From contig JAEUTI010000092.1 in the NCBI GenBank assembly GCA_016788065.1, forward strand, positions 1 through 64,000: 64,000 bases of DNA, in the 5' to 3' direction. Of the stretch, positions 1 to 64,000 are shown one piece after another. The notes below the pieces were generated by a model. The model saw only the letters and a program-made list of their open reading frames with translations, did not search any database and was not told the DNA's origin. Made by a program: the position numbers and the translations under genes. Position 1 is the stretch's first letter; each line of letters starts with the position of its first letter. The DNA is from Bacteroidia bacterium (lineage in GTDB: Bacteria > Bacteroidota > Bacteroidia > AKYH767-A > OLB10).

Positions 1-1044
1 CAGGTGATTGAAGCCATCTCTTCTGCTTTGCCAGATAAATTTACTTCCATTTTTTGAGAAGATAGCCGGGTGAAGGGGTTGAATATATTTATCATGCTTT
101 TCTTCAAAGAGTGTAGCTTCAAAATTACCTGTTGCTGCATCATAACGGTTAAATTTCAGATGATTTTGCTCGCGGTTCAGTATCACAACGTAAATCTTTT
201 TGTTATCTGGTGACCATGCTATGTTGGTGAGATATTGTTCCGCTGGTTCACCTGTCTTTAACCAGATGGTTTTTTCTGTTGTTACGTTGTAAATTCCAAT
301 GGTTACATGATGGCTCTTTCCGCCTGCCATAGGATATTTAACCATTTTTGCAGCTGCAGGTTTCTCATCTAGTTCATAGATTGGATAATCTGTTACCATG
401 GTTTGATCCATACGGTAAAAAGCAAGCTGTTCACCTGATGGAGACCAGAATGTTCCTTTATGAATTCCGAATTCTTCGCGGTGCACAATATGTCCGTTTA
501 CAATAGCTGCATCGGTATCATTGGTTACCTGAAAATTTCCGGATGGGGTAGCAATAAATAAGTTATTTTTCTTCGTATACGCTAATGCCGTTAGTTTGGA
601 GTTGTATTCTTTATTCTCAGCAGTTGCATCTTTTATATTTAAAAGTCTGACAATGGAATTTTCCTTTAAACGGTAAGCCAGCAGATAATCCTTATTTTCA
701 AATGTAAACTGCCCCGCATTGGTCCATGTAATAGTTGGGAATGCTTTAAGAGAATCTTCAATTTCTTTTTTCATTACAGCATTGAGTTGCTGCAAATCAA
801 TAACTTTAGATTCTTTACCGGAACCTGAAGTCATCATCAACTGATCGGTTCCATCCGACTTAACAACCCAGGAACAGTTACTGGTTCCGGGAATCCACTG
901 AAGTTGATCCAGTTTTGAAGGAGTAAATCCTTTTCTTGCACTTAAGACCACATCTTCCATGGTCATCATTTTATTTTGTGCAAATGAAAGGGAACCCGTG
1001 CAAAGCAATAGCGAGATGCAGCTGATAATAATTTTATTTTTCAT
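1..1044 (-). CDS. Dipeptidyl peptidase IV, S9 family (N-terminal part, cut by window edge)
   Basis: The first 348 codons of a gene that runs off the left edge; the reading frame is open throughout. The product starts with a signal peptide (MKNKIIISCISLLLC, then a cleavage region ending in FAQ). What follows resembles the eight-bladed N-terminal propeller of DPP IV: an HREEFGIHKGTFWSP block carries the paired Glu residues that in this family bind the substrate N-terminus, followed by LAFYRMDQTMVTDYP and a GGKSHHVTIGIYNV block. Members release X-Pro dipeptides from peptides in the periplasm or at the cell surface. The alpha/beta-hydrolase domain with the Ser-Asp-His triad must lie outside the window, so activity cannot be judged. 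A terminator separates it from the FKBP gene upstream, so it is probably transcribed on its own. Confidence 0.88.
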   Translation of the reverse strand, partial: MKNKIIISCISLLLCTGSLSFAQNKMMTMEDVVLSARKGFTPSKLDQLQWIPGTSNCSWVVKSDGTDQLMMTSGSGKESKVIDLQQLNAVMKKEIEDSLKAFPTITWTNAGQFTFENKDYLLAYRLKENSIVRLLNIKDATAENKEYNSKLTALAYTKKNNLFIATPSGNFQVTNDTDAAIVNGHIVHREEFGIHKGTFWSPSGEQLAFYRMDQTMVTDYPIYELDEKPAAAKMVKYPMAGGKSHHVTIGIYNVTTEKTIWLKTGEPAEQYLTNIAWSPDNKKIYVVILNREQNHLKFNRYDAATGNFEATLFEEKHDKYIQPLHPAIFSKNGSKFIWQSRRDGFNHL

Positions 1045-1077
1045 AGTCATAAATTGCATTTTTAATGGAAACGAAAA

Positions 1078-1097
1078 AGCCGGAGAAGACTCCGGCT
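1078..1097 (-). terminator. Rho-independent terminator after the FKBP gene
   Basis: Perfect 8-bp inverted repeat (AGCCGGAG / CTCCGGCT) with a 4-nt loop, followed on the minus strand by five T residues. It lies 22 bp past the FKBP stop codon and before the start of the dipeptidyl peptidase gene. Confidence 0.8.
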
Positions 1098-1119
1098 CAG
1101 ATATTTTTAGAATTTGAAA

Positions 1120-1818
1120 TTACTTTCCTTCGATGGAAATTAATTCAACATCAAAAATTAAAGTTTCATTTGGTCCGATATCACCACCAGCACCTCTTTC
1201 ACCATAGGCAAGATTTGATGGGATGAATAATTTCCACTTAGAACCTACAGGCATTAATTGCAATGCTTCAGTCCATCCGGGAATAACACCATTAACTGCG
1301 AAAGTTACTGGTTGACCACGATCAACAGAACTGTCGAATACTTTTCCATCAACCAATGTTCCGTGGTAGTGAGTAGTAACTTTATCTTCTGCTGTTGGTT
1401 TTGGACCGGTACCTTCTTTAATTACAGTATATTGCAATCCGCTAGGAAGTGTAACAACACCTGCTTTTTTAGAATTGTCGGCAAGGAATTTTTGTCCTTT
1501 TTCAATATTAGCAGCTTGTTTCTTTTGTTGAATTCCGGCAACATAACCTTGAATTACTGCTTGTGCAGCTTCAGGAGTCATAGCAGCTGGTTTGCCTTCG
1601 AATACCTCACGGATACCTCTTGCAAGTAAATCAACATCGATAGAATCGAGACCATCTTTTTGAAGATTTCTTCCGATGGTATTTCCAATTCCGTAGCTAA
1701 CAGAATCAACTACTGTTGCTATCTTTCCCTCACTGCTTTTAGATTTTTTCTGACCATCGCAGGAAGTGAAGGAGAACACTGTAAATGATGCGAACAGAAT
1801 AATTGCTGAATATTTCAT
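1120..1818 (-). CDS. FKBP-type peptidyl-prolyl cis-trans isomerase, lipoprotein
   Basis: 232 aa. The N-terminus is a lipoprotein signal with lipobox FTSC, giving acylated Cys at about residue 20. Residues about 38-115 form a helical FKBP_N dimerisation segment (SVSYGIGNTIGRNL, then an Ala/Gln-rich helix). Residues about 125-230 form the FKBP_C catalytic domain, with typical YTVIKEGTG, HYHGTLVDGKVFDSS, GVIPGWTEALQLMPVG and LAYGERGAGG blocks. The enzyme accelerates prolyl isomerisation during folding of exported proteins, and the lipid anchor places it at a membrane facing the periplasm. It corresponds to the FkpA/FklB/Mip group. It has its own promoter box and terminator, so it is probably monocistronic. 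Confidence 0.93.
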   Translation of the reverse strand: MKYSAIILFASFTVFSFTSCDGQKKSKSSEGKIATVVDSVSYGIGNTIGRNLQKDGLDSIDVDLLARGIREVFEGKPAAMTPEAAQAVIQGYVAGIQQKKQAANIEKGQKFLADNSKKAGVVTLPSGLQYTVIKEGTGPKPTAEDKVTTHYHGTLVDGKVFDSSVDRGQPVTFAVNGVIPGWTEALQLMPVGSKWKLFIPSNLAYGERGAGGDIGPNETLIFDVELISIEGK

Positions 1819-1843
1819 AGTTATTTTTTAGTAAAACCGGGTG

Positions 1844-1851
1844 CAAAGATA
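1844..1851 (-). promoter_or_regulatory. -7 promoter box (TATCTTTG) for the FKBP gene
   Basis: Matches the Bacteroidota -7 consensus TAnnTTTG on the minus strand, 25 bp before the ATG. No clear -33 TTTG was found at the usual distance. Confidence 0.6.
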
Positions 1852-1901
1852 ACCTTTTTAATGGGTTCTGAACAGCCTCCCCAAAATCCTTTTCATTTTC
1901 G

Positions 1902-1909
1902 TACCTTTG
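1902..1909 (+). promoter_or_regulatory. -7 promoter box (TACCTTTG) for the first sugar-dehydrogenase-like gene
   Basis: Exact TAnnTTTG match, about 87 bp before the ATG at 1997, implying a leader of about 80 nt. The -33 box is not obvious. Confidence 0.5.
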
Positions 1910-1996
1910 CATTCTAAGTCAATTGTTTGAAAAATAGATCATTATATTAACTTAACTGCCAGGTGGATATATAATGAGCCCTCTAAAATATATCTA

Positions 1997-4900
1997 ATGA
2001 ATTTTATTAAAGTATTGATTTGCAAAAAGATAGCCTTTTTCGCATTTGTAATCTGCATCTTTTGTCACGCAAAATCAGTTGCCCAGTTTCCGAATTTCAC
2101 CAATTCTGTTGTTTCAACGGGCTGGAATGAAGTTACGGGATTTGTTTGGGATAGCACGGGACAACAATATGTTTGGGAAAAAGGAGGAAAGGTTTGGGTC
2201 GTAGATACTTCCGGAAATAAACTGGCAACTCCTTTATTAGACATCACAGAAGAAGTTGGAAACTGGAGAGATCATGGATTAAATGGCTTTGCACTTGATC
2301 CGGATTTCAGGACCAATGGTTTTTTCTATCTGTTCTATACTGTAGATCGGCATCATTTGCTCAATTTTGGAACTCCGGCATACAATCCAACAGTAAATAC
2401 ATTTTTCCAGGCAACCATAGCCCGTGTAACTCGATATACTGCAGATCCGGCAACTAATTTCACAACTACAATACCCGGCAGCCGGTTTATACTTATTGGA
2501 GAAACTAAAAAGACCGGAATCCCCATTGTTTTTGAATCGCACAGTGGAGGTTCGTTAATTTTTGGTGCCGATAAAAGTTTATTTGTCTCAACAGGAGATG
2601 GCGGTAGTTACACCTTTGTTGATGGAGGATCAGGTAGCACATACTGGAGTCAGGCAATTAATGATTCCATTATCAGACCCAAAGAAAACGTGGGTGCATT
2701 CAGAGCACAAATGGTAGATTGTTTGAACGGAAAAATTTTGAGAATAAATCCTTTGAATGGGGATGGACTCGATTCAAATCCATATTACGATAATACAAAT
2801 CCACGAGCACCTAAGTCTAGGGTATGGGCACTTGGTTTCCGAAATCCATATCGTATGACCTTACGGCCGGAAACCGGAGAAGCAGATATTACAGCCGGAA
2901 ACCCCGGCACACTTTATATCGGTGATGTGGGTTGGGATAACTGGGAAGATCTGAATGTTTGTAGCGCACCCAAGCAAAATTTTGGATGGCCTTTGTATGA
3001 AGGTTTGACTCCGCAAATAGGATATACCAATTTGAACACACAAAACCAGGATGCTCCGAATCCTCTTTTCGGTACTTCTGGATGCACAAATGCTTTTTTC
3101 AGATTCAAAGATCTTTTGATTCAGGATACGGAAGATCCTTCTCCGGAGTTCAAAAATCCATGCGATACATCACAATTGATTCCTCAGGGAATAGAAGTGT
3201 TTACACACCGCAGACCAATAATTGATTGGAAACATGGTTTTCAGTCGCGGGCAGGTATATTTACCAATGGTGTTGCCGATGAAATTAATATTGACGATCC
3301 TTCATCACCCGTGCAGGGAACAATGTTCGGAGGGTATGCATCTATTGCAGGTGTGTGGTATACAGACAATCGTTTTCCGGTAATCTGGCAAAACACCTAT
3401 TTCCATGCTGACTATGTAGGTCAATGGATTCGGAATTTTGAAATTGATACGAATGATGTGCTTTCTCAGGTTAATGGATTTTGGGATAACAATGGAATTA
3501 TTGTTCACATGGCACTTAATCCGGTGAATGGATGCATTGCATATGCTAACTACCCTGGTGAAATAAAAGAAATTTGTTACACCGGTTTTGTAAATAACCT
3601 TCCTGTAGCAAAAATTGAAACCGATACTACGTATGGTGCAGGTCCGCTGCAAGTGCAATTTACAGGAAGCAATTCTTCCGATCCGGAAAATTTACCGCTG
3701 CAGTATGATTGGGATTTCGGAGATGGAAATTTTAGTACAGCACCTAATCCTGTTCATATTTACAACCCCGGAACTACATCTCCGATTTCATACTATGCCA
3801 AATTAACAGTTACTGATGATATCGGTCAAACAGATACCGATTCTGTTTTGATATCAGTAAACAATACTCCGCCACAGGTTTCCATCATCAGCTTTTCTGA
3901 TGGCGATTTGTACTCAATGAGCGGTAATACACAATTGCCTCTGGAAGCGGCTGTTACTGATGCAGAACATGGCCCATCTGAATTGTTTTACAGATGGACT
4001 ACTATTCTTCATCACAATGCACATTTGCATCCGGAATCCATCGACACGAATAAAGTGTCTACAACAACAATTTCTCCGGTTGGGTGCGAAGTAATGAATA
4101 CCTATTACTTCGAAATTAATTTGGTAGTTACCGATGCCGGTGGTTTATCTACTACAGTCAGTTCAAATTTATATGCCGCCTGCGATCCACCGGTAGCCAC
4201 ATTCACCGCAAGTGATTCTGTGATTTGTGCTGGTGAACAGATTCAGTTTGAAGATATCAGTACTAATTTTCCCGTATTATTAGAATGGGAATTCCCTGGT
4301 GGTACTCCGGCATTTTCAAACTCTTCTTCACCCTTGGTTCAATATAACGCTCCGGGCATATACGATGTAAAGTTGATTGCATCCAGTTTCCGTGGATCAG
4401 ATACAATCGTGCTTCCGGGATATATTAAAGTCGGAGCTTTTCCTATTGTAAATCTCGGCGCTGATACTTCTGTTTGTGGTGGTATTACATTGAATGCTTT
4501 CAATTCAAATGCAACCTATTTGTGGAATGATTTGTCGACTGATTCTGCGTTGACAATTACTAGCAGCGGAAATTATTCGGTTTTGGTTACTTCACCTGAA
4601 GGGTGCGCATCAACAGATAGTGTTGACATTGTAATTCTTACTTTTCCGGTTGTCGACCTGGGACCCGATATCACAGCCTGTGATACTTCAGTAATATTGG
4701 ATGCCGGTTTATCCGGAACTTCCTGGTTGTGGAATACCAGTGAAGTTACTTCTTCCATACAGGTAAATTCAAGCGGATTGTATACGGTAACTGTTTCGGC
4801 AGCATCAGGATGCCAGGCAACTGATTCAATTACTGTAATACTTAATAACCCACCAGTTTTTAGTTTGGGAACAGATACACTGATTTGTGATTCTGTTTAT

Positions 4901-5770
4901 GTTTTAAATGGCCCTACAGGTGATTTCGGTTATCTTTGGCAGGATGGAAGTAATGCTTCATCATTGAATGTTTTCTCATCCGGAATTTATGTTTTGAATA
5001 TTACAGATACCATCACCGGATGTCAGGCATCTGATTCTATTTTAGTGCAATTAGGTACTATTCCATTTTTTGAATTGGGACCCTCTGTTTTATCATGTGA
5101 TTCAGTTTACATATTAGATCCGGGCATTACATTGGGTACTTTCTTGTGGAGCGATGGTTCATCAAATTCAACAGTCGCTGTAACAAATTCAGGTTGGTAT
5201 TCATTAACGGTAACTTCATTGCAAGGTTGTGATTACACCGATTCTGTTGAAGTAACAATTCCTGTTTTGCAAGCGGTAACTTTTAACCCTTCCTTCAATG
5301 ATACAATTTGCATCAATCAACCTCCATTTCTTCTCACAGGCGGATCACCAGCAGGTGGCACTTATCTGGTAAATGGCATTGTTACCACAGTATTAGCTCC
5401 GGCAAATTTAGGACAAGGCCTTCATTATGTTGCTTATACTTATCTTCATCCACAGGGATGCAGGGATACGGTGGAATTTACATTGCAAATTGAAACTTGC
5501 ACTGGTATTTTTGAATCAGAATATGATGGCTCCGGAATAACTGTTTACCCAAATCCTTCATCGGGAATTTTTCATCTCCTGTTTGATCAATTCTTTGAAG
5601 AAGATTATGTTGATTTAAAAGTATTCAACTTGTTGGGGCAAGAGGTTTATTCTGAAAAACAGATTAAAGCCATTTCTCAAGATCTGGATCTGAAACATCT
5701 GGCACCCGGAAGTTATCAACTGCGTGTTAATAACTTTGGGAGTAAACGAATAGTAATTTTACAGCAGTAG
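1997..5770 (+). CDS. PQQ-dependent sugar dehydrogenase-like protein with PKD and tandem repeats, T9SS cargo
   Basis: 1257 aa. A signal peptide ends near VAQF at residue 30. Residues about 35-530 look like a glucose/sorbosone dehydrogenase (GSDH) six-bladed propeller: SHSGGSLIF carries the expected catalytic His, VWALGFRNPYRM matches the Arg-Asn pair, and IGDVGWDNWED is typical. A PKD domain follows (WDFGDGNFS, about 540-625), then a DAEHG/HLHPES block, a second PKD-like domain, and four tandem repeats of about 68 aa (820-1095). Each repeat has LGxD..C.....LW....S...GC...DS. The C-terminus (FESEYDGS...VYPNPSSG...) is a T9SS type A sorting domain. The expected role is PQQ-dependent sugar or aldose oxidation at the cell surface, but substrate and cofactor use are inferred. 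It is followed by a paralogue at 5901. Confidence 0.85.
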   Translation: MNFIKVLICKKIAFFAFVICIFCHAKSVAQFPNFTNSVVSTGWNEVTGFVWDSTGQQYVWEKGGKVWVVDTSGNKLATPLLDITEEVGNWRDHGLNGFALDPDFRTNGFFYLFYTVDRHHLLNFGTPAYNPTVNTFFQATIARVTRYTADPATNFTTTIPGSRFILIGETKKTGIPIVFESHSGGSLIFGADKSLFVSTGDGGSYTFVDGGSGSTYWSQAINDSIIRPKENVGAFRAQMVDCLNGKILRINPLNGDGLDSNPYYDNTNPRAPKSRVWALGFRNPYRMTLRPETGEADITAGNPGTLYIGDVGWDNWEDLNVCSAPKQNFGWPLYEGLTPQIGYTNLNTQNQDAPNPLFGTSGCTNAFFRFKDLLIQDTEDPSPEFKNPCDTSQLIPQGIEVFTHRRPIIDWKHGFQSRAGIFTNGVADEINIDDPSSPVQGTMFGGYASIAGVWYTDNRFPVIWQNTYFHADYVGQWIRNFEIDTNDVLSQVNGFWDNNGIIVHMALNPVNGCIAYANYPGEIKEICYTGFVNNLPVAKIETDTTYGAGPLQVQFTGSNSSDPENLPLQYDWDFGDGNFSTAPNPVHIYNPGTTSPISYYAKLTVTDDIGQTDTDSVLISVNNTPPQVSIISFSDGDLYSMSGNTQLPLEAAVTDAEHGPSELFYRWTTILHHNAHLHPESIDTNKVSTTTISPVGCEVMNTYYFEINLVVTDAGGLSTTVSSNLYAACDPPVATFTASDSVICAGEQIQFEDISTNFPVLLEWEFPGGTPAFSNSSSPLVQYNAPGIYDVKLIASSFRGSDTIVLPGYIKVGAFPIVNLGADTSVCGGITLNAFNSNATYLWNDLSTDSALTITSSGNYSVLVTSPEGCASTDSVDIVILTFPVVDLGPDITACDTSVILDAGLSGTSWLWNTSEVTSSIQVNSSGLYTVTVSAASGCQATDSITVILNNPPVFSLGTDTLICDSVYVLNGPTGDFGYLWQDGSNASSLNVFSSGIYVLNITDTITGCQASDSILVQLGTIPFFELGPSVLSCDSVYILDPGITLGTFLWSDGSSNSTVAVTNSGWYSLTVTSLQGCDYTDSVEVTIPVLQAVTFNPSFNDTICINQPPFLLTGGSPAGGTYLVNGIVTTVLAPANLGQGLHYVAYTYLHPQGCRDTVEFTLQIETCTGIFESEYDGSGITVYPNPSSGIFHLLFDQFFEEDYVDLKVFNLLGQEVYSEKQIKAISQDLDLKHLAPGSYQLRVNNFGSKRIVILQQ

Positions 5771-5852
5771 TTTTTACCAAAATGGCGTTCACTATAGAAA
5801 ATGTGCTATTCACCATTAAAAGGTTACTGTTTGCCAAATAATAAACATCCTT

Positions 5853-5886
5853 AAATGGGGACTGATTACTTTTCAGTTTCCCATTT
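5853..5886. repeat. Imperfect hairpin between the two paralogues
   Basis: AAATGGG and ACTGA pair with TCAGT and CCCATTT around a 7-nt loop, with a small bulge. There is no T tract after it. It sits just before the start of the second dehydrogenase-like gene, so it could be a weak terminator or a leader structure. Confidence 0.3.
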
Positions 5887-5900
5887 CTTCAACTCAATTC

Positions 5901-8900
5901 ATGTATCAGAATATTAGTTCTCTTCGCATATCCAATATGCGTTTCTTGTCATTTAAATGGTGTTTGTATGCATTCTTTTCAGCACTGATTTTTAACGGTT
6001 CAATTTCTTCGGCAGTAGCAGCTCCCTCTTCGGTACCTCCGCTTTTTGTGGATGCTTTGGTAAGCAATGGATGGAGTGAAGTCGTGGGATTTCGATTCGA
6101 TAATCAGGGGCGCATGTTTGTTGCTGAGAAATTGGGGCGGGTATGGTTGGTAGATTCTTCAGGAGTTAAACAACCGGTTCCATTAATCGATATTAATGAT
6201 GAAGTAGGAAACTGGCGTGATCATGGATTAAATATGATAGCGCTTGATCCAAACTTTGCTAATAATGGTTTTATATACTTGTATTATACTGTCGACAGAC
6301 ATCATCTTATAAATTTTGGAACGCCTGCTTACAACATAGCAGTCAATGAATATTTTCAGGCTACAATTGCCAGGGTTACCAGATATCAATTAGACAGTGC
6401 GACCAATTTTACTTCATTAGTTCCAAACAGTCGCTTTATTCTTGTTGGCGATAACAAAAAGAACGGTATTCCGGTATTGCATGAATCGCATACCGGTGGT
6501 GCAATTTTCTTTGCTACCGATGGTACTTTGATTGTTACAACAGGCGATGGAGCAAGTTATAATTTTGTAGATGGGGGAGGTGGAGCAACTTACTGGAGTC
6601 AGGCATTAAATGACAGCATTATACGACCTGAAGAAAATGTTGGTTCTTTTCGTTCACAGATGGTGAATTCACTGAATGGAAAAATATTAAGAATTGATCC
6701 AGCAACCGGAGAAGGATTGAATACGAATCCGTTTTTTATTCCATCTGATCCTTTTGCTCCGGCATCCAAAGTATGGGCATTGGGATTGCGGAATCCTTTT
6801 CGTGCTGTATTGAAACCGGGTACGGGTAATGCCGATCCTACAGCTGGAGAACCCGGCACAATTTATTTGGGGGATGTGGGTTGGGATAATTGGGAAGACA
6901 TGAATGTATGTACCGGTCCCGGACAGAATTTTGGATGGCCATTATTTGAAGGATTGACTCCACAGCCCGGCTACATGAATCTTACTACAGAAAACAAGGA
7001 TGTGCCAAATCCGCTGTATCAAACCGGTGGATGTACTCAGCAATTTTTAAGATTCAAAGATCTGCTGAAACAAGAGTCTTTATTGCCATTGACCTTCTTA
7101 AATCCATGTAGTTCATCGGATACTATTCCGGATTCAATTCCAGTCTTTATGCATCGCCGGCCGGTTCTCGACTGGAAGCACGGGAATCAGTCACGTACCG
7201 GTATTTTTGTGAATGACACAGCCGCAACTATTAATATTAATGCTCCGGGTTCCCCGGTTATTGGTCCCAGTTTTGGAGGGTATGCTTCTACAGCAGGATT
7301 CTGGTACACCGGAAATAAATTCCCACTCGAATTTCAGAATACTTATTTCCATGGTGATTATGTTGGTCAGTGGATTCAGAATTTTAAATTTGATGCCAAC
7401 GATAAACCTTTGGAAGTAATTGATTTTGCAGCTCTGGTGGGACCTTGTGTTTTTATAACGGAGAATGTTGCTGACGGTGGTATTTACTATGTAAGTTATC
7501 CCGATCAAATTAAAAAAATTATTTATACCGGAGTAGTAAATAATATTCCAACTGCTCATGCTACTCAGAATGTCACATTTGGTCCGGGACCACTTGCAGT
7601 TGATTTTACAGGAAGCACCAGTACTGATCCTGAAAATCAACCATTACTTTATAGCTGGAATTTCGGTGATGGAAATTTCAGCACTGATGCCGACCCGACA
7701 CATCTCTTTTCAGCACCAGTAGGTGTTCCAACCACATACACTGTAATACTCACTGTTACTGATGATGGTGGCAACATTTCTAAAGATTCACTTCATGTTT
7801 ATGTTAATAATACACCTCCGCAAATAACAATCACAAGTTTTAGTAATGGTGATTTATACTCGATGAATGGATTTACTAATTTACCATTAGAAGCAGCAGT
7901 TACTGATGCAGAACATGGACAGGATAGTTTATTCTATAGGTGGCGTACTATCTTTCATCATAACCAGCATTTGCATCCCGAGTCGGTTGACACAAATAAA
8001 GTAACAAGTACTGTGATCTCGCCTGCCGGCTGCACTGAAACCTACTATTATGAAATTGAGCTTACAGTAACCGATATTAAAGGACTTTCTTCAACAGTGA
8101 GTTCCAATATTTTCCCTGCTTGTGATCCACCTAATGCTGCATTTACCGCATCAGCAACCAATGTATGCTCGGGTCAGTCTGTTCAGTTTACAGATGTGAG
8201 TACGAATTTTGCTATTCAGTGGGAATGGTTGTTTCCAGGAGGAAATCCTTCAAGTTCAACTTTGCAGAATCCAGTAGTAACTTATAACAGCACTGGTCCA
8301 CGAAAAGTAACGCTAATTGCATCCAGTTTCCGCGGAAGTGATACTTTAATTATTCCTGCATACATTACTGTGAATCCCAATCCGGTTTTGACTGTATCAA
8401 GTTCTAATGGTACAAATTCATTTTGTGCTGCCACGCCTTATTCCTTAGAAGCAGTTTACTCAGGTTCTGTATCGCAATGGGAATGGACACGCAATGCAGT
8501 TCCGATCAATGGCTCTAATAGTCCAGTTTTGAATGTTACTAAATCAGGTAATTACAAAGTAAATGTAATTGATGCAAATGGTTGCTATGGTATATCTCCG
8601 AAATTTGCTGTTGTTAAAAATCCATTACCATCGGCTAATGTTACGGCTTCCGGTCCTCTTCAATTTTGTCCGGGTGATAGTGTAACACTCACGGTGAACA
8701 CCCAACCTGGTAATACCTATCAATGGAAAAAATTTGCCAATGTTATTTCCGGCGCGACAAGTAATAGTTATGTTGCTAAAACAAATGGCCAATATAAAGT
8801 AGTTGTAACCAGCCCATTCGGATGTTTGAACTCTTCCCCTAAATTCACTGTCTCCGTTTCTTGTCCCGAACAAATTACCGATGAACGATTTACAAAAAAG

Positions 8901-9155
8901 AACAACATCCGGTTGTTTCCAAATCCTGCTTCAGACTTTCTAAATGTTGAATTTGATGGAATTATTAATGAGGAAATTGAGATTTCTATATCAGACGTTG
9001 CAGGGATAAACAGAGGTCAGATCATTGAAAAAATCTTTGAAACAGGCAGGCAGGGAATTGATTTAGATGTTTCGTTTTTGAATTCAGGGATTTACACCAT
9101 TTCGGTGCGGATTGGCAATGTTGTTGATATTCAAAGGTTTGCTATAATAAAATAG
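5901..9155 (+). CDS. Second PQQ-dependent sugar dehydrogenase-like T9SS cargo protein (paralogue)
   Basis: 1084 aa from the first ATG. An ATG at 5937 (MRFLSFKW) gives a more normal signal peptide and may be the real start. The GSDH propeller closely parallels the preceding gene: SHTGGAIFF with the catalytic His position, VWALGLRNPFRA, LGDVGWDNWED and WKHGNQSRTGIFV. A PKD domain (WNFGDGNFS), the DAEHG/HLHPES block and a second PKD-like domain (WEWLFPGG) follow in the same order. The tail differs from its neighbour: two Ig-like repeats replace the four-repeat array, each with C....SL or C.GDSVTL, then W, then GCYG or GCLN. The end is a T9SS type A sorting domain (LFPNPASDFLNVEF). The pair looks like an old tandem duplication with divergent repeat regions. 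Surface sugar oxidation is inferred. Confidence 0.85.
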   Translation: MYQNISSLRISNMRFLSFKWCLYAFFSALIFNGSISSAVAAPSSVPPLFVDALVSNGWSEVVGFRFDNQGRMFVAEKLGRVWLVDSSGVKQPVPLIDINDEVGNWRDHGLNMIALDPNFANNGFIYLYYTVDRHHLINFGTPAYNIAVNEYFQATIARVTRYQLDSATNFTSLVPNSRFILVGDNKKNGIPVLHESHTGGAIFFATDGTLIVTTGDGASYNFVDGGGGATYWSQALNDSIIRPEENVGSFRSQMVNSLNGKILRIDPATGEGLNTNPFFIPSDPFAPASKVWALGLRNPFRAVLKPGTGNADPTAGEPGTIYLGDVGWDNWEDMNVCTGPGQNFGWPLFEGLTPQPGYMNLTTENKDVPNPLYQTGGCTQQFLRFKDLLKQESLLPLTFLNPCSSSDTIPDSIPVFMHRRPVLDWKHGNQSRTGIFVNDTAATININAPGSPVIGPSFGGYASTAGFWYTGNKFPLEFQNTYFHGDYVGQWIQNFKFDANDKPLEVIDFAALVGPCVFITENVADGGIYYVSYPDQIKKIIYTGVVNNIPTAHATQNVTFGPGPLAVDFTGSTSTDPENQPLLYSWNFGDGNFSTDADPTHLFSAPVGVPTTYTVILTVTDDGGNISKDSLHVYVNNTPPQITITSFSNGDLYSMNGFTNLPLEAAVTDAEHGQDSLFYRWRTIFHHNQHLHPESVDTNKVTSTVISPAGCTETYYYEIELTVTDIKGLSSTVSSNIFPACDPPNAAFTASATNVCSGQSVQFTDVSTNFAIQWEWLFPGGNPSSSTLQNPVVTYNSTGPRKVTLIASSFRGSDTLIIPAYITVNPNPVLTVSSSNGTNSFCAATPYSLEAVYSGSVSQWEWTRNAVPINGSNSPVLNVTKSGNYKVNVIDANGCYGISPKFAVVKNPLPSANVTASGPLQFCPGDSVTLTVNTQPGNTYQWKKFANVISGATSNSYVAKTNGQYKVVVTSPFGCLNSSPKFTVSVSCPEQITDERFTKKNNIRLFPNPASDFLNVEFDGIINEEIEISISDVAGINRGQIIEKIFETGRQGIDLDVSFLNSGIYTISVRIGNVVDIQRFAIIK

Positions 9156-9213
9156 TAGTTTGTCCATTATTTAGGCCCGATTTTGAAAACTCAAATGGGG
9201 AAGTATGTTTTTT

Positions 9214-9221
9214 TATCTTTG
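9214..9221 (+). promoter_or_regulatory. -7 promoter box (TATCTTTG) for the polymerase-like gene
   Basis: TAnnTTTG match ending 18 bp before the ATG at 9240. No convincing -33 box at the usual spacing. Confidence 0.5.
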
Positions 9222-9239
9222 AGACATTAATATCTACTG

Positions 9240-10652
9240 ATGGAATTCTTCTCAATAGTCGACTTTTTATACGGGCCAATTGCACTTTTTCTGATTATAA
9301 TTTCGGCCAGAATCCGGAAGTACAAAAAAATTAAGACCAATTCAGAATACAAGTATTATACGAAAGGGTTGTATGTTAAACTAATCGGAGGATTATCTCT
9401 TTGTTTAATTTACACTGTTTACTATGGGGGGGGTGATACCGTAAATTATTTCCGTGACGCTGTTTGTATGGCCCGCTTACTGGTGACAGATCCAACCGGA
9501 TTTATAGTGGTCATGACAGAGGGGCTAAGTGTTGAAAATTATTTTTATTTTAATGAGGACACCGGTTACCCTATTTACTTCAGGGATGCACAAACCTTTT
9601 TCGTTGTTCGGATAGCTTCCTTTTTTGTTATTCTGGGAGCCGGAAGTTTTATTGTATCCACCATGTTGTTTGCCTATGCATCCTATGCCGGAATCTGGAA
9701 GCTTTATCAGCTTTTTGTGATGGAATTTCCGGAATTGAAAAAGCAAATGGCAATTGCGATATTGTTTATTCCTTCGGTTTTTTTCTGGGGTTCCGGAATC
9801 ATGAAAGATACGATTACGCTCAGTGCTATCGGATATTATTCTTACAGTTTTTATATGCTGTTCATCAAGCGGCAAAATATTTTATCGAGCTCTATTACGA
9901 TATTTATTTCCGCCTATTTAATTCTGATGATCAAACCTTACATCATTTTTGCTCTTTTACCCGGATCGTTAATTTGGTTTGTAAACCGGCAATTGGGAAC
10001 AATCAGTAACAGCGTTATTAAATTTTTGATGGGCCCTTTTATGTTTTCCATAGCAATTGCAGGAGGATACCTGTTGCTCATAAATATGGGTGATTTATTA
10101 GGGTTGTATTCTGTAGATAAGGTATTGGAAAGAGCTGTAATTACCTATAAAGATTTAAAGTCAGATTACTACGGAGGTAATACATTCGATATTGGGGAGT
10201 TCGAAGCTAATGTGCCCAGCATGCTTGCCAAAGCACCTGCTGCCATTAACGTGGCACTTTTTCGCCCATACATTTGGGAAGCCAATAACATTGTAATGAT
10301 TCTATCAGGATTAGAGGGATTAATTTTGTTGTTTTTAGCAATCAGAATGGTAGTCAAATTACGGGTGATAGGCATTTTTCCAATGTTGGTAAAAAATCAC
10401 CTGCTTACATTTTCCTTAATTTTCAGTTTATTCTTCGCATTTTCAGTTGGAATATCAACATCTAATTTCGGTAGTCTGGTACGATATAGAATTCCGGCAT
10501 TACCATTCTTTGTTGCATGTTTGTTTATCATGCAATATTATTTTGATTTACGAAACAGAGAGGAAAAACCTGTTGAAGATGAAGAGCAGGGACAATTACC
10601 GGAGGAACCTGATTCAGATCAATCTGATGATAAACCTGTTGGAAATATTTAA
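9240..10652 (+). CDS. Polytopic membrane protein, candidate polysaccharide polymerase (Wzy/EpsG-like)
   Basis: 470 aa with about ten hydrophobic segments spread over residues 5-440 and an acidic hydrophilic tail of about 30 residues. The loop after the second segment holds YYGGGDTVNYFRD, recalling the Asp/Asn-Tyr signature near the start of EpsG-like polymerases. A PSVFFWGSGIMKDT block follows in the middle, and a large soluble loop lies around residues 290-340. Location beside sugar-transfer genes supports a role in making or exporting a polysaccharide, but the family is not firmly recognised. An 8-G run falls at about codons 63-65. Its stop codon directly abuts that of asnB on the other strand. 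A Wzy-type polymerase would be unusual beside an ABC-type exporter, so it may serve a different glycan. Confidence 0.5.
   Translation: MEFFSIVDFLYGPIALFLIIISARIRKYKKIKTNSEYKYYTKGLYVKLIGGLSLCLIYTVYYGGGDTVNYFRDAVCMARLLVTDPTGFIVVMTEGLSVENYFYFNEDTGYPIYFRDAQTFFVVRIASFFVILGAGSFIVSTMLFAYASYAGIWKLYQLFVMEFPELKKQMAIAILFIPSVFFWGSGIMKDTITLSAIGYYSYSFYMLFIKRQNILSSSITIFISAYLILMIKPYIIFALLPGSLIWFVNRQLGTISNSVIKFLMGPFMFSIAIAGGYLLLINMGDLLGLYSVDKVLERAVITYKDLKSDYYGGNTFDIGEFEANVPSMLAKAPAAINVALFRPYIWEANNIVMILSGLEGLILLFLAIRMVVKLRVIGIFPMLVKNHLLTFSLIFSLFFAFSVGISTSNFGSLVRYRIPALPFFVACLFIMQYYFDLRNREEKPVEDEEQGQLPEEPDSDQSDDKPVGNI
9426..9433 (+). repeat. Eight-G homopolymer inside a surface-glycan gene
   Basis: GGGGGGGG encodes the Gly residues of YYGGGD near codon 64 of the polymerase-like gene. 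This is a long G run for an AT-rich sequence, and a one-base slip would truncate the protein early. Confidence 0.9.
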
Positions 10653-12572
10653 TTATTTGTCATTGCCTACAAACCACATCTGAAGCATAATCAGGAGCCA
10701 GATTCGGTTGTACAGAAAATCAGCACCACCAAAAAAGTCCTTCTTTAGTTTAGCTACTTCTTCATATTTAACTGCACCATATTTTTTTATTATATCTTCA
10801 TTTAAGTAATCATCAATGAGATACTTTAAAGAAGTGTGCAACCATTTGTTGAGTGGTATTGCAAATCCTTGTTTGGGTCGGTCGAATAACTGCTTTGGAA
10901 CATATTGATAAAGCACTTGCTTTAGAATATATTTAAAAATGCCGTGTTTGTATTTTAAATCAGGTGAAAGGTTCAACGCAAATTCCACCATCCTGTGATC
11001 CAGGTAAGGGACACGTGTTTCAATGGAGTATCTCATACTGGCACGGTCTACCTTAGTAAGCAAATCACCCTGCAGGTAATTTTCCAGATCATACAATGCC
11101 TGTTGCTCCATTGCAGAAAGTTTTCGTTCTGTAACTGCTATGTTTCCGGAATTGTTACGTTCATCCAAAACGCGCAGGACGGAATTAAACATTTCCTTCG
11201 AATCTTTTGAACTTTCACGAAGATATTCCGGTGATAAAAGATTGTCTACTTCATGTTCAGCAAATAAATATTGCTCCTGGGAAAAGATATGACTCATTTT
11301 ATTGGTGCCATCCTGATAATTAATCAGTCTGCCGATTCGCTGATAACGCGATGACATATTGTTAAAAATTCCAGCTGCAGGTTTTCGGATAGCGTTTACA
11401 AAAGGATTATTTAAAGTTCTTGCCCATTTATATGCTCCATATCCAAAAAATAATTCATCTCCACCTTCGCCGGAAAGAGTCACCGTTACATACTGTTTTG
11501 CCAGCTTCGATACCAGCATGGTTGGGATTGCTGATGAATCTGCGAAAGGTTCATCATATGTTTCCGTAATGCTGTTTATGAGATTTAATGCATCTTTATA
11601 TGAAACTATAAATTCATGATGCGATGTACCTAAATATTTTGCAACCGCTTTGGCATACTCTGATTCATTGTGACTGTTTTCTTCAAATCCAATGGAGAAG
11701 GTATTTACTTTAACACTGGAAAGCATAACCGCCTGAGCAGTTACCAGACTCGAATCAATTCCTCCACTTAAAAATACACCAAAAGGAACATCACTTTTCA
11801 ATTGATATTGTACGGAACTGATCAGCAAATCGCTGAGCTTTACCAGCGCCTGATCTTTTTCAGTAATAACATTGTTTGAAATTTTATTTTTCAGACTCCA
11901 GTATTTCTTAACCTCAATTCCGCTGCTGTTAATCTTTAACCAGCTTCCGCTTCGCAACTTAAAAACGTTTTTATAGATTGAATGAGGCGCCGGTATGTAA
12001 CCCATATGCAGAAATTTTCTGACAGCAGTCTCATTAATTTCAAACTTCAGTTTAGCAAGCTTTTTGATTGCCTTAAGTTCGGATGCAAAGGCAAAGTCAG
12101 TTCCATCCCAATAAAAATAAACAGGTTTAATTCCTAACCGATCGCGATATAAGTAAAGATCTTTCTTTTCCTTATCGTAAATAGCGAAAGCAAACATGCC
12201 ATTTAATTCCTGAACAAAATCAGTTCCATACTGGATAAATGCTTCCAGAATAACCTCTGTATCGCTTGAGGATTTAAATTTAAGACCTGAATCGTTGGGC
12301 CCCGATTTGTTTAGTTTTGCCCCGATTTCCTGAAAATTATAAACTTCACCATTATAAACGATCACATACCTGTCGTTAGCCGAATACATTGGCTGAGATG
12401 CACGGTCAGATAGGTCGATAATACTCAGGCGGCGATGCCCAAGTCCACATATTCCATCAAAAAACTGTCCTTCTGAATCAGGTCCGCGGTGACGGATGCT
12501 GTCAGTCATAACCTGAACATCATCTTTCGAAAAACTGTTCTTCAGGGAGTAAAAACCGGCAATTCCACACAT
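10653..12572 (-). CDS. asnB: Asparagine synthase, glutamine-hydrolysing (AsnB family)
   Basis: 639 aa. Begins MCGIAGF, so Cys2 is the N-terminal nucleophile of the class II glutaminase domain (about 1-210), which also has the RHRGPD and YNGEVYN motifs. The synthetase domain (about 230-600) has the PP-loop ATP site FLSGGIDSS and a SGEGGDELF motif. The standard reaction converts Asp, Gln and ATP to Asn, Glu, AMP and PPi. Copies inside polysaccharide loci often instead amidate sugar carboxyl groups or have unknown acceptors, and the position here leaves both options open. A -7 box lies 20 bp upstream. It is convergent with the polymerase-like gene with no base between the two stop codons. Confidence 0.9.
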   Translation of the reverse strand: MCGIAGFYSLKNSFSKDDVQVMTDSIRHRGPDSEGQFFDGICGLGHRRLSIIDLSDRASQPMYSANDRYVIVYNGEVYNFQEIGAKLNKSGPNDSGLKFKSSSDTEVILEAFIQYGTDFVQELNGMFAFAIYDKEKKDLYLYRDRLGIKPVYFYWDGTDFAFASELKAIKKLAKLKFEINETAVRKFLHMGYIPAPHSIYKNVFKLRSGSWLKINSSGIEVKKYWSLKNKISNNVITEKDQALVKLSDLLISSVQYQLKSDVPFGVFLSGGIDSSLVTAQAVMLSSVKVNTFSIGFEENSHNESEYAKAVAKYLGTSHHEFIVSYKDALNLINSITETYDEPFADSSAIPTMLVSKLAKQYVTVTLSGEGGDELFFGYGAYKWARTLNNPFVNAIRKPAAGIFNNMSSRYQRIGRLINYQDGTNKMSHIFSQEQYLFAEHEVDNLLSPEYLRESSKDSKEMFNSVLRVLDERNNSGNIAVTERKLSAMEQQALYDLENYLQGDLLTKVDRASMRYSIETRVPYLDHRMVEFALNLSPDLKYKHGIFKYILKQVLYQYVPKQLFDRPKQGFAIPLNKWLHTSLKYLIDDYLNEDIIKKYGAVKYEEVAKLKKDFFGGADFLYNRIWLLIMLQMWFVGNDK

Positions 12573-12591
12573 ATGCGATTCAAATAATTTT

Positions 12592-12599
12592 CAAAAGTA
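12592..12599 (-). promoter_or_regulatory. -7 promoter box (TACTTTTG) for asnB
   Basis: TAnnTTTG match on the minus strand, 20 bp before the asnB ATG, in the 45-bp gap after the methyltransferase gene. It suggests asnB can be transcribed independently of the upstream gene. Confidence 0.5.
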
Positions 12600-12617
12600 G
12601 CAAGAAATCCGGAAGCT

Positions 12618-13607
12618 TTAAACTTTTTGCAACCAAATACTACCACAATCTTTATCATCAATTAAGCAGGCAGGCATATTGTCGCTTAACCAATTGCGAT
12701 ATTCAACATGAAGAAATGAATTGAAATTGATGATCTGGTATGATTGATTGCCGGTTAAATAAGCCCGCAATAAATAATTCTCATTCCAGAACCATTTTCT
12801 GTTTAATACCCAATGTTCAGGAAGCTCAAATGGATAGTAAATATCATGAAAATGAATGATTACACCAGGCTTAAGTAAGGGTAATACTTCGAAAAGCAGG
12901 TGATTTAAATCACTACCGGTTTTCGATACATGGGATGAATCTATAAATAATATGTCATTTGCTTCCAGAGTCTTGAAGAGGTCTAAGTTTACATCCTGAA
13001 TAATATTAGCCAGAATCCGGTGCTGCTTTTTGTCATTTTCATTTAATAATCCCAATAGCCGTTCCGGGTACGGATCAATGAATGTCATGGCACATTCCTT
13101 ATTCATAAACAAATCATTTACATCCAGCATCACTGCCGATGAGTATCCGGATCCCACCTCTATAATTCTTTTCGGTTTGAAATGGCGCAACATACCATAT
13201 AGCATGACCACATCTGAATATCGATACCAGGCACCTTTTACCTGATAACGGGTTTCCGTTTTTGTGGCATTCTCAAAATCGTATGGTATGTCCTTGTAGA
13301 ATTCTTTAAATGCATTAAGCAATTGAAATTGAGCATCTTTACGAAGATAAATGCCTTTTAGATCAATGTCCGACTTCTTAAAAATTACAGATTTTCTTTT
13401 ATGAATATCCTCCAAATCGGGAATTGGGCTATAATAGTGACCGGGTTGATATCCACAACTCTCTAAAAGACGTATCTTGTTCCCGAAATAAGGTAGTTTC
13501 AAGATTAGCGAATGTAGCAAGCTTCCTTTACTCATAATGCTGATAGTCAATAAATTAAGATTAAAAACAGGTTCTTTGGTGTGACCAAAGTACATATTTT
13601 TAGTCAA
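12618..13607 (-). CDS. Class I SAM-dependent methyltransferase in the polysaccharide locus
   Basis: 329 aa from the first ATG. An ATG at 13535 (MSKGSLLHSL) gives 305 aa and begins nearer the conserved part. The Rossmann-fold SAM site is IIEVGSGYSSAVML, followed by an acidic residue in MTFIDPYPERL. A later IDSSHV and HFHDIYYPFELP pattern is typical of the Methyltransf_24-like group found in glycan clusters. The probable job is methylation of a sugar or of the growing chain, in the cytoplasm. It is divergent from the ABC exporter genes that start at 13664, so the two transcription units share an intergenic promoter region. The acceptor is unknown. Confidence 0.75.
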   Translation of the reverse strand: MTKNMYFGHTKEPVFNLNLLTISIMSKGSLLHSLILKLPYFGNKIRLLESCGYQPGHYYSPIPDLEDIHKRKSVIFKKSDIDLKGIYLRKDAQFQLLNAFKEFYKDIPYDFENATKTETRYQVKGAWYRYSDVVMLYGMLRHFKPKRIIEVGSGYSSAVMLDVNDLFMNKECAMTFIDPYPERLLGLLNENDKKQHRILANIIQDVNLDLFKTLEANDILFIDSSHVSKTGSDLNHLLFEVLPLLKPGVIIHFHDIYYPFELPEHWVLNRKWFWNENYLLRAYLTGNQSYQIINFNSFLHVEYRNWLSDNMPACLIDDKDCGSIWLQKV

Positions 13608-13623
13608 TACAGATATTTAAAAT

Positions 13624-13631
13624 TAAATTTG
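13624..13631 (+). promoter_or_regulatory. -7 promoter box (TAAATTTG) for the ABC exporter operon
   Basis: TAnnTTTG match 32 bp before the permease ATG, in the divergent gap with the methyltransferase gene. It probably drives the run of genes from 13664 to 19870. Confidence 0.5.
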
Positions 13632-13663
13632 CCTCCGTTTCTATTTGAAACTAACAAAAAATT

Positions 13664-14485
13664 ATGGTTGAATACGAAATAAAACCGGTAGCAAAGCTCG
13701 GTTTTGGTGTCGACGAATTATGGAGATACCGGGAGTTATTTTATTTTTATACCTGGCGTGATATTAAAGTCAGGTACAAGCAAACTTTTTTTGGATTTGC
13801 ATGGGCAGTCATGCAACCAATTCTTATGATGGTTTTATTCACTTTTTTCTTTGGGAAAAAATTGGGTGTACCATCTGATTCTATTCCATATCCCATTTTT
13901 GTTTTTACAGGATTATTAATGTGGAATATATTTTCTTCAGGATTAACATCTGCCAGCAATAGTATCATCAATAATGCCCATATCATCAAAAAAATATATT
14001 TCCCACGGCTGATTATCCCATTGTCGTCGGTGATGGTAACGCTATTTGATTTTCTGATGGCATTATCCATTTACCTCGTGCTTTTATTTTACTACGGAAT
14101 TAATGTAAATGTTTTCGAGGTTACCGGAGCACTTATTCTGGCACTTCTTATAACCGCATTAACTACGTTTGGATTAGGCACATTTCTGGCCGCTTTGAAT
14201 ATCAAATACAGGGATTTTAAATATGTTATTCCATATACAATTCAGGTGTTGCTATTTGTTTCACCTGTTATCTATCCGGTATCAATTGTAACTTCGGCAT
14301 GGGCAAAATATTTACTGGCTATTAATCCTTTATCAGGTGCAATAACTTTGCTCCGAAGTGCAATTTCAGATGTACCACCTGACTGGAATATGGTGTTGAT
14401 TTCTGCCTGTTGCGCTTTAGTCTATTTTATTGGTGGAGTGTTGTATTTTAAAAGTTCTGAAACGTATTTTGCTGATATTGTATAA
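13664..14485 (+). CDS. wzm: ABC-2 type polysaccharide export permease (Wzm-like)
   Basis: 273 aa, six predicted membrane segments. The N-terminus has the amphipathic YFYTWRDIKVRYKQTFFGFAWAVMQP motif typical of the ABC2_membrane (Wzm/TagG/KpsM) family. Together with the ATPase encoded next it would move a lipid-linked polysaccharide from the cytoplasmic to the periplasmic face of the inner membrane. Length and hydropathy match the family. A 77-bp gap with no obvious terminator separates it from the ATPase gene, so they are probably co-transcribed. Confidence 0.92.
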   Translation: MVEYEIKPVAKLGFGVDELWRYRELFYFYTWRDIKVRYKQTFFGFAWAVMQPILMMVLFTFFFGKKLGVPSDSIPYPIFVFTGLLMWNIFSSGLTSASNSIINNAHIIKKIYFPRLIIPLSSVMVTLFDFLMALSIYLVLLFYYGINVNVFEVTGALILALLITALTTFGLGTFLAALNIKYRDFKYVIPYTIQVLLFVSPVIYPVSIVTSAWAKYLLAINPLSGAITLLRSAISDVPPDWNMVLISACCALVYFIGGVLYFKSSETYFADIV

Positions 14486-14562
14486 AATTAATTCTTAATC
14501 TGAATTATCTTGTAATTCTCCAATCTAACCACCTCAATTGCACAGGCAGACTACTTCAAAAA

Positions 14563-15798
14563 ATGTCAAGTATTTTAGAAATAAATAATATCTCCAAAAT
14601 GTTCAAAATCCACCATAATGCCGGTGGGTATCTCAGTTTGCGTGAAAGATTGTCGGGCTTATATAAGTTAGGCAAAAATAACGATGAGGATTTTTGGGCA
14701 GTGAAAGACGTAACTTTTTCGGTCAATCCCGGAGAATCTAAAGCAGTGATTGGACGAAACGGATCCGGAAAATCAACTTTACTTAAAATCTTATCAAAAA
14801 TCACTCCACCAACCAAAGGTAAAATTATTACCAGAGGGCGAATGGCCAGTTTGCTGGAGGTAGGAACAGGTTTTCATCCGGAGCTTACCGGAAGAGAGAA
14901 TATCTTTTTTAACGGTTCTCTGCTTGGGATGAAGAAAAAAGAAATTGAAAATAAGTTTGATGAAATTGTAGATTTTTCCGGAGTGGAAAAATTTCTGGAT
15001 ACTCCGTTGAAACATTATTCCAGTGGTATGCAATTGCGTCTTGCTTTTTCTGTTGCTGCATTTCTTGATTCTGAAATTCTGGTTATTGATGAAGTTCTTG
15101 CAGTAGGAGATATGGACTTCCAGAAAAAATGTCTGGATAAAATTGAAACTGTTACCAAAAGCGGAAGAACAATTTTGTTTGTAAGCCACAACATGGCTGC
15201 TATCAGAGCACTTTGTTCTTCGGTATTAGTGCTCGATAAAGGTCAGGTTCGATATCATGGCGATGTTGCTCACGGTATTGATCATTATATGAGTATTTCA
15301 AGTTCATTTGAAGAACAACCCGGCGTTTTCAATCTGGAACAACATCCTTCCAAGAAAATTAAGCAATCAGGTTTAGTTGAAGCTCGTCTTATTCGTGATG
15401 GAAAACCAAACTATCTCTTTTTTCCAGGTGGTCCTTTCAAAGGTGAATTTGATTTTGCAGGAATGGCTCCCGATGCTGAAGTAGGATTCAGAATGGTCAT
15501 TAAAGACAGTTACTTCCAGTCTATGGTTAATATCACAAATCATGATCTGGGCCTCAGATTGCAGGCAAATAAAAGTGGTGCAGGAACTGTAGTATTCGAA
15601 ATGGATGTTCTCCCTGTTTATGGTGATGGGACCTACTACATCGACCTGCAGTTTGGTGATGAAGCAAAGTATAAAGACACTATTGAAAATGCATTAAGCT
15701 TCAAACTTGAACCAAAAGATGTATTCGGAACCGGTAAATTTTTGAATCCTAAAATCAACACTGTTTTTCCGGGTAAAGTCACAATTAATGTTCAATAA
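14563..15798 (+). CDS. wzt: ABC transporter ATPase for polysaccharide export with C-terminal recognition domain (Wzt-like)
   Basis: 411 aa. The nucleotide-binding domain (about 1-250) has Walker A GRNGSGKST (64-72), signature HYSSGMQ (151-157), Walker B EILVIDE (171-177) and the switch His in FVSHN (209). Residues about 265-411 form an extra beta-rich domain like Wzt_C, the carbohydrate-binding module that in E. coli O8/O9a-type systems recognises the modified non-reducing end of the finished chain. That extension separates it from TagH/KpsT types without such a domain, and suggests export of a fully polymerised, end-capped chain. The methyltransferases nearby are candidate capping enzymes. 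Confidence 0.92.
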   Translation: MSSILEINNISKMFKIHHNAGGYLSLRERLSGLYKLGKNNDEDFWAVKDVTFSVNPGESKAVIGRNGSGKSTLLKILSKITPPTKGKIITRGRMASLLEVGTGFHPELTGRENIFFNGSLLGMKKKEIENKFDEIVDFSGVEKFLDTPLKHYSSGMQLRLAFSVAAFLDSEILVIDEVLAVGDMDFQKKCLDKIETVTKSGRTILFVSHNMAAIRALCSSVLVLDKGQVRYHGDVAHGIDHYMSISSSFEEQPGVFNLEQHPSKKIKQSGLVEARLIRDGKPNYLFFPGGPFKGEFDFAGMAPDAEVGFRMVIKDSYFQSMVNITNHDLGLRLQANKSGAGTVVFEMDVLPVYGDGTYYIDLQFGDEAKYKDTIENALSFKLEPKDVFGTGKFLNPKINTVFPGKVTINVQ

Positions 15799-15817
15799 CC
15801 GGTAATCAAACAGACTT

Positions 15818-16531
15818 ATGTTTCTTAAAAAATTAGTCAAGAAATTAATTTATGGTCCGTTTGAACCCGGAATTCATTACTCTCAAAGTGGTGAAGATTT
15901 AAATGTTTTTGCAATAATCAATTCCATTATCCCGGCAACCAATGGCTTTTTTATTGATGTGGGTGCCTATCATCCCCAGTATGGTTCCAATACGAATTTG
16001 CTTCATAGAAATGGATGGAAAGGAATTAATATAGATCCTCGTCCGGGTTCTTCCGCATTATTTAAACAGTACCGACCCGGCGACATAAATCTGGAACTGG
16101 GAATTGGCAATAAGCCTGGGACACTTAAGTATTATATTTTGGCGGATGAACCCAAAATGAATACGTTTTCTAAAGAAACACTTATTGAAAACGGGTACTT
16201 TGAAAAAGTTACCAGTGTTGTTGAATTACCGGTAGTAACACTACAATCAGTAATAGACAAGCATTTACCCTCCGGAAAATCAATTGATTTTTTAAATATT
16301 GATGCTGAAGGATTTGAAATCGAAGTACTCAATTCCCTTAATTTTCACCTGAATCGTCCTAAGATAATTGCAATTGAACAAAACCATGTTTTCTCTCTTT
16401 CCGATGTGATTAAATCTGAAACATATAAATTTTTGCAGGAATTGGGCTATGAAGCGCTTGGAAAAAATATTATAGTAGGCAGTGTTTCAACAATTATTTA
16501 TGTCGATTTAAATCTCACAAACAGGTCATAA
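15818..16531 (+). CDS. FkbM-family methyltransferase
   Basis: 237 aa. It has the FkbM pattern: FFIDVGAYHPQYGSNT as SAM motif I, GINIDPRPG with the ribose-binding acidic residue, and IDFLNIDAEGFEIEVL as the later conserved block. It starts 19 bp after the wzt stop, so it is part of the exporter operon. FkbM enzymes O-methylate hydroxyl groups, and in glycan clusters they methylate sugars. Here it could add the terminal methyl group read by the Wzt C-terminal domain. That link is inferred from position only. Confidence 0.85.
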   Translation: MFLKKLVKKLIYGPFEPGIHYSQSGEDLNVFAIINSIIPATNGFFIDVGAYHPQYGSNTNLLHRNGWKGINIDPRPGSSALFKQYRPGDINLELGIGNKPGTLKYYILADEPKMNTFSKETLIENGYFEKVTSVVELPVVTLQSVIDKHLPSGKSIDFLNIDAEGFEIEVLNSLNFHLNRPKIIAIEQNHVFSLSDVIKSETYKFLQELGYEALGKNIIVGSVSTIIYVDLNLTNRS

Positions 16532-16545
16532 AAGTTGCAAACGGT

Positions 16546-17682
16546 ATGGGTACTGCTCACACATCAAATGAAGTAGTGGTTGTAACCTCCGACGAGCCGT
16601 GGGGACCTATCTGGCATACCCAGTTACATTATGCCTATCAATTGTCGAAAAGATATCAGGTTATTTATTTTGATCCACCTGAACCATGGACAATTCGAAA
16701 TTTGTTTTCATGGAAACAACCAGTGAATAAAGTAAGTGACACCCTAACCGTAATACGATACTTTAATTTTTTACCATCATTTTTAGGTAAAGTTGCCCTT
16801 AAGATTAATGACTTCGTAAACGAATCGCTTTGCAATAACCTGTTGAAGAAAAACGGTTATGGTGCAATTTCCGTTTTATGGCACTTTGATCCGTTCCGGT
16901 CATTCCATACTTTTCGAAAAAATAAAAAAATTAAACACATATACCATGTGGTCGATCCTATTGCAGGCAGCCATTTGGATGTGGAGCAGTCATTGGCAGC
17001 TGATCTGGTTATTATTACCAGTCCGAAGTTTATTGAACACTACCGTAAATTAAATAAAAATGTAGCTCAGATAGGGCAGGGAGCAGATACGCAGTTTTTT
17101 CAGGTGCAGGAATCAGAATCAGTGATTCAAAAACTGGTTACACACGATTCCATTTTGTTGCTTGGAACCATTTCCGATGAAATAGATTTAATATTTCTGC
17201 AGGCTTTGGCAAATAAGTTTCCTCACAAATTGGTACTCATTGGGCCTGATACTACCAGAGATGCACAGAAAAAAGAACAGTTTCAAAAATTGCTTTCAAT
17301 TGATGGAGTTACCTGGCTTGGACCGATGCCCCCGGTAGAATTCAGGAAACATCTGCAGGCATGCAAGATTGGGATCATTGCATACGACAATTCCCGGCAC
17401 GACCGAAATAACCTTCGTTCACCATTAAAAGTTATCAGCTATCTGGCAGCCGGCAAAAGTATTGTCTCCAATATCGATTGTGAAATAGCCTCCCTTCAAA
17501 ATAAAGCAATTTATAATGTCACTACTCAGGATGAATATTTTGAATTGATTCATAAAGGTTATTCCAATCAGCTGAACTTTGATAGACAAGCTGTAAATAC
17601 TTATTTGCAATCGATTGACTATAATGAATTGCTAAGAGTGATTTTTCAAAAAATAAACCAACCTCTGGCACCTTTGAAATGA
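16546..17682 (+). CDS. Glycosyltransferase, GT-B type
   Basis: 378 aa. The N-terminal half starts VVVVTSDEPWGPIWHTQLHYAYQLSKRY, a nucleotide-sugar glycosyltransferase opening seen in TuaH-like and related proteins. The C-terminal half has LLGTISDEIDLIFLQALANKFP, LVLIGP and VTWLGPMPPVEFRKHLQACKIGIIAY. It then has a SPLKVISYLAAGKSIVS donor-binding block, as in GT1/GT4-like enzymes. It acts in the cytoplasm on a lipid-linked acceptor. The stop overlaps the start of the next gene (ATGA), indicating translational coupling. Donor and acceptor sugars are not predictable. Confidence 0.75.
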   Translation: MGTAHTSNEVVVVTSDEPWGPIWHTQLHYAYQLSKRYQVIYFDPPEPWTIRNLFSWKQPVNKVSDTLTVIRYFNFLPSFLGKVALKINDFVNESLCNNLLKKNGYGAISVLWHFDPFRSFHTFRKNKKIKHIYHVVDPIAGSHLDVEQSLAADLVIITSPKFIEHYRKLNKNVAQIGQGADTQFFQVQESESVIQKLVTHDSILLLGTISDEIDLIFLQALANKFPHKLVLIGPDTTRDAQKKEQFQKLLSIDGVTWLGPMPPVEFRKHLQACKIGIIAYDNSRHDRNNLRSPLKVISYLAAGKSIVSNIDCEIASLQNKAIYNVTTQDEYFELIHKGYSNQLNFDRQAVNTYLQSIDYNELLRVIFQKINQPLAPLK

Positions 17683-18803
17683 AAAAGAAAGTTTTAACCG
17701 TACTCTTTAATATTTCAAAAGCACAGGAGCATGAATGGTTCGTGCGTTTTATAAATCGTGAGGCCTTCGAACTTGAGTTTGCTTTGATTAATGCTAAAGA
17801 TTCTTTTATGCATCGGTTTCTGCAAAGTCATAATGTGCCATGTCATCATTTTACATACAATGGTAAGAAAGATTTACCGGCATTGACTTACAGGTTATTT
17901 TTACTCATGGTAAGAAATAAGTATGATATTGTTCATGCTCATTTATTTGAAGGTACACTTGCCGGAATGCTAGCAGCACGACTTGCTGGTGTTAAACATA
18001 GGATCACCACTCGTCATTATTCCGATTTTCATCATGTATGGTTTCCGGGTGCAGTTAAATACGATAAACTCATAAATTCGCTGACGACTAAAATTGTAGC
18101 CATCAGTAAAAATGTTGAAAATATTCTCTTGAATTATGAACATGTAAATCCGGAGAAAGTCAGACTCATCCACCATGGAATTGACATGGACGATTATAAG
18201 CCAGGTGCCGTTAATGTCGATCGGGTTAATAAGCTTCGTGAAAAGTATAGTATCTTACCTGAACAACCTGTTGTTGGTGTAATAAGCAGGTTTATTGAAT
18301 TGAAAGGATTGCAATACCTCATACCTGCTTTTAAGGATGTTCTCAAAACTCATCCCGATGCGGTATTAATTCTTGCAAATGCTTCCGGATCTTATAAGAA
18401 GGAAGTGATGAATTTGCTTAGTGATTTGGATGAATCCAGATACCGGCTAATAGTTTTCGAAAACGATATTGCTGCTCTGTACAAATTATTTTCCTGCTTT
18501 GTTCATATACCAATAACTGCTTCTGCTGAGGCATTTGGTCAGATATATCTGGAAGCTTTAGCCTCCGAAATTCCATCCGTGTTTTCTCTTTCTGGTGTTG
18601 CTCCTGAATTTGCAGTAGATAAAGAAAATTGTCTCGTAGTGCCATTCAAAAATAAAGAGAAAGTTACCGAAGCTATTCAATTTATACTCGATAAAGGGCC
18701 TTCACTTGAGCGCATGGTCTCAAACGGTTATAAAGTGATTGCAACCCGGTTTGATGTGAGAACCAAAATTCATAAGTTAGAACAACTCTATTCTGAAGCA
18801 TGA
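17679..18803 (+). CDS. Glycosyltransferase family 4
   Basis: 374 aa. A GT-B fold is indicated by an N-terminal acceptor domain with HAHLFEGTLAGMLAARLAG. The C-terminal donor domain has GVISRFIELKGLQYLIPAF and the EX7E-type EAFGQIYLEALASEIPSV. It overlaps both neighbours by 4 bp (ATGA at 17679 and at 18800). It likely adds one sugar with retention of configuration during chain assembly in the cytoplasm. Confidence 0.88.
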   Translation: MKKKVLTVLFNISKAQEHEWFVRFINREAFELEFALINAKDSFMHRFLQSHNVPCHHFTYNGKKDLPALTYRLFLLMVRNKYDIVHAHLFEGTLAGMLAARLAGVKHRITTRHYSDFHHVWFPGAVKYDKLINSLTTKIVAISKNVENILLNYEHVNPEKVRLIHHGIDMDDYKPGAVNVDRVNKLREKYSILPEQPVVGVISRFIELKGLQYLIPAFKDVLKTHPDAVLILANASGSYKKEVMNLLSDLDESRYRLIVFENDIAALYKLFSCFVHIPITASAEAFGQIYLEALASEIPSVFSLSGVAPEFAVDKENCLVVPFKNKEKVTEAIQFILDKGPSLERMVSNGYKVIATRFDVRTKIHKLEQLYSEA

Positions 18804-19870
18804 CCGGAGGAAAGAAAGTTACTGTTTTAATGCCTTGCTATAATGCTGCTGCTTATTTTCAGGAAGCTGTTGATTCAGTGTTGAATCAAAGTTATACCAA
18901 TCTGGAAATTTTATTGATTGACGATGGTTCTAAAGATAATACGGCTGAGCTTATAAGTAAATATAGTGCAATTGATTCACGCATTGTTCCTGTATTCAAT
19001 GAAAGGAATATGGGACTTATTAAAACGCTGAATAAAGGAGTAAAATTAGCAACAGGTGATTTCATTGCCCGCATGGATGCCGACGATATTTCTCATCCCG
19101 ACAGAATAAAATTACTTGTAAATGAATTTGAACAAGATCCCAAACTTGATGTTATTTCTGCCGGATTTTATTATTTTTCTTATGATGGATTTGTCAAAAG
19201 GCAAGCTCATCCCAAAGCATTGCAGTCAAAATCGCTTCAATTTGTTTCTTTCTTTTGTACTCCTGTAAATCATCCTTGTGTTGTAGTTAAAGCATCTGTT
19301 TTCAAAAACAATCCATTCGATGATCAGTATATACATTCTGAAGATTATGAAATATTTTCACGATTGCTTGCTGACGGATACCGTTTTAAAAACTATGCAT
19401 CTCCTCTTTATTTCCTGAGAATGAATCCGGAAAGTGTTTCCTATAAGTTCGAAAAAATTCAGATTTCAACTCACACAAAAATTTCAGTCAGGAATATCGA
19501 AAATTATTTCAATAAACGCTTCGATTTTTTCCTCCATAAAGTAATGATCAACAGAATTAGTTTCAATGTTTCTTATCGACTTTTAAATGAAGCATTAGAA
19601 ACACTTGATATGCTGAGAAATGATTTTATTGAACATGAAAAACCGGATTCTTCAGTCATAGCAGAAATTGATGAGTTTCTGATTGAACAAAAAATAGATA
19701 TTTTACTTCAGTCTTTTAAAAGTGCCAGATTCAAACACAAAGGAGTCATCCTTTGGAATATTATTATGCATATTCCGCTTTTTATTCATAAACGAGGCTC
19801 ACGATACTTCCTTTCGAAGCTTCCATTTATGAACCGGAATTTACCCGAATTACCAAAGTTTAATAGCTAG
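18800..19870 (+). CDS. Glycosyltransferase family 2
   Basis: 356 aa. The GT-A domain has VTVLMPCYNAAAYFQEAVDSVL, ILLIDDGSKDNT and the metal-binding ARMDADDISHPDRI. SEDYEIFSRLL follows, holding the probable catalytic acid/base region. The last 120 residues are helical and basic, possibly membrane-associated. It is the last gene of the operon that begins with wzm. It ends one base from the stop codon of the convergent PKD-repeat gene, leaving no room for a separate terminator. Confidence 0.88.
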   Translation: MTGGKKVTVLMPCYNAAAYFQEAVDSVLNQSYTNLEILLIDDGSKDNTAELISKYSAIDSRIVPVFNERNMGLIKTLNKGVKLATGDFIARMDADDISHPDRIKLLVNEFEQDPKLDVISAGFYYFSYDGFVKRQAHPKALQSKSLQFVSFFCTPVNHPCVVVKASVFKNNPFDDQYIHSEDYEIFSRLLADGYRFKNYASPLYFLRMNPESVSYKFEKIQISTHTKISVRNIENYFNKRFDFFLHKVMINRISFNVSYRLLNEALETLDMLRNDFIEHEKPDSSVIAEIDEFLIEQKIDILLQSFKSARFKHKGVILWNIIMHIPLFIHKRGSRYFLSKLPFMNRNLPELPKFNS

Positions 19871-19871
19871 G

Positions 19872-22800
19872 TTATTTGATTTTGAGTGTAGTAACAGATC
19901 TTTGTTCATCTCTGAAAATTATCACCAGATTGTAAGTTCCTTTTGAAACACTTCTGGTATCCAGTTTTGCGCTGTTAAATCCTCTCAGGCCTTTATTGTC
20001 TGTTGTATGTGCCACGAGTTTTCCTGTTTGGTCATATAGTTTTACTTCGTATAAACCATCAGCACCAATATTGAAATTCACCTGCAATTCACTGTCAAAT
20101 GGATTCGGATATGCTGTAAATATTTCAAAATCGGCATTTGCAACGGCACACTTTTTATTGTTAGCCAGATTCACATCCTGCGTACCCGTCGTATTGATTG
20201 CTTCCACACAATAGTAACCGGGTGTGAAATTATCATCTATCTCATAGCTTGAAATAAAGTTGTAATTCAGTAATTGTCCAGGCGATAATGTTCCGGTGTA
20301 TTCCTCAACCAACACAGAGCCATTTTCAATAACCCCGGTGATAGCAATTTCATTAACTACTACATTACCAACATTGACAATTTCTGCAGACAGCCGTACT
20401 AATCCATTTTGTTGGGTTACTCCAATTTTTCTCACCTGAATATCCATCTTTGGTATCAATACAGACACAGAAGAATATGCTGTATCGCGACAACCTTCTG
20501 CACTGATTGCAATCATTGTTATGTTGTAATTTCCGGTATCCTGATATACATGAGTAGGAGCATTTATGGATGAAATGGAGCCATCACCAAAGGTCCATTC
20601 ATAATTTATCCCGCCAAGGGTGTTGTTAATGAAATTTACAGTAAGTGGTGGTGAACCAAAAATGGGGTCAGGAACAAATGCAGCTTCCGGTTGAGCAAAA
20701 ACTATAATTGATCCGTTTGCCGAAGCAGAACAACCTTCGTTGGAAGTAACTGTTAATGTGACGGGATAAGTTCCTCCAACTGAGGTACTGATCACCGGAT
20801 TTTGTAAGTTGGAATTTCCTAAAGTTCCTAAATCCCAGTTCCATGAAACTAAGGAGCCACTCATTACTGAAGACGTGTCAGTGAGATTGAGCGGAAGGTT
20901 TACACAGTTGTTGGTTACCGCAAAACCGGCTTCCGGAATTGGTTTTATAATTAATTGTTTTACCAATTGTGAAGAACATAAGTTGCTGGCATAAGTTACC
21001 TGTAATTTTACATCAAATGTGTCTGCCGATCCATAAGTGTGTATCGGTGCCTGTAAACTACTAAGACTACCATCACCAAAGTCCCACAACATGGTTGCTG
21101 AAGGAGCGGGGGTGATATTGGAAATGAAAGTAAATACGGAAGTTCCTCCAAGGCAAGGGTCGGTAAATGTGAAATCAAAATCAGGTGCCTGCAAAATTGT
21201 AACAGGATTTACTATAGTATCGGTGCAACCATGAATGGTACCGGTAATCAAAGTAACATCGTATGTTCCACTTTGCGCAAACGTAAATGCAGCAATGGAA
21301 TCAGAAGCCGTTCCCAATCCATCAAAATTCCATAACCAACTGGTAAGCGAATCGCCAGATACGGAGGATAATGTTCCATCAAAAATCACATCTGATCCAC
21401 TGCATAAATTTGTAGTGACAAATGCTGCTTGTGGAAGGGGATAAACAACAACTGTGTCGCCAAAACTTCCCGTACATTGTATGTCATTATAGGCAGTCAT
21501 TTGAACATAGTAAGAGCCGGGCACAAGATAAACATGCCCGGGTGAAGTGAGTCCTGTAAATGTTGTACCATCGCCAAAATCCCAAACTATAGAATCGATT
21601 TGTGTTCCGGGAGGTGTTGTTACAGAGGGATTGAATGTGGTTGTTCCGTTGAGGCAAACATTGTTGAAAGTGAATGTTGCTGAAGGGCCTGGAATAACTG
21701 AAACAGACTGAGAAATAGAATTCTCACAATCAATAGGTGCAATTGCAGTTAATGTTACCGTGAAACTTCCGGTGTCGGCATAAACATGGAATGGATTTTC
21801 ATCAGTCGATGTAGTGAGATCTCCAAAACTCCAGATGTAATTTGAAATGGTGTCGATTCCTGTTCCAAATGAACTGTTGGCGAAGGTTACCTGATTTCCC
21901 TGACAAATAGTCAATGGTGTCCATGAAAATTGTGGTGTAGGTTTGTTAGCTATTCGGATGTCTGTGATTATGGTATCACTACATCCATTTGTTGCGGTGG
22001 CAATTAATTGTACGAGATAATTACCTGCTAAGGCAGTATATTGATGAATCGGATTTGTTAATAGTGAAGTACCACCATCACCAAAATTCCAGTTGTAATT
22101 AATGCTTCCGCCACCTGAAATTTGTGTTAAATTGGTAAAGGATGCAGTTTCGCCAACGCATGTAGATGCGACTGCAAAATCAGCAATAGGAGTTGGTAAA
22201 ATTGTTATGTTCTTTATTAGACTGTCAATACATCCACTGTTGGTTGTAACTAATAATTTTACGGAGAAGGTACCTACAGTATCAAAAGTGTGCGTAGGGT
22301 TTTGAAGGGTTACCAAAGGTGATCCGTCACCAAAATCCCAGCTCCAGGAAATAATAGTACTGGAACCAAATGCCTGTGATAAGTCATTAAAATTAACCTG
22401 ATATCCCTGACATTGATTGTTGACAAATGAAAAGTCGGCATCAGGAACAGGACTGATTGTGATGCTATCGCTGTAAACTGCTGTGCATCCGGCTGTACTT
22501 GACGCATTGAGGGTTACCAGAAAACTACCGTTTGATGCATAGTTGTGAATAGGATTTTGAACAGAGCTTCCTGCAGAACCGTCTCCAAAATCCCAGGTCC
22601 ATGAACCTATAGTTCCAGGATTGATATAAGAGGAATCTAAGAACTGAACAGGAAATCCTTCGCAAGCCGAAGCTACTGTGAAAAATGGAGTAGGAGTAGG
22701 GCTAACATAAATGCTGTCAGTAAAAGAATTGGTGGCTCCGTTTGCTGCTGTAGTAGTTAAAGTAATTTCCTGAAATCCACCACCACCGGCAACAGCTTGA

Positions 22801-23939
22801 ATACCTGTTGGGTCAGTCGAGAAGATAGGATTTGAAGTGCATGTTTCAGGCCATTTTATTCTTGTAAAGGAACTAGGAGAAGTGTTCGTTGTGAAGGCAT
22901 AAAATCGGGATGAGTCTTTGAAAACAGACATCGATTGAGGACTCTTTATTCCTCCAACAGTATCTGCGAATATGGAAACCGGAGTGTTAAGCAGGTTGTT
23001 GCCGATTTTGAAATTCTGCAATTGATTTAATCCGAAAATGGCAAGCATTAAATGCCAGTTTTGTCCATCACGAATCAATTGCGCTCCACTTGGGTTTTGT
23101 GAGGTGTTGATGGTTGTCGCAATGGTGGGGGTATTGGTAAGTGAAGAACCAAAATCCAGAATGTGTAATTTGCTTTGAGTATAACTTAACAGAAAGCCTA
23201 CATATTTACTAAGCGTGCAATCATAGGCGACATCAAATCCCCAGCTTGAAACAAATAATACATTGTTTAAGGCGGTGAATCCTGTTGGAGTATTTGCAAT
23301 GGATGTTCCAAAATCTATTCGGATTAGATCATTTCCAAGTTCATTGGTTGCAAATGCATGAAAGTTGTTTCCATCTTTTGCAATTCTCAGATTTTTGGGG
23401 TTGTTCAATCCAAAAAGACCAAGATCGGTTGCACTGGAAATATTTGCTTCAATGAGTGCTCCAAGATTTATCCGAAAAAGCTTTTTATTTGAATTATTGG
23501 CCACCAGCGCATACCAGATTCCATTGTCCCGGATAACATCCAAAGCTATGGGCTGATTCAAAGAAGCTGTAAAATTTCCATAATTGTAAACTACCGGTGT
23601 ATTATCTAAGGATGTTCCGAAATCGTAACGTAAAAGATTGCCGTTTACATAGTTAGCGATAAAAATGTAGTACTTTCCATTATCAGTTACCACTTTGGTT
23701 TGTTGAGGGAAAGTAAGAGGCCCAATGTTTCCAAGGTTTTGTCCAGTTGGGATTCGACTCAAATCACCATTGCACAAATCCCACTGATAACTTAAGCCGG
23801 TGGTGCTGCTGTTCGTAATTTGAAACGATTGTCCAGCACAAACACTGTCAGGCATGGTAAATCCTGTAGTTGGACATTGAGCTTTTGATATCTGTACGAT
23901 TAGGAAACAGATCAGCAAGGTTAAAATGCTATGGCGCAT
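19872..23939 (-). CDS. Giant T9SS cargo with propeller-like N-terminus and nine PKD repeats
   Basis: 1355 aa. Signal peptide, then CPTTGFTMPDSVCAGQ. Residues about 60-390 contain five to seven repeats with a DFGTS/L.NTP pattern, which look like a beta-propeller of the kind sometimes placed ahead of PKD arrays. Residues about 425-1160 hold nine PKD domains of about 82 aa. Most have W(D/N/T)FGDG...NP.H.Y...G.Y.V.L...GC; the sixth and eighth have lost FGDG. A CARDB-like segment (about 1165-1265) and a T9SS type A domain (YPNPFDSELQVNF) follow. No catalytic motif was seen, so adhesion or matrix binding is the most reasonable guess. The -7 box at 23971-23978 supports the start. Confidence 0.85.
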   Translation of the reverse strand: MRHSILTLLICFLIVQISKAQCPTTGFTMPDSVCAGQSFQITNSSTTGLSYQWDLCNGDLSRIPTGQNLGNIGPLTFPQQTKVVTDNGKYYIFIANYVNGNLLRYDFGTSLDNTPVVYNYGNFTASLNQPIALDVIRDNGIWYALVANNSNKKLFRINLGALIEANISSATDLGLFGLNNPKNLRIAKDGNNFHAFATNELGNDLIRIDFGTSIANTPTGFTALNNVLFVSSWGFDVAYDCTLSKYVGFLLSYTQSKLHILDFGSSLTNTPTIATTINTSQNPSGAQLIRDGQNWHLMLAIFGLNQLQNFKIGNNLLNTPVSIFADTVGGIKSPQSMSVFKDSSRFYAFTTNTSPSSFTRIKWPETCTSNPIFSTDPTGIQAVAGGGGFQEITLTTTAANGATNSFTDSIYVSPTPTPFFTVASACEGFPVQFLDSSYINPGTIGSWTWDFGDGSAGSSVQNPIHNYASNGSFLVTLNASSTAGCTAVYSDSITISPVPDADFSFVNNQCQGYQVNFNDLSQAFGSSTIISWSWDFGDGSPLVTLQNPTHTFDTVGTFSVKLLVTTNSGCIDSLIKNITILPTPIADFAVASTCVGETASFTNLTQISGGGSINYNWNFGDGGTSLLTNPIHQYTALAGNYLVQLIATATNGCSDTIITDIRIANKPTPQFSWTPLTICQGNQVTFANSSFGTGIDTISNYIWSFGDLTTSTDENPFHVYADTGSFTVTLTAIAPIDCENSISQSVSVIPGPSATFTFNNVCLNGTTTFNPSVTTPPGTQIDSIVWDFGDGTTFTGLTSPGHVYLVPGSYYVQMTAYNDIQCTGSFGDTVVVYPLPQAAFVTTNLCSGSDVIFDGTLSSVSGDSLTSWLWNFDGLGTASDSIAAFTFAQSGTYDVTLITGTIHGCTDTIVNPVTILQAPDFDFTFTDPCLGGTSVFTFISNITPAPSATMLWDFGDGSLSSLQAPIHTYGSADTFDVKLQVTYASNLCSSQLVKQLIIKPIPEAGFAVTNNCVNLPLNLTDTSSVMSGSLVSWNWDLGTLGNSNLQNPVISTSVGGTYPVTLTVTSNEGCSASANGSIIVFAQPEAAFVPDPIFGSPPLTVNFINNTLGGINYEWTFGDGSISSINAPTHVYQDTGNYNITMIAISAEGCRDTAYSSVSVLIPKMDIQVRKIGVTQQNGLVRLSAEIVNVGNVVVNEIAITGVIENGSVLVEEYTGTLSPGQLLNYNFISSYEIDDNFTPGYYCVEAINTTGTQDVNLANNKKCAVANADFEIFTAYPNPFDSELQVNFNIGADGLYEVKLYDQTGKLVAHTTDNKGLRGFNSAKLDTRSVSKGTYNLVIIFRDEQRSVTTLKIK

Positions 23940-23970
23940 TTTTGTAGTTTTGGAGGTTAGTTGACAGGAA

Positions 23971-23978
23971 CAAATTTA
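23971..23978 (-). promoter_or_regulatory. Promoter for the nine-PKD gene (-7 TAAATTTG, possible -33 TTTG at 23994-23997)
   Basis: -7 consensus match on the minus strand, 31 bp before the ATG, with a TTTG 15 bp further upstream, which is slightly close. The -33 element overlaps the start codon of rdgB on the other strand. Confidence 0.5.
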
Positions 23979-23996
23979 GTAAAATGCTATCTGCAA

Positions 23997-24587
23997 ATGA
24001 ATTTTAAATTGGTTGTTGCTTCAGGCAATTCTTCTAAATTAACTGAGATACGGCAGATGGTGCCTCAAAGTTTCGAAATAGTGAGTATGAAGGAGTTGGG
24101 GTTTACAGACGATATCCCTGAAACTGCCGATACATTCGCAGGAAATGCGTTGATCAAAGCCCGGTATATCAGTAACAAATTTGCGGTCAACTGCCTTGCC
24201 GATGACTCCGGACTGGAGGTTGAAGCATTAGGTGGTCGTCCGGGTGTATTTTCAGCACGGTTTGCAGGCCCGGGCAGCAGTGATCAGCAAAATATTAATC
24301 GTTTAATGGCTGAAATGGAGGGAGTTACAAATAGAAAGGCTCGTTTTGTGGCTGTCCTGGCGTTGGTGTTGGATGGAAATGAATACCTTTTTGAAGGGTT
24401 TGTAAACGGCACAATTGCACCAAAACAAACTGGAAATTCAGGTTTTGGGTATGATCCTGTTTTTATTCCTGAAGGATATTCCGCAACATTCGGGATACTT
24501 TCTTCGGAAATCAAAAACAGTTTAAGTCATCGAAGGATGGCTTTGGATAAAATGGTGGCGTTTCTAAATCAAAGATTGCTGCAATAA
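23997..24587 (+). CDS. rdgB: XTP/dITP pyrophosphatase (RdgB/HAM1)
   Basis: 196 aa from the ATG at 23997. The frame is open from a TTG at 23961, but the family begins at KLVVASGNSSKLTEI, so the ATG is preferred. Family marks are ASGN.SKL.EI at the N-terminus, ETADTFAGNALIKA, CLADDSGLEVEALGGRPGVFSARFAG and GNSGFGYDPVFIPEG. The enzyme hydrolyses dITP, XTP and ITP to monophosphates, keeping deaminated purines out of DNA and RNA. Cytoplasmic. Length is normal for the family. Confidence 0.95.
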   Translation: MNFKLVVASGNSSKLTEIRQMVPQSFEIVSMKELGFTDDIPETADTFAGNALIKARYISNKFAVNCLADDSGLEVEALGGRPGVFSARFAGPGSSDQQNINRLMAEMEGVTNRKARFVAVLALVLDGNEYLFEGFVNGTIAPKQTGNSGFGYDPVFIPEGYSATFGILSSEIKNSLSHRRMALDKMVAFLNQRLLQ

Positions 24588-24693
24588 CACTTCTGAACTG
24601 TCGTTTTTCCAGATGCCTTTCCATTGTTTTGTTATGAACACCGAAAACGTTGAAAAATCGGACTTTCAGCCGGTATTTTAGGGATGGTTTTGC

Positions 24694-24701
24694 TAATTTT
24701 G
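24694..24701 (+). promoter_or_regulatory. -7 promoter box (TAATTTTG) very close to the double-ligase start
   Basis: TAnnTTTG ending 6 bp before the ATG at 24708. If used, transcription would start at or within a few bases of the start codon, giving a leaderless or nearly leaderless mRNA. No good -33 box was found. Confidence 0.4.
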
Positions 24702-24707
24702 TAACCT

Positions 24708-27410
24708 ATGAAAACAAGAATTGGAGTCATCTTCGGAGGTGCTTCCCGGGAAAGAGAGATTTCTTTCGCCGGAGGAAGAACTGTTTATGATAATCTGGAC
24801 AAAGCACTTTTTGATCCGGTGCCGGTATTTATTGACAGTTTCGGGAATTTTATCCTGATGAACTGGGAGTTCATTTACAAGGGCAGTATTCGTGATTTTT
24901 ATCCGCACCCCGAGCAGGTGCCACCTTCTCCGAATGAATATCAGGTTTATGCTGAAAGTCTGGGCGAACTGGCATTGCAGGATCAGTTAAAGCTGATTCA
25001 TAAAATTGGTACCCGCATCGAACCTTCATCCCTTTCCGGATTAATCGACTTTGCATTCTTGTGCCTTCATGGAAGTGATGGTGAAGATGGACGTATTCAG
25101 GGATTGTTAGAATACTACAGAATTCCGTATTCAGGCTCAGGTATTCTTTCATCGTGCATTGGAATGAACAAAGCCTTGCAAAAGGAATGGATGAAAAATG
25201 CCGGTTTTACCGTGCCTGCTTATCAAACTATTCGCAGAGAAGACTGGTTTACACAGGATGGTTCTGTTAAGGATTATGCAAATCTCTTTGAAAAAATAAA
25301 ATTCCCTTGTGTAGTTAAAGCTGCAAATCAAGGTTCATCGATAGGAATTTCTGTTTTACAGGATGCTGATCCGTTGAAATTTAAAAAAGCAGTTGAGAAA
25401 TCATTTTTTACCTACCGCCTAACAAATACTGAATGGCAGGTGCTTTCATTCGATCAGAAAGTAGAGTTTGTAAGAACGCTTACTGATATCCGTGAGGGCA
25501 TAGGTATTCCGGTAAAAATCTCCAGTAAAATTATTTTCCATCCTGAAGAATTATTGTCGAATCTGAATCAGCTGTTTTCTGAACCTGAAGAAGAAATACT
25601 TATCGAAAGTATCGAAAGTGAAAGTGAAGTTATCATTGAAGAATTTATAACCGGCAAAGAATTCTCTTGTATCGTTATCGAGAATTTGGATGGAATTCCG
25701 GTTGCACTTCCTCCGACTGAGATCAGAAAAGGAAAGGAATTATTCGATTATCGTTCCAAATATCTTCCTGGTTTATCCAGGAAAATTACTCCCATTAATT
25801 TGCCTGATGAAGATATTCAGCGAATAAGAACAGCATGTCAGCAGCTTTTCTCAAAACTAGCATTTAATGTTTATGCACGTATTGATGGATTTATCACTCC
25901 TGATGGAACCATCTTACTGAATGATCCCAATACTACCTCAGGAATGCTGCCTTCTTCATTTTTCTTCCATCAGGCTGCAGAAATAGGGTTGAACCCTTCT
26001 CAATTCATCACCTACATTATCAGGGCTTCGTTGGTGAACCGTGTTCGTGATATTAAATCCTACAAAGTTATTCCATGGTTGTTGCAACACCTCGATAGAA
26101 ATATCACCAGTCTGCAATCATCGGTTAATACCCGCAAAAAAATTGCAGTTATAATGGGAGGTTATTCTTCCGAGAGACATATTTCTGTTGAAAGTGGTCG
26201 TAATATTTATGAGAAATTATCTTCTTCCGATCGCTATCAGCCTGTTCCGGTTTTTCTTTCCGGTAACGACAAGGCTCATCAGTTACATGTTTTACCGGTG
26301 AATGTCCTGCTAAAAGATAATGCCGATGATATTCGTGAAAAGGTTGAGCACTTTGAACGTCATACCATCATCACCCAAATAATGAATGAATGTGCTGCTA
26401 TTACTTCACGATATGCCGCAGCAGGTACTATTACAGAACCATTGCCTGTCACTTATGAAGAGCTGGCAAAAATGGTGGATGGTGTCTTCATTGCCTTGCA
26501 TGGCAGACCCGGAGAGGATGGAGTAGTGCAGTCGAAGCTTGAACGCGTTGGACTTCCATATAATGGTTCGGGTGTTACAACTTCGCAAATTACCATCGAT
26601 AAGTTTGCTACCAATGAATTGCTGATGAAAAACGGGCTGCATGCTGCACATCATCGCGTAGTCTCCGAAACCGAATGGCGACATGATCCAAGTGCATTGG
26701 AAGAATCGTTACTAAAGGAGTTTAGTTTTCCGTTTATTGCAAAACCTGTTGATGATGGCTGCAGTTCTGCTGTTAAGATTATCAGAAATGAAAATGAATT
26801 GCATGCATTTGCGGAATTGATTTTCCGGAAAACAGAGGAGTTGGTTCCTGCTGCTGCAACTTTACTTAAGATTAAACCCAAAGAGGAATTTCCAAATAAA
26901 AATTGTTTTCTGGTAGAAGAATTGGTGACCAAAAAAGGTGCATCCCGTTTTCTGGAAGTAACCGGTGGTTTGCTCACCTACTATGATGAGAAAGGTAATC
27001 TCGAATATGAGGTATTTGAAGCTTCGGAAGCACTTTCGGAAGGCGATGTTTTAAGTCTGGAAGAAAAGTTTCTGGCAGGACAGGGTCAAAATATCACTCC
27101 TGCACGTTATTCAAAAGACCAGGATGAGAACAGAAGAATTTCATCGGTTGTGAAAGAAGAACTTGAAAAAGCTGCCCGTGTACTGAAAGTTGAAGGATAT
27201 GCACGTATTGACGCTTTCGTAAGAATATTCGAAAATAAAAGTGTTGAAGTGTTGATTATTGAAGTGAATTCCCTTCCGGGGATGACACCCGCTACCTGCA
27301 TATTTCATCAGGCAGCAATCAACCACTACAAGCCTTATGAATTTATCGATAAACTCATAGACTTTGGATTTAAGAGAACACAATTGAAAAAAGCGGATTC
27401 GCGTTTATAA
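24708..27410 (+). CDS. ddl: Double-length D-alanine--D-alanine ligase (two Ddl modules in one chain)
   Basis: 900 aa; a normal Ddl is about 310-370 aa. Module 1 (about 1-450) has FGGASREREIS, CLHGSDGEDGRIQG, NQGSSIGIS, DYRSKYLPG (Lys351-Tyr352), YARIDGF and NDPNTTSGM, where the usual E.N..PGM metal block is altered to D.N..SGM. Module 2 (about 477-895) restarts with MGGYSSERHIS, ALHGRPGEDGVVQ, DDGCSSAVK, EEKFLAG (Lys787-Phe788), YARIDAF and a canonical IEVNSLPGMT. Both keep the ATP-grasp core, but with different deviations. Ddl makes the D-Ala-D-Ala end of peptidoglycan precursors in the cytoplasm. The neighbouring PASTA and RluD genes are the usual Bacteroidota ddl context. Phe at the catalytic Tyr position of module 2 is the change linked to depsipeptide formation in some Ddl enzymes. 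Division of labour between modules is not known. Confidence 0.85.
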   Translation: MKTRIGVIFGGASREREISFAGGRTVYDNLDKALFDPVPVFIDSFGNFILMNWEFIYKGSIRDFYPHPEQVPPSPNEYQVYAESLGELALQDQLKLIHKIGTRIEPSSLSGLIDFAFLCLHGSDGEDGRIQGLLEYYRIPYSGSGILSSCIGMNKALQKEWMKNAGFTVPAYQTIRREDWFTQDGSVKDYANLFEKIKFPCVVKAANQGSSIGISVLQDADPLKFKKAVEKSFFTYRLTNTEWQVLSFDQKVEFVRTLTDIREGIGIPVKISSKIIFHPEELLSNLNQLFSEPEEEILIESIESESEVIIEEFITGKEFSCIVIENLDGIPVALPPTEIRKGKELFDYRSKYLPGLSRKITPINLPDEDIQRIRTACQQLFSKLAFNVYARIDGFITPDGTILLNDPNTTSGMLPSSFFFHQAAEIGLNPSQFITYIIRASLVNRVRDIKSYKVIPWLLQHLDRNITSLQSSVNTRKKIAVIMGGYSSERHISVESGRNIYEKLSSSDRYQPVPVFLSGNDKAHQLHVLPVNVLLKDNADDIREKVEHFERHTIITQIMNECAAITSRYAAAGTITEPLPVTYEELAKMVDGVFIALHGRPGEDGVVQSKLERVGLPYNGSGVTTSQITIDKFATNELLMKNGLHAAHHRVVSETEWRHDPSALEESLLKEFSFPFIAKPVDDGCSSAVKIIRNENELHAFAELIFRKTEELVPAAATLLKIKPKEEFPNKNCFLVEELVTKKGASRFLEVTGGLLTYYDEKGNLEYEVFEASEALSEGDVLSLEEKFLAGQGQNITPARYSKDQDENRRISSVVKEELEKAARVLKVEGYARIDAFVRIFENKSVEVLIIEVNSLPGMTPATCIFHQAAINHYKPYEFIDKLIDFGFKRTQLKKADSRL

Positions 27411-27413
27411 AAA

Positions 27414-28241
27414 ATGAAAAAGTTTTTTGATTTTATTAAATCTCGTATTTTTTTAGTGAATCTGTTGCTTGCAGGTGCAGTGATGCTACTGGCCTTTGGT
27501 TTCACTTATAAATGGTTGAATTCTTATACCCGACATGGCAGCAGTGTCAGTGTTCCCGATTTACGAGGAATGCAGATTGCCAAGATTGAAGAGTTTTTGA
27601 AGTTTAAAAACCTGCGATACAAAATTGCAGATTCAACAGTCTTTGATCTCGAGAAACCGCCCGGAACAGTTATTGAACAGGATCCGCAGCCTAATGAAAA
27701 AGTGAAGGAAGATCGTACTATTTATCTCACCATTACAAAATCGATTGCTCCGGATGTTAAAATTCCTGATTTACTGGATAATTCTTTAAGACAGGCTGAA
27801 GCAATTTTAAAATCTTATGGTCTGGTTCTGGGTGAATTAATATATAAACCTGATCTGGCAAAAAATGCAGTTTTGGAAATGCAGATTAATGGTAGACCAG
27901 TTCACAAAGGCGATGCTGTTTCCAAAGGAACAGTCATTGATCTTGTTTTAGGTGATGGCTTTGGAAACACCAAAGTGCAGGTTCCTCAGTTGTATGGTCT
28001 CACACTCGATGAAGCCATGTTTGTTATTAATGCCTCCGCTCTGAATATTGGCAGCATGGTTTTTGATGCTAATGTAAAAGATTCCTCCAATGCAAAAGTT
28101 TACCGCCAGTTTCCTGCCGTCAATTCAGGCATTGAAATAAGTCAGGGCGAATCCGTAGATATCTTTCTAACCCAATCAGAATCTGTGTTAAAATTACACG
28201 ATCCTGCAATTACTTCCGATGATGAAAATGATGATGAATAA
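27414..28241 (+). CDS. PASTA-domain membrane protein
   Basis: 275 aa. A short cytoplasmic N-terminus, one membrane segment (about 13-31) and an extracytoplasmic part with three PASTA domains (about 42-110, 112-180 and 185-255). Typical features are VPDLRGMQIAKIEEFLK, PPGTVIEQDPQPNEKVKEDRTIYLTI and VPQLYGLTLDEAMFVI. PASTA domains bind peptidoglycan or muropeptides. There is no kinase or transpeptidase domain, so it may act as a wall sensor or scaffold. It begins 3 bp after the double-ligase stop and overlaps the next gene by 23 bp, so the operon is tightly packed. Confidence 0.88.
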   Translation: MKKFFDFIKSRIFLVNLLLAGAVMLLAFGFTYKWLNSYTRHGSSVSVPDLRGMQIAKIEEFLKFKNLRYKIADSTVFDLEKPPGTVIEQDPQPNEKVKEDRTIYLTITKSIAPDVKIPDLLDNSLRQAEAILKSYGLVLGELIYKPDLAKNAVLEMQINGRPVHKGDAVSKGTVIDLVLGDGFGNTKVQVPQLYGLTLDEAMFVINASALNIGSMVFDANVKDSSNAKVYRQFPAVNSGIEISQGESVDIFLTQSESVLKLHDPAITSDDENDDE

Positions 28242-30150
28242 AATTTCCCGAATACTCCAGGTTGCATTTGCAGCTCCTTTGTTGTTTCCACTTGCTTCCT
28301 TTGCTCAGGATGGCGAAGTAATTCTGCCATTGTATCACAATAAAGCTATGCAACAGGCTGCTATCCATAGTGCTCAAAACTCTTTCAAAGCTGCATCAAC
28401 TGATACGCTTAAGTTGCCTTTCTTCGACGATTTCAGTACGAATTCTGTGTGGCCCGATGCAAATTTGTGGAGTGACTCTTCCGCATTTGTGAATTTCAAT
28501 TTTCCAATGAATCCACCCACCGTTGGTGTGGCAACATTCGATGGGCTCGATAAAGAAGGAAATCCTTACAATAATTCGAATGTTAATGCTATTGGTTTGT
28601 GTGATAATCTGACTTCAAAAGCAATCGATCTTTTTGCTGATGATAATGGTCTTCCTTATAATGTATCCGACAGTCTGTTCATGACTTTCTATTACCAGCG
28701 TAAAGGTTTAGGTGATAATCCGGAAGCTGCCGATTCATTGGTCCTTCAATTTTTAGACCCTTCAACCCAAACGTGGAATTCGGTTTGGAAAGTTGTTGGC
28801 GCTACTTCTGGTGATACTTCTTTCACGCGGGTGCGTGTTTCAATTAACGATCCTGCATATCGTCAGAATGGTTTTAAGTTTCGTTTCAGGAATTATGGTT
28901 CACTCACAGGTATGCTCGATCTGTGGCATGTTGATTATGTTTTCCTGAATAAATTCTTGCCACCGGATTATGAGAATATCCGTGATTTTGCTTTCGTTTA
29001 TCAAGGATATTCTTTATTGAATAATTATTCATCTGTTCCATGGAAACATTTTGCTGCATTGCCGGCAGCACAACAACAAGGTTTTGTAAAAAGCACTGCT
29101 GATTTAACATTAAGAAATAATAATGAAACCAATCCATTTCCAATTAAAGTTGCCGGTACCAGTTATGATCAGTATGGTACTGCCACAGCGATTGTAGGTG
29201 GTGGAGGTTTGAATAGTATTCAGATTCCATTAAATTCAAATCTTGCGCCTCCTGCTACAATCAATTTGAATACATTTTTTACCGATCCTACAACGGGTGA
29301 TGAAGCAACGTTCACCGAAGTTTATGAATTAGGGCAAACATCGGGTGGGATTGTGGATGATTTTCCTGAAAATGATACGCTGACTTACAAACAGCATTTC
29401 CATAATTATTACGCTTTCGACGATGGATCTGCGGAACTCGGATACGGCGTAGTTGGAATCGGAGCACAAATAGCTTATAAGTTTGAAATTTTACAACCAG
29501 ATACCCTGCGCGCAGTTCAGTTTTATTGGGCACAGCTGGGATTGAGTGTTACCAATCAATTATTCAAACTTGCAGTTTGGTCTGGTTCTTCAAGTGGCCC
29601 TGGCGGTGGTCCCGTGTATCAAAAATTCAACCAGACACCAAATAATGTCGATAGCATCAATGGATTTTATACTTATCTGACCGATCCGATTGCATTGAGT
29701 GCTGGTACCTGGTTCTTCGGTTTTATTCAGAATAATAGCGTTATTCTGAATCTGGGTCTGGATGTGAATACGCCTGCAGTTCCTTCCCGAAAATTCATAA
29801 ATACAACAGGTTCCTGGGTGAATTCTCAGTTGCCCGGCATGTGGATGATTAGACCGATTGTTAGCAGTACGCCTATTGATGTAGGAATTTCTGAGCCAAT
29901 AGATGGCTCTCAAATTTCCATTTTCCCAATACCCGCATCAACGCAATTACATATTCAGACTGATTTTGATAATCCAGATGAATTTTATGTTGAACTTTTG
30001 GATATAGCCGGAAGAAGTTTGATTGAACAACAAGGTGCCAATTCTGTTCTTGATACACATGATATCTCTTCAGGAATCTATTTTGTGAGAATTGTTCATT
30101 CACTTTCCGGAAATTCGTATTCGAGAAAGGTTGTTATTTCCGGTAACTGA
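28219..30150 (+). CDS. T9SS cargo protein of unknown function
   Basis: 643 aa. Several in-frame ATGs (28219-28234) make the exact start uncertain; the one at 28234 (MNKISRIL) gives the cleanest signal peptide, ending SFAQ. The mature part starts with a LKLPFFDDFS motif often found in secreted Bacteroidota proteins, with a lectin-like beta-rich region after it (about 60-240), and I recognise no catalytic residues. Residues about 395-550 form a second beta-rich module with DDGSAELGYG. A T9SS type A domain ends the protein (IFPIPASTQLHI). The start overlaps the PASTA gene by 23 bp, suggesting coupled translation between wall-related and secreted functions. Confidence 0.75.
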   Translation: MMKMMMNKISRILQVAFAAPLLFPLASFAQDGEVILPLYHNKAMQQAAIHSAQNSFKAASTDTLKLPFFDDFSTNSVWPDANLWSDSSAFVNFNFPMNPPTVGVATFDGLDKEGNPYNNSNVNAIGLCDNLTSKAIDLFADDNGLPYNVSDSLFMTFYYQRKGLGDNPEAADSLVLQFLDPSTQTWNSVWKVVGATSGDTSFTRVRVSINDPAYRQNGFKFRFRNYGSLTGMLDLWHVDYVFLNKFLPPDYENIRDFAFVYQGYSLLNNYSSVPWKHFAALPAAQQQGFVKSTADLTLRNNNETNPFPIKVAGTSYDQYGTATAIVGGGGLNSIQIPLNSNLAPPATINLNTFFTDPTTGDEATFTEVYELGQTSGGIVDDFPENDTLTYKQHFHNYYAFDDGSAELGYGVVGIGAQIAYKFEILQPDTLRAVQFYWAQLGLSVTNQLFKLAVWSGSSSGPGGGPVYQKFNQTPNNVDSINGFYTYLTDPIALSAGTWFFGFIQNNSVILNLGLDVNTPAVPSRKFINTTGSWVNSQLPGMWMIRPIVSSTPIDVGISEPIDGSQISIFPIPASTQLHIQTDFDNPDEFYVELLDIAGRSLIEQQGANSVLDTHDISSGIYFVRIVHSLSGNSYSRKVVISGN

Positions 30151-30156
30151 TTTTTC

Positions 30157-31209
30157 ATGCAACAAGAAATTGAAGATCAGGATTCGGGTGAACAGGAAGA
30201 GTTGTATGAACATCACCGGATTGTAGTAGATCGTGGTCAGTCGATGTTACGCATCGACAAATATCTGATGATGCGGCTCGAAGCTGTATCCAGAAACAGA
30301 ATTCAGAATGCTGCCGATGCCGGTAGTATTCTGGTTAATGGCAAGCCTTCCAAACCCAGTTACAAAGTTAAGCCCGGTGACATCATCACCATTGTACTGG
30401 CTCATCCTCCTCGAGAAATTGAAATTATTGCTGAGGATATACCTCTCGAAATAATTTACGAAGATCAGGACCTTATCATTGTAAATAAACATGCCGGTTT
30501 AGTGGTGCATCCCGGTTATGGAAATTATACAGGTACTTTAGTCAATGCACTTGCATATCATTTTCATCCTGAAATGCTGGGCAAATCTATTGAAGCCGAA
30601 AGCTCCCGTCCCGGATTGGTGCACCGCATTGATAAAAACACATCCGGACTGGTTGTGATTTCTAAAAATGAAAAGGCATTGACACATCTTGCCAAGCAAT
30701 TTTATGACCGAACCATTAAACGCAGGTATGTTGCTTTGGTTTGGGGCGATTTTGATACGGAAGAGGGCACTGTAACCGGTCATATTGGTCGCAATCAAAC
30801 CGACAGGAAATCGATGGAGGTTTATCCCGATGGAGATCATGGAAAACATGCAGTTACTCATTACAAGGTTTTGGAACGTTTAGGTTATTTAACGTTGGTT
30901 GAATGTCGTTTGGAGACAGGCAGAACGCATCAGATCAGAGTGCACATGAAGTATATTGGACATCCGCTATTCAACGATGAAACTTACGGTGGCAAGAGAA
31001 TTTTGAAAGGAACAACTTTTGCCAAATACAAATTATTTGTAGAACGTTGTTTTGAGATGATTCCCGGTCAAGCACTGCACGCCCGTTCATTAGGATTTAT
31101 TCATCCCTCAACTGGCAAAGAAATGTATTTTGAAGCTCCTTTACCGAATGGATTTGCCTTGTTAGTGGAAAAATGGAAAAACTATATCAATTCCCGAAAC
31201 GATACCTGA
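30157..31209 (+). CDS. rluD: RluD-family 23S rRNA pseudouridine synthase
   Basis: 350 aa. Residues about 25-90 form an S4 RNA-binding domain (LRIDKYLMMRLEAVSRNRIQ). Residues about 105-320 form the PseudoU_synth_2 catalytic domain, with the active Asp in GLVHRIDKNTSGLVV and a later GRTHQIRVHMKYIGHPL block. Members convert uridines in helix 69 of 23S rRNA to pseudouridine. It begins 6 bp after the T9SS gene and closes the ddl operon. It is convergent with mqnE with 9 bp between stops. Confidence 0.92.
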   Translation: MQQEIEDQDSGEQEELYEHHRIVVDRGQSMLRIDKYLMMRLEAVSRNRIQNAADAGSILVNGKPSKPSYKVKPGDIITIVLAHPPREIEIIAEDIPLEIIYEDQDLIIVNKHAGLVVHPGYGNYTGTLVNALAYHFHPEMLGKSIEAESSRPGLVHRIDKNTSGLVVISKNEKALTHLAKQFYDRTIKRRYVALVWGDFDTEEGTVTGHIGRNQTDRKSMEVYPDGDHGKHAVTHYKVLERLGYLTLVECRLETGRTHQIRVHMKYIGHPLFNDETYGGKRILKGTTFAKYKLFVERCFEMIPGQALHARSLGFIHPSTGKEMYFEAPLPNGFALLVEKWKNYINSRNDT

Positions 31210-31218
31210 AAAGTAAAA

Positions 31219-32370
31219 TCAGGCAAGCTGAACTTCCATGGGAAATTCGTTAATGGTATTGTAAAGTGTATCTCTTTCAACAGGTCTTTTTCCAGCACCT
31301 GCAATCAATGCAACCAGTTCATTAGTGGTTAATGTTGGAGATTGTTCTTCAGATCCCGCCATTGAATAGATTTTGGTAGAATCATCAATTGTTCCATCCA
31401 TATCATCAACACCAAAAGATAAGGCCACCTGAGCAGTGTTACGGCCAATCATAGGCCAATATGCTTTTATATGATTGAAGTTATCCATGAATATTCTGGA
31501 AACTGCATAGTTTTTTAGATCTTCAATCATTGACACTTCAGGAATATGAGCCATTTCATTGTCCATATTCCGGAACTTAAGTGGAATAAATGTATTAAAG
31601 CCTTGTGTTTTATCTTGTACTAAACGTAAGCGGTTCATGTGGTCAGCCCGCTGCTCATAGGTTTCTATGTGACCATATAACATAGTAGCATTCGATGCCA
31701 TTCCCAATTCATGTGCAGTCTGATGTATTTCAAGCCATTGTTCTGAGGTACATTTATCACCACAAATTTCAGCTCTTACCTTTTCATCAAAAATTTCAGC
31801 ACCTCCGCCGGGTAACGAATCCAAACCGGCTTCTTTTAAATAGGTGAGTCCTTCCCGGTATGACATTTTTGCTTTGTGGAACATGTAATCGAGTTCAACA
31901 GCAGTAAATCCTTTGATGTGCAATCCGGGACGGTGGGCTTTGATTTTACGCAGTAATTCTGCGAAAAAATGAACATCCATTTTTGGATGTACTCCACCAA
32001 CAATATGAACTTCAGTTACCGGTTGATTATCGTACGCTTTTACACGATCAAACATTTCTTCAATGGAAAGTTCCCAGCCTTCTTCACGATTTTTGTAAAG
32101 TCGGGAATAAGAGCAAAATTTACAGGCAAAAACGCATACATTGGTAGGTTCAATATGGAAATTCCGATTGAAATAAGCCTTATTTCCATTTTTACGTTCA
32201 CTTACCAGAGTGGCCAGCATGCCCAGCAAACCCAGATCAGCTTCCTTGTATAAAGTGACACATTCATCAATGGAGATTCGATCTCCTTTTTGAACTTTTT
32301 CTGAAATAGCAGATAGAGCAGGTGAAAGAGCTGTGTGAAGTGCTTGCGGAAGTGTAGGGCTTGTTTTCAT
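31219..32370 (-). CDS. mqnE: Aminofutalosine synthase (radical SAM), menaquinone biosynthesis
   Basis: 383 aa from the ATG at 32370. A TTG at 32403 is in frame but lies inside the -7 promoter box, so the ATG is chosen. The radical SAM cluster is CVFACKFC (CX3CX2C, Cys79, 83 and 86). HIVGGVHPK and LPGGGAEIFDEKVRAEIC point to MqnE rather than MqnC. MqnE joins 3-[(1-carboxyvinyl)oxy]benzoate to SAM to give 6-amino-6-deoxyfutalosine, the second step of the futalosine route to menaquinone. Cytoplasmic, [4Fe-4S] enzyme, oxygen-sensitive. The other mqn genes are not in the window. Confidence 0.92.
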   Translation of the reverse strand: MKTSPTLPQALHTALSPALSAISEKVQKGDRISIDECVTLYKEADLGLLGMLATLVSERKNGNKAYFNRNFHIEPTNVCVFACKFCSYSRLYKNREEGWELSIEEMFDRVKAYDNQPVTEVHIVGGVHPKMDVHFFAELLRKIKAHRPGLHIKGFTAVELDYMFHKAKMSYREGLTYLKEAGLDSLPGGGAEIFDEKVRAEICGDKCTSEQWLEIHQTAHELGMASNATMLYGHIETYEQRADHMNRLRLVQDKTQGFNTFIPLKFRNMDNEMAHIPEVSMIEDLKNYAVSRIFMDNFNHIKAYWPMIGRNTAQVALSFGVDDMDGTIDDSTKIYSMAGSEEQSPTLTTNELVALIAGAGKRPVERDTLYNTINEFPMEVQLA

Positions 32371-32400
32371 GGGGTGCTTAATTGAGAAAAATATTAAAGG

Positions 32401-32408
32401 CAAAATTA
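32401..32408 (-). promoter_or_regulatory. -7 promoter box (TAATTTTG) for mqnE
   Basis: TAnnTTTG match on the minus strand, 30 bp before the ATG at 32370. Its position argues against translation from the TTG at 32403. Confidence 0.5.
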
Positions 32409-32501
32409 ATCATTTTGGTGCTTGTGTAAGACTGAATCAGGATTAAATTTTCTGATACATTTTATGTTGTTTAAACAATCTGATTCCAATTTAGTTCAAA
32501 T

Positions 32502-32543
32502 AAAAAAAAGAGGCTGTCCTTGTGGGGACAGCCTCTTTTTTTT
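32502..32543 (-). terminator. Strong, symmetrical Rho-independent terminator
   Basis: Perfect 10-bp stem GAGGCTGTCC / GGACAGCCTC with a 6-nt loop, flanked by eight A residues on one side and eight T residues on the other, so it can work in either direction. On the minus strand it ends the M43 protease gene and insulates mqnE. Confidence 0.9.
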
Positions 32544-32559
32544 ATTTATAAATAACTGC

Positions 32560-34635
32560 TTATTTGTTCAAGATAATACGGTGGTTAACTTTAGTAGCAC
32601 CGGTAGAAACTTCAACAAAATAAAGGCCATTTGAAAGTTGAGACATATCTACATAATGTGTTCCTGTGAAGTTGGTAATGGTATTTGACATTACAACTTG
32701 TCCCATAACATTAAGAATGTTTACAACTGCACCATTTGTAGTGTTGTTCAGGTTATGAATGATCAATTGACCACTTGTTGGATTTGGAGCAACAACGATT
32801 CCTGAAACTGCAGGATCATTCAATGAGTTTGGAGAGCACAGGATTGGGAAGATTCCCTGAGCAAGATTTAATCCCCATGAAGTTGGAGTCTCACTCATTG
32901 CATGCCAGTCTAAGCTTGAGAACTGCTCCCATGCAGTTCCCGGAGTAACTTCTCCGTCAGCAGTTGAAACCAATGCTAAAGTGTCGCCTGCAGCATATCC
33001 GAATTCAATTCCTAAATAATAAGGTGAAGTAGGAGTGATTGGAGCAGTAAATGACGCATAAGTCAGGTTACCTGCAGCAGCATCAGTTTGAGCGGTATTA
33101 TAAGTTACCGTTGTAGAACCTAATGAAGCGCCTGGAGAACCAGCAGCACCACCGTTGTTCCAAACTTTTACTGAGAAAGTATTGGTTGTGTTTGAAGCAG
33201 TTGCTACCGCAAAGCCAAGAAGCGCTCCTGTAATTTGATAATTTGGAGTTATTGGTTGAGAGAACTGATCAGCTTTTGCAATATCCAGGTAATCATTGTG
33301 ACCGCAAACATATCCCCATCCGCTTGAACTGAATACAGTTGGAGTTCCTGTTGAAGGGAAGTTTGTGATAGTATCGCAACCAGTTCCGCCACCACCAGAA
33401 GTTACAACGATGTAACCATTTTTGGTTTCAGTATCGTTACCGCTTGCATTAGTTACTGTTAAACTTACTGCATAAGTTCCTGCAGCTGCATAAGTAATGT
33501 TGGTAGGGTTCTGAGTTGTTGAAGTTCCGGGAGTACCACCGGTGAAAGTCCATGACCATGAAGTTGGTGATCCTGAAGAAAGATCGGTGAAGTTTGTACT
33601 TCCACCTACAGAAAGACTTGTGCTTGAAGCAACGAAGTCAGCATTTGGAGCACCAACAGTTACTGGAACGCAACCTTGTGAATTAAGTAAAGATGCACGT
33701 GTTGTAGTAAGGCTGGTATTCATTCTTGTTCCTTGACCTACAGAGAACATGTACATACAAGCATCATCAGTATAGTCCATATAGTTCATGAACATTTCGC
33801 CATTCGGACCATTGCTGCATGAAATTTTTGGGAATGAAGGGCATCCGAAGTTAAGGGAAGATTGAACCGGAGTATCAGAAACGAAGTCGTTACCACAGTT
33901 TGAATCACCATTGATGTGACGAAGGTTTAACCAGTGACCAATTTCGTGAGTCGCTGTACGTCCTCTGTTGTAAGGAGCAGCAGTACCTAAGGCACCTGGA
34001 CCACCAACTGAACCATTTAATAATACAACACCGTCAGTAGCAGCAGAACCACCTGGGAATTGAGCATATCCTAAAAGTCCACCACCAAGGTTTCCTACCC
34101 AAATATTCAGGTAGCTTGAACTTGGCCATGCATCATCTCCACCTGAAGTATTGAATTTAATACCATCATTTGTAGAGAAAGAAGTTGTTGATGTTTGTTT
34201 ACGGATGATACCATCAGTGGTGTTACCATTCGGGTCACGTACAGCTAAACAAAATTGAATCCCTGTATTTCCAACAAAAGGCTGAAATACGGAAGGAACT
34301 AATGATACATCAGCATTGGTAGCTGAATAATCCTGATTCAAAACATCCAATTGAGCCTGGATACGAGCCAAAGAAATGTTCTGTGTAGCGTTATTAGTGC
34401 TGTAAAGAATGTGGAATACAACTGGGATAGTTACAACACCTGATGTTCTCCAACTCTTGTCATTGGTCATTCTTTTTTGAATCATCTGCTCAATTGCATC
34501 CATGCGGTCTCCATAAGTCGGATCCTCTTGTAACAATCGTGCATGATTCGCCATTGTTCCGCAACGGTCAACCTGGGCATAGACAGACCCCAGTGACAAC
34601 CATAGCACACTTACTAGTAGTAATACTTTTTTCAT
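32560..34635 (-). CDS. M43 (pappalysin-like) zinc metalloprotease, T9SS cargo
   Basis: 691 aa. Signal peptide ends VYAQ at residue 21. A propeptide-like region (22-60) precedes the catalytic domain (about 65-325), which has the metzincin zinc site HEIGHWLNLRH (His230, Glu231, His234, His240) and a Met-turn region around MNYMDYTDD. A PKD domain (about 330-415), a beta-rich GEVT/CBM-like region (about 430-590) and a T9SS type A domain (VAPNPTSGQLII) follow. Relatives are secreted cytophagalysin/ulilysin-type endopeptidases that digest proteins outside the cell. It has its own promoter and a strong terminator, so it is monocistronic. Confidence 0.92.
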   Translation of the reverse strand: MKKVLLLVSVLWLSLGSVYAQVDRCGTMANHARLLQEDPTYGDRMDAIEQMIQKRMTNDKSWRTSGVVTIPVVFHILYSTNNATQNISLARIQAQLDVLNQDYSATNADVSLVPSVFQPFVGNTGIQFCLAVRDPNGNTTDGIIRKQTSTTSFSTNDGIKFNTSGGDDAWPSSSYLNIWVGNLGGGLLGYAQFPGGSAATDGVVLLNGSVGGPGALGTAAPYNRGRTATHEIGHWLNLRHINGDSNCGNDFVSDTPVQSSLNFGCPSFPKISCSNGPNGEMFMNYMDYTDDACMYMFSVGQGTRMNTSLTTTRASLLNSQGCVPVTVGAPNADFVASSTSLSVGGSTNFTDLSSGSPTSWSWTFTGGTPGTSTTQNPTNITYAAAGTYAVSLTVTNASGNDTETKNGYIVVTSGGGGTGCDTITNFPSTGTPTVFSSSGWGYVCGHNDYLDIAKADQFSQPITPNYQITGALLGFAVATASNTTNTFSVKVWNNGGAAGSPGASLGSTTVTYNTAQTDAAAGNLTYASFTAPITPTSPYYLGIEFGYAAGDTLALVSTADGEVTPGTAWEQFSSLDWHAMSETPTSWGLNLAQGIFPILCSPNSLNDPAVSGIVVAPNPTSGQLIIHNLNNTTNGAVVNILNVMGQVVMSNTITNFTGTHYVDMSQLSNGLYFVEVSTGATKVNHRIILNK

Positions 34636-35026
34636 GAGTGGTTTTTGTTTGTTTATTGATTTAGTTTATAAATTGATTTGTGTTATGCTAGGTAAGAAGG
34701 TGATTTTGAAAAATAAGTAGACAAAGTTAAGGAATATATTCTTTTTTGCGGCAACACCTCTGTTTTTTTACAATTGTAGTTTTGTGCATTTCCGAACAGT
34801 TTTAATGTGTTGATATTCAATAAAGTGATATAAATTTGAAGTTCATTTGTTCATAAAAATCTGCTTCATATTTAAGGTTCCGGTTTTAATCTTTGAAATC
34901 AGGTACTTCGAATTTTGAGAAATTGAGATATGGCATTGCATCAACTGAATGTCATATTCGGGTCAAATTAAACAATGCATTAGTCTGAATTGAAAATTCA
35001 CTGATTTTATGTCGTATATTTAGGTC
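34636..35026. other. 391-bp divergent intergenic region
   Basis: No gene or RNA was recognised. It holds the minus-strand promoter of the M43 protease gene. On the plus strand there is a weak promoter for the response regulator: TTG at 34990-34992 and TATATTTA at 35015-35022, 22 bp apart, ending 4 bp before its ATG. The rest is AT-rich, which would suit regulator binding. Confidence 0.5.
34722..34729 (-). promoter_or_regulatory. Promoter for the M43 protease gene (-7 TAACTTTG, possible -33 TTG at 34752-34754)
   Basis: TAnnTTTG match on the minus strand with a TTG 22 bp upstream, giving a leader of about 85 nt. Confidence 0.5.
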
Positions 35027-35725
35027 ATGAAACATCGCATTTTATTAGTCGAAGATGAACTGTCACTTAGTGATACCATTAAGTTGAACCTCGAGCTGGA
35101 AGGTTATACAGTTCAGACAGCAAAAGACGGCAAATCCGCACTACGAATTTTTAAAGGTGAGCGGTTTAATCTGGTTATTCTCGATGTTATGCTTCCGGAA
35201 ATGGACGGCTTTACCGTTTGTGAAGCAATTCGCCTCGAAAATAATGAAATACCTATTCTGTTCTTAACGGCAAAAAATTCATCGGCCGATCGCATCAATG
35301 GCCTTAAAATAGGCGGTGACGATTATCTTACCAAGCCTTTTAATCTGGAAGAACTGTTATTAAGGGTTCAAAATCTGCTCCGTCGCTCTACCAAGGCTTC
35401 TGATGGAAATGGTTTGCTGGAATATCAGATAGCCGACAAGAAAATTAATTTTTCTCAGTTGGAAATAATTCAGGGTGAGGATGTTATACGTCTGACGCGC
35501 AAAGAGGCCCTATTGCTGAAATTGCTGATTGAAAGACGTAATGAAGTGGTTTCAAGAGAGCATATTCTGGAAACTGTGTGGGGATACGATATTTATCCTT
35601 CTACCAGAACTATCGATAATTTCATAGTTTCCTTCCGAAAATACTTTGAAAAAGATCCCGGAAACCCGCAATTTTTTCAATCGGTAAGAGGAATTGGTTA
35701 TAGATTTGTGGATCTGATGAGATGA
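35027..35725 (+). CDS. OmpR-family response regulator (orphan)
   Basis: 232 aa. Receiver domain (1-120) with acidic pocket VEDE, phosphoacceptor Asp53 in LVILDVMLPEMDG, Thr in FLTAK and Lys in YLTKPF. A winged-helix DNA-binding domain (about 135-232) has LTRKEALLLKLLIERRNEVVSREHILETVWG and SVRGIGYRF. No histidine kinase gene adjoins it, so its partner is encoded elsewhere. The divergent neighbour is the secreted M43 protease, a possible but unproven target. Confidence 0.92.
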   Translation: MKHRILLVEDELSLSDTIKLNLELEGYTVQTAKDGKSALRIFKGERFNLVILDVMLPEMDGFTVCEAIRLENNEIPILFLTAKNSSADRINGLKIGGDDYLTKPFNLEELLLRVQNLLRRSTKASDGNGLLEYQIADKKINFSQLEIIQGEDVIRLTRKEALLLKLLIERRNEVVSREHILETVWGYDIYPSTRTIDNFIVSFRKYFEKDPGNPQFFQSVRGIGYRFVDLMR

Positions 35726-35839
35726 GAAATTGTTGAAAGATGGAGTTTTTACAACAATTTTGGAGGATTTCATGATATTTCTGTGGTATTTCGCCAAAAA
35801 GTGAACCTCAAAGCACGATTTTAAGTATACTTTTGACTT

Positions 35840-36724
35840 ATGCTTAATAATATGGAAACAGGATCAATTGAAAGACGTTCCGGTCTGAACTGGGATCAGT
35901 TTGTGGAACAGTATGTAGTTACCAATAAGCCGGTGATAATTACTGATGCGGCAGCTACCTGGAAAGCTCATGAGCTTTTTACTCCCGAATATTTTAAAAC
36001 TAATTTCCCGGAAAAAACTGCCGGTATAGGAGGTAAGCGATATGCTATGAAAGATTATGTGGATTTGATGCTGACCGCTACAGAAGAAAATCCCGCTCCA
36101 TATCCTTTCAAAATCGATATTGAAAAGAATTTCAGAGAACTTTTACCCATGATTTCTCCCGGTTTCAGTGTACTTGCGAAAAACCGGTTGAAGAGTAAAT
36201 TAATTACTAAACGTGTAATTCCGCAGGCTTCCACACTCGAAATATTTTTTGGTGGTAAATCAGGCTGGTTCCCTTATATTCACTAAGATCTTTATGGTTT
36301 GTATGCGATTGTTACACAAGTTTACGGTCGCAAACAATTCATAGTTTATGAACCTGGTCAGGAAGCATTTCTTTATCCAGAAAAAGAACATCCGTGGAAA
36401 TCAGGTGTGCACGAATATTACAAACCGGATTATGAAAAATATCCGTTGTTTAAGAATGCAAAACCAATAACAGATATTGTACATCCGGGAGAAACAATTT
36501 TTGTTCCTAAAGGCTGGTGGCATACCGCACGCTCACTAGAACCTACAATCTCTATTGCACAAGATCTTCTTACCAAACATAACTGGGATGTCTTTGAAAG
36601 AGATGTACTCTTCTACAAGAAAAAAGAAGGTGCCGTGAAAGCACTTGCCTACGGAATGTATCTCAAATATGCGCAGGCCGGTATCTGGTTCAAAGAGAAT
36701 TTTGGTAGTTATCAGGAAGAATAA
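35840..36724 (+). pseudogene. JmjC/cupin_8 oxygenase-like gene interrupted by one in-frame TAA
   Basis: A single frame of 294 sense codons with one stop, TAA at 36284-36286 (codon 149). Both sides are otherwise intact and in the same frame. The upstream part (VTNKPVIITDAAATWKA, then LEIFFGGKSGWFPYIH) is the first half of a cupin-like JmjC hydroxylase. The downstream part (DLYGLYAIVTQVYGRKQFIVYEPG, then FVPKGWWHTARS) is the second half. The metal-binding HxD motif would be His148-stop-Asp150, with the third ligand at His228, so the stop sits exactly on x. These enzymes are Fe(II)/2-oxoglutarate hydroxylases of proteins or small molecules. A recent nonsense mutation, a sequencing error or stop readthrough could all explain it. 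Confidence 0.8.
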
Positions 36725-36749
36725 CAGAGCTCTAACGGATTTGAAATTT

Positions 36750-36785
36750 CATAACAAACAACTATTTTTGGAGTTGTTTGTTATG
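36750..36785. repeat. Perfect 14-bp inverted repeat
   Basis: CATAACAAACAACT and its complement AGTTGTTTGTTATG flank an 8-nt loop, between the broken cupin gene and the small membrane protein gene. There is no T tract on either side, so it is not a classical terminator. It could be an operator or a leader structure. Confidence 0.75.
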
Positions 36786-36811
36786 AATTATTAGTACCAA
36801 CTATCTGTGTT

Positions 36812-37192
36812 ATGAGTTCAAATGGAGCAGCAATGCCTTTTCTTGCCAAATTAATTACCACGTCTCTGGCTGTAATTATTGTTTCATGGTTTCTTCCCGG
36901 TGTTGAGATCGAAAATGCACTTACAGCTATTATTCTGTCAATAGTCTTGGCTATCTTGAATATTTTTGTAAAACCAATTCTTATTTTTCTCACTCTTCCA
37001 ATTACACTAATTACCCTAGGCCTGTTTCTGATTGTAGTGAATGCACTCATTATTTTACTCGCAGCAGAAATAGTTCCCGGTTTTTCAATCGATGGTTTTT
37101 GGTGGGCAGTTCTGTTTAGCCTGATTTTATCTTTCGTGACCGCTGTGCTGGAAACTTTGCAGCAATCAATTTCAGGAAATAACGAAGATTAG
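36812..37192 (+). CDS. Small four-helix membrane protein, Phage_holin_4_2 family
   Basis: 126 aa with four hydrophobic segments (about 10-25, 35-52, 56-85 and 95-117). The LAILNIFVKPILIFLTLPITLITLGLF stretch with conserved NxxVKP..L.L..P is typical of the family named Phage_holin_4_2, common on bacterial chromosomes with no known function. Despite the name nothing around it suggests a prophage. It ends 10 bp before the stop of the convergent nuclease gene. Confidence 0.85.
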   Translation: MSSNGAAMPFLAKLITTSLAVIIVSWFLPGVEIENALTAIILSIVLAILNIFVKPILIFLTLPITLITLGLFLIVVNALIILLAAEIVPGFSIDGFWWAVLFSLILSFVTAVLETLQQSISGNNED

Positions 37193-37202
37193 TCAACGTA
37201 AT

Positions 37203-40001
37203 TTACCTCTGACAAATAGTTCTGAACTCGCAGAAAGAACATGTTTTTAAATCGTCAGTCTGAGTAAATGGTTTTACAGGATCCAGTATGGATGCAATCA
37301 ACTGGGTTAGATATTGAGTGAACATCATCATTGTTTCTTCATTCGAAATTTCACTGTTTTCTGGCCATTTTATGCCATCACATAACGATGAAGCAACATA
37401 AAATCCTGCCTTGATCACCTTGCCGGGATGCAGGTCTTGATATATTTTCGAATAAAAATTTAACTGAAAAAGTGTTTTCTTTTTTGGATCTGTAAAAATG
37501 GAATCAAATTCCTTCGTTTTTAAAACGACTTTTCCAGTTTTGTAATCGATGATTCGCACTGTGCCATTTTGTTCATCAACACGATCGAATTTACCATATA
37601 AATTTATTGGGAGTCCGTTAACCGGAATGGTGGAGCGATAGGTTCCTTCCAATTGTTCAATAGTAAATGGAGTATCTTTCTTATCTTGCTGAAGCATTCG
37701 TTTCACAAGCTCCCTGATTACTTCGGCAAGTAAAATATCATTTCCATGCAAATCCGCAGCCTCTGTTTTAAACACTTCTCTTATGGCGCGATCAACAGCT
37801 TCGTCTGCTTGTAATAATAATGCGTCAATTATTGCTGCATCGATTTGTGGTGTACACGAGCCATATAGCAACTCGAGTGCCCGGTGCAGAATATTTCCAA
37901 AAATATCTGCTTCAATAGATTCACCAACAGTATCGTGTTCCTTCAGATAAGCAATGTACCGGAAGTAAAATTGTAACTTGCAACTGATATAGGTGGTTAA
38001 TGCTGAACTTGAAAATGATCTGAAATTTTCCTGCTGACCAGTAAACCTTTGTAATTGCTCCAGAATTTTTTCGTCCTTAATTATAGATATTGGTTGGACC
38101 GTTTCCTGAAGGATAGGAGTAGAGATTATTTTTTTTGATATGGTGAGCCGGCTACCCATGTATTCTTTTAACTCCTGCTCCAATTGCAAAAGATACCGGC
38201 TTGGTTCACCACCACCGGTTTTTCCAACTTCCGTATTATAAATCAGAAATGCTTTTTCAGCTTTGTGAAACAGTCTGTAAAAATGATAGGAGAAACTGGC
38301 ATCCTGATCTTCATAAGTGGCAAGACCAAATCCTTTTCTCAATGCATAAGGTATAAATGATTTACCTGCACTGCTGGCAGGTAAGATGCCTTCGTTACAT
38401 CCAATGATGATTATGTTTTTGAAATCCAGGGCACGCGTTTCCAGGAAACCCATTACCTGTAATCCTTTAACAGGCTCTCCCGTAAATGGAACTTTTAAAC
38501 CGGCAATACATTCCCGAACCATCTGCCATCCGGTCTCAACCGGAATTTCAGATGAATGCGAAGAAAGAATATCTGCCAGTAAACGAACCTCTGTAGCAAT
38601 GAATGATAAAACGGCATCTTCAAAATAAACTACGTTACCCGACTTCTCTGATAAGTTCAGATGAATAAGCTCCAATATTTTATCAAGGTAAGAAAATAAA
38701 CCGTTGGTATCAGGTATCGCTTCACATAAAATAACTGCACCGTTCAATGCATACATACGATTAATGGCTTCCAGATCATAGTATTGGAAGTTGGTATCGT
38801 CAATATCAATAGGGTGTTTCGTAACAACGGATGCCAGCAATGGATGGTTCAGTAGTGAACTTATATCTTTGTGATTATATCTGATTTCTCCGTTTTTACT
38901 GATTCGCTTGCTTTTTTGAAGCTGTCTCAATTGATCCAGCAGCACAATAAACTGACTTTCTTTCAATGGGTAACCCATCGTCACATTGATGGTTGGTACC
39001 AGATGCGGAATCGCATACAGAACCGGGAATAGCAAATTTTCATCAGCCAGTATTATGGCAGTACTGTTTATGTCGATAGCATTTGAGCTGATTAAATCAC
39101 TAATCAGTTCTCCCGCATATTTGGCTTGCCCTACCTGCAATGGAACACCTGCAAATTCCAGTTGTTTATCTCCGCTTCCAAAATGGTTTTCAATCCAGTT
39201 AGATGTTTCATTTATCAGTGGTGTCTTTCTGAAATAATACCCGGCTTCATGAATGGTGTTGTTAATATAATATTCATCACCATCCCAATACAGAGAAACC
39301 TGAAACTTCTTACTTAGTTGAGAAATGACTTCTTCTTCAGCACGAGAGAAACCATAAAATCCTGCAAATACAAAATGATCAAAGTTACTGGTGAAAGTGC
39401 CTTTTTTGAGTTGCTCAATCAGATCCCTGTAGGCTTTGCCTTCATAAGATTGATTTTTATCGGTGAGCAATTTATCATATGCTTCATAAATTTCGTAGAG
39501 TCTGTTCCAGCTCTTAATGAATTCATTTTGCAGATACGTTAATTTTTCTTCGTTAAATGATGCTACGAACTCCTGGATCCAATGCAATGATTCGGCTTCA
39601 GGTAAAAATGCCGCTTCGATTTTACGTAACTCACTGATATTGGCAAAAAGTCGGGAAGGCTCATAAAGTTGTTTGTCGATTTCATCGAAATCATTCAACA
39701 TCATCTGGCCCCAGCCATAAAAGCGGCCAAAATCCTGCTCCGGCCAATGCTTTTTATAGACTTCATACAACGAAAGCAACAAAGGAATATCTTCTGTAAC
39801 GCCTGTCTTTATGTGCTTAGCCACAAAGTCTCCAATTCCCATAACACCCGGAGCCCAGACAGGTTTGTCGTGTGCTGCGGCAAACTCTTTTCTGAATATG
39901 AGACAAGCTCTTCTGGTTGGAAAAATGATACAAACCTTCCGATAGTCGCCGTGATAGGTATTTCGTATTTCGGTAATTATTCTCTGTATGAAGGAATGCA
40001 T
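37203..40001 (-). CDS. AddB/RexB-like PD-(D/E)XK nuclease with iron-sulfur staple
   Basis: 932 aa. The N-terminal 600 residues resemble the inactivated helicase part of AddB (IIFPTRRACLIFRKEF, VFAGFYGFSRAEEEVI, IIIGCNEGILPAS). The C-terminal 260 residues are a PDDEXK_1 nuclease: GNILHRALELLY, then GKFDRVDEQNGTVRIIDYKTGK with the catalytic Asp and Lys. Cysteines in TYISCKLQF and the terminal CSFCEFRTIC (CX2CX5C) match the [4Fe-4S] staple of AddB. The expected role is double-strand break end resection, paired with an AddA-type UvrD helicase-nuclease that is not in this window. Start at ATG 40001; no close upstream gene on the strand. Confidence 0.85.
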   Translation of the reverse strand: MHSFIQRIITEIRNTYHGDYRKVCIIFPTRRACLIFRKEFAAAHDKPVWAPGVMGIGDFVAKHIKTGVTEDIPLLLSLYEVYKKHWPEQDFGRFYGWGQMMLNDFDEIDKQLYEPSRLFANISELRKIEAAFLPEAESLHWIQEFVASFNEEKLTYLQNEFIKSWNRLYEIYEAYDKLLTDKNQSYEGKAYRDLIEQLKKGTFTSNFDHFVFAGFYGFSRAEEEVISQLSKKFQVSLYWDGDEYYINNTIHEAGYYFRKTPLINETSNWIENHFGSGDKQLEFAGVPLQVGQAKYAGELISDLISSNAIDINSTAIILADENLLFPVLYAIPHLVPTINVTMGYPLKESQFIVLLDQLRQLQKSKRISKNGEIRYNHKDISSLLNHPLLASVVTKHPIDIDDTNFQYYDLEAINRMYALNGAVILCEAIPDTNGLFSYLDKILELIHLNLSEKSGNVVYFEDAVLSFIATEVRLLADILSSHSSEIPVETGWQMVRECIAGLKVPFTGEPVKGLQVMGFLETRALDFKNIIIIGCNEGILPASSAGKSFIPYALRKGFGLATYEDQDASFSYHFYRLFHKAEKAFLIYNTEVGKTGGGEPSRYLLQLEQELKEYMGSRLTISKKIISTPILQETVQPISIIKDEKILEQLQRFTGQQENFRSFSSSALTTYISCKLQFYFRYIAYLKEHDTVGESIEADIFGNILHRALELLYGSCTPQIDAAIIDALLLQADEAVDRAIREVFKTEAADLHGNDILLAEVIRELVKRMLQQDKKDTPFTIEQLEGTYRSTIPVNGLPINLYGKFDRVDEQNGTVRIIDYKTGKVVLKTKEFDSIFTDPKKKTLFQLNFYSKIYQDLHPGKVIKAGFYVASSLCDGIKWPENSEISNEETMMMFTQYLTQLIASILDPVKPFTQTDDLKTCSFCEFRTICQR

Positions 40002-40127
40002 CTCACTTGAAAATTTATTTCTGTGATTGTGAAAGTGTAAATAGTTAACAAGAATGTTGAAAACACAAATTGTTCACGGACAAATATAATTACTTAGGGC
40101 AGTATTTTTATCCCCGGATCAAAAAAT

Positions 40128-41600
40128 ATGATGAAAAAACTTACTTATTCACTAATAATTGCCCTCTTTTCATTCACAGTTACTGCTCAGCCTTGCAAGG
40201 AAGTTGTTGGTTATTATGCCGGATGGAAGTATCATAAACGAAATAAACTGGTTAATCCCGCAACTATTATCTATTCTAATTATACAATTATTAATTACGC
40301 TTTTTTTAAGCCATTGCCCGGTGGTGAGGTGGTTCCGGGAGATGCTCACACCGATAATCTGATTTTATTGGGAACCAGGAATCAGCAAATGCAACACGAT
40401 AAAAGTACATCCCTTGTTTATAAAGCGCATCAAAATGGTGTGAAGGTTGTTGTTTCGGTTGGTGGCTGGACCTGGTCATCGCATTTTCCGGCAATTGCTG
40501 CGGACCCATCTAAAAGAAAAAACTTTGTAAACTCCTGTATCGGAATTGTTCGCAAATATGGTGTCGATGGAATTGATATTGATTGGGAATATCCCGGACA
40601 TGCTCCGCATAATGGAACACCCGACGATAAAGCCAATCTCACTTCATTGATTTCTGAATTAAAAGCAGCTTTGGTTAAAACCGGAATTTCGGATGGCAAA
40701 AATTACCTTTTGACCTTCGCAACCGGACCAGCACAAAAACACATGGCTCAAATCGATTGGGCCAGAGTAGAGCCTCAGTTGGATCTGATTCATTTGATGT
40801 CGTATAATTATTATGGTGCATGGGATAAAACCACGAATCACAACACTCCTTTATACAAACCTGCAACCGGAAATTTCCGGTATAATGTCGATCATTCGGT
40901 AACGCTATTGACCGATACTTTTAACATTCCTTCCTCCAAAATCACTCTTGGTTTAGCCTTTTACGGACGAACAGCAACCTTTCAGGATGAAGTTGCCCTC
41001 CATGCGCCTTCCACCGGTATTGATGCCCTTTCTTTTCCTGATGAAAAGGGTACGCCTTCCTACTTTAATATTATGCTAAAGCAAAACCTGTTTGATAAAG
41101 AATTTGATGAAGTTGCTAAAGTGCCTTACCTGACCGGTAAAAACGGGAGCAAGGCTTTTGTGAGTTTTGATGATGAAAATTCAATTGGTCAGAAAACAGC
41201 ATTTGCTGTTCAAAAAAATATGGCCGGAGTAGTGATTTGGGATATTTCCGGCGACTATATCGAAACTAAACCCGGTTCCGGTAAAATTGCCGGGACTCCG
41301 CTTTGCAATGCTATTCTCGCAAATACTTGTCAGGGCGCAATTGCTTCGGGAAAGATTATGGATTTCGGGTTAAAAGCATATCCAAACCCGGTTTTGGATG
41401 AGATGGATATTGTTTGGTCTGAATCGGTGTTTTCGCCCTCTATTGAAGTGTTATCTGCTTCCGGACAGCAGGTTTTTTCTGGTAGTTCAATTCAAGGTAA
41501 CCAGTTGAAAATTAATACTTCCAGCTGGTCTTCCGGAATCTATTTGGTGAGCATCTCAGCACCCAACGAAAAGGCTTCGGTGAAAGTAGTAAAATTGTAA
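40128..41600 (+). CDS. Glycoside hydrolase family 18 chitinase, T9SS cargo
   Basis: 490 aa. Signal peptide ends VTAQ at residue 20. The GH18 barrel (about 24-400) has VVVSVGGWTWSSHFP and the catalytic VDGIDIDWEYPG, giving DxxDxDxE with Glu154 as the acid. LIHLMSYNYYGAWD and GVVIWDISGDYIE follow. A T9SS type A domain ends the protein (AYPNPVLDEMDIVW). It cleaves beta-1,4-linked GlcNAc chains by the substrate-assisted retaining mechanism, outside the cell. There is no separate chitin-binding module. It is transcribed alone; the next gene has its own promoter. Confidence 0.94.
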   Translation: MMKKLTYSLIIALFSFTVTAQPCKEVVGYYAGWKYHKRNKLVNPATIIYSNYTIINYAFFKPLPGGEVVPGDAHTDNLILLGTRNQQMQHDKSTSLVYKAHQNGVKVVVSVGGWTWSSHFPAIAADPSKRKNFVNSCIGIVRKYGVDGIDIDWEYPGHAPHNGTPDDKANLTSLISELKAALVKTGISDGKNYLLTFATGPAQKHMAQIDWARVEPQLDLIHLMSYNYYGAWDKTTNHNTPLYKPATGNFRYNVDHSVTLLTDTFNIPSSKITLGLAFYGRTATFQDEVALHAPSTGIDALSFPDEKGTPSYFNIMLKQNLFDKEFDEVAKVPYLTGKNGSKAFVSFDDENSIGQKTAFAVQKNMAGVVIWDISGDYIETKPGSGKIAGTPLCNAILANTCQGAIASGKIMDFGLKAYPNPVLDEMDIVWSESVFSPSIEVLSASGQQVFSGSSIQGNQLKINTSSWSSGIYLVSISAPNEKASVKVVKL

Positions 41601-41615
41601 AAATTGAGGTTCTGC

Positions 41616-41646
41616 TTTGAATGAATGGCTATTGTGGCTATCTTTG
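41616..41646 (+). promoter_or_regulatory. Bacteroidota promoter: -33 TTTG (41616-41619), -7 TATCTTTG (41639-41646)
   Basis: Both boxes match consensus with a 19-bp spacer, and the ATG of the propeptide-like lipoprotein is 19 bp further on. It probably drives the three genes to 45838. Confidence 0.75.
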
Positions 41647-41665
41647 AGATTCATCCGAATTTGCC

Positions 41666-42238
41666 ATGAAAATTAGCTTTTTAGTCTGTGCCATTATCAC
41701 TGTTTCAGTAGTTGTTTCCTGCAAAAACAGGGAAGGATCTTTACCTGCAAATGTTGCACCAGCTCAGGTTTCCAATCCCGTTTTGTTTGAGGATGTGGTT
41801 AATGCACCAGCTGATTTATCATGTCCTGATAAAATTTTCCCTACCAGTTACCGGTTGCTAAAAGTCGATTATCCTGCATTGTGGAAGCTAATGGTAATTC
41901 AGGGCGAAACTGCCGGTGCACTTGCAAAGGATACCATTGTACTTTCTATACCATTGCCTGAAGGCGGAACCGAAGATTTTATAATGACCCAGGTGAAAGT
42001 GATGGCCCCCGAACTGGCGGCGAAATACCCAAACATAAAAACATATTCCGGCACCAGTAAGGTTTATGCAACGGACAAGATAAGAGCTGATATTTCACCT
42101 CAAGGCTTTCGTGCCATGATTCAAAGTACCCGTGGTGCATTTGTTATAGATCCTTATTGTAAAAATGATTCCATTCATGCAATAAGTTATTACAGAAAGT
42201 TTCTGCCCGAAAATTCTAAACAAGATTTCGAAAGATAA
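41666..42238 (+). CDS. Lipoprotein resembling the propeptide of the following metalloprotease
   Basis: 190 aa with a lipoprotein signal; lipobox VVSC gives acylated Cys19. Residues about 54-180 align with residues 49-173 of the protease encoded next, which form its N-terminal prodomain. In a hand alignment, 18 of 37 residues are identical over 93-129 of this protein and 86-122 of the protease. The shared pattern is IP.P.G....F, VM.P.LAA.YP.I.TYSG, GF.AMI and IDP. There is no zinc motif and no T9SS domain. A free-standing prodomain could act as an inhibitor protecting the cell, or as a folding helper. Either is inference, but the tandem order, the 37-bp gap and the shared promoter support a functional pair. 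Confidence 0.75.
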   Translation: MKISFLVCAIITVSVVVSCKNREGSLPANVAPAQVSNPVLFEDVVNAPADLSCPDKIFPTSYRLLKVDYPALWKLMVIQGETAGALAKDTIVLSIPLPEGGTEDFIMTQVKVMAPELAAKYPNIKTYSGTSKVYATDKIRADISPQGFRAMIQSTRGAFVIDPYCKNDSIHAISYYRKFLPENSKQDFER

Positions 42239-42275
42239 AATATCCATACGTAAACTACCAACTTAAATACTTCTT

Positions 42276-44528
42276 ATGATGAATCTGAGACCTAAATCAT
42301 TATTATTAACTCTGTCATTGTTGTTGACGCTTCAGTTGACTGCATTTGCCTCTGAAAAGGGTAGAAGCGCATGGCAGCGGATTGAATTGCAAAAAGTAGC
42401 TCTGAAAGGAGAAAGAATCATTCAGGCTTCTGAATTTCTTAGTTTTCAACTGAACAGCCAGGCCTTGCAGAATCTTTTTGAAAGTGCACCACATGAATCT
42501 GAAGTATCTGCCAGGAACTCATCGGCAATTATCGAAATTCCAATGCCGGACGGTTCATTTCAGGAGTTTCGAATTTTAAAATCAGATGTGATGCATCCTG
42601 ATCTTGCTGCTCGTTATCCTGATATAACAACATACAGTGGTCAGGGGATCACAGATCCACATGCTACGGCGAAATTCGATTTTACACAATTCGGATTTCA
42701 TGCCATGATCCTTACTGCAGGTCAAACAGTATTCATTGATCCACTAACTCTCGAAGATCCTGATATGCTGATGGTTTATTATACACGTCATTTTATCACC
42801 ACTAAAGAATTTATATGCCATACTCCAGATGGTGTTTCTTTATTCGAAGAACAGCAGCGGAATGGAAATTCATCCGTACAGCGTTCCATTGGAACCGATT
42901 TAAAAACTTACCGACTGGCAATGGCAACAACAGGAGAATATGCCTCTGTATTTGGAGGAACTGTTGCCGGTGCGCTTGCAGCAATTGTGACTTCCGTGAA
43001 CAGAGTTACCGGGGTTTATGAAAGAGAATTTGCAATCAGAATGGTATTAATTCCAAATACAGATACCCTGATTTTTACCAATGCAAATACAGACCCATAT
43101 ACCAACAACGATGGTGGAGCAATGCTTGCTCAAAATCAAACTACTGTCACTGCACGCATAGGTGGTCCGAATTATGATATCGGCCATGTGTTCAGTACCG
43201 GTGGTGGTGGTATTGCAGGATTAGGCGTTATTTGTAATTTTTCGAATAAAGCACGCGGTGTAACAGGTTCACCTTCTCCTTTTGGTGATCCTTTTGATAT
43301 CGATTATGTGGCTCATGAAATGGGTCACCAGTTTGGTGGAAATCATACGTTCAATTGTGAAGTAGGTGCGTGTGCAGGAAATAGATCGTTCACTACGGCT
43401 TATGAACCAGGCAGTGGTAGTACCATTATGGCTTATGCCGGAATTTGTGGCAATAATAACCTTCAGCCTAACAGTGATGATTATTTCCATACGAAAAGCT
43501 TCGATGAAATTATTACTTACACAACTACCGGAGTAGGAAATATGTGTCCGGTAGTTACACCAACAGGTAACCAACCTCCGGTTATTAATCCCGGTGGAAA
43601 TTATATCATTCCTTATCTAACACCATTTCGTTTAACTGGTAATGCAACAGATCCCGATGGCGATCCTGTAACTTATTGCTGGGAACAATATAATCTGGGG
43701 CCTGCAGGAACCTGGAGTGCTCCCAGTGGAAATGCACCTATTTTCCGGTCATTTGATCCTACACCTAATCCGGTGCGTCTTTTCCCTAAACTCACCAATA
43801 TTCTGAATAATAATCAAACCATAGGAGAAGTGAAACCTTCTTATGCCAGAATTCTGAATTTTAAATTAACGGCTCGTGATAACAGATTAAATGGAGGAGG
43901 AGTCACCAATAATGACACCACCGTTCAGGTAGAAGTAATTAATACAGGACAACCATTCGCTGTTACTTCACCAAACGTAACCGGTATCACTTGGGCTGCC
44001 GGTGGCGTTGAAACAGTAACTTGGGATGTTGGTGGTTCTGATTTAGCTCCAATTAATACGCCATTGGTAAATATTCTGTTATCAACTGATGGTGGAAATA
44101 CTTTCCCTACGGTCCTGGCAACGGCAGTTCCAAATAATGGAAGCTATAATGTTAATGTTCCAAACGTTTCTACAACCACCGCCAGAGTGATGGTTGAAGG
44201 AAATGGAAATATTTTCTTCGATATCAACGATAAAAATTTTGCTATCGGACCTGTTGGAATTGGCGAAGTCAGCTATCTCAATGGGGTTTTCATTGCACCT
44301 AATCCGGCATCCGGTTCTTTCGAAGTGGTAATTAAAGAAGGTTCTGAGTTTTACAAAACGACTAATGTCCTTGAACTTATCGATATTACCGGCAGAATAG
44401 TTTTATCGGAAACTTTAAGTGCAGTTCGACAAAAGGTTGATATATCCGGGTTTGCTGCAGGATTGTATATCTATACGCTCCGAAATGAAGCAGGTAAATC
44501 AAGTTCAGGAAAGTTGATGGTTGAATAG
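42276..44528 (+). CDS. Reprolysin-like metzincin protease with prodomain, T9SS cargo
   Basis: 750 aa. Signal peptide (to about 26). The prodomain (about 27-180) has the same IP.PDG.F, LAARYPDITTYSG, GFHAMI and FIDP pattern as the preceding lipoprotein. The catalytic domain (about 205-435) has the zinc site HEMGHQFGGNH (His347, Glu348, His351, His357), HEXXHxxGxxH as in reprolysin-type metzincins. A Met-turn candidate is STIMAYAGICG. An Ig-like/cadherin-like region (about 440-530), a further beta domain (about 560-660) and a T9SS type A domain (IAPNPASGSFEVV) follow. It is a secreted zinc endopeptidase, presumably made as an inactive precursor. Confidence 0.92.
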   Translation: MMNLRPKSLLLTLSLLLTLQLTAFASEKGRSAWQRIELQKVALKGERIIQASEFLSFQLNSQALQNLFESAPHESEVSARNSSAIIEIPMPDGSFQEFRILKSDVMHPDLAARYPDITTYSGQGITDPHATAKFDFTQFGFHAMILTAGQTVFIDPLTLEDPDMLMVYYTRHFITTKEFICHTPDGVSLFEEQQRNGNSSVQRSIGTDLKTYRLAMATTGEYASVFGGTVAGALAAIVTSVNRVTGVYEREFAIRMVLIPNTDTLIFTNANTDPYTNNDGGAMLAQNQTTVTARIGGPNYDIGHVFSTGGGGIAGLGVICNFSNKARGVTGSPSPFGDPFDIDYVAHEMGHQFGGNHTFNCEVGACAGNRSFTTAYEPGSGSTIMAYAGICGNNNLQPNSDDYFHTKSFDEIITYTTTGVGNMCPVVTPTGNQPPVINPGGNYIIPYLTPFRLTGNATDPDGDPVTYCWEQYNLGPAGTWSAPSGNAPIFRSFDPTPNPVRLFPKLTNILNNNQTIGEVKPSYARILNFKLTARDNRLNGGGVTNNDTTVQVEVINTGQPFAVTSPNVTGITWAAGGVETVTWDVGGSDLAPINTPLVNILLSTDGGNTFPTVLATAVPNNGSYNVNVPNVSTTTARVMVEGNGNIFFDINDKNFAIGPVGIGEVSYLNGVFIAPNPASGSFEVVIKEGSEFYKTTNVLELIDITGRIVLSETLSAVRQKVDISGFAAGLYIYTLRNEAGKSSSGKLMVE

Positions 44529-44566
44529 TAGATTCTAATGCATTCATTTATGTAAAAAATATAGTC

Positions 44567-45838
44567 ATGCTGAAAATTCTATCCAGTTGCTTATGCGGAT
44601 TACTTTTTGCCACTACTGCAGTCAGTCAATGGGTTCAGCTGCCTGCATCGCCATTTACATCATCTCGTTTAGATGATATTTACTTTGTGGATGATAATAC
44701 CGGATGGACCTGTAGCGGCGATGGATACATTTATAAAACAGTAAACGGAGGAACCAATTGGTTCCTCCAGTTTGCTTCAGCAGAATATTTCAGGAGTATT
44801 GAGTTTATCAATCCTACAACAGGTTTTGCAGGAACCCTTGACGGGAAAGTTTTTAAAACAGTAAATGGTGGTTCAACATGGACCGACTTCACAGCAACAT
44901 TACCTGTTCCTCCGTATGGAATTTGTGGCATTTCACACTTTGGAAATACCGTATTCATGGTTGGTAACTGGAGTCAGAATGCCGATTTGTACAAATCCTT
45001 TGACGGAGGAGTTACCTGGTCACATCAAAGTCTGAATTCTTTAGCTGAAAATTTAGTTGAGTGCCTTTTTATTAATGCAAATGAAATTTTAATCAGTGGA
45101 CTGGTTGCTTTGCCCCAGGCAACAGGTGGTTGTATTTTGCGTTCAACCGATGGTGGTGCAACCTGGACAAGGATCTTTAATACCGGAATTGCAAATGAAT
45201 ATGTATGGAAATTACAGACCCGAAATAATGGACTGGTGTATGGTTCTGTAGAATCATTAACCGGTAATGCAACCTGGTTTGTCAAGTCAACCGACTGGGG
45301 TGCCAACTTTCAAAAGCTTCCGGTTAGTCTTACCGTAAACATTGATGCTGAAGGAATAGGTTTTGTAAACGATACCATCGGATTCATTGATGGATATGGC
45401 ATTGCTATGTATAAAACAGTTGATGGTGGAAACAGCTGGACTGTCATGCAGCCCAATAACCGAACTAACAGATTCTTTGTCTTGCCTTCCGGAATAGCCT
45501 ATGCTTCCGGCAGTACAGTGTGGAAATATCAACCCGGAACGACCGGGCTTCCAACTTCAACAGAACCACATAAAAATGCTCACCAACTTTTTGTGAGTCC
45601 AAATCCTTCAAATGCTATAACCGGGATTAAACTGATCACAGGATTTAATACCTATGCAATTCTTGAAGTGTATGACAGCAACAAAAAGTTAGTGATGCAA
45701 TTACACCAGGGAAGAATTACTTCAGGAACTCATGATTTTTCTGTTGATTGTACTTCTCTTGCCGCAGGAATTTACCACGTAATTTTACGAACGAATGAAC
45801 ATTTCCTGACTGAAAAATTGGTTGTTATACCAAAATAA
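44567..45838 (+). CDS. YCF48/BNR-like beta-propeller protein, T9SS cargo
   Basis: 423 aa. Signal peptide, then a propeller of about seven blades over 25-325 with recurring motifs TGW.CSGDGYIYKTVNGGTNW, TGFAGTLDGKVFKTVNGGSTW, DLYKSFDGGVTW, LRSTDGGATW and AMYKTVDGGNSW. These are the YCF48 / sialidase-type Asp-box repeats. A T9SS type A domain ends it (VSPNPSNAITGI). No sialidase catalytic Arg triad or Tyr-Glu pair was recognised, so a binding rather than hydrolytic role is likely. It starts 38 bp after the protease gene with no terminator between, so it is probably the last gene of that operon. Confidence 0.85.
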   Translation: MLKILSSCLCGLLFATTAVSQWVQLPASPFTSSRLDDIYFVDDNTGWTCSGDGYIYKTVNGGTNWFLQFASAEYFRSIEFINPTTGFAGTLDGKVFKTVNGGSTWTDFTATLPVPPYGICGISHFGNTVFMVGNWSQNADLYKSFDGGVTWSHQSLNSLAENLVECLFINANEILISGLVALPQATGGCILRSTDGGATWTRIFNTGIANEYVWKLQTRNNGLVYGSVESLTGNATWFVKSTDWGANFQKLPVSLTVNIDAEGIGFVNDTIGFIDGYGIAMYKTVDGGNSWTVMQPNNRTNRFFVLPSGIAYASGSTVWKYQPGTTGLPTSTEPHKNAHQLFVSPNPSNAITGIKLITGFNTYAILEVYDSNKKLVMQLHQGRITSGTHDFSVDCTSLAAGIYHVILRTNEHFLTEKLVVIPK

Positions 45839-45840
45839 AA

Positions 45841-45870
45841 AAGGGGCGAGATTTGCATCTCACCCCCTTT
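45841..45870 (-). terminator. Terminator between convergent genes
   Basis: GGGGCGAGAT pairs with ATCTCACCCC around a TTGC loop with one C-A mismatch. On the minus strand a run of T residues follows, so it best serves the coiled-coil lipoprotein gene; the plus-strand T run is only three long. Confidence 0.65.
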
Positions 45871-45918
45871 ACACAACCTGAAAACACTTGTTTTAATAAA
45901 TAGGGAACTACACTTTCT

Positions 45919-46782
45919 TTATTTGGTCATTACTACCAGATACTTACTTGCACTCCAGAATTTTTCAGCATCTGTGATTTTGATTTCACTCACTTTGTCG
46001 TTTTGTTTCTCAATTGTATAAGAACCGGCAGGGTGAGTAGTCACCAATTTAGCTTCTTTAGTATCCAGAGGGATATTGTTTATTCTGGAGATATCAACAG
46101 TAGTGAACGATTCTGCATTCAAAGCTGGATTTAGTTTTTCTTCTTTACCAAGTCCTAAGAATCCACCTTCTTTAGTTACCACCTGAGTGTCACGAAGTTT
46201 TTTGTAGTTTCCAATCGCGATATAAGCAGTATTCATTTTGTTTACCTGTGACTGAATTACACTGGTGTTTACGGAATCTTTAGTTGATAAAGCAGCAACA
46301 GTTCCATTCAATCCTTCAACCTGAGTATTCAGAGCAAGCAACTGTGTGTTCAAGGTTACCAGTTGAGAATCTTTAGATGCAATTTGCTCATTTAAAGCTG
46401 CAATCATCTTTTCAAATTTTCCAACTTTAAAATTCGATTGTTTTACTTTTTTGTTAAGTTCTTCAACTTTAGCTTTGCTGTCTTCCATCAATTGTTTGAT
46501 AGATGCAATTTCGCTGGTAATTCTTTCGCGGCTGCTTTTGCTCATTTCTGCTTCTGCAGATTCTACCTTTATATTATTTTCTTTGGTAGTAATTTCAGCC
46601 AGATTTGATTCAATTTCTTCAAATGAAGTCATGAATTCTTCAATTGATTTGTCTTTAGCACTCGATACCGCCAGGAGGGAATCCTTGGTAACAGTCATTT
46701 GCGCTAACTCATCCTTATAATTTTCACATCCGGTTAATAATGCAGCAATCACAACGAAGCTGCCAAGAATTATCTTTTTCAT
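45919..46782 (-). CDS. Coiled-coil lipoprotein
   Basis: 287 aa. Lipoprotein signal with lipobox LTGC gives Cys19. Residues about 25-185 form one long coiled coil rich in Glu, Lys, Ser and Ile/Leu heptads. The C-terminal 100 residues form a small conserved domain that starts GGFLGLGKEEKL and contains LVTTHPAGSYTIE. Proteins of this layout are widespread in Bacteroidota. Some, I believe, are annotated as Cbp1-type collagen-binding adhesins, but I cannot confirm that assignment here. A role in the outer-membrane envelope, either spacing or adhesion, is plausible. It has a terminator after it and lies divergent to the hybrid kinase gene. Confidence 0.65.
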   Translation of the reverse strand: MKKIILGSFVVIAALLTGCENYKDELAQMTVTKDSLLAVSSAKDKSIEEFMTSFEEIESNLAEITTKENNIKVESAEAEMSKSSRERITSEIASIKQLMEDSKAKVEELNKKVKQSNFKVGKFEKMIAALNEQIASKDSQLVTLNTQLLALNTQVEGLNGTVAALSTKDSVNTSVIQSQVNKMNTAYIAIGNYKKLRDTQVVTKEGGFLGLGKEEKLNPALNAESFTTVDISRINNIPLDTKEAKLVTTHPAGSYTIEKQNDKVSEIKITDAEKFWSASKYLVVMTK

Positions 46783-47050
46783 AGTTTTATTTTTTTAGAG
46801 GGTTTGTTGGCAACCTTCTTATAAGTTTTGTGCCAGCTTTTAAATTTTTGGAGTAAGTGGTTTTTTGTAATGCTTTAAATTATTGATAATTAGTAAGATA
46901 TATCAATTTTTGGCCTGTAATGAAATGTTTTTGGAACCGTGCCAAAACCCTCGATTTTCCTATTTTGAAACAGAATATTGAACAATTTTCCCAAAATGAG
47001 ACCGTTTTAGTTACTTTAGCAGTCTCCAGGGCTCCAAACAACGACAACAA

Positions 47051-49504
47051 ATGAATAGTCATACCCGGATCAGGATTTTTACCATCATTGCTTTCATCCT
47101 TATAGCAGGGGTGCTTTACATTGGCTATAACCGGATGCAGGAAAATACCCGCAGTTTGCTTCAAACGGTAGATGAAAATGCCCGTCCTGCCGAGGATTTA
47201 CTTCGAATCAAGGAATTATGGATTTCATTTAACCGAACATCAACCGATATCAGGTCATTTGCTGTTACCCGCGACGATAATTATTTATCCGGGTTTCTGG
47301 AAATGAAAGATACACTTATAGCCGGTATCGATAGCCTTAAGGCAAAAGCTGTAACTTCAAGTAGACCAATTGATGATTTGTTGGAACTCGAATCAGCATT
47401 GGATAAAAAAGTATCTATTTACGATAGCCTTCTCGAAATTAATTACAATAGAGTAATGATTTCAGCTATCGAAAAAATGAAACCCGAAGATCTGGAAGTT
47501 GATACTGCATCGGTTGTGCTCAATGAAGGTAATTTTTTTCAGCGTTCATTTACCCGAAAGTATAGTCGGAAAGCTTTGCAGGCCAAGGTTGATAGTATGA
47601 TACTGGCACGTTCAGAGCGCATCAGCAGCTTTAAACAAAACCTCAGTAAAATCAGAGAAGAAGAGGAAAGATTATTGGCTGAACAATCTCAAAAGGAATT
47701 AGCTCTTCTTGCCGATGATAAAAAAGTAACCGGTGAAATTGAGCGACTCATAAAAAAACTGGAGTCTGATGAACAGGCAAGAATTAAAGAGAAAGCTGCA
47801 GCGTCGGTAAAAACTGCAGGTGAGGCAGCAATTGCTATTCGCCAGATTATGATTGCCGGACTTGTTGTTATTTTCTTACTGGTAATACTTGTTTTACGCG
47901 ATCTGGAATTGGCTGGTAAGCGAAGAAAGGAACTCGTTGAAGCTCGATTGAAAGCTGAAAAATTAGCCAGAGCGAAAGAGGAGTTCATGGCAACCATGAG
48001 TCACGAAATCAGGACCCCATTAACTTCAGTTATTGGGTTTGCTGCTAAGTTAGGTGAGACTACCTTAGATCCGGTTCAGCAACGATTCATGAAAGCAATT
48101 GCAGGGAGTTCAGAGCATTTGCTGTCAATTGTAAATGATGTGCTCGATTTTACACGGGTCGATTCAGGAAAACTAAAGTTTGAATCTGTTCCGTTTAAAG
48201 TAGCAGATATTTTTGTAGATGTGTATGATGCGTTGGTTTGGAAAGCGGAAGAAAAAAGTATTAAACTCAACTTGTTTATTAAGCCCGTTGAAACATTATT
48301 GTTGCACGGTGATCCTGTAAGGCTGAGACAAGTGCTTTTCAATCTTGTAGGAAATGCTATTAAATTTACTCACAAAGGTAGTGTCGATATTACTGCAACT
48401 TTCCTGAATGAAAAGGGAAGTGCCGTGCTGCTTTTTAAAATCAGTGATACCGGAATAGGTATTCCCGCAGATAAACTGGAAGCTATTTTTGGTGAATTTG
48501 AACAAGCTGAGAGTAATACCGAGAAAAAATATGGTGGCAGTGGTTTGGGATTAGCAATTACTAAAAGAGTAGTTGAACAGCAAGGTGGAAATGTTTCAGT
48601 TGAGAGCAGTAATGGGTTAGGAAGTGTTTTTTCGGTAAGAATACCATTCACATTTGGTGAACTGGAATCCAGAGAAACATCTTTTACAGAAGATGTTCCC
48701 GAGTATCCTCTGAAAGGATTATACATCTTGCTTGCTGAAGATGATCCAATGATCCGGGAACTGCAAACACATAGTCTGGAAGGGTTAGGCGCAAAAGTGG
48801 TTGTTGCTGAAGATGGTTTGCAGGCATTGGAATTGTTTAAAGTGAATCCGGTTGATATCATAATCATGGATATTCAGATGCCTGAAATGACCGGGCCTGA
48901 GGCTGTGAAAATTATACGAACCAATTTTCCTGCATCCAGAAAAAATGTGCCTGTGATTGCAATGACTGCAAATGTATTGCAACACGATTTGAAAAGATGG
49001 ATGGAGGAAGGTATGTCTGATTTTGTTACCAAACCATTCAAAGAACAGGAATTGGTTGATAAGATCAATGTTTTGTTAAATCGAAGTAATGTCAGGCCGA
49101 AACCTGTCGAACCTGTAATTGTTGAGGAGACTTATTCCTTTTCTATGGAGAAACCTCCGGTCCTTTATGACCTGGCGGAACTTAAAGCTACATCACAGGG
49201 GAATATAGGCTTCGTGAGTAAAATGATTAATCTTTTCCTTACAAGTTCTTTTGCTTCTGTTAACAATCTGAAATTTCATTTAAAACAAAAGAATTGGGAA
49301 CAGCTGGGTAAAACTGCTCATCGGATGATTGGTTCTTACAAGCAAATGGGAATGCCTTATATCGCGGCAATGCTTAAAGAGTTGGAAAGTGTAGCAGCTG
49401 AACAAAAAGAGCTGGGGAAAGCAGCCTGGCTTGTTCAGCAAATTGATCAAAATTCAACAGAAGTATTTCGGTTGTTGAAAAATGAACTCGAACAGTTATC
49501 CTGA
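47051..49504 (+). CDS. Hybrid sensor histidine kinase with receiver and HPt domains
   Basis: 817 aa. TM1 at about 8-25, a periplasmic helical sensor of about 230 residues resembling CHASE3, and TM2 at about 262-282. HisKA carries His318 in MATMSHEIRTPL. The ATPase domain has GDPVRLRQVLFNLVGNAIKFT (N box), DTGIGIP and GGSGLGLAI. A receiver domain (about 553-680) has phosphoacceptor Asp607 in IIIMDIQMPEMTG. A C-terminal HPt domain has His757 in TAHRMIGSYKQMG. This arrangement supports a full phosphorelay, His318 to Asp607 to His757. The next gene encodes a sigma-54 activator with its own receiver, the natural end acceptor. The ligand is not known. Confidence 0.93.
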   Translation: MNSHTRIRIFTIIAFILIAGVLYIGYNRMQENTRSLLQTVDENARPAEDLLRIKELWISFNRTSTDIRSFAVTRDDNYLSGFLEMKDTLIAGIDSLKAKAVTSSRPIDDLLELESALDKKVSIYDSLLEINYNRVMISAIEKMKPEDLEVDTASVVLNEGNFFQRSFTRKYSRKALQAKVDSMILARSERISSFKQNLSKIREEEERLLAEQSQKELALLADDKKVTGEIERLIKKLESDEQARIKEKAAASVKTAGEAAIAIRQIMIAGLVVIFLLVILVLRDLELAGKRRKELVEARLKAEKLARAKEEFMATMSHEIRTPLTSVIGFAAKLGETTLDPVQQRFMKAIAGSSEHLLSIVNDVLDFTRVDSGKLKFESVPFKVADIFVDVYDALVWKAEEKSIKLNLFIKPVETLLLHGDPVRLRQVLFNLVGNAIKFTHKGSVDITATFLNEKGSAVLLFKISDTGIGIPADKLEAIFGEFEQAESNTEKKYGGSGLGLAITKRVVEQQGGNVSVESSNGLGSVFSVRIPFTFGELESRETSFTEDVPEYPLKGLYILLAEDDPMIRELQTHSLEGLGAKVVVAEDGLQALELFKVNPVDIIIMDIQMPEMTGPEAVKIIRTNFPASRKNVPVIAMTANVLQHDLKRWMEEGMSDFVTKPFKEQELVDKINVLLNRSNVRPKPVEPVIVEETYSFSMEKPPVLYDLAELKATSQGNIGFVSKMINLFLTSSFASVNNLKFHLKQKNWEQLGKTAHRMIGSYKQMGMPYIAAMLKELESVAAEQKELGKAAWLVQQIDQNSTEVFRLLKNELEQLS

Positions 49505-49525
49505 TTTGTAATTGAATTTTTGAGT

Positions 49526-50884
49526 ATGGAAAATAAAATTGTTACAAAAATATTTGTGGTGGAAGATGATGAATGGTATCGCGAATATCTTTCCTATACA
49601 CTTTCTCTTGATCCTGAAAACAGTGTGAGAAGCTTTGCTTCCGGAGCTGAGTTTCTCGCTGCTGTAAATGAACAGCCTGATATAGTAACACTCGATTATT
49701 CTTTGCCTGATATGACTGGTGCAATGCTTTTGCAGGAAATTAAAAAACGAATTCCAGATGCAGAAGCAATAATCATTTCTGAACAGGACAAAATTGATAC
49801 GGCCCTTCAATTATTGAAAGCCGGAGCATATGATTATTTTGTAAAAAGTAAAGATATCCGCGACCGGTTACTTAATACGGTTAGTCATGTTAGGAAACAA
49901 TTGCAACTTAAAGACAGACTACATTCCCTCGAAAAAGAACTTCAAAATAAACATGATTTTCGCAAAAATATAATTGGGAATTCACCATCCATGTTGAAGG
50001 TTTTTGAATTAATTGAGAAAACACTTGCCAATAATCTGACTGTGACCATAACCGGTGAAACAGGAACCGGTAAAGAAGAAGTAGCCAAAGCAATTCATTA
50101 CAATTCAACATTCAGTAAAGGTCCGTTTGTCGCTATTAACATGGCAGCTATCCCGAAAGAATTAGCGGAAAGTGAATTGTTCGGACATGAAAAAGGTGCC
50201 TTTACAGGTGCAGTAGCTGCCCGTCCCGGAAAGTTTGAAGAAGCAAACAATGGAACCATTTTCCTTGATGAAATTGGTGACCTTGACCCATCTTTACAAG
50301 TGAAATTATTGCGCGTACTTCAGGAGAAAAACGTAACCAGAGTTGGGAGTTCAAATGTAGTTAAAGTAAATAACAGAGTGATCGTTGCAACTCATAAGGA
50401 TCTCCGGGAAGAAGTGAAAGCAGGGCGCTTCAGGGAAGATTTGTACTACAGAATTTTTGGATTAACAATTCAATTACCTCCTTTGAGGGAACGTGGAAGG
50501 GATGTGTTATTGCTGGCTGTTTATTTTATGAATCGATTCTGTAAAGACAATGCATTGCCTGCTAAAACACTGTCGGATGATGCACAGCAAAAATTGTTGT
50601 CGTATGCTTTTCCCGGGAATGTTCGTGAACTGAAATCACTTACAGAACTTGCTTGTGTTCTCTCATCAGGTAACGAAATAGTTGCAAATGATTTTCATCT
50701 GGAACCCAATAATCTCAGTCCCGGATTTTACAATGACTCTTATTCCCTCGATGATTATAGCAGAATGATCATTCGTCATTACCTCGAGCATAATGATCAA
50801 AATGTTGTAGTAGTGGCTCAAAAGCTGAATATTGGCAAGTCAACAATATATAGAATGCTCAAAGATGAGAAAGGTATTATTTAA
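49526..50884 (+). CDS. Sigma-54-dependent response regulator (NtrC family)
   Basis: 452 aa from the ATG at 49526; a TTG six bases upstream is in frame but less likely. Receiver domain (1-120) with phosphoacceptor Asp57 in IVTLDYSLPD. AAA+ domain with Walker A GETGTGKE (177-184), sigma-54 contact loop GAFTGA (224-229) and Walker B TIFLDEIGD. A C-terminal Fis-type helix-turn-helix (about 415-452) has VAQKLNIGKSTIYRML. It would activate promoters read by RNA polymerase with sigma-54 when phosphorylated. It starts 21 bp after the hybrid kinase, so they form an operon and probably a phosphorelay. Target promoters are unknown. Confidence 0.94.
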   Translation: MENKIVTKIFVVEDDEWYREYLSYTLSLDPENSVRSFASGAEFLAAVNEQPDIVTLDYSLPDMTGAMLLQEIKKRIPDAEAIIISEQDKIDTALQLLKAGAYDYFVKSKDIRDRLLNTVSHVRKQLQLKDRLHSLEKELQNKHDFRKNIIGNSPSMLKVFELIEKTLANNLTVTITGETGTGKEEVAKAIHYNSTFSKGPFVAINMAAIPKELAESELFGHEKGAFTGAVAARPGKFEEANNGTIFLDEIGDLDPSLQVKLLRVLQEKNVTRVGSSNVVKVNNRVIVATHKDLREEVKAGRFREDLYYRIFGLTIQLPPLRERGRDVLLLAVYFMNRFCKDNALPAKTLSDDAQQKLLSYAFPGNVRELKSLTELACVLSSGNEIVANDFHLEPNNLSPGFYNDSYSLDDYSRMIIRHYLEHNDQNVVVVAQKLNIGKSTIYRMLKDEKGII

Positions 50885-50938
50885 TATCACCAACTAAATT
50901 AACATGCTCCAATTTTTCTTAAGCTAATTATTCAGGAT

Positions 50939-51460
50939 TTGTCAAAACTTACAGACGCTCAAAAGCGGTACATAGAAAAACTGCAACCCGGACAACGTGC
51001 AACCGGAGTTGTGAAATCGTTTCAGGATTTCGGAGCTTTTGTGTCTATCGGACTAATTTCAGGTTTGCTTCGCAATAAAAATATAAGATGGGGTAGGGTA
51101 GAGCATCCCGAACATCATTTGAGATTAGGTCAGAAAATTGAAGTCATTATTCTGGAAGTCGATAAACAAAATCACCGGGTTTCTTTTGGTTTGAAACAGT
51201 TGCATGAAGATCCCTGGGAGAAATTTAGTCTCAGGCATAATTCAGGTGATATCATCTCGGGAACTGTCCTTTTTAAAAAGCCTTTTGGTTTGATTATTCA
51301 GATAGTTTCCGGCATTGAGGCACTGCTTCATGTCAGCGAATTGCCCGAGTACAATCAGTCTCCAAATGCACTTGACCATTACCATGTTGATGAAACATAC
51401 GAGCTGAAGATCCTGGAATTGGATAAAGAAAGCAAAAAGCTGAAAGTCGGATTTTCCTGA
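50939..51460 (+). CDS. Protein with two S1 RNA-binding domains
   Basis: 173 aa from a TTG start. Upstream in the same frame there is a TAA at 50900-50902 and no ATG, and no Met occurs before the first domain, so TTG is chosen. S1 domain 1 (about 17-85) has RATGVVKSFQDFGAFVSIG and VEVIILEVDKQNHRVSFGLKQ-type ending. S1 domain 2 (about 100-173) has GDIISGTVLFKKPFGLII, LLHVSELPE and a terminal LELDKESKKLKVGFS. It looks like two S1 modules of ribosomal protein S1 without the rest. It may bind mRNA or ribosomes, with the exact role unknown. It may be transcribed with the sigma-54 activator gene, 54 bp upstream. Confidence 0.75.
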   Translation: MSKLTDAQKRYIEKLQPGQRATGVVKSFQDFGAFVSIGLISGLLRNKNIRWGRVEHPEHHLRLGQKIEVIILEVDKQNHRVSFGLKQLHEDPWEKFSLRHNSGDIISGTVLFKKPFGLIIQIVSGIEALLHVSELPEYNQSPNALDHYHVDETYELKILELDKESKKLKVGFS

Positions 51461-51592
51461 AGGAAAACGGTTAAGTTGCTGTTCTGGTGCACAATCAAGG
51501 TGTGGGATGCATCTTATTGCTCATCTGTAACGTCTTTTGGTTTTATCGTTCTATTTACCTACTTTTACTAACCATATCTAAATTCGTCCAAA

Positions 51593-53467
51593 ATGAAGAA
51601 ACTAATACTCGTACTGGTTTGCTGGTTGTTAACTTATGCATCTGTTTTCAGTCAATGTTTTGTTGCTGCAACTATCCAATCTGCTCCCTGCGATTCTTCC
51701 TGTACGGGAGGATTTTCACTCACTGCCGGAGGAGGAGCACTCCCTCTTTCAATTACTATGAATGGTATGCCACTTGGGCAGTTTACAACATTTTTTCAAA
51801 TGGGAAATATGTGTCCCGGAACTTATGATTTTTTAATCACAGATGCCAATGGTGATACATGCAGTGGTTTAACTACGTTGATCATTCCTGTCAGTCAGAA
51901 GCCTAATTCAATTGTTTCAGTGCTTAATCCTTCCTGTCAAACTTGTAATGACGGTGCCGCCATAGCTACCACTGTATCAGGGACAGCACCGTTTACTTAC
52001 CAATGGTCAACAGGAGCCAACACTTCTAATATCCAAAATTTAACTCCCGGCATATATTATCTTTATACTACCGATGCCAATGGATGTACTGATATAGATA
52101 CGGTGTTGGTTGGTATAGGTGCAACCGGATTTTATGCTTTAAGTGGTGTTTGCTATCTAGATCAAAACCAGAATGGAATAAAAGACAGTGGTGAGCCCGG
52201 GCTATCCGGTCAAACTGTTGGTTTAACTCCTGGTGGAGTAAATGCCATCACAAATATGAATGGCGAGTATGTCTTTGTTGCTTACCCCGGAACCTGGGAT
52301 ATCACTTACCAGACAAATCCAAATTGGAATGTCACTTCCTTGCCAACTTCATATTCGGTGAATCTTACCGGTGCTTCAATAACTAATCTTGATTTCGGAT
52401 TATTCCCTACAAACACCGCAGGTTCCGGACATGTGATCGCCAGTAGTTGGATTCCACGATGCTTTTGGAATATTCCTTACTATCCAACTTTCAAAAATGA
52501 TGGTTTTACCATTTTGAACGGATCTCTTACTTTCACACACGATCCTTCGCAGACATTCGTAAGTTCTTCCATCATACCTGATTTGATTTCCGGAAATTCT
52601 TATACTTTTAATATAACAAATCTTCTTCCTGGTGCTCAATTTAGTCCGATTATTACAGTAACTCAACCCGCTGCAGGAACAGCTATCAACTGCACAACTA
52701 CTGCAACGGTTTCGGATGCTTATGGTTTCCTGGGCAATTACTCACATAACTTCCCACAGGTGGTTACTTGCTCCTATGACCCCAACGACAAAAACGTGGA
52801 TCCTGCAGGTGTTGGAGCTCCTCATTTTGTTGAAATGGATTCCTGGCTCAACTATCAGATTCGTTTTCAAAATACAGGCACCGACACAGCTTTTACTGTT
52901 GTGATTGTGGATACACTGGATGCAGCACTGGACAGAAATTCTCTTAGTATCACAGGTCATTCTCACCCTGTGGATGTAACTTATACTCCTACTGGTGAAG
53001 TGACTTTCCGGTTCAACAATATTTTATTGCCCGATAGCAATGTCAATGAACCCGGAAGTCATGGTTTTGTCTCCTACAGGATCAAAGGGCTTTCAACTAA
53101 TCCCGATCCAACAGAAGTGAATAATACGGCTTATATTTATTTTGATTTGAATTCTCCGATAGTAACTAATACCACATTGACCACACTAAGTGATAATTTT
53201 TTAGGTCTGACAGATGCTGATCATGAAAATAGTTCGTTCACACTTTATCCAAATCCTTCCAGCAAAGGAGCACTTTTAAAATATCTTGGGGATGAAACAA
53301 ATAACATGCAAGTAGAAATACTAGATGCAACCGGAAGAATTGTTTCTGTAAAGATGCTGATGACTTCCGGCAGTTTACAGATTCCTGGAAACCTGCTTGC
53401 ACCCGGCTTTTATTTAATTCGAATTACTGGAGATACTACCAGTCATGTTCGCATGGTGGTGAAGTAA
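51593..53467 (+). CDS. SprB-repeat/DUF11-like secreted protein, T9SS cargo
   Basis: 624 aa. Signal peptide ends VFSQ. Residues about 22-180 hold two SprB-like repeats (second: PFTYQWSTGANTSNIQNLTPGIYYLYTTDANGC). Residues about 182-265 form an SdrD B-like domain (LDQNQNGIKDSGEPGLSGQ). Residues about 395-545 form the DUF11-like domain common in this phylum, with YDPNDKNVDP, RFQNTGTDTAF and AYIYFDLNSPIVTN. A T9SS type A domain ends the protein (LYPNPSSKGALL). No enzyme motif was seen, so an adhesive or structural surface protein is the best guess. Confidence 0.85.
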   Translation: MKKLILVLVCWLLTYASVFSQCFVAATIQSAPCDSSCTGGFSLTAGGGALPLSITMNGMPLGQFTTFFQMGNMCPGTYDFLITDANGDTCSGLTTLIIPVSQKPNSIVSVLNPSCQTCNDGAAIATTVSGTAPFTYQWSTGANTSNIQNLTPGIYYLYTTDANGCTDIDTVLVGIGATGFYALSGVCYLDQNQNGIKDSGEPGLSGQTVGLTPGGVNAITNMNGEYVFVAYPGTWDITYQTNPNWNVTSLPTSYSVNLTGASITNLDFGLFPTNTAGSGHVIASSWIPRCFWNIPYYPTFKNDGFTILNGSLTFTHDPSQTFVSSSIIPDLISGNSYTFNITNLLPGAQFSPIITVTQPAAGTAINCTTTATVSDAYGFLGNYSHNFPQVVTCSYDPNDKNVDPAGVGAPHFVEMDSWLNYQIRFQNTGTDTAFTVVIVDTLDAALDRNSLSITGHSHPVDVTYTPTGEVTFRFNNILLPDSNVNEPGSHGFVSYRIKGLSTNPDPTEVNNTAYIYFDLNSPIVTNTTLTTLSDNFLGLTDADHENSSFTLYPNPSSKGALLKYLGDETNNMQVEILDATGRIVSVKMLMTSGSLQIPGNLLAPGFYLIRITGDTTSHVRMVVK

Positions 53468-53486
53468 TATTACTTGAATCATAACT

Positions 53487-53521
53487 GCGAAAGCCCTTGT
53501 TGAAAAAACAAGGGCTTTCGC
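53487..53521. repeat. Perfect 15-bp hairpin after the SprB-like gene
   Basis: GCGAAAGCCCTTGTT pairs with AACAAGGGCTTTCGC around a GAAAA loop. It lies 20 bp past the stop codon. There is no T tract, so if it terminates transcription it does so by another route, or it stabilises the mRNA 3' end. Confidence 0.75.
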
Positions 53522-53556
53522 CGCTTTATACCTATGTGCAACTGGCTATTTTTGAT

Positions 53557-53564
53557 TAACTTTG
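53557..53564 (+). promoter_or_regulatory. -7 promoter box (TAACTTTG) for the E2 gene
   Basis: TAnnTTTG match 52 bp before the ATG at 53617. No clear -33 box. Confidence 0.45.
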
Positions 53565-53616
53565 AACCCTTGAAAAGAACCTAAACTGATATTAATTCAT
53601 TCAATTTCAATATTTT

Positions 53617-54951
53617 ATGGCACAGGTGGAAATGAAAATGCCCAAAATGGGTGAAAGTGTTGCCGAAGCAACCATTATTAAATGGCTTAAAAATGAAGGT
53701 GATCGGGTTGAAGCAGATGAGTCGGTTCTTGAAATTGCTACCGATAAGGTTGATTCAGAAGTACCTTCAACAGCTGCCGGAATATTGGTTAAAAGGCTTT
53801 TTAATGAAGGTGATGTTGTTCAGGTGGGAAGTGTAATCGCTATCATCAGTGATGGAAGCGGTGATGCACCGGTAACCTCAACTCCGGCTCCTGCAGCAGC
53901 GACTGTAGTCAGCGCCCCTTCAACACCTGCTCCTGTAGCCGCAACACCAGTAGCTGCAACTGCTACGGCACCTGTAGTGTCCGGAGAAGGTCGTTTTTAT
54001 TCTCCATTAGTCAGAACCATTGCTTCTGAAGAAAAGATTTCACAAGCAGAACTCGATAGTATTCCCGGAACCGGTGCGGAAGGCCGGGTTACCAAAAAAG
54101 ATGTAATGCTTTATCTGGAGCGCAGAAAATCGGCTCCACAGCAGACCACTTCTCCTGCACCAGCACCACAACCGGCATCTGAACCATCGAAACCTGCCAC
54201 TGCCGAACCTGCTAAAGTAGCACCAGCAATTTCTGTCTCCGGCGATTCTGAGATCGTGGAAATGGATCGCATGCGTAAGTTGATTTCTGAACATATGGTG
54301 ATGTCGAAGCGCACTTCACCTCATGTTACATCCTATGTTGAAGCTGATGTTACCAATTTGGTGATGTGGCGCAATAAGGTTAAAGGTCAGTTTGAAAAAC
54401 GTGAAAAAGAGAAAATCACATTCACACCGATATTCATTGAAGCAATTGCAAGGGCAATTAAAGATTTCCCAATGATCAACATTTCTGTTGATGGTACAAA
54501 TCTAATTGTCAAGAAAAATATAAATATTGGAATGGCTGCTGCATTGCCTTCCGGAAATTTGATTGTTCCGGTCATCAAAAATGCTGATCGCATGAATTTA
54601 TTAGGTCTTACCAAATCGGTGAATGATTTGGCTAACCGTGCCAGAGCAGGTAAGTTATCACCTGATGAAATTCAAGGTGGTACCTACACACTCACCAATG
54701 TGGGTAGCTTCGGAAATGTGATGGGTACTCCTATTATCAATCAACCTCAGGTTGCCATCATGGCCGTAGGTGCCATTCGTAAAAAGCCGGCAGTAATCGA
54801 AACTCCTTATGGCGACACAATTGGTATTCGTCACATGATGTTCTTGTCTCATTCATACGATCACCGAGTTGTGGATGGCGCATTGGGAGGAAGTTTTGTG
54901 CGTCGTGTAGCCGATTATCTGGAACAATTTGATATTAATCGTGAAATCTAA
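53617..54951 (+). CDS. 2-oxoacid dehydrogenase E2 (dihydrolipoamide acyltransferase)
   Basis: 444 aa. One lipoyl domain (1-78) with lipoylated Lys44 in EIATDKVDSEVP, an Ala/Pro-rich linker, an E3/E1-binding domain (about 128-165, YSPLVRTIASEEKIS), a second linker, and the catalytic domain (about 215-444) with the active His416 and Asp420 in SYDHRVVDGALGG. E2 moves acyl groups from E1 to CoA in the core of pyruvate or branched-chain 2-oxoacid dehydrogenase complexes. The EIATDKVDSEVPS sequence is more typical of the branched-chain or general 2-oxoacid type than of E. coli AceF. It may or may not assemble with the E1 beta encoded at 60443. Confidence 0.93.
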   Translation: MAQVEMKMPKMGESVAEATIIKWLKNEGDRVEADESVLEIATDKVDSEVPSTAAGILVKRLFNEGDVVQVGSVIAIISDGSGDAPVTSTPAPAAATVVSAPSTPAPVAATPVAATATAPVVSGEGRFYSPLVRTIASEEKISQAELDSIPGTGAEGRVTKKDVMLYLERRKSAPQQTTSPAPAPQPASEPSKPATAEPAKVAPAISVSGDSEIVEMDRMRKLISEHMVMSKRTSPHVTSYVEADVTNLVMWRNKVKGQFEKREKEKITFTPIFIEAIARAIKDFPMINISVDGTNLIVKKNINIGMAAALPSGNLIVPVIKNADRMNLLGLTKSVNDLANRARAGKLSPDEIQGGTYTLTNVGSFGNVMGTPIINQPQVAIMAVGAIRKKPAVIETPYGDTIGIRHMMFLSHSYDHRVVDGALGGSFVRRVADYLEQFDINREI

Positions 54952-54970
54952 ACTTAAACTTTTATCAGCT

Positions 54971-56590
54971 ATGAAAATATCTCTTTCATCATCCGTTTTG
55001 CTCCTTGTTTTTGTTGCATTTACAACTATGTGTTTCGCTGAGTCAAAAAAGCCGGCACCAGTGGTAACTATCACCAAAGATCAGGTTGGTGATGTGAAAA
55101 AGCAAGCTGCTGCTATGTATAAAGATGCCAATTACAAAAGCGCTTTGGAGCAATATCTGAAATTAGTGAATTATGATTCCGAGGACATGGATTACAATTA
55201 CAAAACAGGTATGTGTTACCTGTATAGTAATGTTGACAAGTCCAAAGCAATTCAATATTTCGTAAAAGCCGCTGACAAAAAAGATGTACCTAAAGATGTA
55301 TATTATCAGATGGGAAAAGCATTGCTGATTGCCAACTTGTTCGATGAAGCCATTGAAGCTTTCGAAAAATATAAGGAGGTAAACAAAGGACAGGTAAATC
55401 CCAAATTTAATCTGGATCAGCATGTTGAATATTGTTACAATGCTAAAGAAGCAATTAAAAAGCCTCTAGAAGTGAGCTTTAAAAATCCGGGCAAACAAGT
55501 TAATTCTGTTTCTGCAGATTATTCTCCGGTTTCAATGGCTTTAGATACCGTACTCTATTTTACATCCAACCGCAAAGGTAACATGGGTGGAATCGTAGAT
55601 GGGTTCGGCGAAATAATAGCTGATATTTATACTTCTTCCAAAGGAGATACATCCTGGTCGAAAGCTAAAAATCCAGGTATCAATCTGAATTCAGAAGCTT
55701 ATGATATTTGTACCGGAATGAATAGTAACGGCGATAAATTACTGATCTACAAAGAAGGTGGAGATGCATCCGGAGATATCTTTTTATCAAAGCTTCAAGG
55801 TAAAGCATGGCAGAAGGCTGAACTTCTTGACGAATCATTGGCTACAAAGCAATTCGAGACCGGTGCTTGTATTTCACAAGATGGAAAGCGTATTTACTTT
55901 GCTGCAAACATGAAAGGAACTCTGGGCGGTAAAGATATTTTTATGATAGAACAAGACTCCACTAAAAAATGGGGAGTGCCGGTAAATCTGGGTTCTGAAG
56001 TGAATACAAAATTTGATGAAGACAGTCCTTTCCTCTGGCATGATGGAACCACTTTGTTTTTTGCATCTCAGGGACATAATAGTATTGGTGGTTACGATAT
56101 TTTCATGACTTCACAACCTGATCCGGCACAAGCATGGAGTAAGCCGGTGAATGTCGGATATCCACTTAATACAACCGATGATGACCTGTATTTCACACTC
56201 TCTGCAAATGCCCGAACAGGATATGTTTCTGGGTTGAAACCCGGAGGAGTTGGTGATCTTGATGTCTGGTATTTTAACTTGAAGGATCCACTGGTGCGTA
56301 ATGCTGGATCTCTTTATCGGGCATCTATTCTTTCTCCTCAGGGACTTCCGGCAAAAGATGCCATGGTCAGTATTGTAAAAGAAGCTACCGGACAAGTGCT
56401 TGCAATTATGGAAGCAAATGGACCGGCAGCTGAAGTTTTCATGTTGCTCCCCGCAGGAAAATATAAATTAAAAGCCCGTTCCCCAAAAATGGGACGAATT
56501 GAACAAGACATTGTAATAACAGGTGAGGAAGGTGAAAAAGGAATCCGTCAGACTCTGAAACTACAACCGAATCCATCTTCTAAACCATAA
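54971..56590 (+). CDS. PorE-like TPR/PD40 protein lacking an OmpA domain
   Basis: 539 aa from the ATG at 54971; an in-frame TTG at 54929 lies inside the E2 gene and is rejected. Signal peptide ends CFAE. TPR-like repeats at about 35-165 (YKSALEQYLKLVNYD, then DEAIEAFEKYKEV). A WD40-like PD40 propeller at about 185-430 has ADYSPVSMALDTVLYFTSNRKG, GACISQDGKRIYFAANMKGTLGGKDIFM and GHNSIGGYDIFMTSQP. A carboxypeptidase-regulatory-like domain is at about 450-530. This is the order seen in PorE of the type IX secretion system, but the C-terminal OmpA peptidoglycan-binding domain is absent. It may be a paralogue with a different anchor. It starts 19 bp after the E2 gene. Confidence 0.75.
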   Translation: MKISLSSSVLLLVFVAFTTMCFAESKKPAPVVTITKDQVGDVKKQAAAMYKDANYKSALEQYLKLVNYDSEDMDYNYKTGMCYLYSNVDKSKAIQYFVKAADKKDVPKDVYYQMGKALLIANLFDEAIEAFEKYKEVNKGQVNPKFNLDQHVEYCYNAKEAIKKPLEVSFKNPGKQVNSVSADYSPVSMALDTVLYFTSNRKGNMGGIVDGFGEIIADIYTSSKGDTSWSKAKNPGINLNSEAYDICTGMNSNGDKLLIYKEGGDASGDIFLSKLQGKAWQKAELLDESLATKQFETGACISQDGKRIYFAANMKGTLGGKDIFMIEQDSTKKWGVPVNLGSEVNTKFDEDSPFLWHDGTTLFFASQGHNSIGGYDIFMTSQPDPAQAWSKPVNVGYPLNTTDDDLYFTLSANARTGYVSGLKPGGVGDLDVWYFNLKDPLVRNAGSLYRASILSPQGLPAKDAMVSIVKEATGQVLAIMEANGPAAEVFMLLPAGKYKLKARSPKMGRIEQDIVITGEEGEKGIRQTLKLQPNPSSKP

Positions 56591-56594
56591 CATC

Positions 56595-57392
56595 ATGCAA
56601 ATTATTCTGAAACGGCCACTGGCGTTTTTTGATCTCGAATCAACCGGATTAACAATTGGGCTGGATCGGATAATTGAAATATCTGTTTTGAAATTATTTC
56701 CTGATAATTCCAGGGAAATGTTCACCAGGAAAGTGAATCCAGAAATGCCTATTCCGGAGCTTATAACAAACCTCACAGGCATTAGTGATGCCGATGTGAA
56801 GGATGCTCCTACATTTGCGCAGCTGGGGCAGGAATTGCTGGAATTCCTTGATAATTGTGATTTCGCAGGATACAATTCCAATAAGTTTGATGTACCCATG
56901 CTGGTCGATGAATTTTTAAGAACCGGATTCAACTTTGATATAGCGAACCGGAAGCTGATCGATGTGCAAAATATTTTTCATAAGATGGAACAACGGACTC
57001 TTTCTGCCGCTTATAAATTTTATTGCGAAAAAGACCTCATAAATGCTCATTCAGCGGAAGCCGATATCATAGCTACTTTTGAGATTCTGGAAGCTCAACT
57101 GGAAAGATACACTGGCAAAATTGAAAAGGATGTTGATTCCCTTCACAAATTCACCAATATGTTTAATACGGTAGATCTTGCCGGAAGAATGGTGTACAAC
57201 GAAAAAGGGGAGGAGATCATTAATTTTGGAAAGCATAAAGGAAAAACGGTTGTTTCTGTTTTTTCTTCAGAGCCTTCTTATTATGATTGGCTCATGAAAG
57301 GTGATTTTCCTCGTCAGACAAAAGCCGTAATGAAAAGTATCTGGGATCGTTATCAGGTAAGCAAACTTCAGGAGAAGTTCGGAAGTAAGTAA
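56595..57392 (+). CDS. DEDDh 3'-5' exonuclease (DnaQ-like)
   Basis: 265 aa. The exonuclease domain (about 1-170) has FFDLESTG (Asp, Glu), FAGYNSNKFDVPML (Asp) and HSAEADIIAT (His, Asp), the DEDDh catalytic set. A C-terminal part (about 195-265) has INFGKHKGKTV and YDWLMKGDFPRQTK, a small DUF3820-like domain often joined to such nucleases. It resembles proofreading or RNase T-type exonucleases acting on single-stranded ends, and is probably a free-standing enzyme in DNA repair. It starts 4 bp after the PorE-like gene stop. Confidence 0.9.
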   Translation: MQIILKRPLAFFDLESTGLTIGLDRIIEISVLKLFPDNSREMFTRKVNPEMPIPELITNLTGISDADVKDAPTFAQLGQELLEFLDNCDFAGYNSNKFDVPMLVDEFLRTGFNFDIANRKLIDVQNIFHKMEQRTLSAAYKFYCEKDLINAHSAEADIIATFEILEAQLERYTGKIEKDVDSLHKFTNMFNTVDLAGRMVYNEKGEEIINFGKHKGKTVVSVFSSEPSYYDWLMKGDFPRQTKAVMKSIWDRYQVSKLQEKFGSK

Positions 57393-57446
57393 CGAACGCT
57401 GACTTTTTTGCATTCACTGCAACTTCTCACGGAAAATTATAGCAAA

Positions 57447-57477
57447 AAAAAATCCCGGCAATCAGCCGGGATTTTTT
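57447..57477. terminator. Bidirectional Rho-independent terminator
   Basis: AAAAATCCCGGC pairs with GCCGGGATTTTT around a 5-nt loop (AATCA), with A and T runs on both sides. It lies between the convergent exonuclease and pyrophosphatase genes and can serve both. Confidence 0.85.
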
Positions 57478-57493
57478 CATTTGGTGACTCTGA

Positions 57494-60319
57494 TTATTGA
57501 GCCGCCTGTGGTTGTGCAGTTTCAACTGAGAAGTTAATTTTTACTTCATCAGCAACTAATGGAGCACCTAAAGAAGGAGCAACATTGTATTCACTTCTCT
57601 TCAGGTTTAATGCACCTGAGAATGTGTATACTTTAAATCCAAATGGAGAATCAATTTCACCATCATAGTTAAATGGAACTTCAATTTGTTTAGTTACATC
57701 TCTGATAGTAAGATCTCCGGTAGCAGTGTATTTATATTCACCTGATTCATTTTCACGAATGCTGGTCGATTTAAACGTCATAGAAGGATATTTTGCAATA
57801 TCGAAGATTTCATTGGAACGCAAGTGCTCATCACGTTTCGATTGCTGTGTATTGATAGATGCAGCATCAAGTTGAAGCATGATAGAAGAAGTAGCAAGAT
57901 CACCTGTCATCACTACACTACCAGTATCAACCATTATAGAACCTTTAGCTGTAGAAAGTAAGTGACCAATTTTGAAGTCAACAAATGAGTGAGAAGCATC
58001 AAATACGTATGTTCCATTCAGTGTTTTGATATCCTGGCTGGTACTTACAGAAGCAACTACTTCTTCAGTTGCAGGAGCAGCAGCTGTGGTAGGTTCATCT
58101 TTCAAAGAAATTAACGGTGCTATAACAAGGGCAACTACTGACATCAATTTCAACAGGATGTTTAATGAAGGGCCTGAAGTATCTTTAAACGGATCACCAA
58201 CAGTATCACCAACAACAGCAGCTTTGTGTGGATCAGATTTCTTGAAGTATTTAGTACCGTTAATATCTACACCTTCTTCAAACATCTTTTTAGCATTATC
58301 CCAGGCACCACCGGCATTCGATTGGAAAATAGCCATAAGTACACCAGACACAGTTACACCGGCAAGTAGACCACCAAGCGCTTCAGCACCAAACATTGGC
58401 AAAAATCCAATAGCAACCGGAACAGCTACTGCCATTAAGCCTGGTAATACCATTTCACGAATCGCAGCTTTGGTTGAAATCTCAACACATTTACCGTATT
58501 CAGCAACACCGTCAGCAGCTTCAAATGTCTTTTTGTCGGCATCAGACCAGGTATCCATTTCTTTATCACCATTACGGCGCATTACTTCAAGGGCTGCCTT
58601 TAAGGCAGGAATTGAATTAAACTGGCGACGAACTTCTTCAATCATAGCCATTGCCGCACGACCAACAGCACCCATTGCAAGAGCTGAGAATACAAATGGC
58701 AACATACCACCGATGAATAATCCTGCAATTACATTTGCCTTTGAAATATCAATTGAACGAATGTGAGCAGCAGTCATATATGCTCCGAACAATGCCAATG
58801 CTGTTAATGCTGCAGAAGCAATAGCGAATCCTTTACCTATAGCAGCAGTAGTGTTACCAACAGCATCCAGTTTATCTGTAATCTTACGAACGTCTTTTGG
58901 TAACTCTGACATTTCAGCAATACCACCGGCATTATCTGAGATTGGACCATATGCATCTACAGCTAACTGGATACCCAGATTTGAAAGCATACCAACAGCC
59001 GCAATAGCGATACCATATAAACCACCAAAATGGAAAGCTCCAATAATTGAGAATGCGATAATCAGAATAGGAATTGCAGTCGACATCATACCCACACCTA
59101 AACCTGCAATGATGTTTGTTGCTGCTCCGGTTGAGGATTGACGTACAATTGACATAACCGGTTTTTTTCCGGTTCCAGTGTAATATTCAGTTACCAGACC
59201 AACTAAAAGACCACCTACAAGACCAATAATGGTTGCGATGAAAACTCCTGTTGATGTATATTCATTTCCTTTAACAGGATCAGCCCAGGCATACAATGGA
59301 TCCTGGAACCACCATGATTCAGGAAGCATCCACTTAATAATGAACCAAGAAGCAATTACCATTAAAATAGAAGAACCAAATTCTCCGATATTTAAAGCCT
59401 TTTGCGGATCACCACCTTCTTTAACACGAACAAAGAAAGTACCTATGATAGACATTACAATACCTACGGCTGCAAGTACCAAAGGAAGGAACACTGGGGC
59501 AAGTCCACCAAATTGAGTGTCAGATGCAACAAAATCAGCATTCATGAATGCTGCTCCTAAAACCATGGTACCTACGATAGAACCAACATATGATTCAAAA
59601 AGATCGGCTCCCATACCGGCAACATCACCTACGTTATCACCAACGTTATCTGCAATAGTTGCAGGATTCAATGGGTGATCTTCAGGAATACCTGCTTCAA
59701 CTTTACCAACTAAGTCAGCTCCAACATCGGCAGCTTTTGTATATATACCACCTCCAACACGTGCAAAAAGAGCGATAGAAGATGCACCGAAAGAAAATCC
59801 GGTTAATACGGTAATAACACGGTTCAAATTATCCACAGTATCAATGCCGAATTCAGCACTGTAAAGAATGAACAATAAACTCAAACCTAATACACCTAAA
59901 CCAACAACACCCATTCCCATAATGGAACCACCAGCAAAAGCAATTTCAAGTGCTTTTCCCATTCCTGTACGGGCAGCATTGGTTGTTCTTACGTTTGCTT
60001 TAGTTGCGATACGCATTCCAATGTATCCTGCCAAAGCAGAACAAAATGCTCCACAGATAAAGGAAACTGCAACCATCGGTGATGAAGTTTCAGTGTTTGC
60101 TGTAACTCCTAATAAAATGGCTACACATACTACGAAAATTGCAAGTACACGATATTCAGCTTTAAGGAAAGCCATAGCGCCCTCTGCAATGTGTCCGGCG
60201 ATTTTTTTCATTTTGTCGGTGCCGGCATCCTGTTTGTTGATCCAGGCCGACTTCCATACCGTGTACAGCAAAGCCAGTACACCGAAAGCCGGGATCAGGT
60301 AAAGAATTGAATTACCCAT
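57494..60319 (-). CDS. hppA: Membrane-bound pyrophosphatase fused to a C-terminal YceI domain
   Basis: 941 aa. Residues about 1-740 are a full M-PPase with about 16 membrane helices and the substrate motif [33 protein letters not shown] block has Ala and Gly at the positions that mark the K+-dependent subfamily. It pumps Na+ and/or H+ out using PPi. After an Ala/Thr/Glu linker (about 741-765), residues about 768-935 form a YceI domain: [45 protein letters not shown] and [16 protein letters not shown]. YceI is normally a periplasmic lipid-binding barrel. M-PPase C-termini lie on the outer face of the membrane, so the added domain would also be periplasmic. The frame is continuous with no internal stop. 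Confidence 0.92.
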
Positions 60320-60371
60320 AAGTGATTGATTTTTAAGTTATTTTGAGTTGTAAGATTCGTTTTAAGAGCGC

Positions 60372-60403
60372 GCAAAGGTAAACCAATTTGGTTTAATCAC
60401 CAA
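60372..60403 (-). promoter_or_regulatory. Bacteroidota promoter for hppA: -33 TTTG, -7 TACCTTTG
   Basis: -7 box at 60372-60379 and -33 TTTG at 60400-60403, 20 bp apart on the minus strand, with a leader of about 50 nt. It gives hppA its own promoter in the gap after pdhB. Confidence 0.75.
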
Positions 60404-60442
60404 ATCCTTTAGCACAAAACCTGAATGAAAATGGAATGTTAA

Positions 60443-61426
60443 CTACTTATTAATGTACATCACTTCCTTTACCGCTTCAATGACACGAGCCGGATTTGGT
60501 AAGTAAGCATCAATGAGTGTAGGAGCATAAGGAAGTGGCACATCGCCACCCATTACCCTTAAAACAGGTGCATCGAGATAATCAAATGCCTCACGCTGAA
60601 CTTTAAATGCTACCTCTGTGGCAATTGCTGCCAATGGCCATGATTCTTCTACTATGACTAACCTGTTTGTTTTTTTAACTGATTCAATTACAGTAGCATA
60701 GTCAATTGGACGAACAGTTCTTAGATCAATTACTTCCGCATCAATTTGTTCATTCTGAAGCTCTTCCGCAGCTTTTAAGGCCACTTTCATCATTTTTCCG
60801 AATGAAACAATGGTTACATCTTTCCCCGATTTCTTAATATCTGCAACTCCTATGGGCATCAGATATTCGCCTTCAGGTACCATTCCTTTGTCACCATACA
60901 TTTGCTCCGATTCCATAAAAATTACCGGATCATTATCTCTGATGGCAGACTTCAATAATCCTTTTGCATCTGCAGGATTGGAAGGAACTATTACTTTCAA
61001 ACCGGGACAGTTTGCATACCAGCTTTCAAAAGCCTGTGAGTGTTGTGAACTCAGCATTCCGGCAGAAGCCGTTGGGCCGCGGAAAACGATCGGGACATTG
61101 AAGTGGCCGCCTGACATCGATTTCATTTTGGCTGCGGAGTTTATAACCTGATCGATTGCCACCAGGGAAAAGTTGAAAGTCATGAACTCAATGATAGGTC
61201 GAAGTCCATTCATTGCTGCACCAACTCCAATACCTGCAAAACCCAGCTCAGCAATTGGTGTGTCTATCACACGGGCAGCTCCAAACTCATCAAGCATTCC
61301 CTGACTAACTTTGTAGGCGCCATTGTACTGTGCAACTTCTTCACCCATCAGAAAAACGTTTTTATCTAAACGCATTTCTTCAGCCATTGCTTCTCTCAGT
61401 GCTTCTCGGAATTGTATTTCTCTCAT
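60443..61426 (-). CDS. pdhB: Pyruvate dehydrogenase E1 component, beta subunit
   Basis: 327 aa. The thiamine-binding and dimer-forming beta chain of an alpha2beta2 E1, with MREIQFREALREAMAEEM, FLMGEEVAQYNGAYKVSQGM, RVIDTPIAELGFAGIGVGAAM, SSQHSQAFESWYANCPGLKV and DLRTVRPIDYATVIESV. It converts pyruvate with E1 alpha and passes the acetyl group to lipoyl-E2. The alpha subunit is not in this window. Length is normal. A -7 box at 61461-61468 lies 34 bp upstream. Confidence 0.95.
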   Translation of the reverse strand: MREIQFREALREAMAEEMRLDKNVFLMGEEVAQYNGAYKVSQGMLDEFGAARVIDTPIAELGFAGIGVGAAMNGLRPIIEFMTFNFSLVAIDQVINSAAKMKSMSGGHFNVPIVFRGPTASAGMLSSQHSQAFESWYANCPGLKVIVPSNPADAKGLLKSAIRDNDPVIFMESEQMYGDKGMVPEGEYLMPIGVADIKKSGKDVTIVSFGKMMKVALKAAEELQNEQIDAEVIDLRTVRPIDYATVIESVKKTNRLVIVEESWPLAAIATEVAFKVQREAFDYLDAPVLRVMGGDVPLPYAPTLIDAYLPNPARVIEAVKEVMYINK

Positions 61427-61460
61427 ATCCTGTTTTTCAAACCGGTTTGTTTCGGGGCCT

Positions 61461-61468
61461 CAAAAATA
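61461..61468 (-). promoter_or_regulatory. -7 promoter box (TATTTTTG) for pdhB
   Basis: TAnnTTTG match on the minus strand, 34 bp before the ATG. Candidate -33 elements at 14 or 24 bp are off the usual spacing. Confidence 0.45.
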
Positions 61469-61523
61469 GCAAAACTTTGATTCAAAGATTCACAATGCCG
61501 TTAATAGACGGGGAGTTAGCTGA

Positions 61524-61847
61524 TTAAAGATCTTCCAAAGCTTCACGGGCACCCCTAAGCTCATTTAAAGTATGAGCATTTTTCTGAATTTTGGCCAAAG
61601 TTTCCCCGTTTTGGTAAATAGCCAGGGCATCAGATTTTCTTCCTAATTCCTCAAGTAGCTTGCCGTAATGGTAATAATTGGGGAGATAGGAGGGGTCGTT
61701 TTGATTTATGAATGACATATGATCCAGCGCCCCCTCTAAATTAGATAGTTTGATGAGCTCCAAAGCAAGTGCATATCTGCTGAATGAGTCAGATGGGTCT
61801 TCAGCCAAATAGCTTTGAAGCATTTCAATGCGGGTTTGTTGATTCAT
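61524..61847 (-). CDS. Small TPR-like protein
   Basis: 107 aa from the ATG at 61847 (MNQQTRIEML). The frame is open further upstream to 61937, but that region overlaps the etfB promoter. It has about two to three tetratricopeptide-type helix pairs, with SFSRYALALELIKLSNLEGALDHM and YLPNYYHYGKLLEELGRKSDALAIY. There is no signal peptide, so it is cytoplasmic. Function unknown; such short TPR proteins are common next to housekeeping genes in this phylum. Confidence 0.8.
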   Translation of the reverse strand: MNQQTRIEMLQSYLAEDPSDSFSRYALALELIKLSNLEGALDHMSFINQNDPSYLPNYYHYGKLLEELGRKSDALAIYQNGETLAKIQKNAHTLNELRGAREALEDL

Positions 61848-61920
61848 AAGTTCACAAAAATAGGATTTTGATTGATGTAAGAAATGCCACATTTGATGTG
61901 TTTTTTTTACCCAAAAAATG

Positions 61921-61928
61921 TACCTTTG
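61921..61928 (+). promoter_or_regulatory. -7 promoter box (TACCTTTG) for etfB
   Basis: Exact TAnnTTTG match ending 19 bp before the etfB ATG. A TTTG lies at 61892-61895, 25 bp upstream, which is longer than usual. Confidence 0.6.
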
Positions 61929-61947
61929 CAATCCCAAAATTTAAACA

Positions 61948-62685
61948 ATGAAAATTTTAGTTTGCATCAGCAATGTTCCTGATACCACCACGAAAATTAA
62001 CTTTTCGGCAGATAATAAAGACTTGGTAACAGCTGGAATTCAATATATTATTAATCCATACGATGAAATCGCCCTGACCAGAGCGCTGGAACTTACGGAG
62101 GCTTCCGGAGGGACTGTAACGGTTCTAAATGTCGGTGATCCATCCACAGATCCAACTATCCGGAAAGCACTGGCAATTGGTGCCACCGATGCAGTTCGTA
62201 TTAATGCCGCTCCCCGCGATGCCTATTTTGTGGCTAAACAAATAGCAAGTCATGCCGCAACCGGAAATTACGACCTCATCCTCACCGGTAGAGAATCGAT
62301 AGATTACAACGGTAGCCAGGTTGCTGCTATGGTTGGAGAATTGCTGAATATTCCTTCCGTTTCAATTTGTAAATCACTTACAGTTGATGGAACTAATGCT
62401 ACTTTGGAAAGAGAAATTGAAGGCGGTAAGGAAGTTATTACTGCTCCATTGCCATTAGTAGTTAGTGCTACTGAAGGAATGGCAGAACCCAGAATTCCGA
62501 ATATGCGAGGTATCATGTCTGCTCGTACAAAGCCTTTAAATGTTATCGAACCTGTTGCTGTGCCTCAGCTGACTGCCATTGCAGGATACGATAAACCACA
62601 ATCGAGAAGTCAGGTGAATTTGGTTGATGCCGATAAAGTTGACGACCTGGTTAATCTGCTTCACACCAAAGCAAAAGTTATCTGA
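61948..62685 (+). CDS. etfB: Electron transfer flavoprotein, beta subunit
   Basis: 245 aa. Starts MKILVCISNVPDTTTKI, with INPYDEIALTRALEL, LILTGRESIDYNGSQVAAMVGELL and PRIPNMRGIMSARTKPL, all typical of EtfB (FixA-like group). With EtfA it forms the FAD/AMP heterodimer that carries electrons from acyl-CoA dehydrogenases to the respiratory quinone pool, here probably menaquinone. Followed by etfA after 90 bp with no terminator, so one operon. Confidence 0.95.
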   Translation: MKILVCISNVPDTTTKINFSADNKDLVTAGIQYIINPYDEIALTRALELTEASGGTVTVLNVGDPSTDPTIRKALAIGATDAVRINAAPRDAYFVAKQIASHAATGNYDLILTGRESIDYNGSQVAAMVGELLNIPSVSICKSLTVDGTNATLEREIEGGKEVITAPLPLVVSATEGMAEPRIPNMRGIMSARTKPLNVIEPVAVPQLTAIAGYDKPQSRSQVNLVDADKVDDLVNLLHTKAKVI

Positions 62686-62775
62686 TTTACATTTAACATT
62701 AAAACGTTTCAGGCTTCAGATCGGTTATATAATTCAATCTACGATTTTAAACATCATCAATATTTATAATAGCTT

Positions 62776-63753
62776 ATGTCAGTTTTAGTCTATTGCGAAC
62801 ACGCCGGAGGTAAATTCAAGAAATCCACATTCGAAGTCGTTTCCTATGCTGCAGAAATTGCTGCAATGCAAGGAACTTCTCTTACAGCCCTTTCAATTGG
62901 CGATGTGAGTAATGATGAACTGGCCATTTTAGGAAAATACGGTGCTTCTAAGGTTTTAACCGTATCTAATGACCGTCTGAAACAATTTGTGAATATGGCC
63001 TATGGTGCTGTTATTGCCGATGCTGCCAAATCGGTACAGGCAAATGTGGTTGTTTTATCCTCTTCTTTTTCAGGAAAAGGTCTTGCTCCAAGAGTTGCCG
63101 TGAAACTGGAAGCCGGACTGGTAGATGGTGCAATTGCACTGCCTGATTTGTCCGCAGGTTTTAAAGTGCGTAAGACAGCATTTTCAGGCAAAGCTTTCGC
63201 AGATGTGGAAGTTACCTCTGCTGTTAAAGTGATTGCCTTAATCCCGAATTCTTATAAAGTTGTTGAAAAACCTCAAAGCGCAACTATTGAAGCTTTCAAT
63301 CCTGCAATTGACGAGAAAAGCTTTGCCGCCATGGTGAAGGAAATCGTTCAAGCTTCTGATAAGATTTCTTTGCCGGAAGCAGAATTGGTTGTCTCAGCCG
63401 GAAGAGGTCTGAAAGGACCTGAAAACTGGGGAATGGTAGAAGAGCTGGCCGGATTGCTGGGAGCTGCTACTGCATGCAGCAAACCTGTATCCGACTCGCA
63501 TTGGAGACCACATTCTGAACACGTGGGACAAACCGGAATTTCAATTAGTCCGAACCTTTATATAGCTATAGGTATTTCAGGAGCCATCCAACATCTTGCC
63601 GGTGTAAGTTCCTCTAAAACCATTGTCGTTATTAATAAAGATCCTGAAGCACCTTTCTTTAAGGCTGCCGATTATGGTATCGTAGGCGATGCTTTTGAAG
63701 TTGTCCCAAAACTGATTGAGGCGATCAAAAAATTCAAAAATACCCACGGTTAA
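62776..63753 (+). CDS. etfA: Electron transfer flavoprotein, alpha subunit
   Basis: 325 aa. The C-terminal FAD domain has [55 protein letters not shown] and a terminal [21 protein letters not shown], the EtfA signature region. It partners the EtfB encoded just upstream and carries the FAD that exchanges electrons. Length matches the family. Confidence 0.96.
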
Positions 63754-63858
63754 TAATTTTGTGATTAAATTATTTTGAATTTTTGGAAGTTTAAGGTTGA
63801 AATTGTACTTTTATAAGAAATAATTAAGGTTCCGGGGTTCCGATGTTGCCCTTCAGGT

Positions 63859-64000
63859 ATGAAAAAAATTAAGCTTGAAATCGTAGGTCTTCACTTAAGT
63901 CAAACCCAATCTGGTGCTTATGCCATGGTTCTTGGTGAAGATGGTGGTAACAGAAGATTACCAATTATAATCGGAGGATTCGAGGCTCAGGCCATTGCCG
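63859..64000 (+). CDS. Bifunctional nuclease family (DUF151) protein, start only
   Basis: The first 47 codons before the window ends. MKKIKLEIVGL, then SGAYAMVLGEDGGNRRLPIIIGGFEAQAIA match the N-terminus of the DUF151/BFN family, which in Bacteroidota often follows etfBA. The ATG at 63859 is preceded by an AGG. Function of the family in bacteria is uncertain; a nuclease activity was described for plant members. Confidence 0.8.
   Translation, partial: MKKIKLEIVGLHLSQTQSGAYAMVLGEDGGNRRLPIIIGGFEAQAIA

Follow-up and report, generated by a model that had tools for sequence, protein, structure and literature searches.

Why should a secreted protease that carries its own prodomain be encoded beside a second, free-standing prodomain? 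The question is raised by two adjacent genes in a stretch of DNA of 64,000 nt (hereafter the window) from a member of the Bacteroidota with a genome of 4.26 Mb, the first encoding a small lipoprotein and the second a metzincin exported by the T9SS. Because the protease already has a prodomain in cis, there is no obvious need of another for its folding. As set out below, the lipoprotein and the prodomain of its neighbour are homologous, and the lipoprotein probably holds the protease inactive or helps to fold it before export, in what would be a two-gene form of a device that is elsewhere part of the enzyme itself.

The gene pair and the homology of its products

The features of the pair are listed in Table 1; the two reading frames and the gap between them agreed with those given in a first-pass annotation of the window, which had also assigned one consensus promoter to both genes. 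An exact match to the pattern TTTG-N19-TAnnTTTG was indeed located 5′ of the lipoprotein gene, where 64 of 65 bp were the same in sister genome G001, and no match to this pattern was found in the 37-bp gap. The window contained 3 exact matches to the pattern versus 0.77 expected by chance. The two genes may thus form one transcription unit.

Table 1. Features of the lipoprotein-protease pair (positions in the window)
Feature	Position	Strand	Basis or remark
Promoter match TTTG-N19-TATCTTTG, Bacteroidota-type	41616..41646	+	pattern match; directly 5′ of lipoprotein start
Lipoprotein gene, 190 aa, free-standing prodomain	41666..42238	+	ORF, homology, dN/dS
Lipobox cysteine C19 (VVS-C, then KNREG)	41720..41722	+	sequence
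Prodomain-like fold, lipoprotein residues 48-182	41807..42211	+	profile comparison, AF2
C-terminal tail LPENSKQDFER of lipoprotein	42203..42235	+	stops where attached prodomains run on into F-x-Cys
Intergenic gap, 37 bp	42239..42275	+	same sequence in sister genome G001
Protease gene, 750 aa, T9SS-exported reprolysin-like (M12B) metzincin	42276..44528	+	domain matches
Cis prodomain, protease residues about 30-175	42363..42800	+	profile comparison, AF2
Linker cysteine C181, candidate cysteine switch	42816..42818	+	alignment of attached prodomains
Catalytic domain, Reprolysin_4, residues 210-405	42903..43490	+	domain match
Metzincin zinc motif HEMGHQFGGNH	43314..43346	+	sequence; conserved in homologues
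T9SS sorting domain, Por_Secre_tail	44298..44522	+	domain match

BLASTP aligned the lipoprotein with the neighbouring protease at 36% over 90 aa (E 6e-15), and 18 identities in about 37 residues, the figure reported in the first-pass annotation, could be counted by eye on this alignment. Profile-profile comparison of 6 free copies with 38 attached prodomain-protease sequences gave a match with a probability of 99.9 and an E-value of 5.7e-31 over 138 columns. Since this match spans lipoprotein residues 48-182, the range of 54-180 proposed earlier is right, and sequence comparison confirmed that the window lipoprotein is homologous to the prodomain of its neighbour across its whole folded part. 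A profile search had been named as the analysis that might show the two domains to be unrelated; with such an E-value across the whole fold, it therefore favours the original observation. When Pfam and NCBIfam were searched at E<=1, no propeptide model matched the free or the attached prodomain, and the Pfam M12B propeptide model had no match in either protein of the pair; because the domain is without a model in these collections, annotators miss both forms.

The protease matched Reprolysin_4 with 123 bits (cut-off 22) and the Por_Secre_tail/TIGR04183 T9SS domain above the cut-off, and possessed the Met-turn IMAY. The prodomain was followed by a linker cysteine (F-x-C) in 33 of the 38 attached prodomains, and the corresponding prodomain cysteine of ADAM17 binds zinc (PMC11248996). 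In most of the five sequences lacking this cysteine (L018, L023, L031, L072 and L073) a Glu was seen by eye near its position, which may represent an acidic form of the switch. The linker cysteine was looked for in the free copies and was absent from all of them; they end at the F-x-Cys point, where most have an aromatic residue and then an acidic or basic one (DFER, SYE, SFD, PFEN, RFEA and SYR). The motif LPx[GND]SK was common to the window lipoprotein and the Hymenobacter copies. The core motifs were kept, and some conserved prodomain positions, among them the His of GFHAM, were lost in most free copies.

Distribution and descent of the free-standing prodomains

A search of other genomes for the lipoprotein-protease pair, as the first-pass annotation had suggested, showed that the pair recurs. 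Free copies were found at 19 loci in at least six family-level groups, all within the Bacteroidota (11 genomes in six families, seven Hymenobacter species and one Cytophagaceae MAG), and in 19/19 cases the free copy lay directly upstream of, and on the same strand as, a prodomain-bearing protease. The distance between the two genes was mostly 4-125 bp, with 455 bp in H. elongatus and an overlap or near overlap in G127. Since the other neighbours that were looked at vary between families, the conserved unit consists of two genes. In a Cytophagaceae MAG (L136:3223-8361), two proteases of the family lie in tandem downstream of a single free copy. The attached prodomain had matches in 110 of 395 genomes of the class and 77 of 396 of the phylum, as well as in MAGs labelled Chloroflexota, Verrucomicrobia, Planctomycetes, Acidobacteria and Proteobacteria; free copies were rarer, being absent in about 9/10 of the genomes with the domain.

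The constancy of this adjacency across lineages bears on whether the prodomain fold might have been reused for an unrelated envelope task, as a binding or scaffold protein to which the protease is merely adjacent. Loss of the His of GFHAM and of other conserved positions would be in keeping with such reuse, but together with the retained core motifs the constant presence of the protease makes it improbable.

Selection and descent were consistent with a maintained gene. Relative to G001, dN/dS was 0.099 for the lipoprotein overall, 0.035 for its domain (15 synonymous and 2 non-synonymous changes) and 0.011 for the neighbouring protease. The low value for the domain and the recurrence of the pair show that the lipoprotein gene is under strong purifying selection and is not debris. 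On prodomain trees of 73 and 104 sequences, with several long branches and a bootstrap that had not settled, the free-copy label changed 3 and 3 times versus 9.5 and 15.1 in shuffles, and the label of the partner prodomains 7 and 10 times; for the partner catalytic domains, 11 changes were counted versus 14.8 in shuffles. As far as these trees indicate, the free copies tend to group with the free copies of other genomes and not with the prodomain of the neighbour, and the partner proteases lie dispersed across the tree of proteases. The starred sister of the window copy was that of G224 in the smaller tree, and there was none in the larger. In the AU test, groupings of free copies with their own partners (p 0.143 and 0.057) were not formally rejected, nor was a single clade comprising every free copy (p 0.371). 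The trees disfavour the view that free copies arose repeatedly and recently by duplication from the neighbour, although the AU tests do not formally reject it and are compatible with one origin as well as with several.

Homology and adjacency alone would also fit a relic of a tandem duplication from which the catalytic part was lost. The purifying selection on the domain, the possession of a signal peptide of its own and a consistent end, the grouping of free copies with those of other genomes instead of the neighbour, and the recurrence in six or more families all speak against this origin, which is hardly credible and was discarded in view of the dN/dS value and the recurrence of the pair.

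The genome of the window also encodes a second M12B protease, which is larger (G000:C59, L039:1-941), and the sister genome has a counterpart of 1407 aa (L040:114-4337). The window lipoprotein was closer to the prodomain of this second protease (38%, 87 bits) than to that of its neighbour (34%, 48 bits). This, and the restriction of free copies to few tree groups while their partners are scattered (3 versus 10-11 changes), is what would be expected if the lipoprotein regulated other M12B proteases of the cell, instead of or besides the adjacent one; a protease nevertheless adjoins the free copy in every case, and regulation of this wider kind appears distinctly unlikely.

Predicted structures and known systems

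AF2 modelled the mature lipoprotein with a pLDDT of 85.8 and a pTM of 0.76, and the protease zymogen with values of 87.4 and 0.88, the linker being disordered and the part bearing C181 having a pLDDT below 50, so that the model speaks neither for nor against coordination of zinc by this cysteine. The predicted order of strands and helices in the lipoprotein was that of the cis prodomain. In Foldseek, the best match of the zymogen model was the ADAM17 zymogen (E 1.2e-11), with other M12B or metzincin structures lower. The search with the lipoprotein model covered 350,542 chains and gave no PDB match at E<=0.001; its top match was to chains N, M and L of 6o38 (E 0.018, probability 1.00, TM 0.47/0.63), followed by the ADAM17 prodomain (8snl, 8snm). 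Entry 6o38 is listed as a chaperone-substrate complex; we take it to be that of CpaA and CpaB, in which the short chains matched would, from their length, be CpaB. A profile search of PDB sequences with the lipoprotein gave no match to 6o38 at E<=1, PDB sequence searches with the free and attached forms gave nothing meaningful, and no potempin was named among the fold matches listed for the lipoprotein model.

The first-pass annotation was aware of no published bacterial example of such an arrangement, but precedents exist in the potempin-KLIKK pairs and in CpaA-CpaB. In Tannerella forsythia, each KLIKK protease gene is preceded by that of a small lipoprotein, later named potempin, for which inhibition of the downstream protease has been reported (PMC4404884, PMC7296668). 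The likeness lies in the gene order, a small lipoprotein being encoded immediately before a T9SS-exported protease that has a profragment of its own. The six potempin ORFs are without significant mutual similarity and, to our knowledge, potempins have not been described as copies of KLIKK profragments; the window lipoprotein, unlike potempins as described, is a homologue of the protease prodomain. In Acinetobacter, CpaB is a membrane-anchored chaperone needed for secretion of the adjacent metzincin CpaA, whose active site is plugged by the C-terminal tail of CpaB as in a zymogen (PMC4713064, PMC7542363). CpaB resembles the window lipoprotein in its adjacent gene, its membrane anchor and its adamalysin-like metzincin partner, and is the best, albeit weak (E 0.018), structural match of the lipoprotein model; it differs in being encoded downstream, in having a transmembrane anchor, in serving the T2SS and in the lack of detected sequence similarity, and the window protease, unlike CpaA, keeps a prodomain in cis. 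ADAM17 (M12B) shares the predicted fold and, with the attached form, the linker cysteine, but its prodomain is covalently attached. Stand-alone subtilisin propeptide-like proteins of the I9 family, namely SUB1-ProM, TgMIC5 and the yeast peptidase B inhibitor, inhibit proteases (PMC6993865). There, too, a propeptide fold has a gene of its own, in Plasmodium beside proteases, although the enzymes are serine proteases, the organisms are eukaryotes and the fold is unrelated.

Layout and principle are therefore already known from potempins, CpaB and stand-alone I9 propeptides. What appears undescribed is the combination of an enzyme that retains its prodomain with a homologous prodomain standing free next to it; searches of an open library of papers found no account of free-standing M12B prodomains.

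Location and proposed mode of action

A lipobox was present in 11 distinct free copies, whereas most Hymenobacter copies, read by eye, had a plain signal peptide without one. The earlier description of the protein as membrane-anchored is thus correct for the window and the majority of lineages, with most Hymenobacter copies as the exception. The suggestion that it acts near the producer, which implies surface display, fared less well. Known surface export signals of lipoproteins need acidic residues (PMC5080379), and 10 of the 11 lipidated copies had none at +2 to +6, where residues were neutral or positive. SusD-like lipoproteins of the same family, taken as controls, had similar residues (KKNFE, for example, versus KNREG in the window), which weakened the signal as a discriminator; because KNREG is not clearly distinguishable from them, the orientation of the window lipoprotein is uncertain. 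From the neutral or positive residues of most lipidated copies and the plain signal peptides in Hymenobacter, the lipoprotein would be held in the envelope and most likely face the periplasm.

If the lipoprotein were instead displayed outside, it could protect the cell by inhibiting mature protease that strays back to its producer. Such self-protection would match the Tannerella pairs in gene layout, in lipidation and in the cis profragment that KLIKK enzymes likewise keep, and the resemblance of KNREG to KKNFE would allow it. Because acidic residues are mostly absent and some relatives are unlipidated, surface protection seems somewhat unlikely, and we favour, at a confidence just short of even, an envelope-tethered, periplasm-facing prodomain that serves in trans as inhibitor or chaperone of the co-encoded protease. 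That the free prodomain acts on its neighbour, as the first-pass annotation proposed, gains from the full-domain homology, the purifying selection and the recurrent adjacency; the binding, inhibition or chaperoning itself is what we infer from them. Counted against a prodomain in trans are the many related proteases that occur without a free copy, the greater similarity of the lipoprotein to the second protease's prodomain than to that of its neighbour, and the weakness of the Foldseek matches to CpaB in combination with the lack of a CpaB sequence match.

In the periplasmic model, the lipoprotein would be exported by Sec, lipidated and kept in the envelope, where it would bind the co-encoded T9SS metzincin at its catalytic domain, as the cis prodomain would, with the C-terminal tail of the lipoprotein placed across the active-site cleft. 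The cis prodomain would supply the cysteine switch, and the lipoprotein would keep freshly translocated or prematurely activated enzyme in a folded, inactive state up to its export by the T9SS. More tentatively, the pairs may represent an old Bacteroidota family of dedicated ADAM-type trans prodomains acting on T9SS metzincins that retain a cis prodomain. Each enzyme would then have two prodomains, the cis one with and the trans one without a cysteine switch, and the latter would provide a reversible, cleavage-independent checkpoint in the envelope.

Should the lipoprotein inhibit its partner, nature would here provide a free-standing prodomain as the inhibitor of an ADAM-like enzyme, which would point to a route by which protease-specific inhibitors and chaperones such as CpaB can evolve from prodomains. 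The T9SS exports many proteases of the Bacteroidota, and the pair offers a compact, testable case of two genes for how such enzymes may be kept inactive en route. Within positions 40128-45838 of the window, three T9SS-tailed genes were found, encoding a GH18 chitinase, the metzincin protease and a YCF48-like propeller protein; the T9SS component GldL is encoded elsewhere in the same genome, and the GH18 chitinase gene adjoins the pair in sister genome G001 as well.
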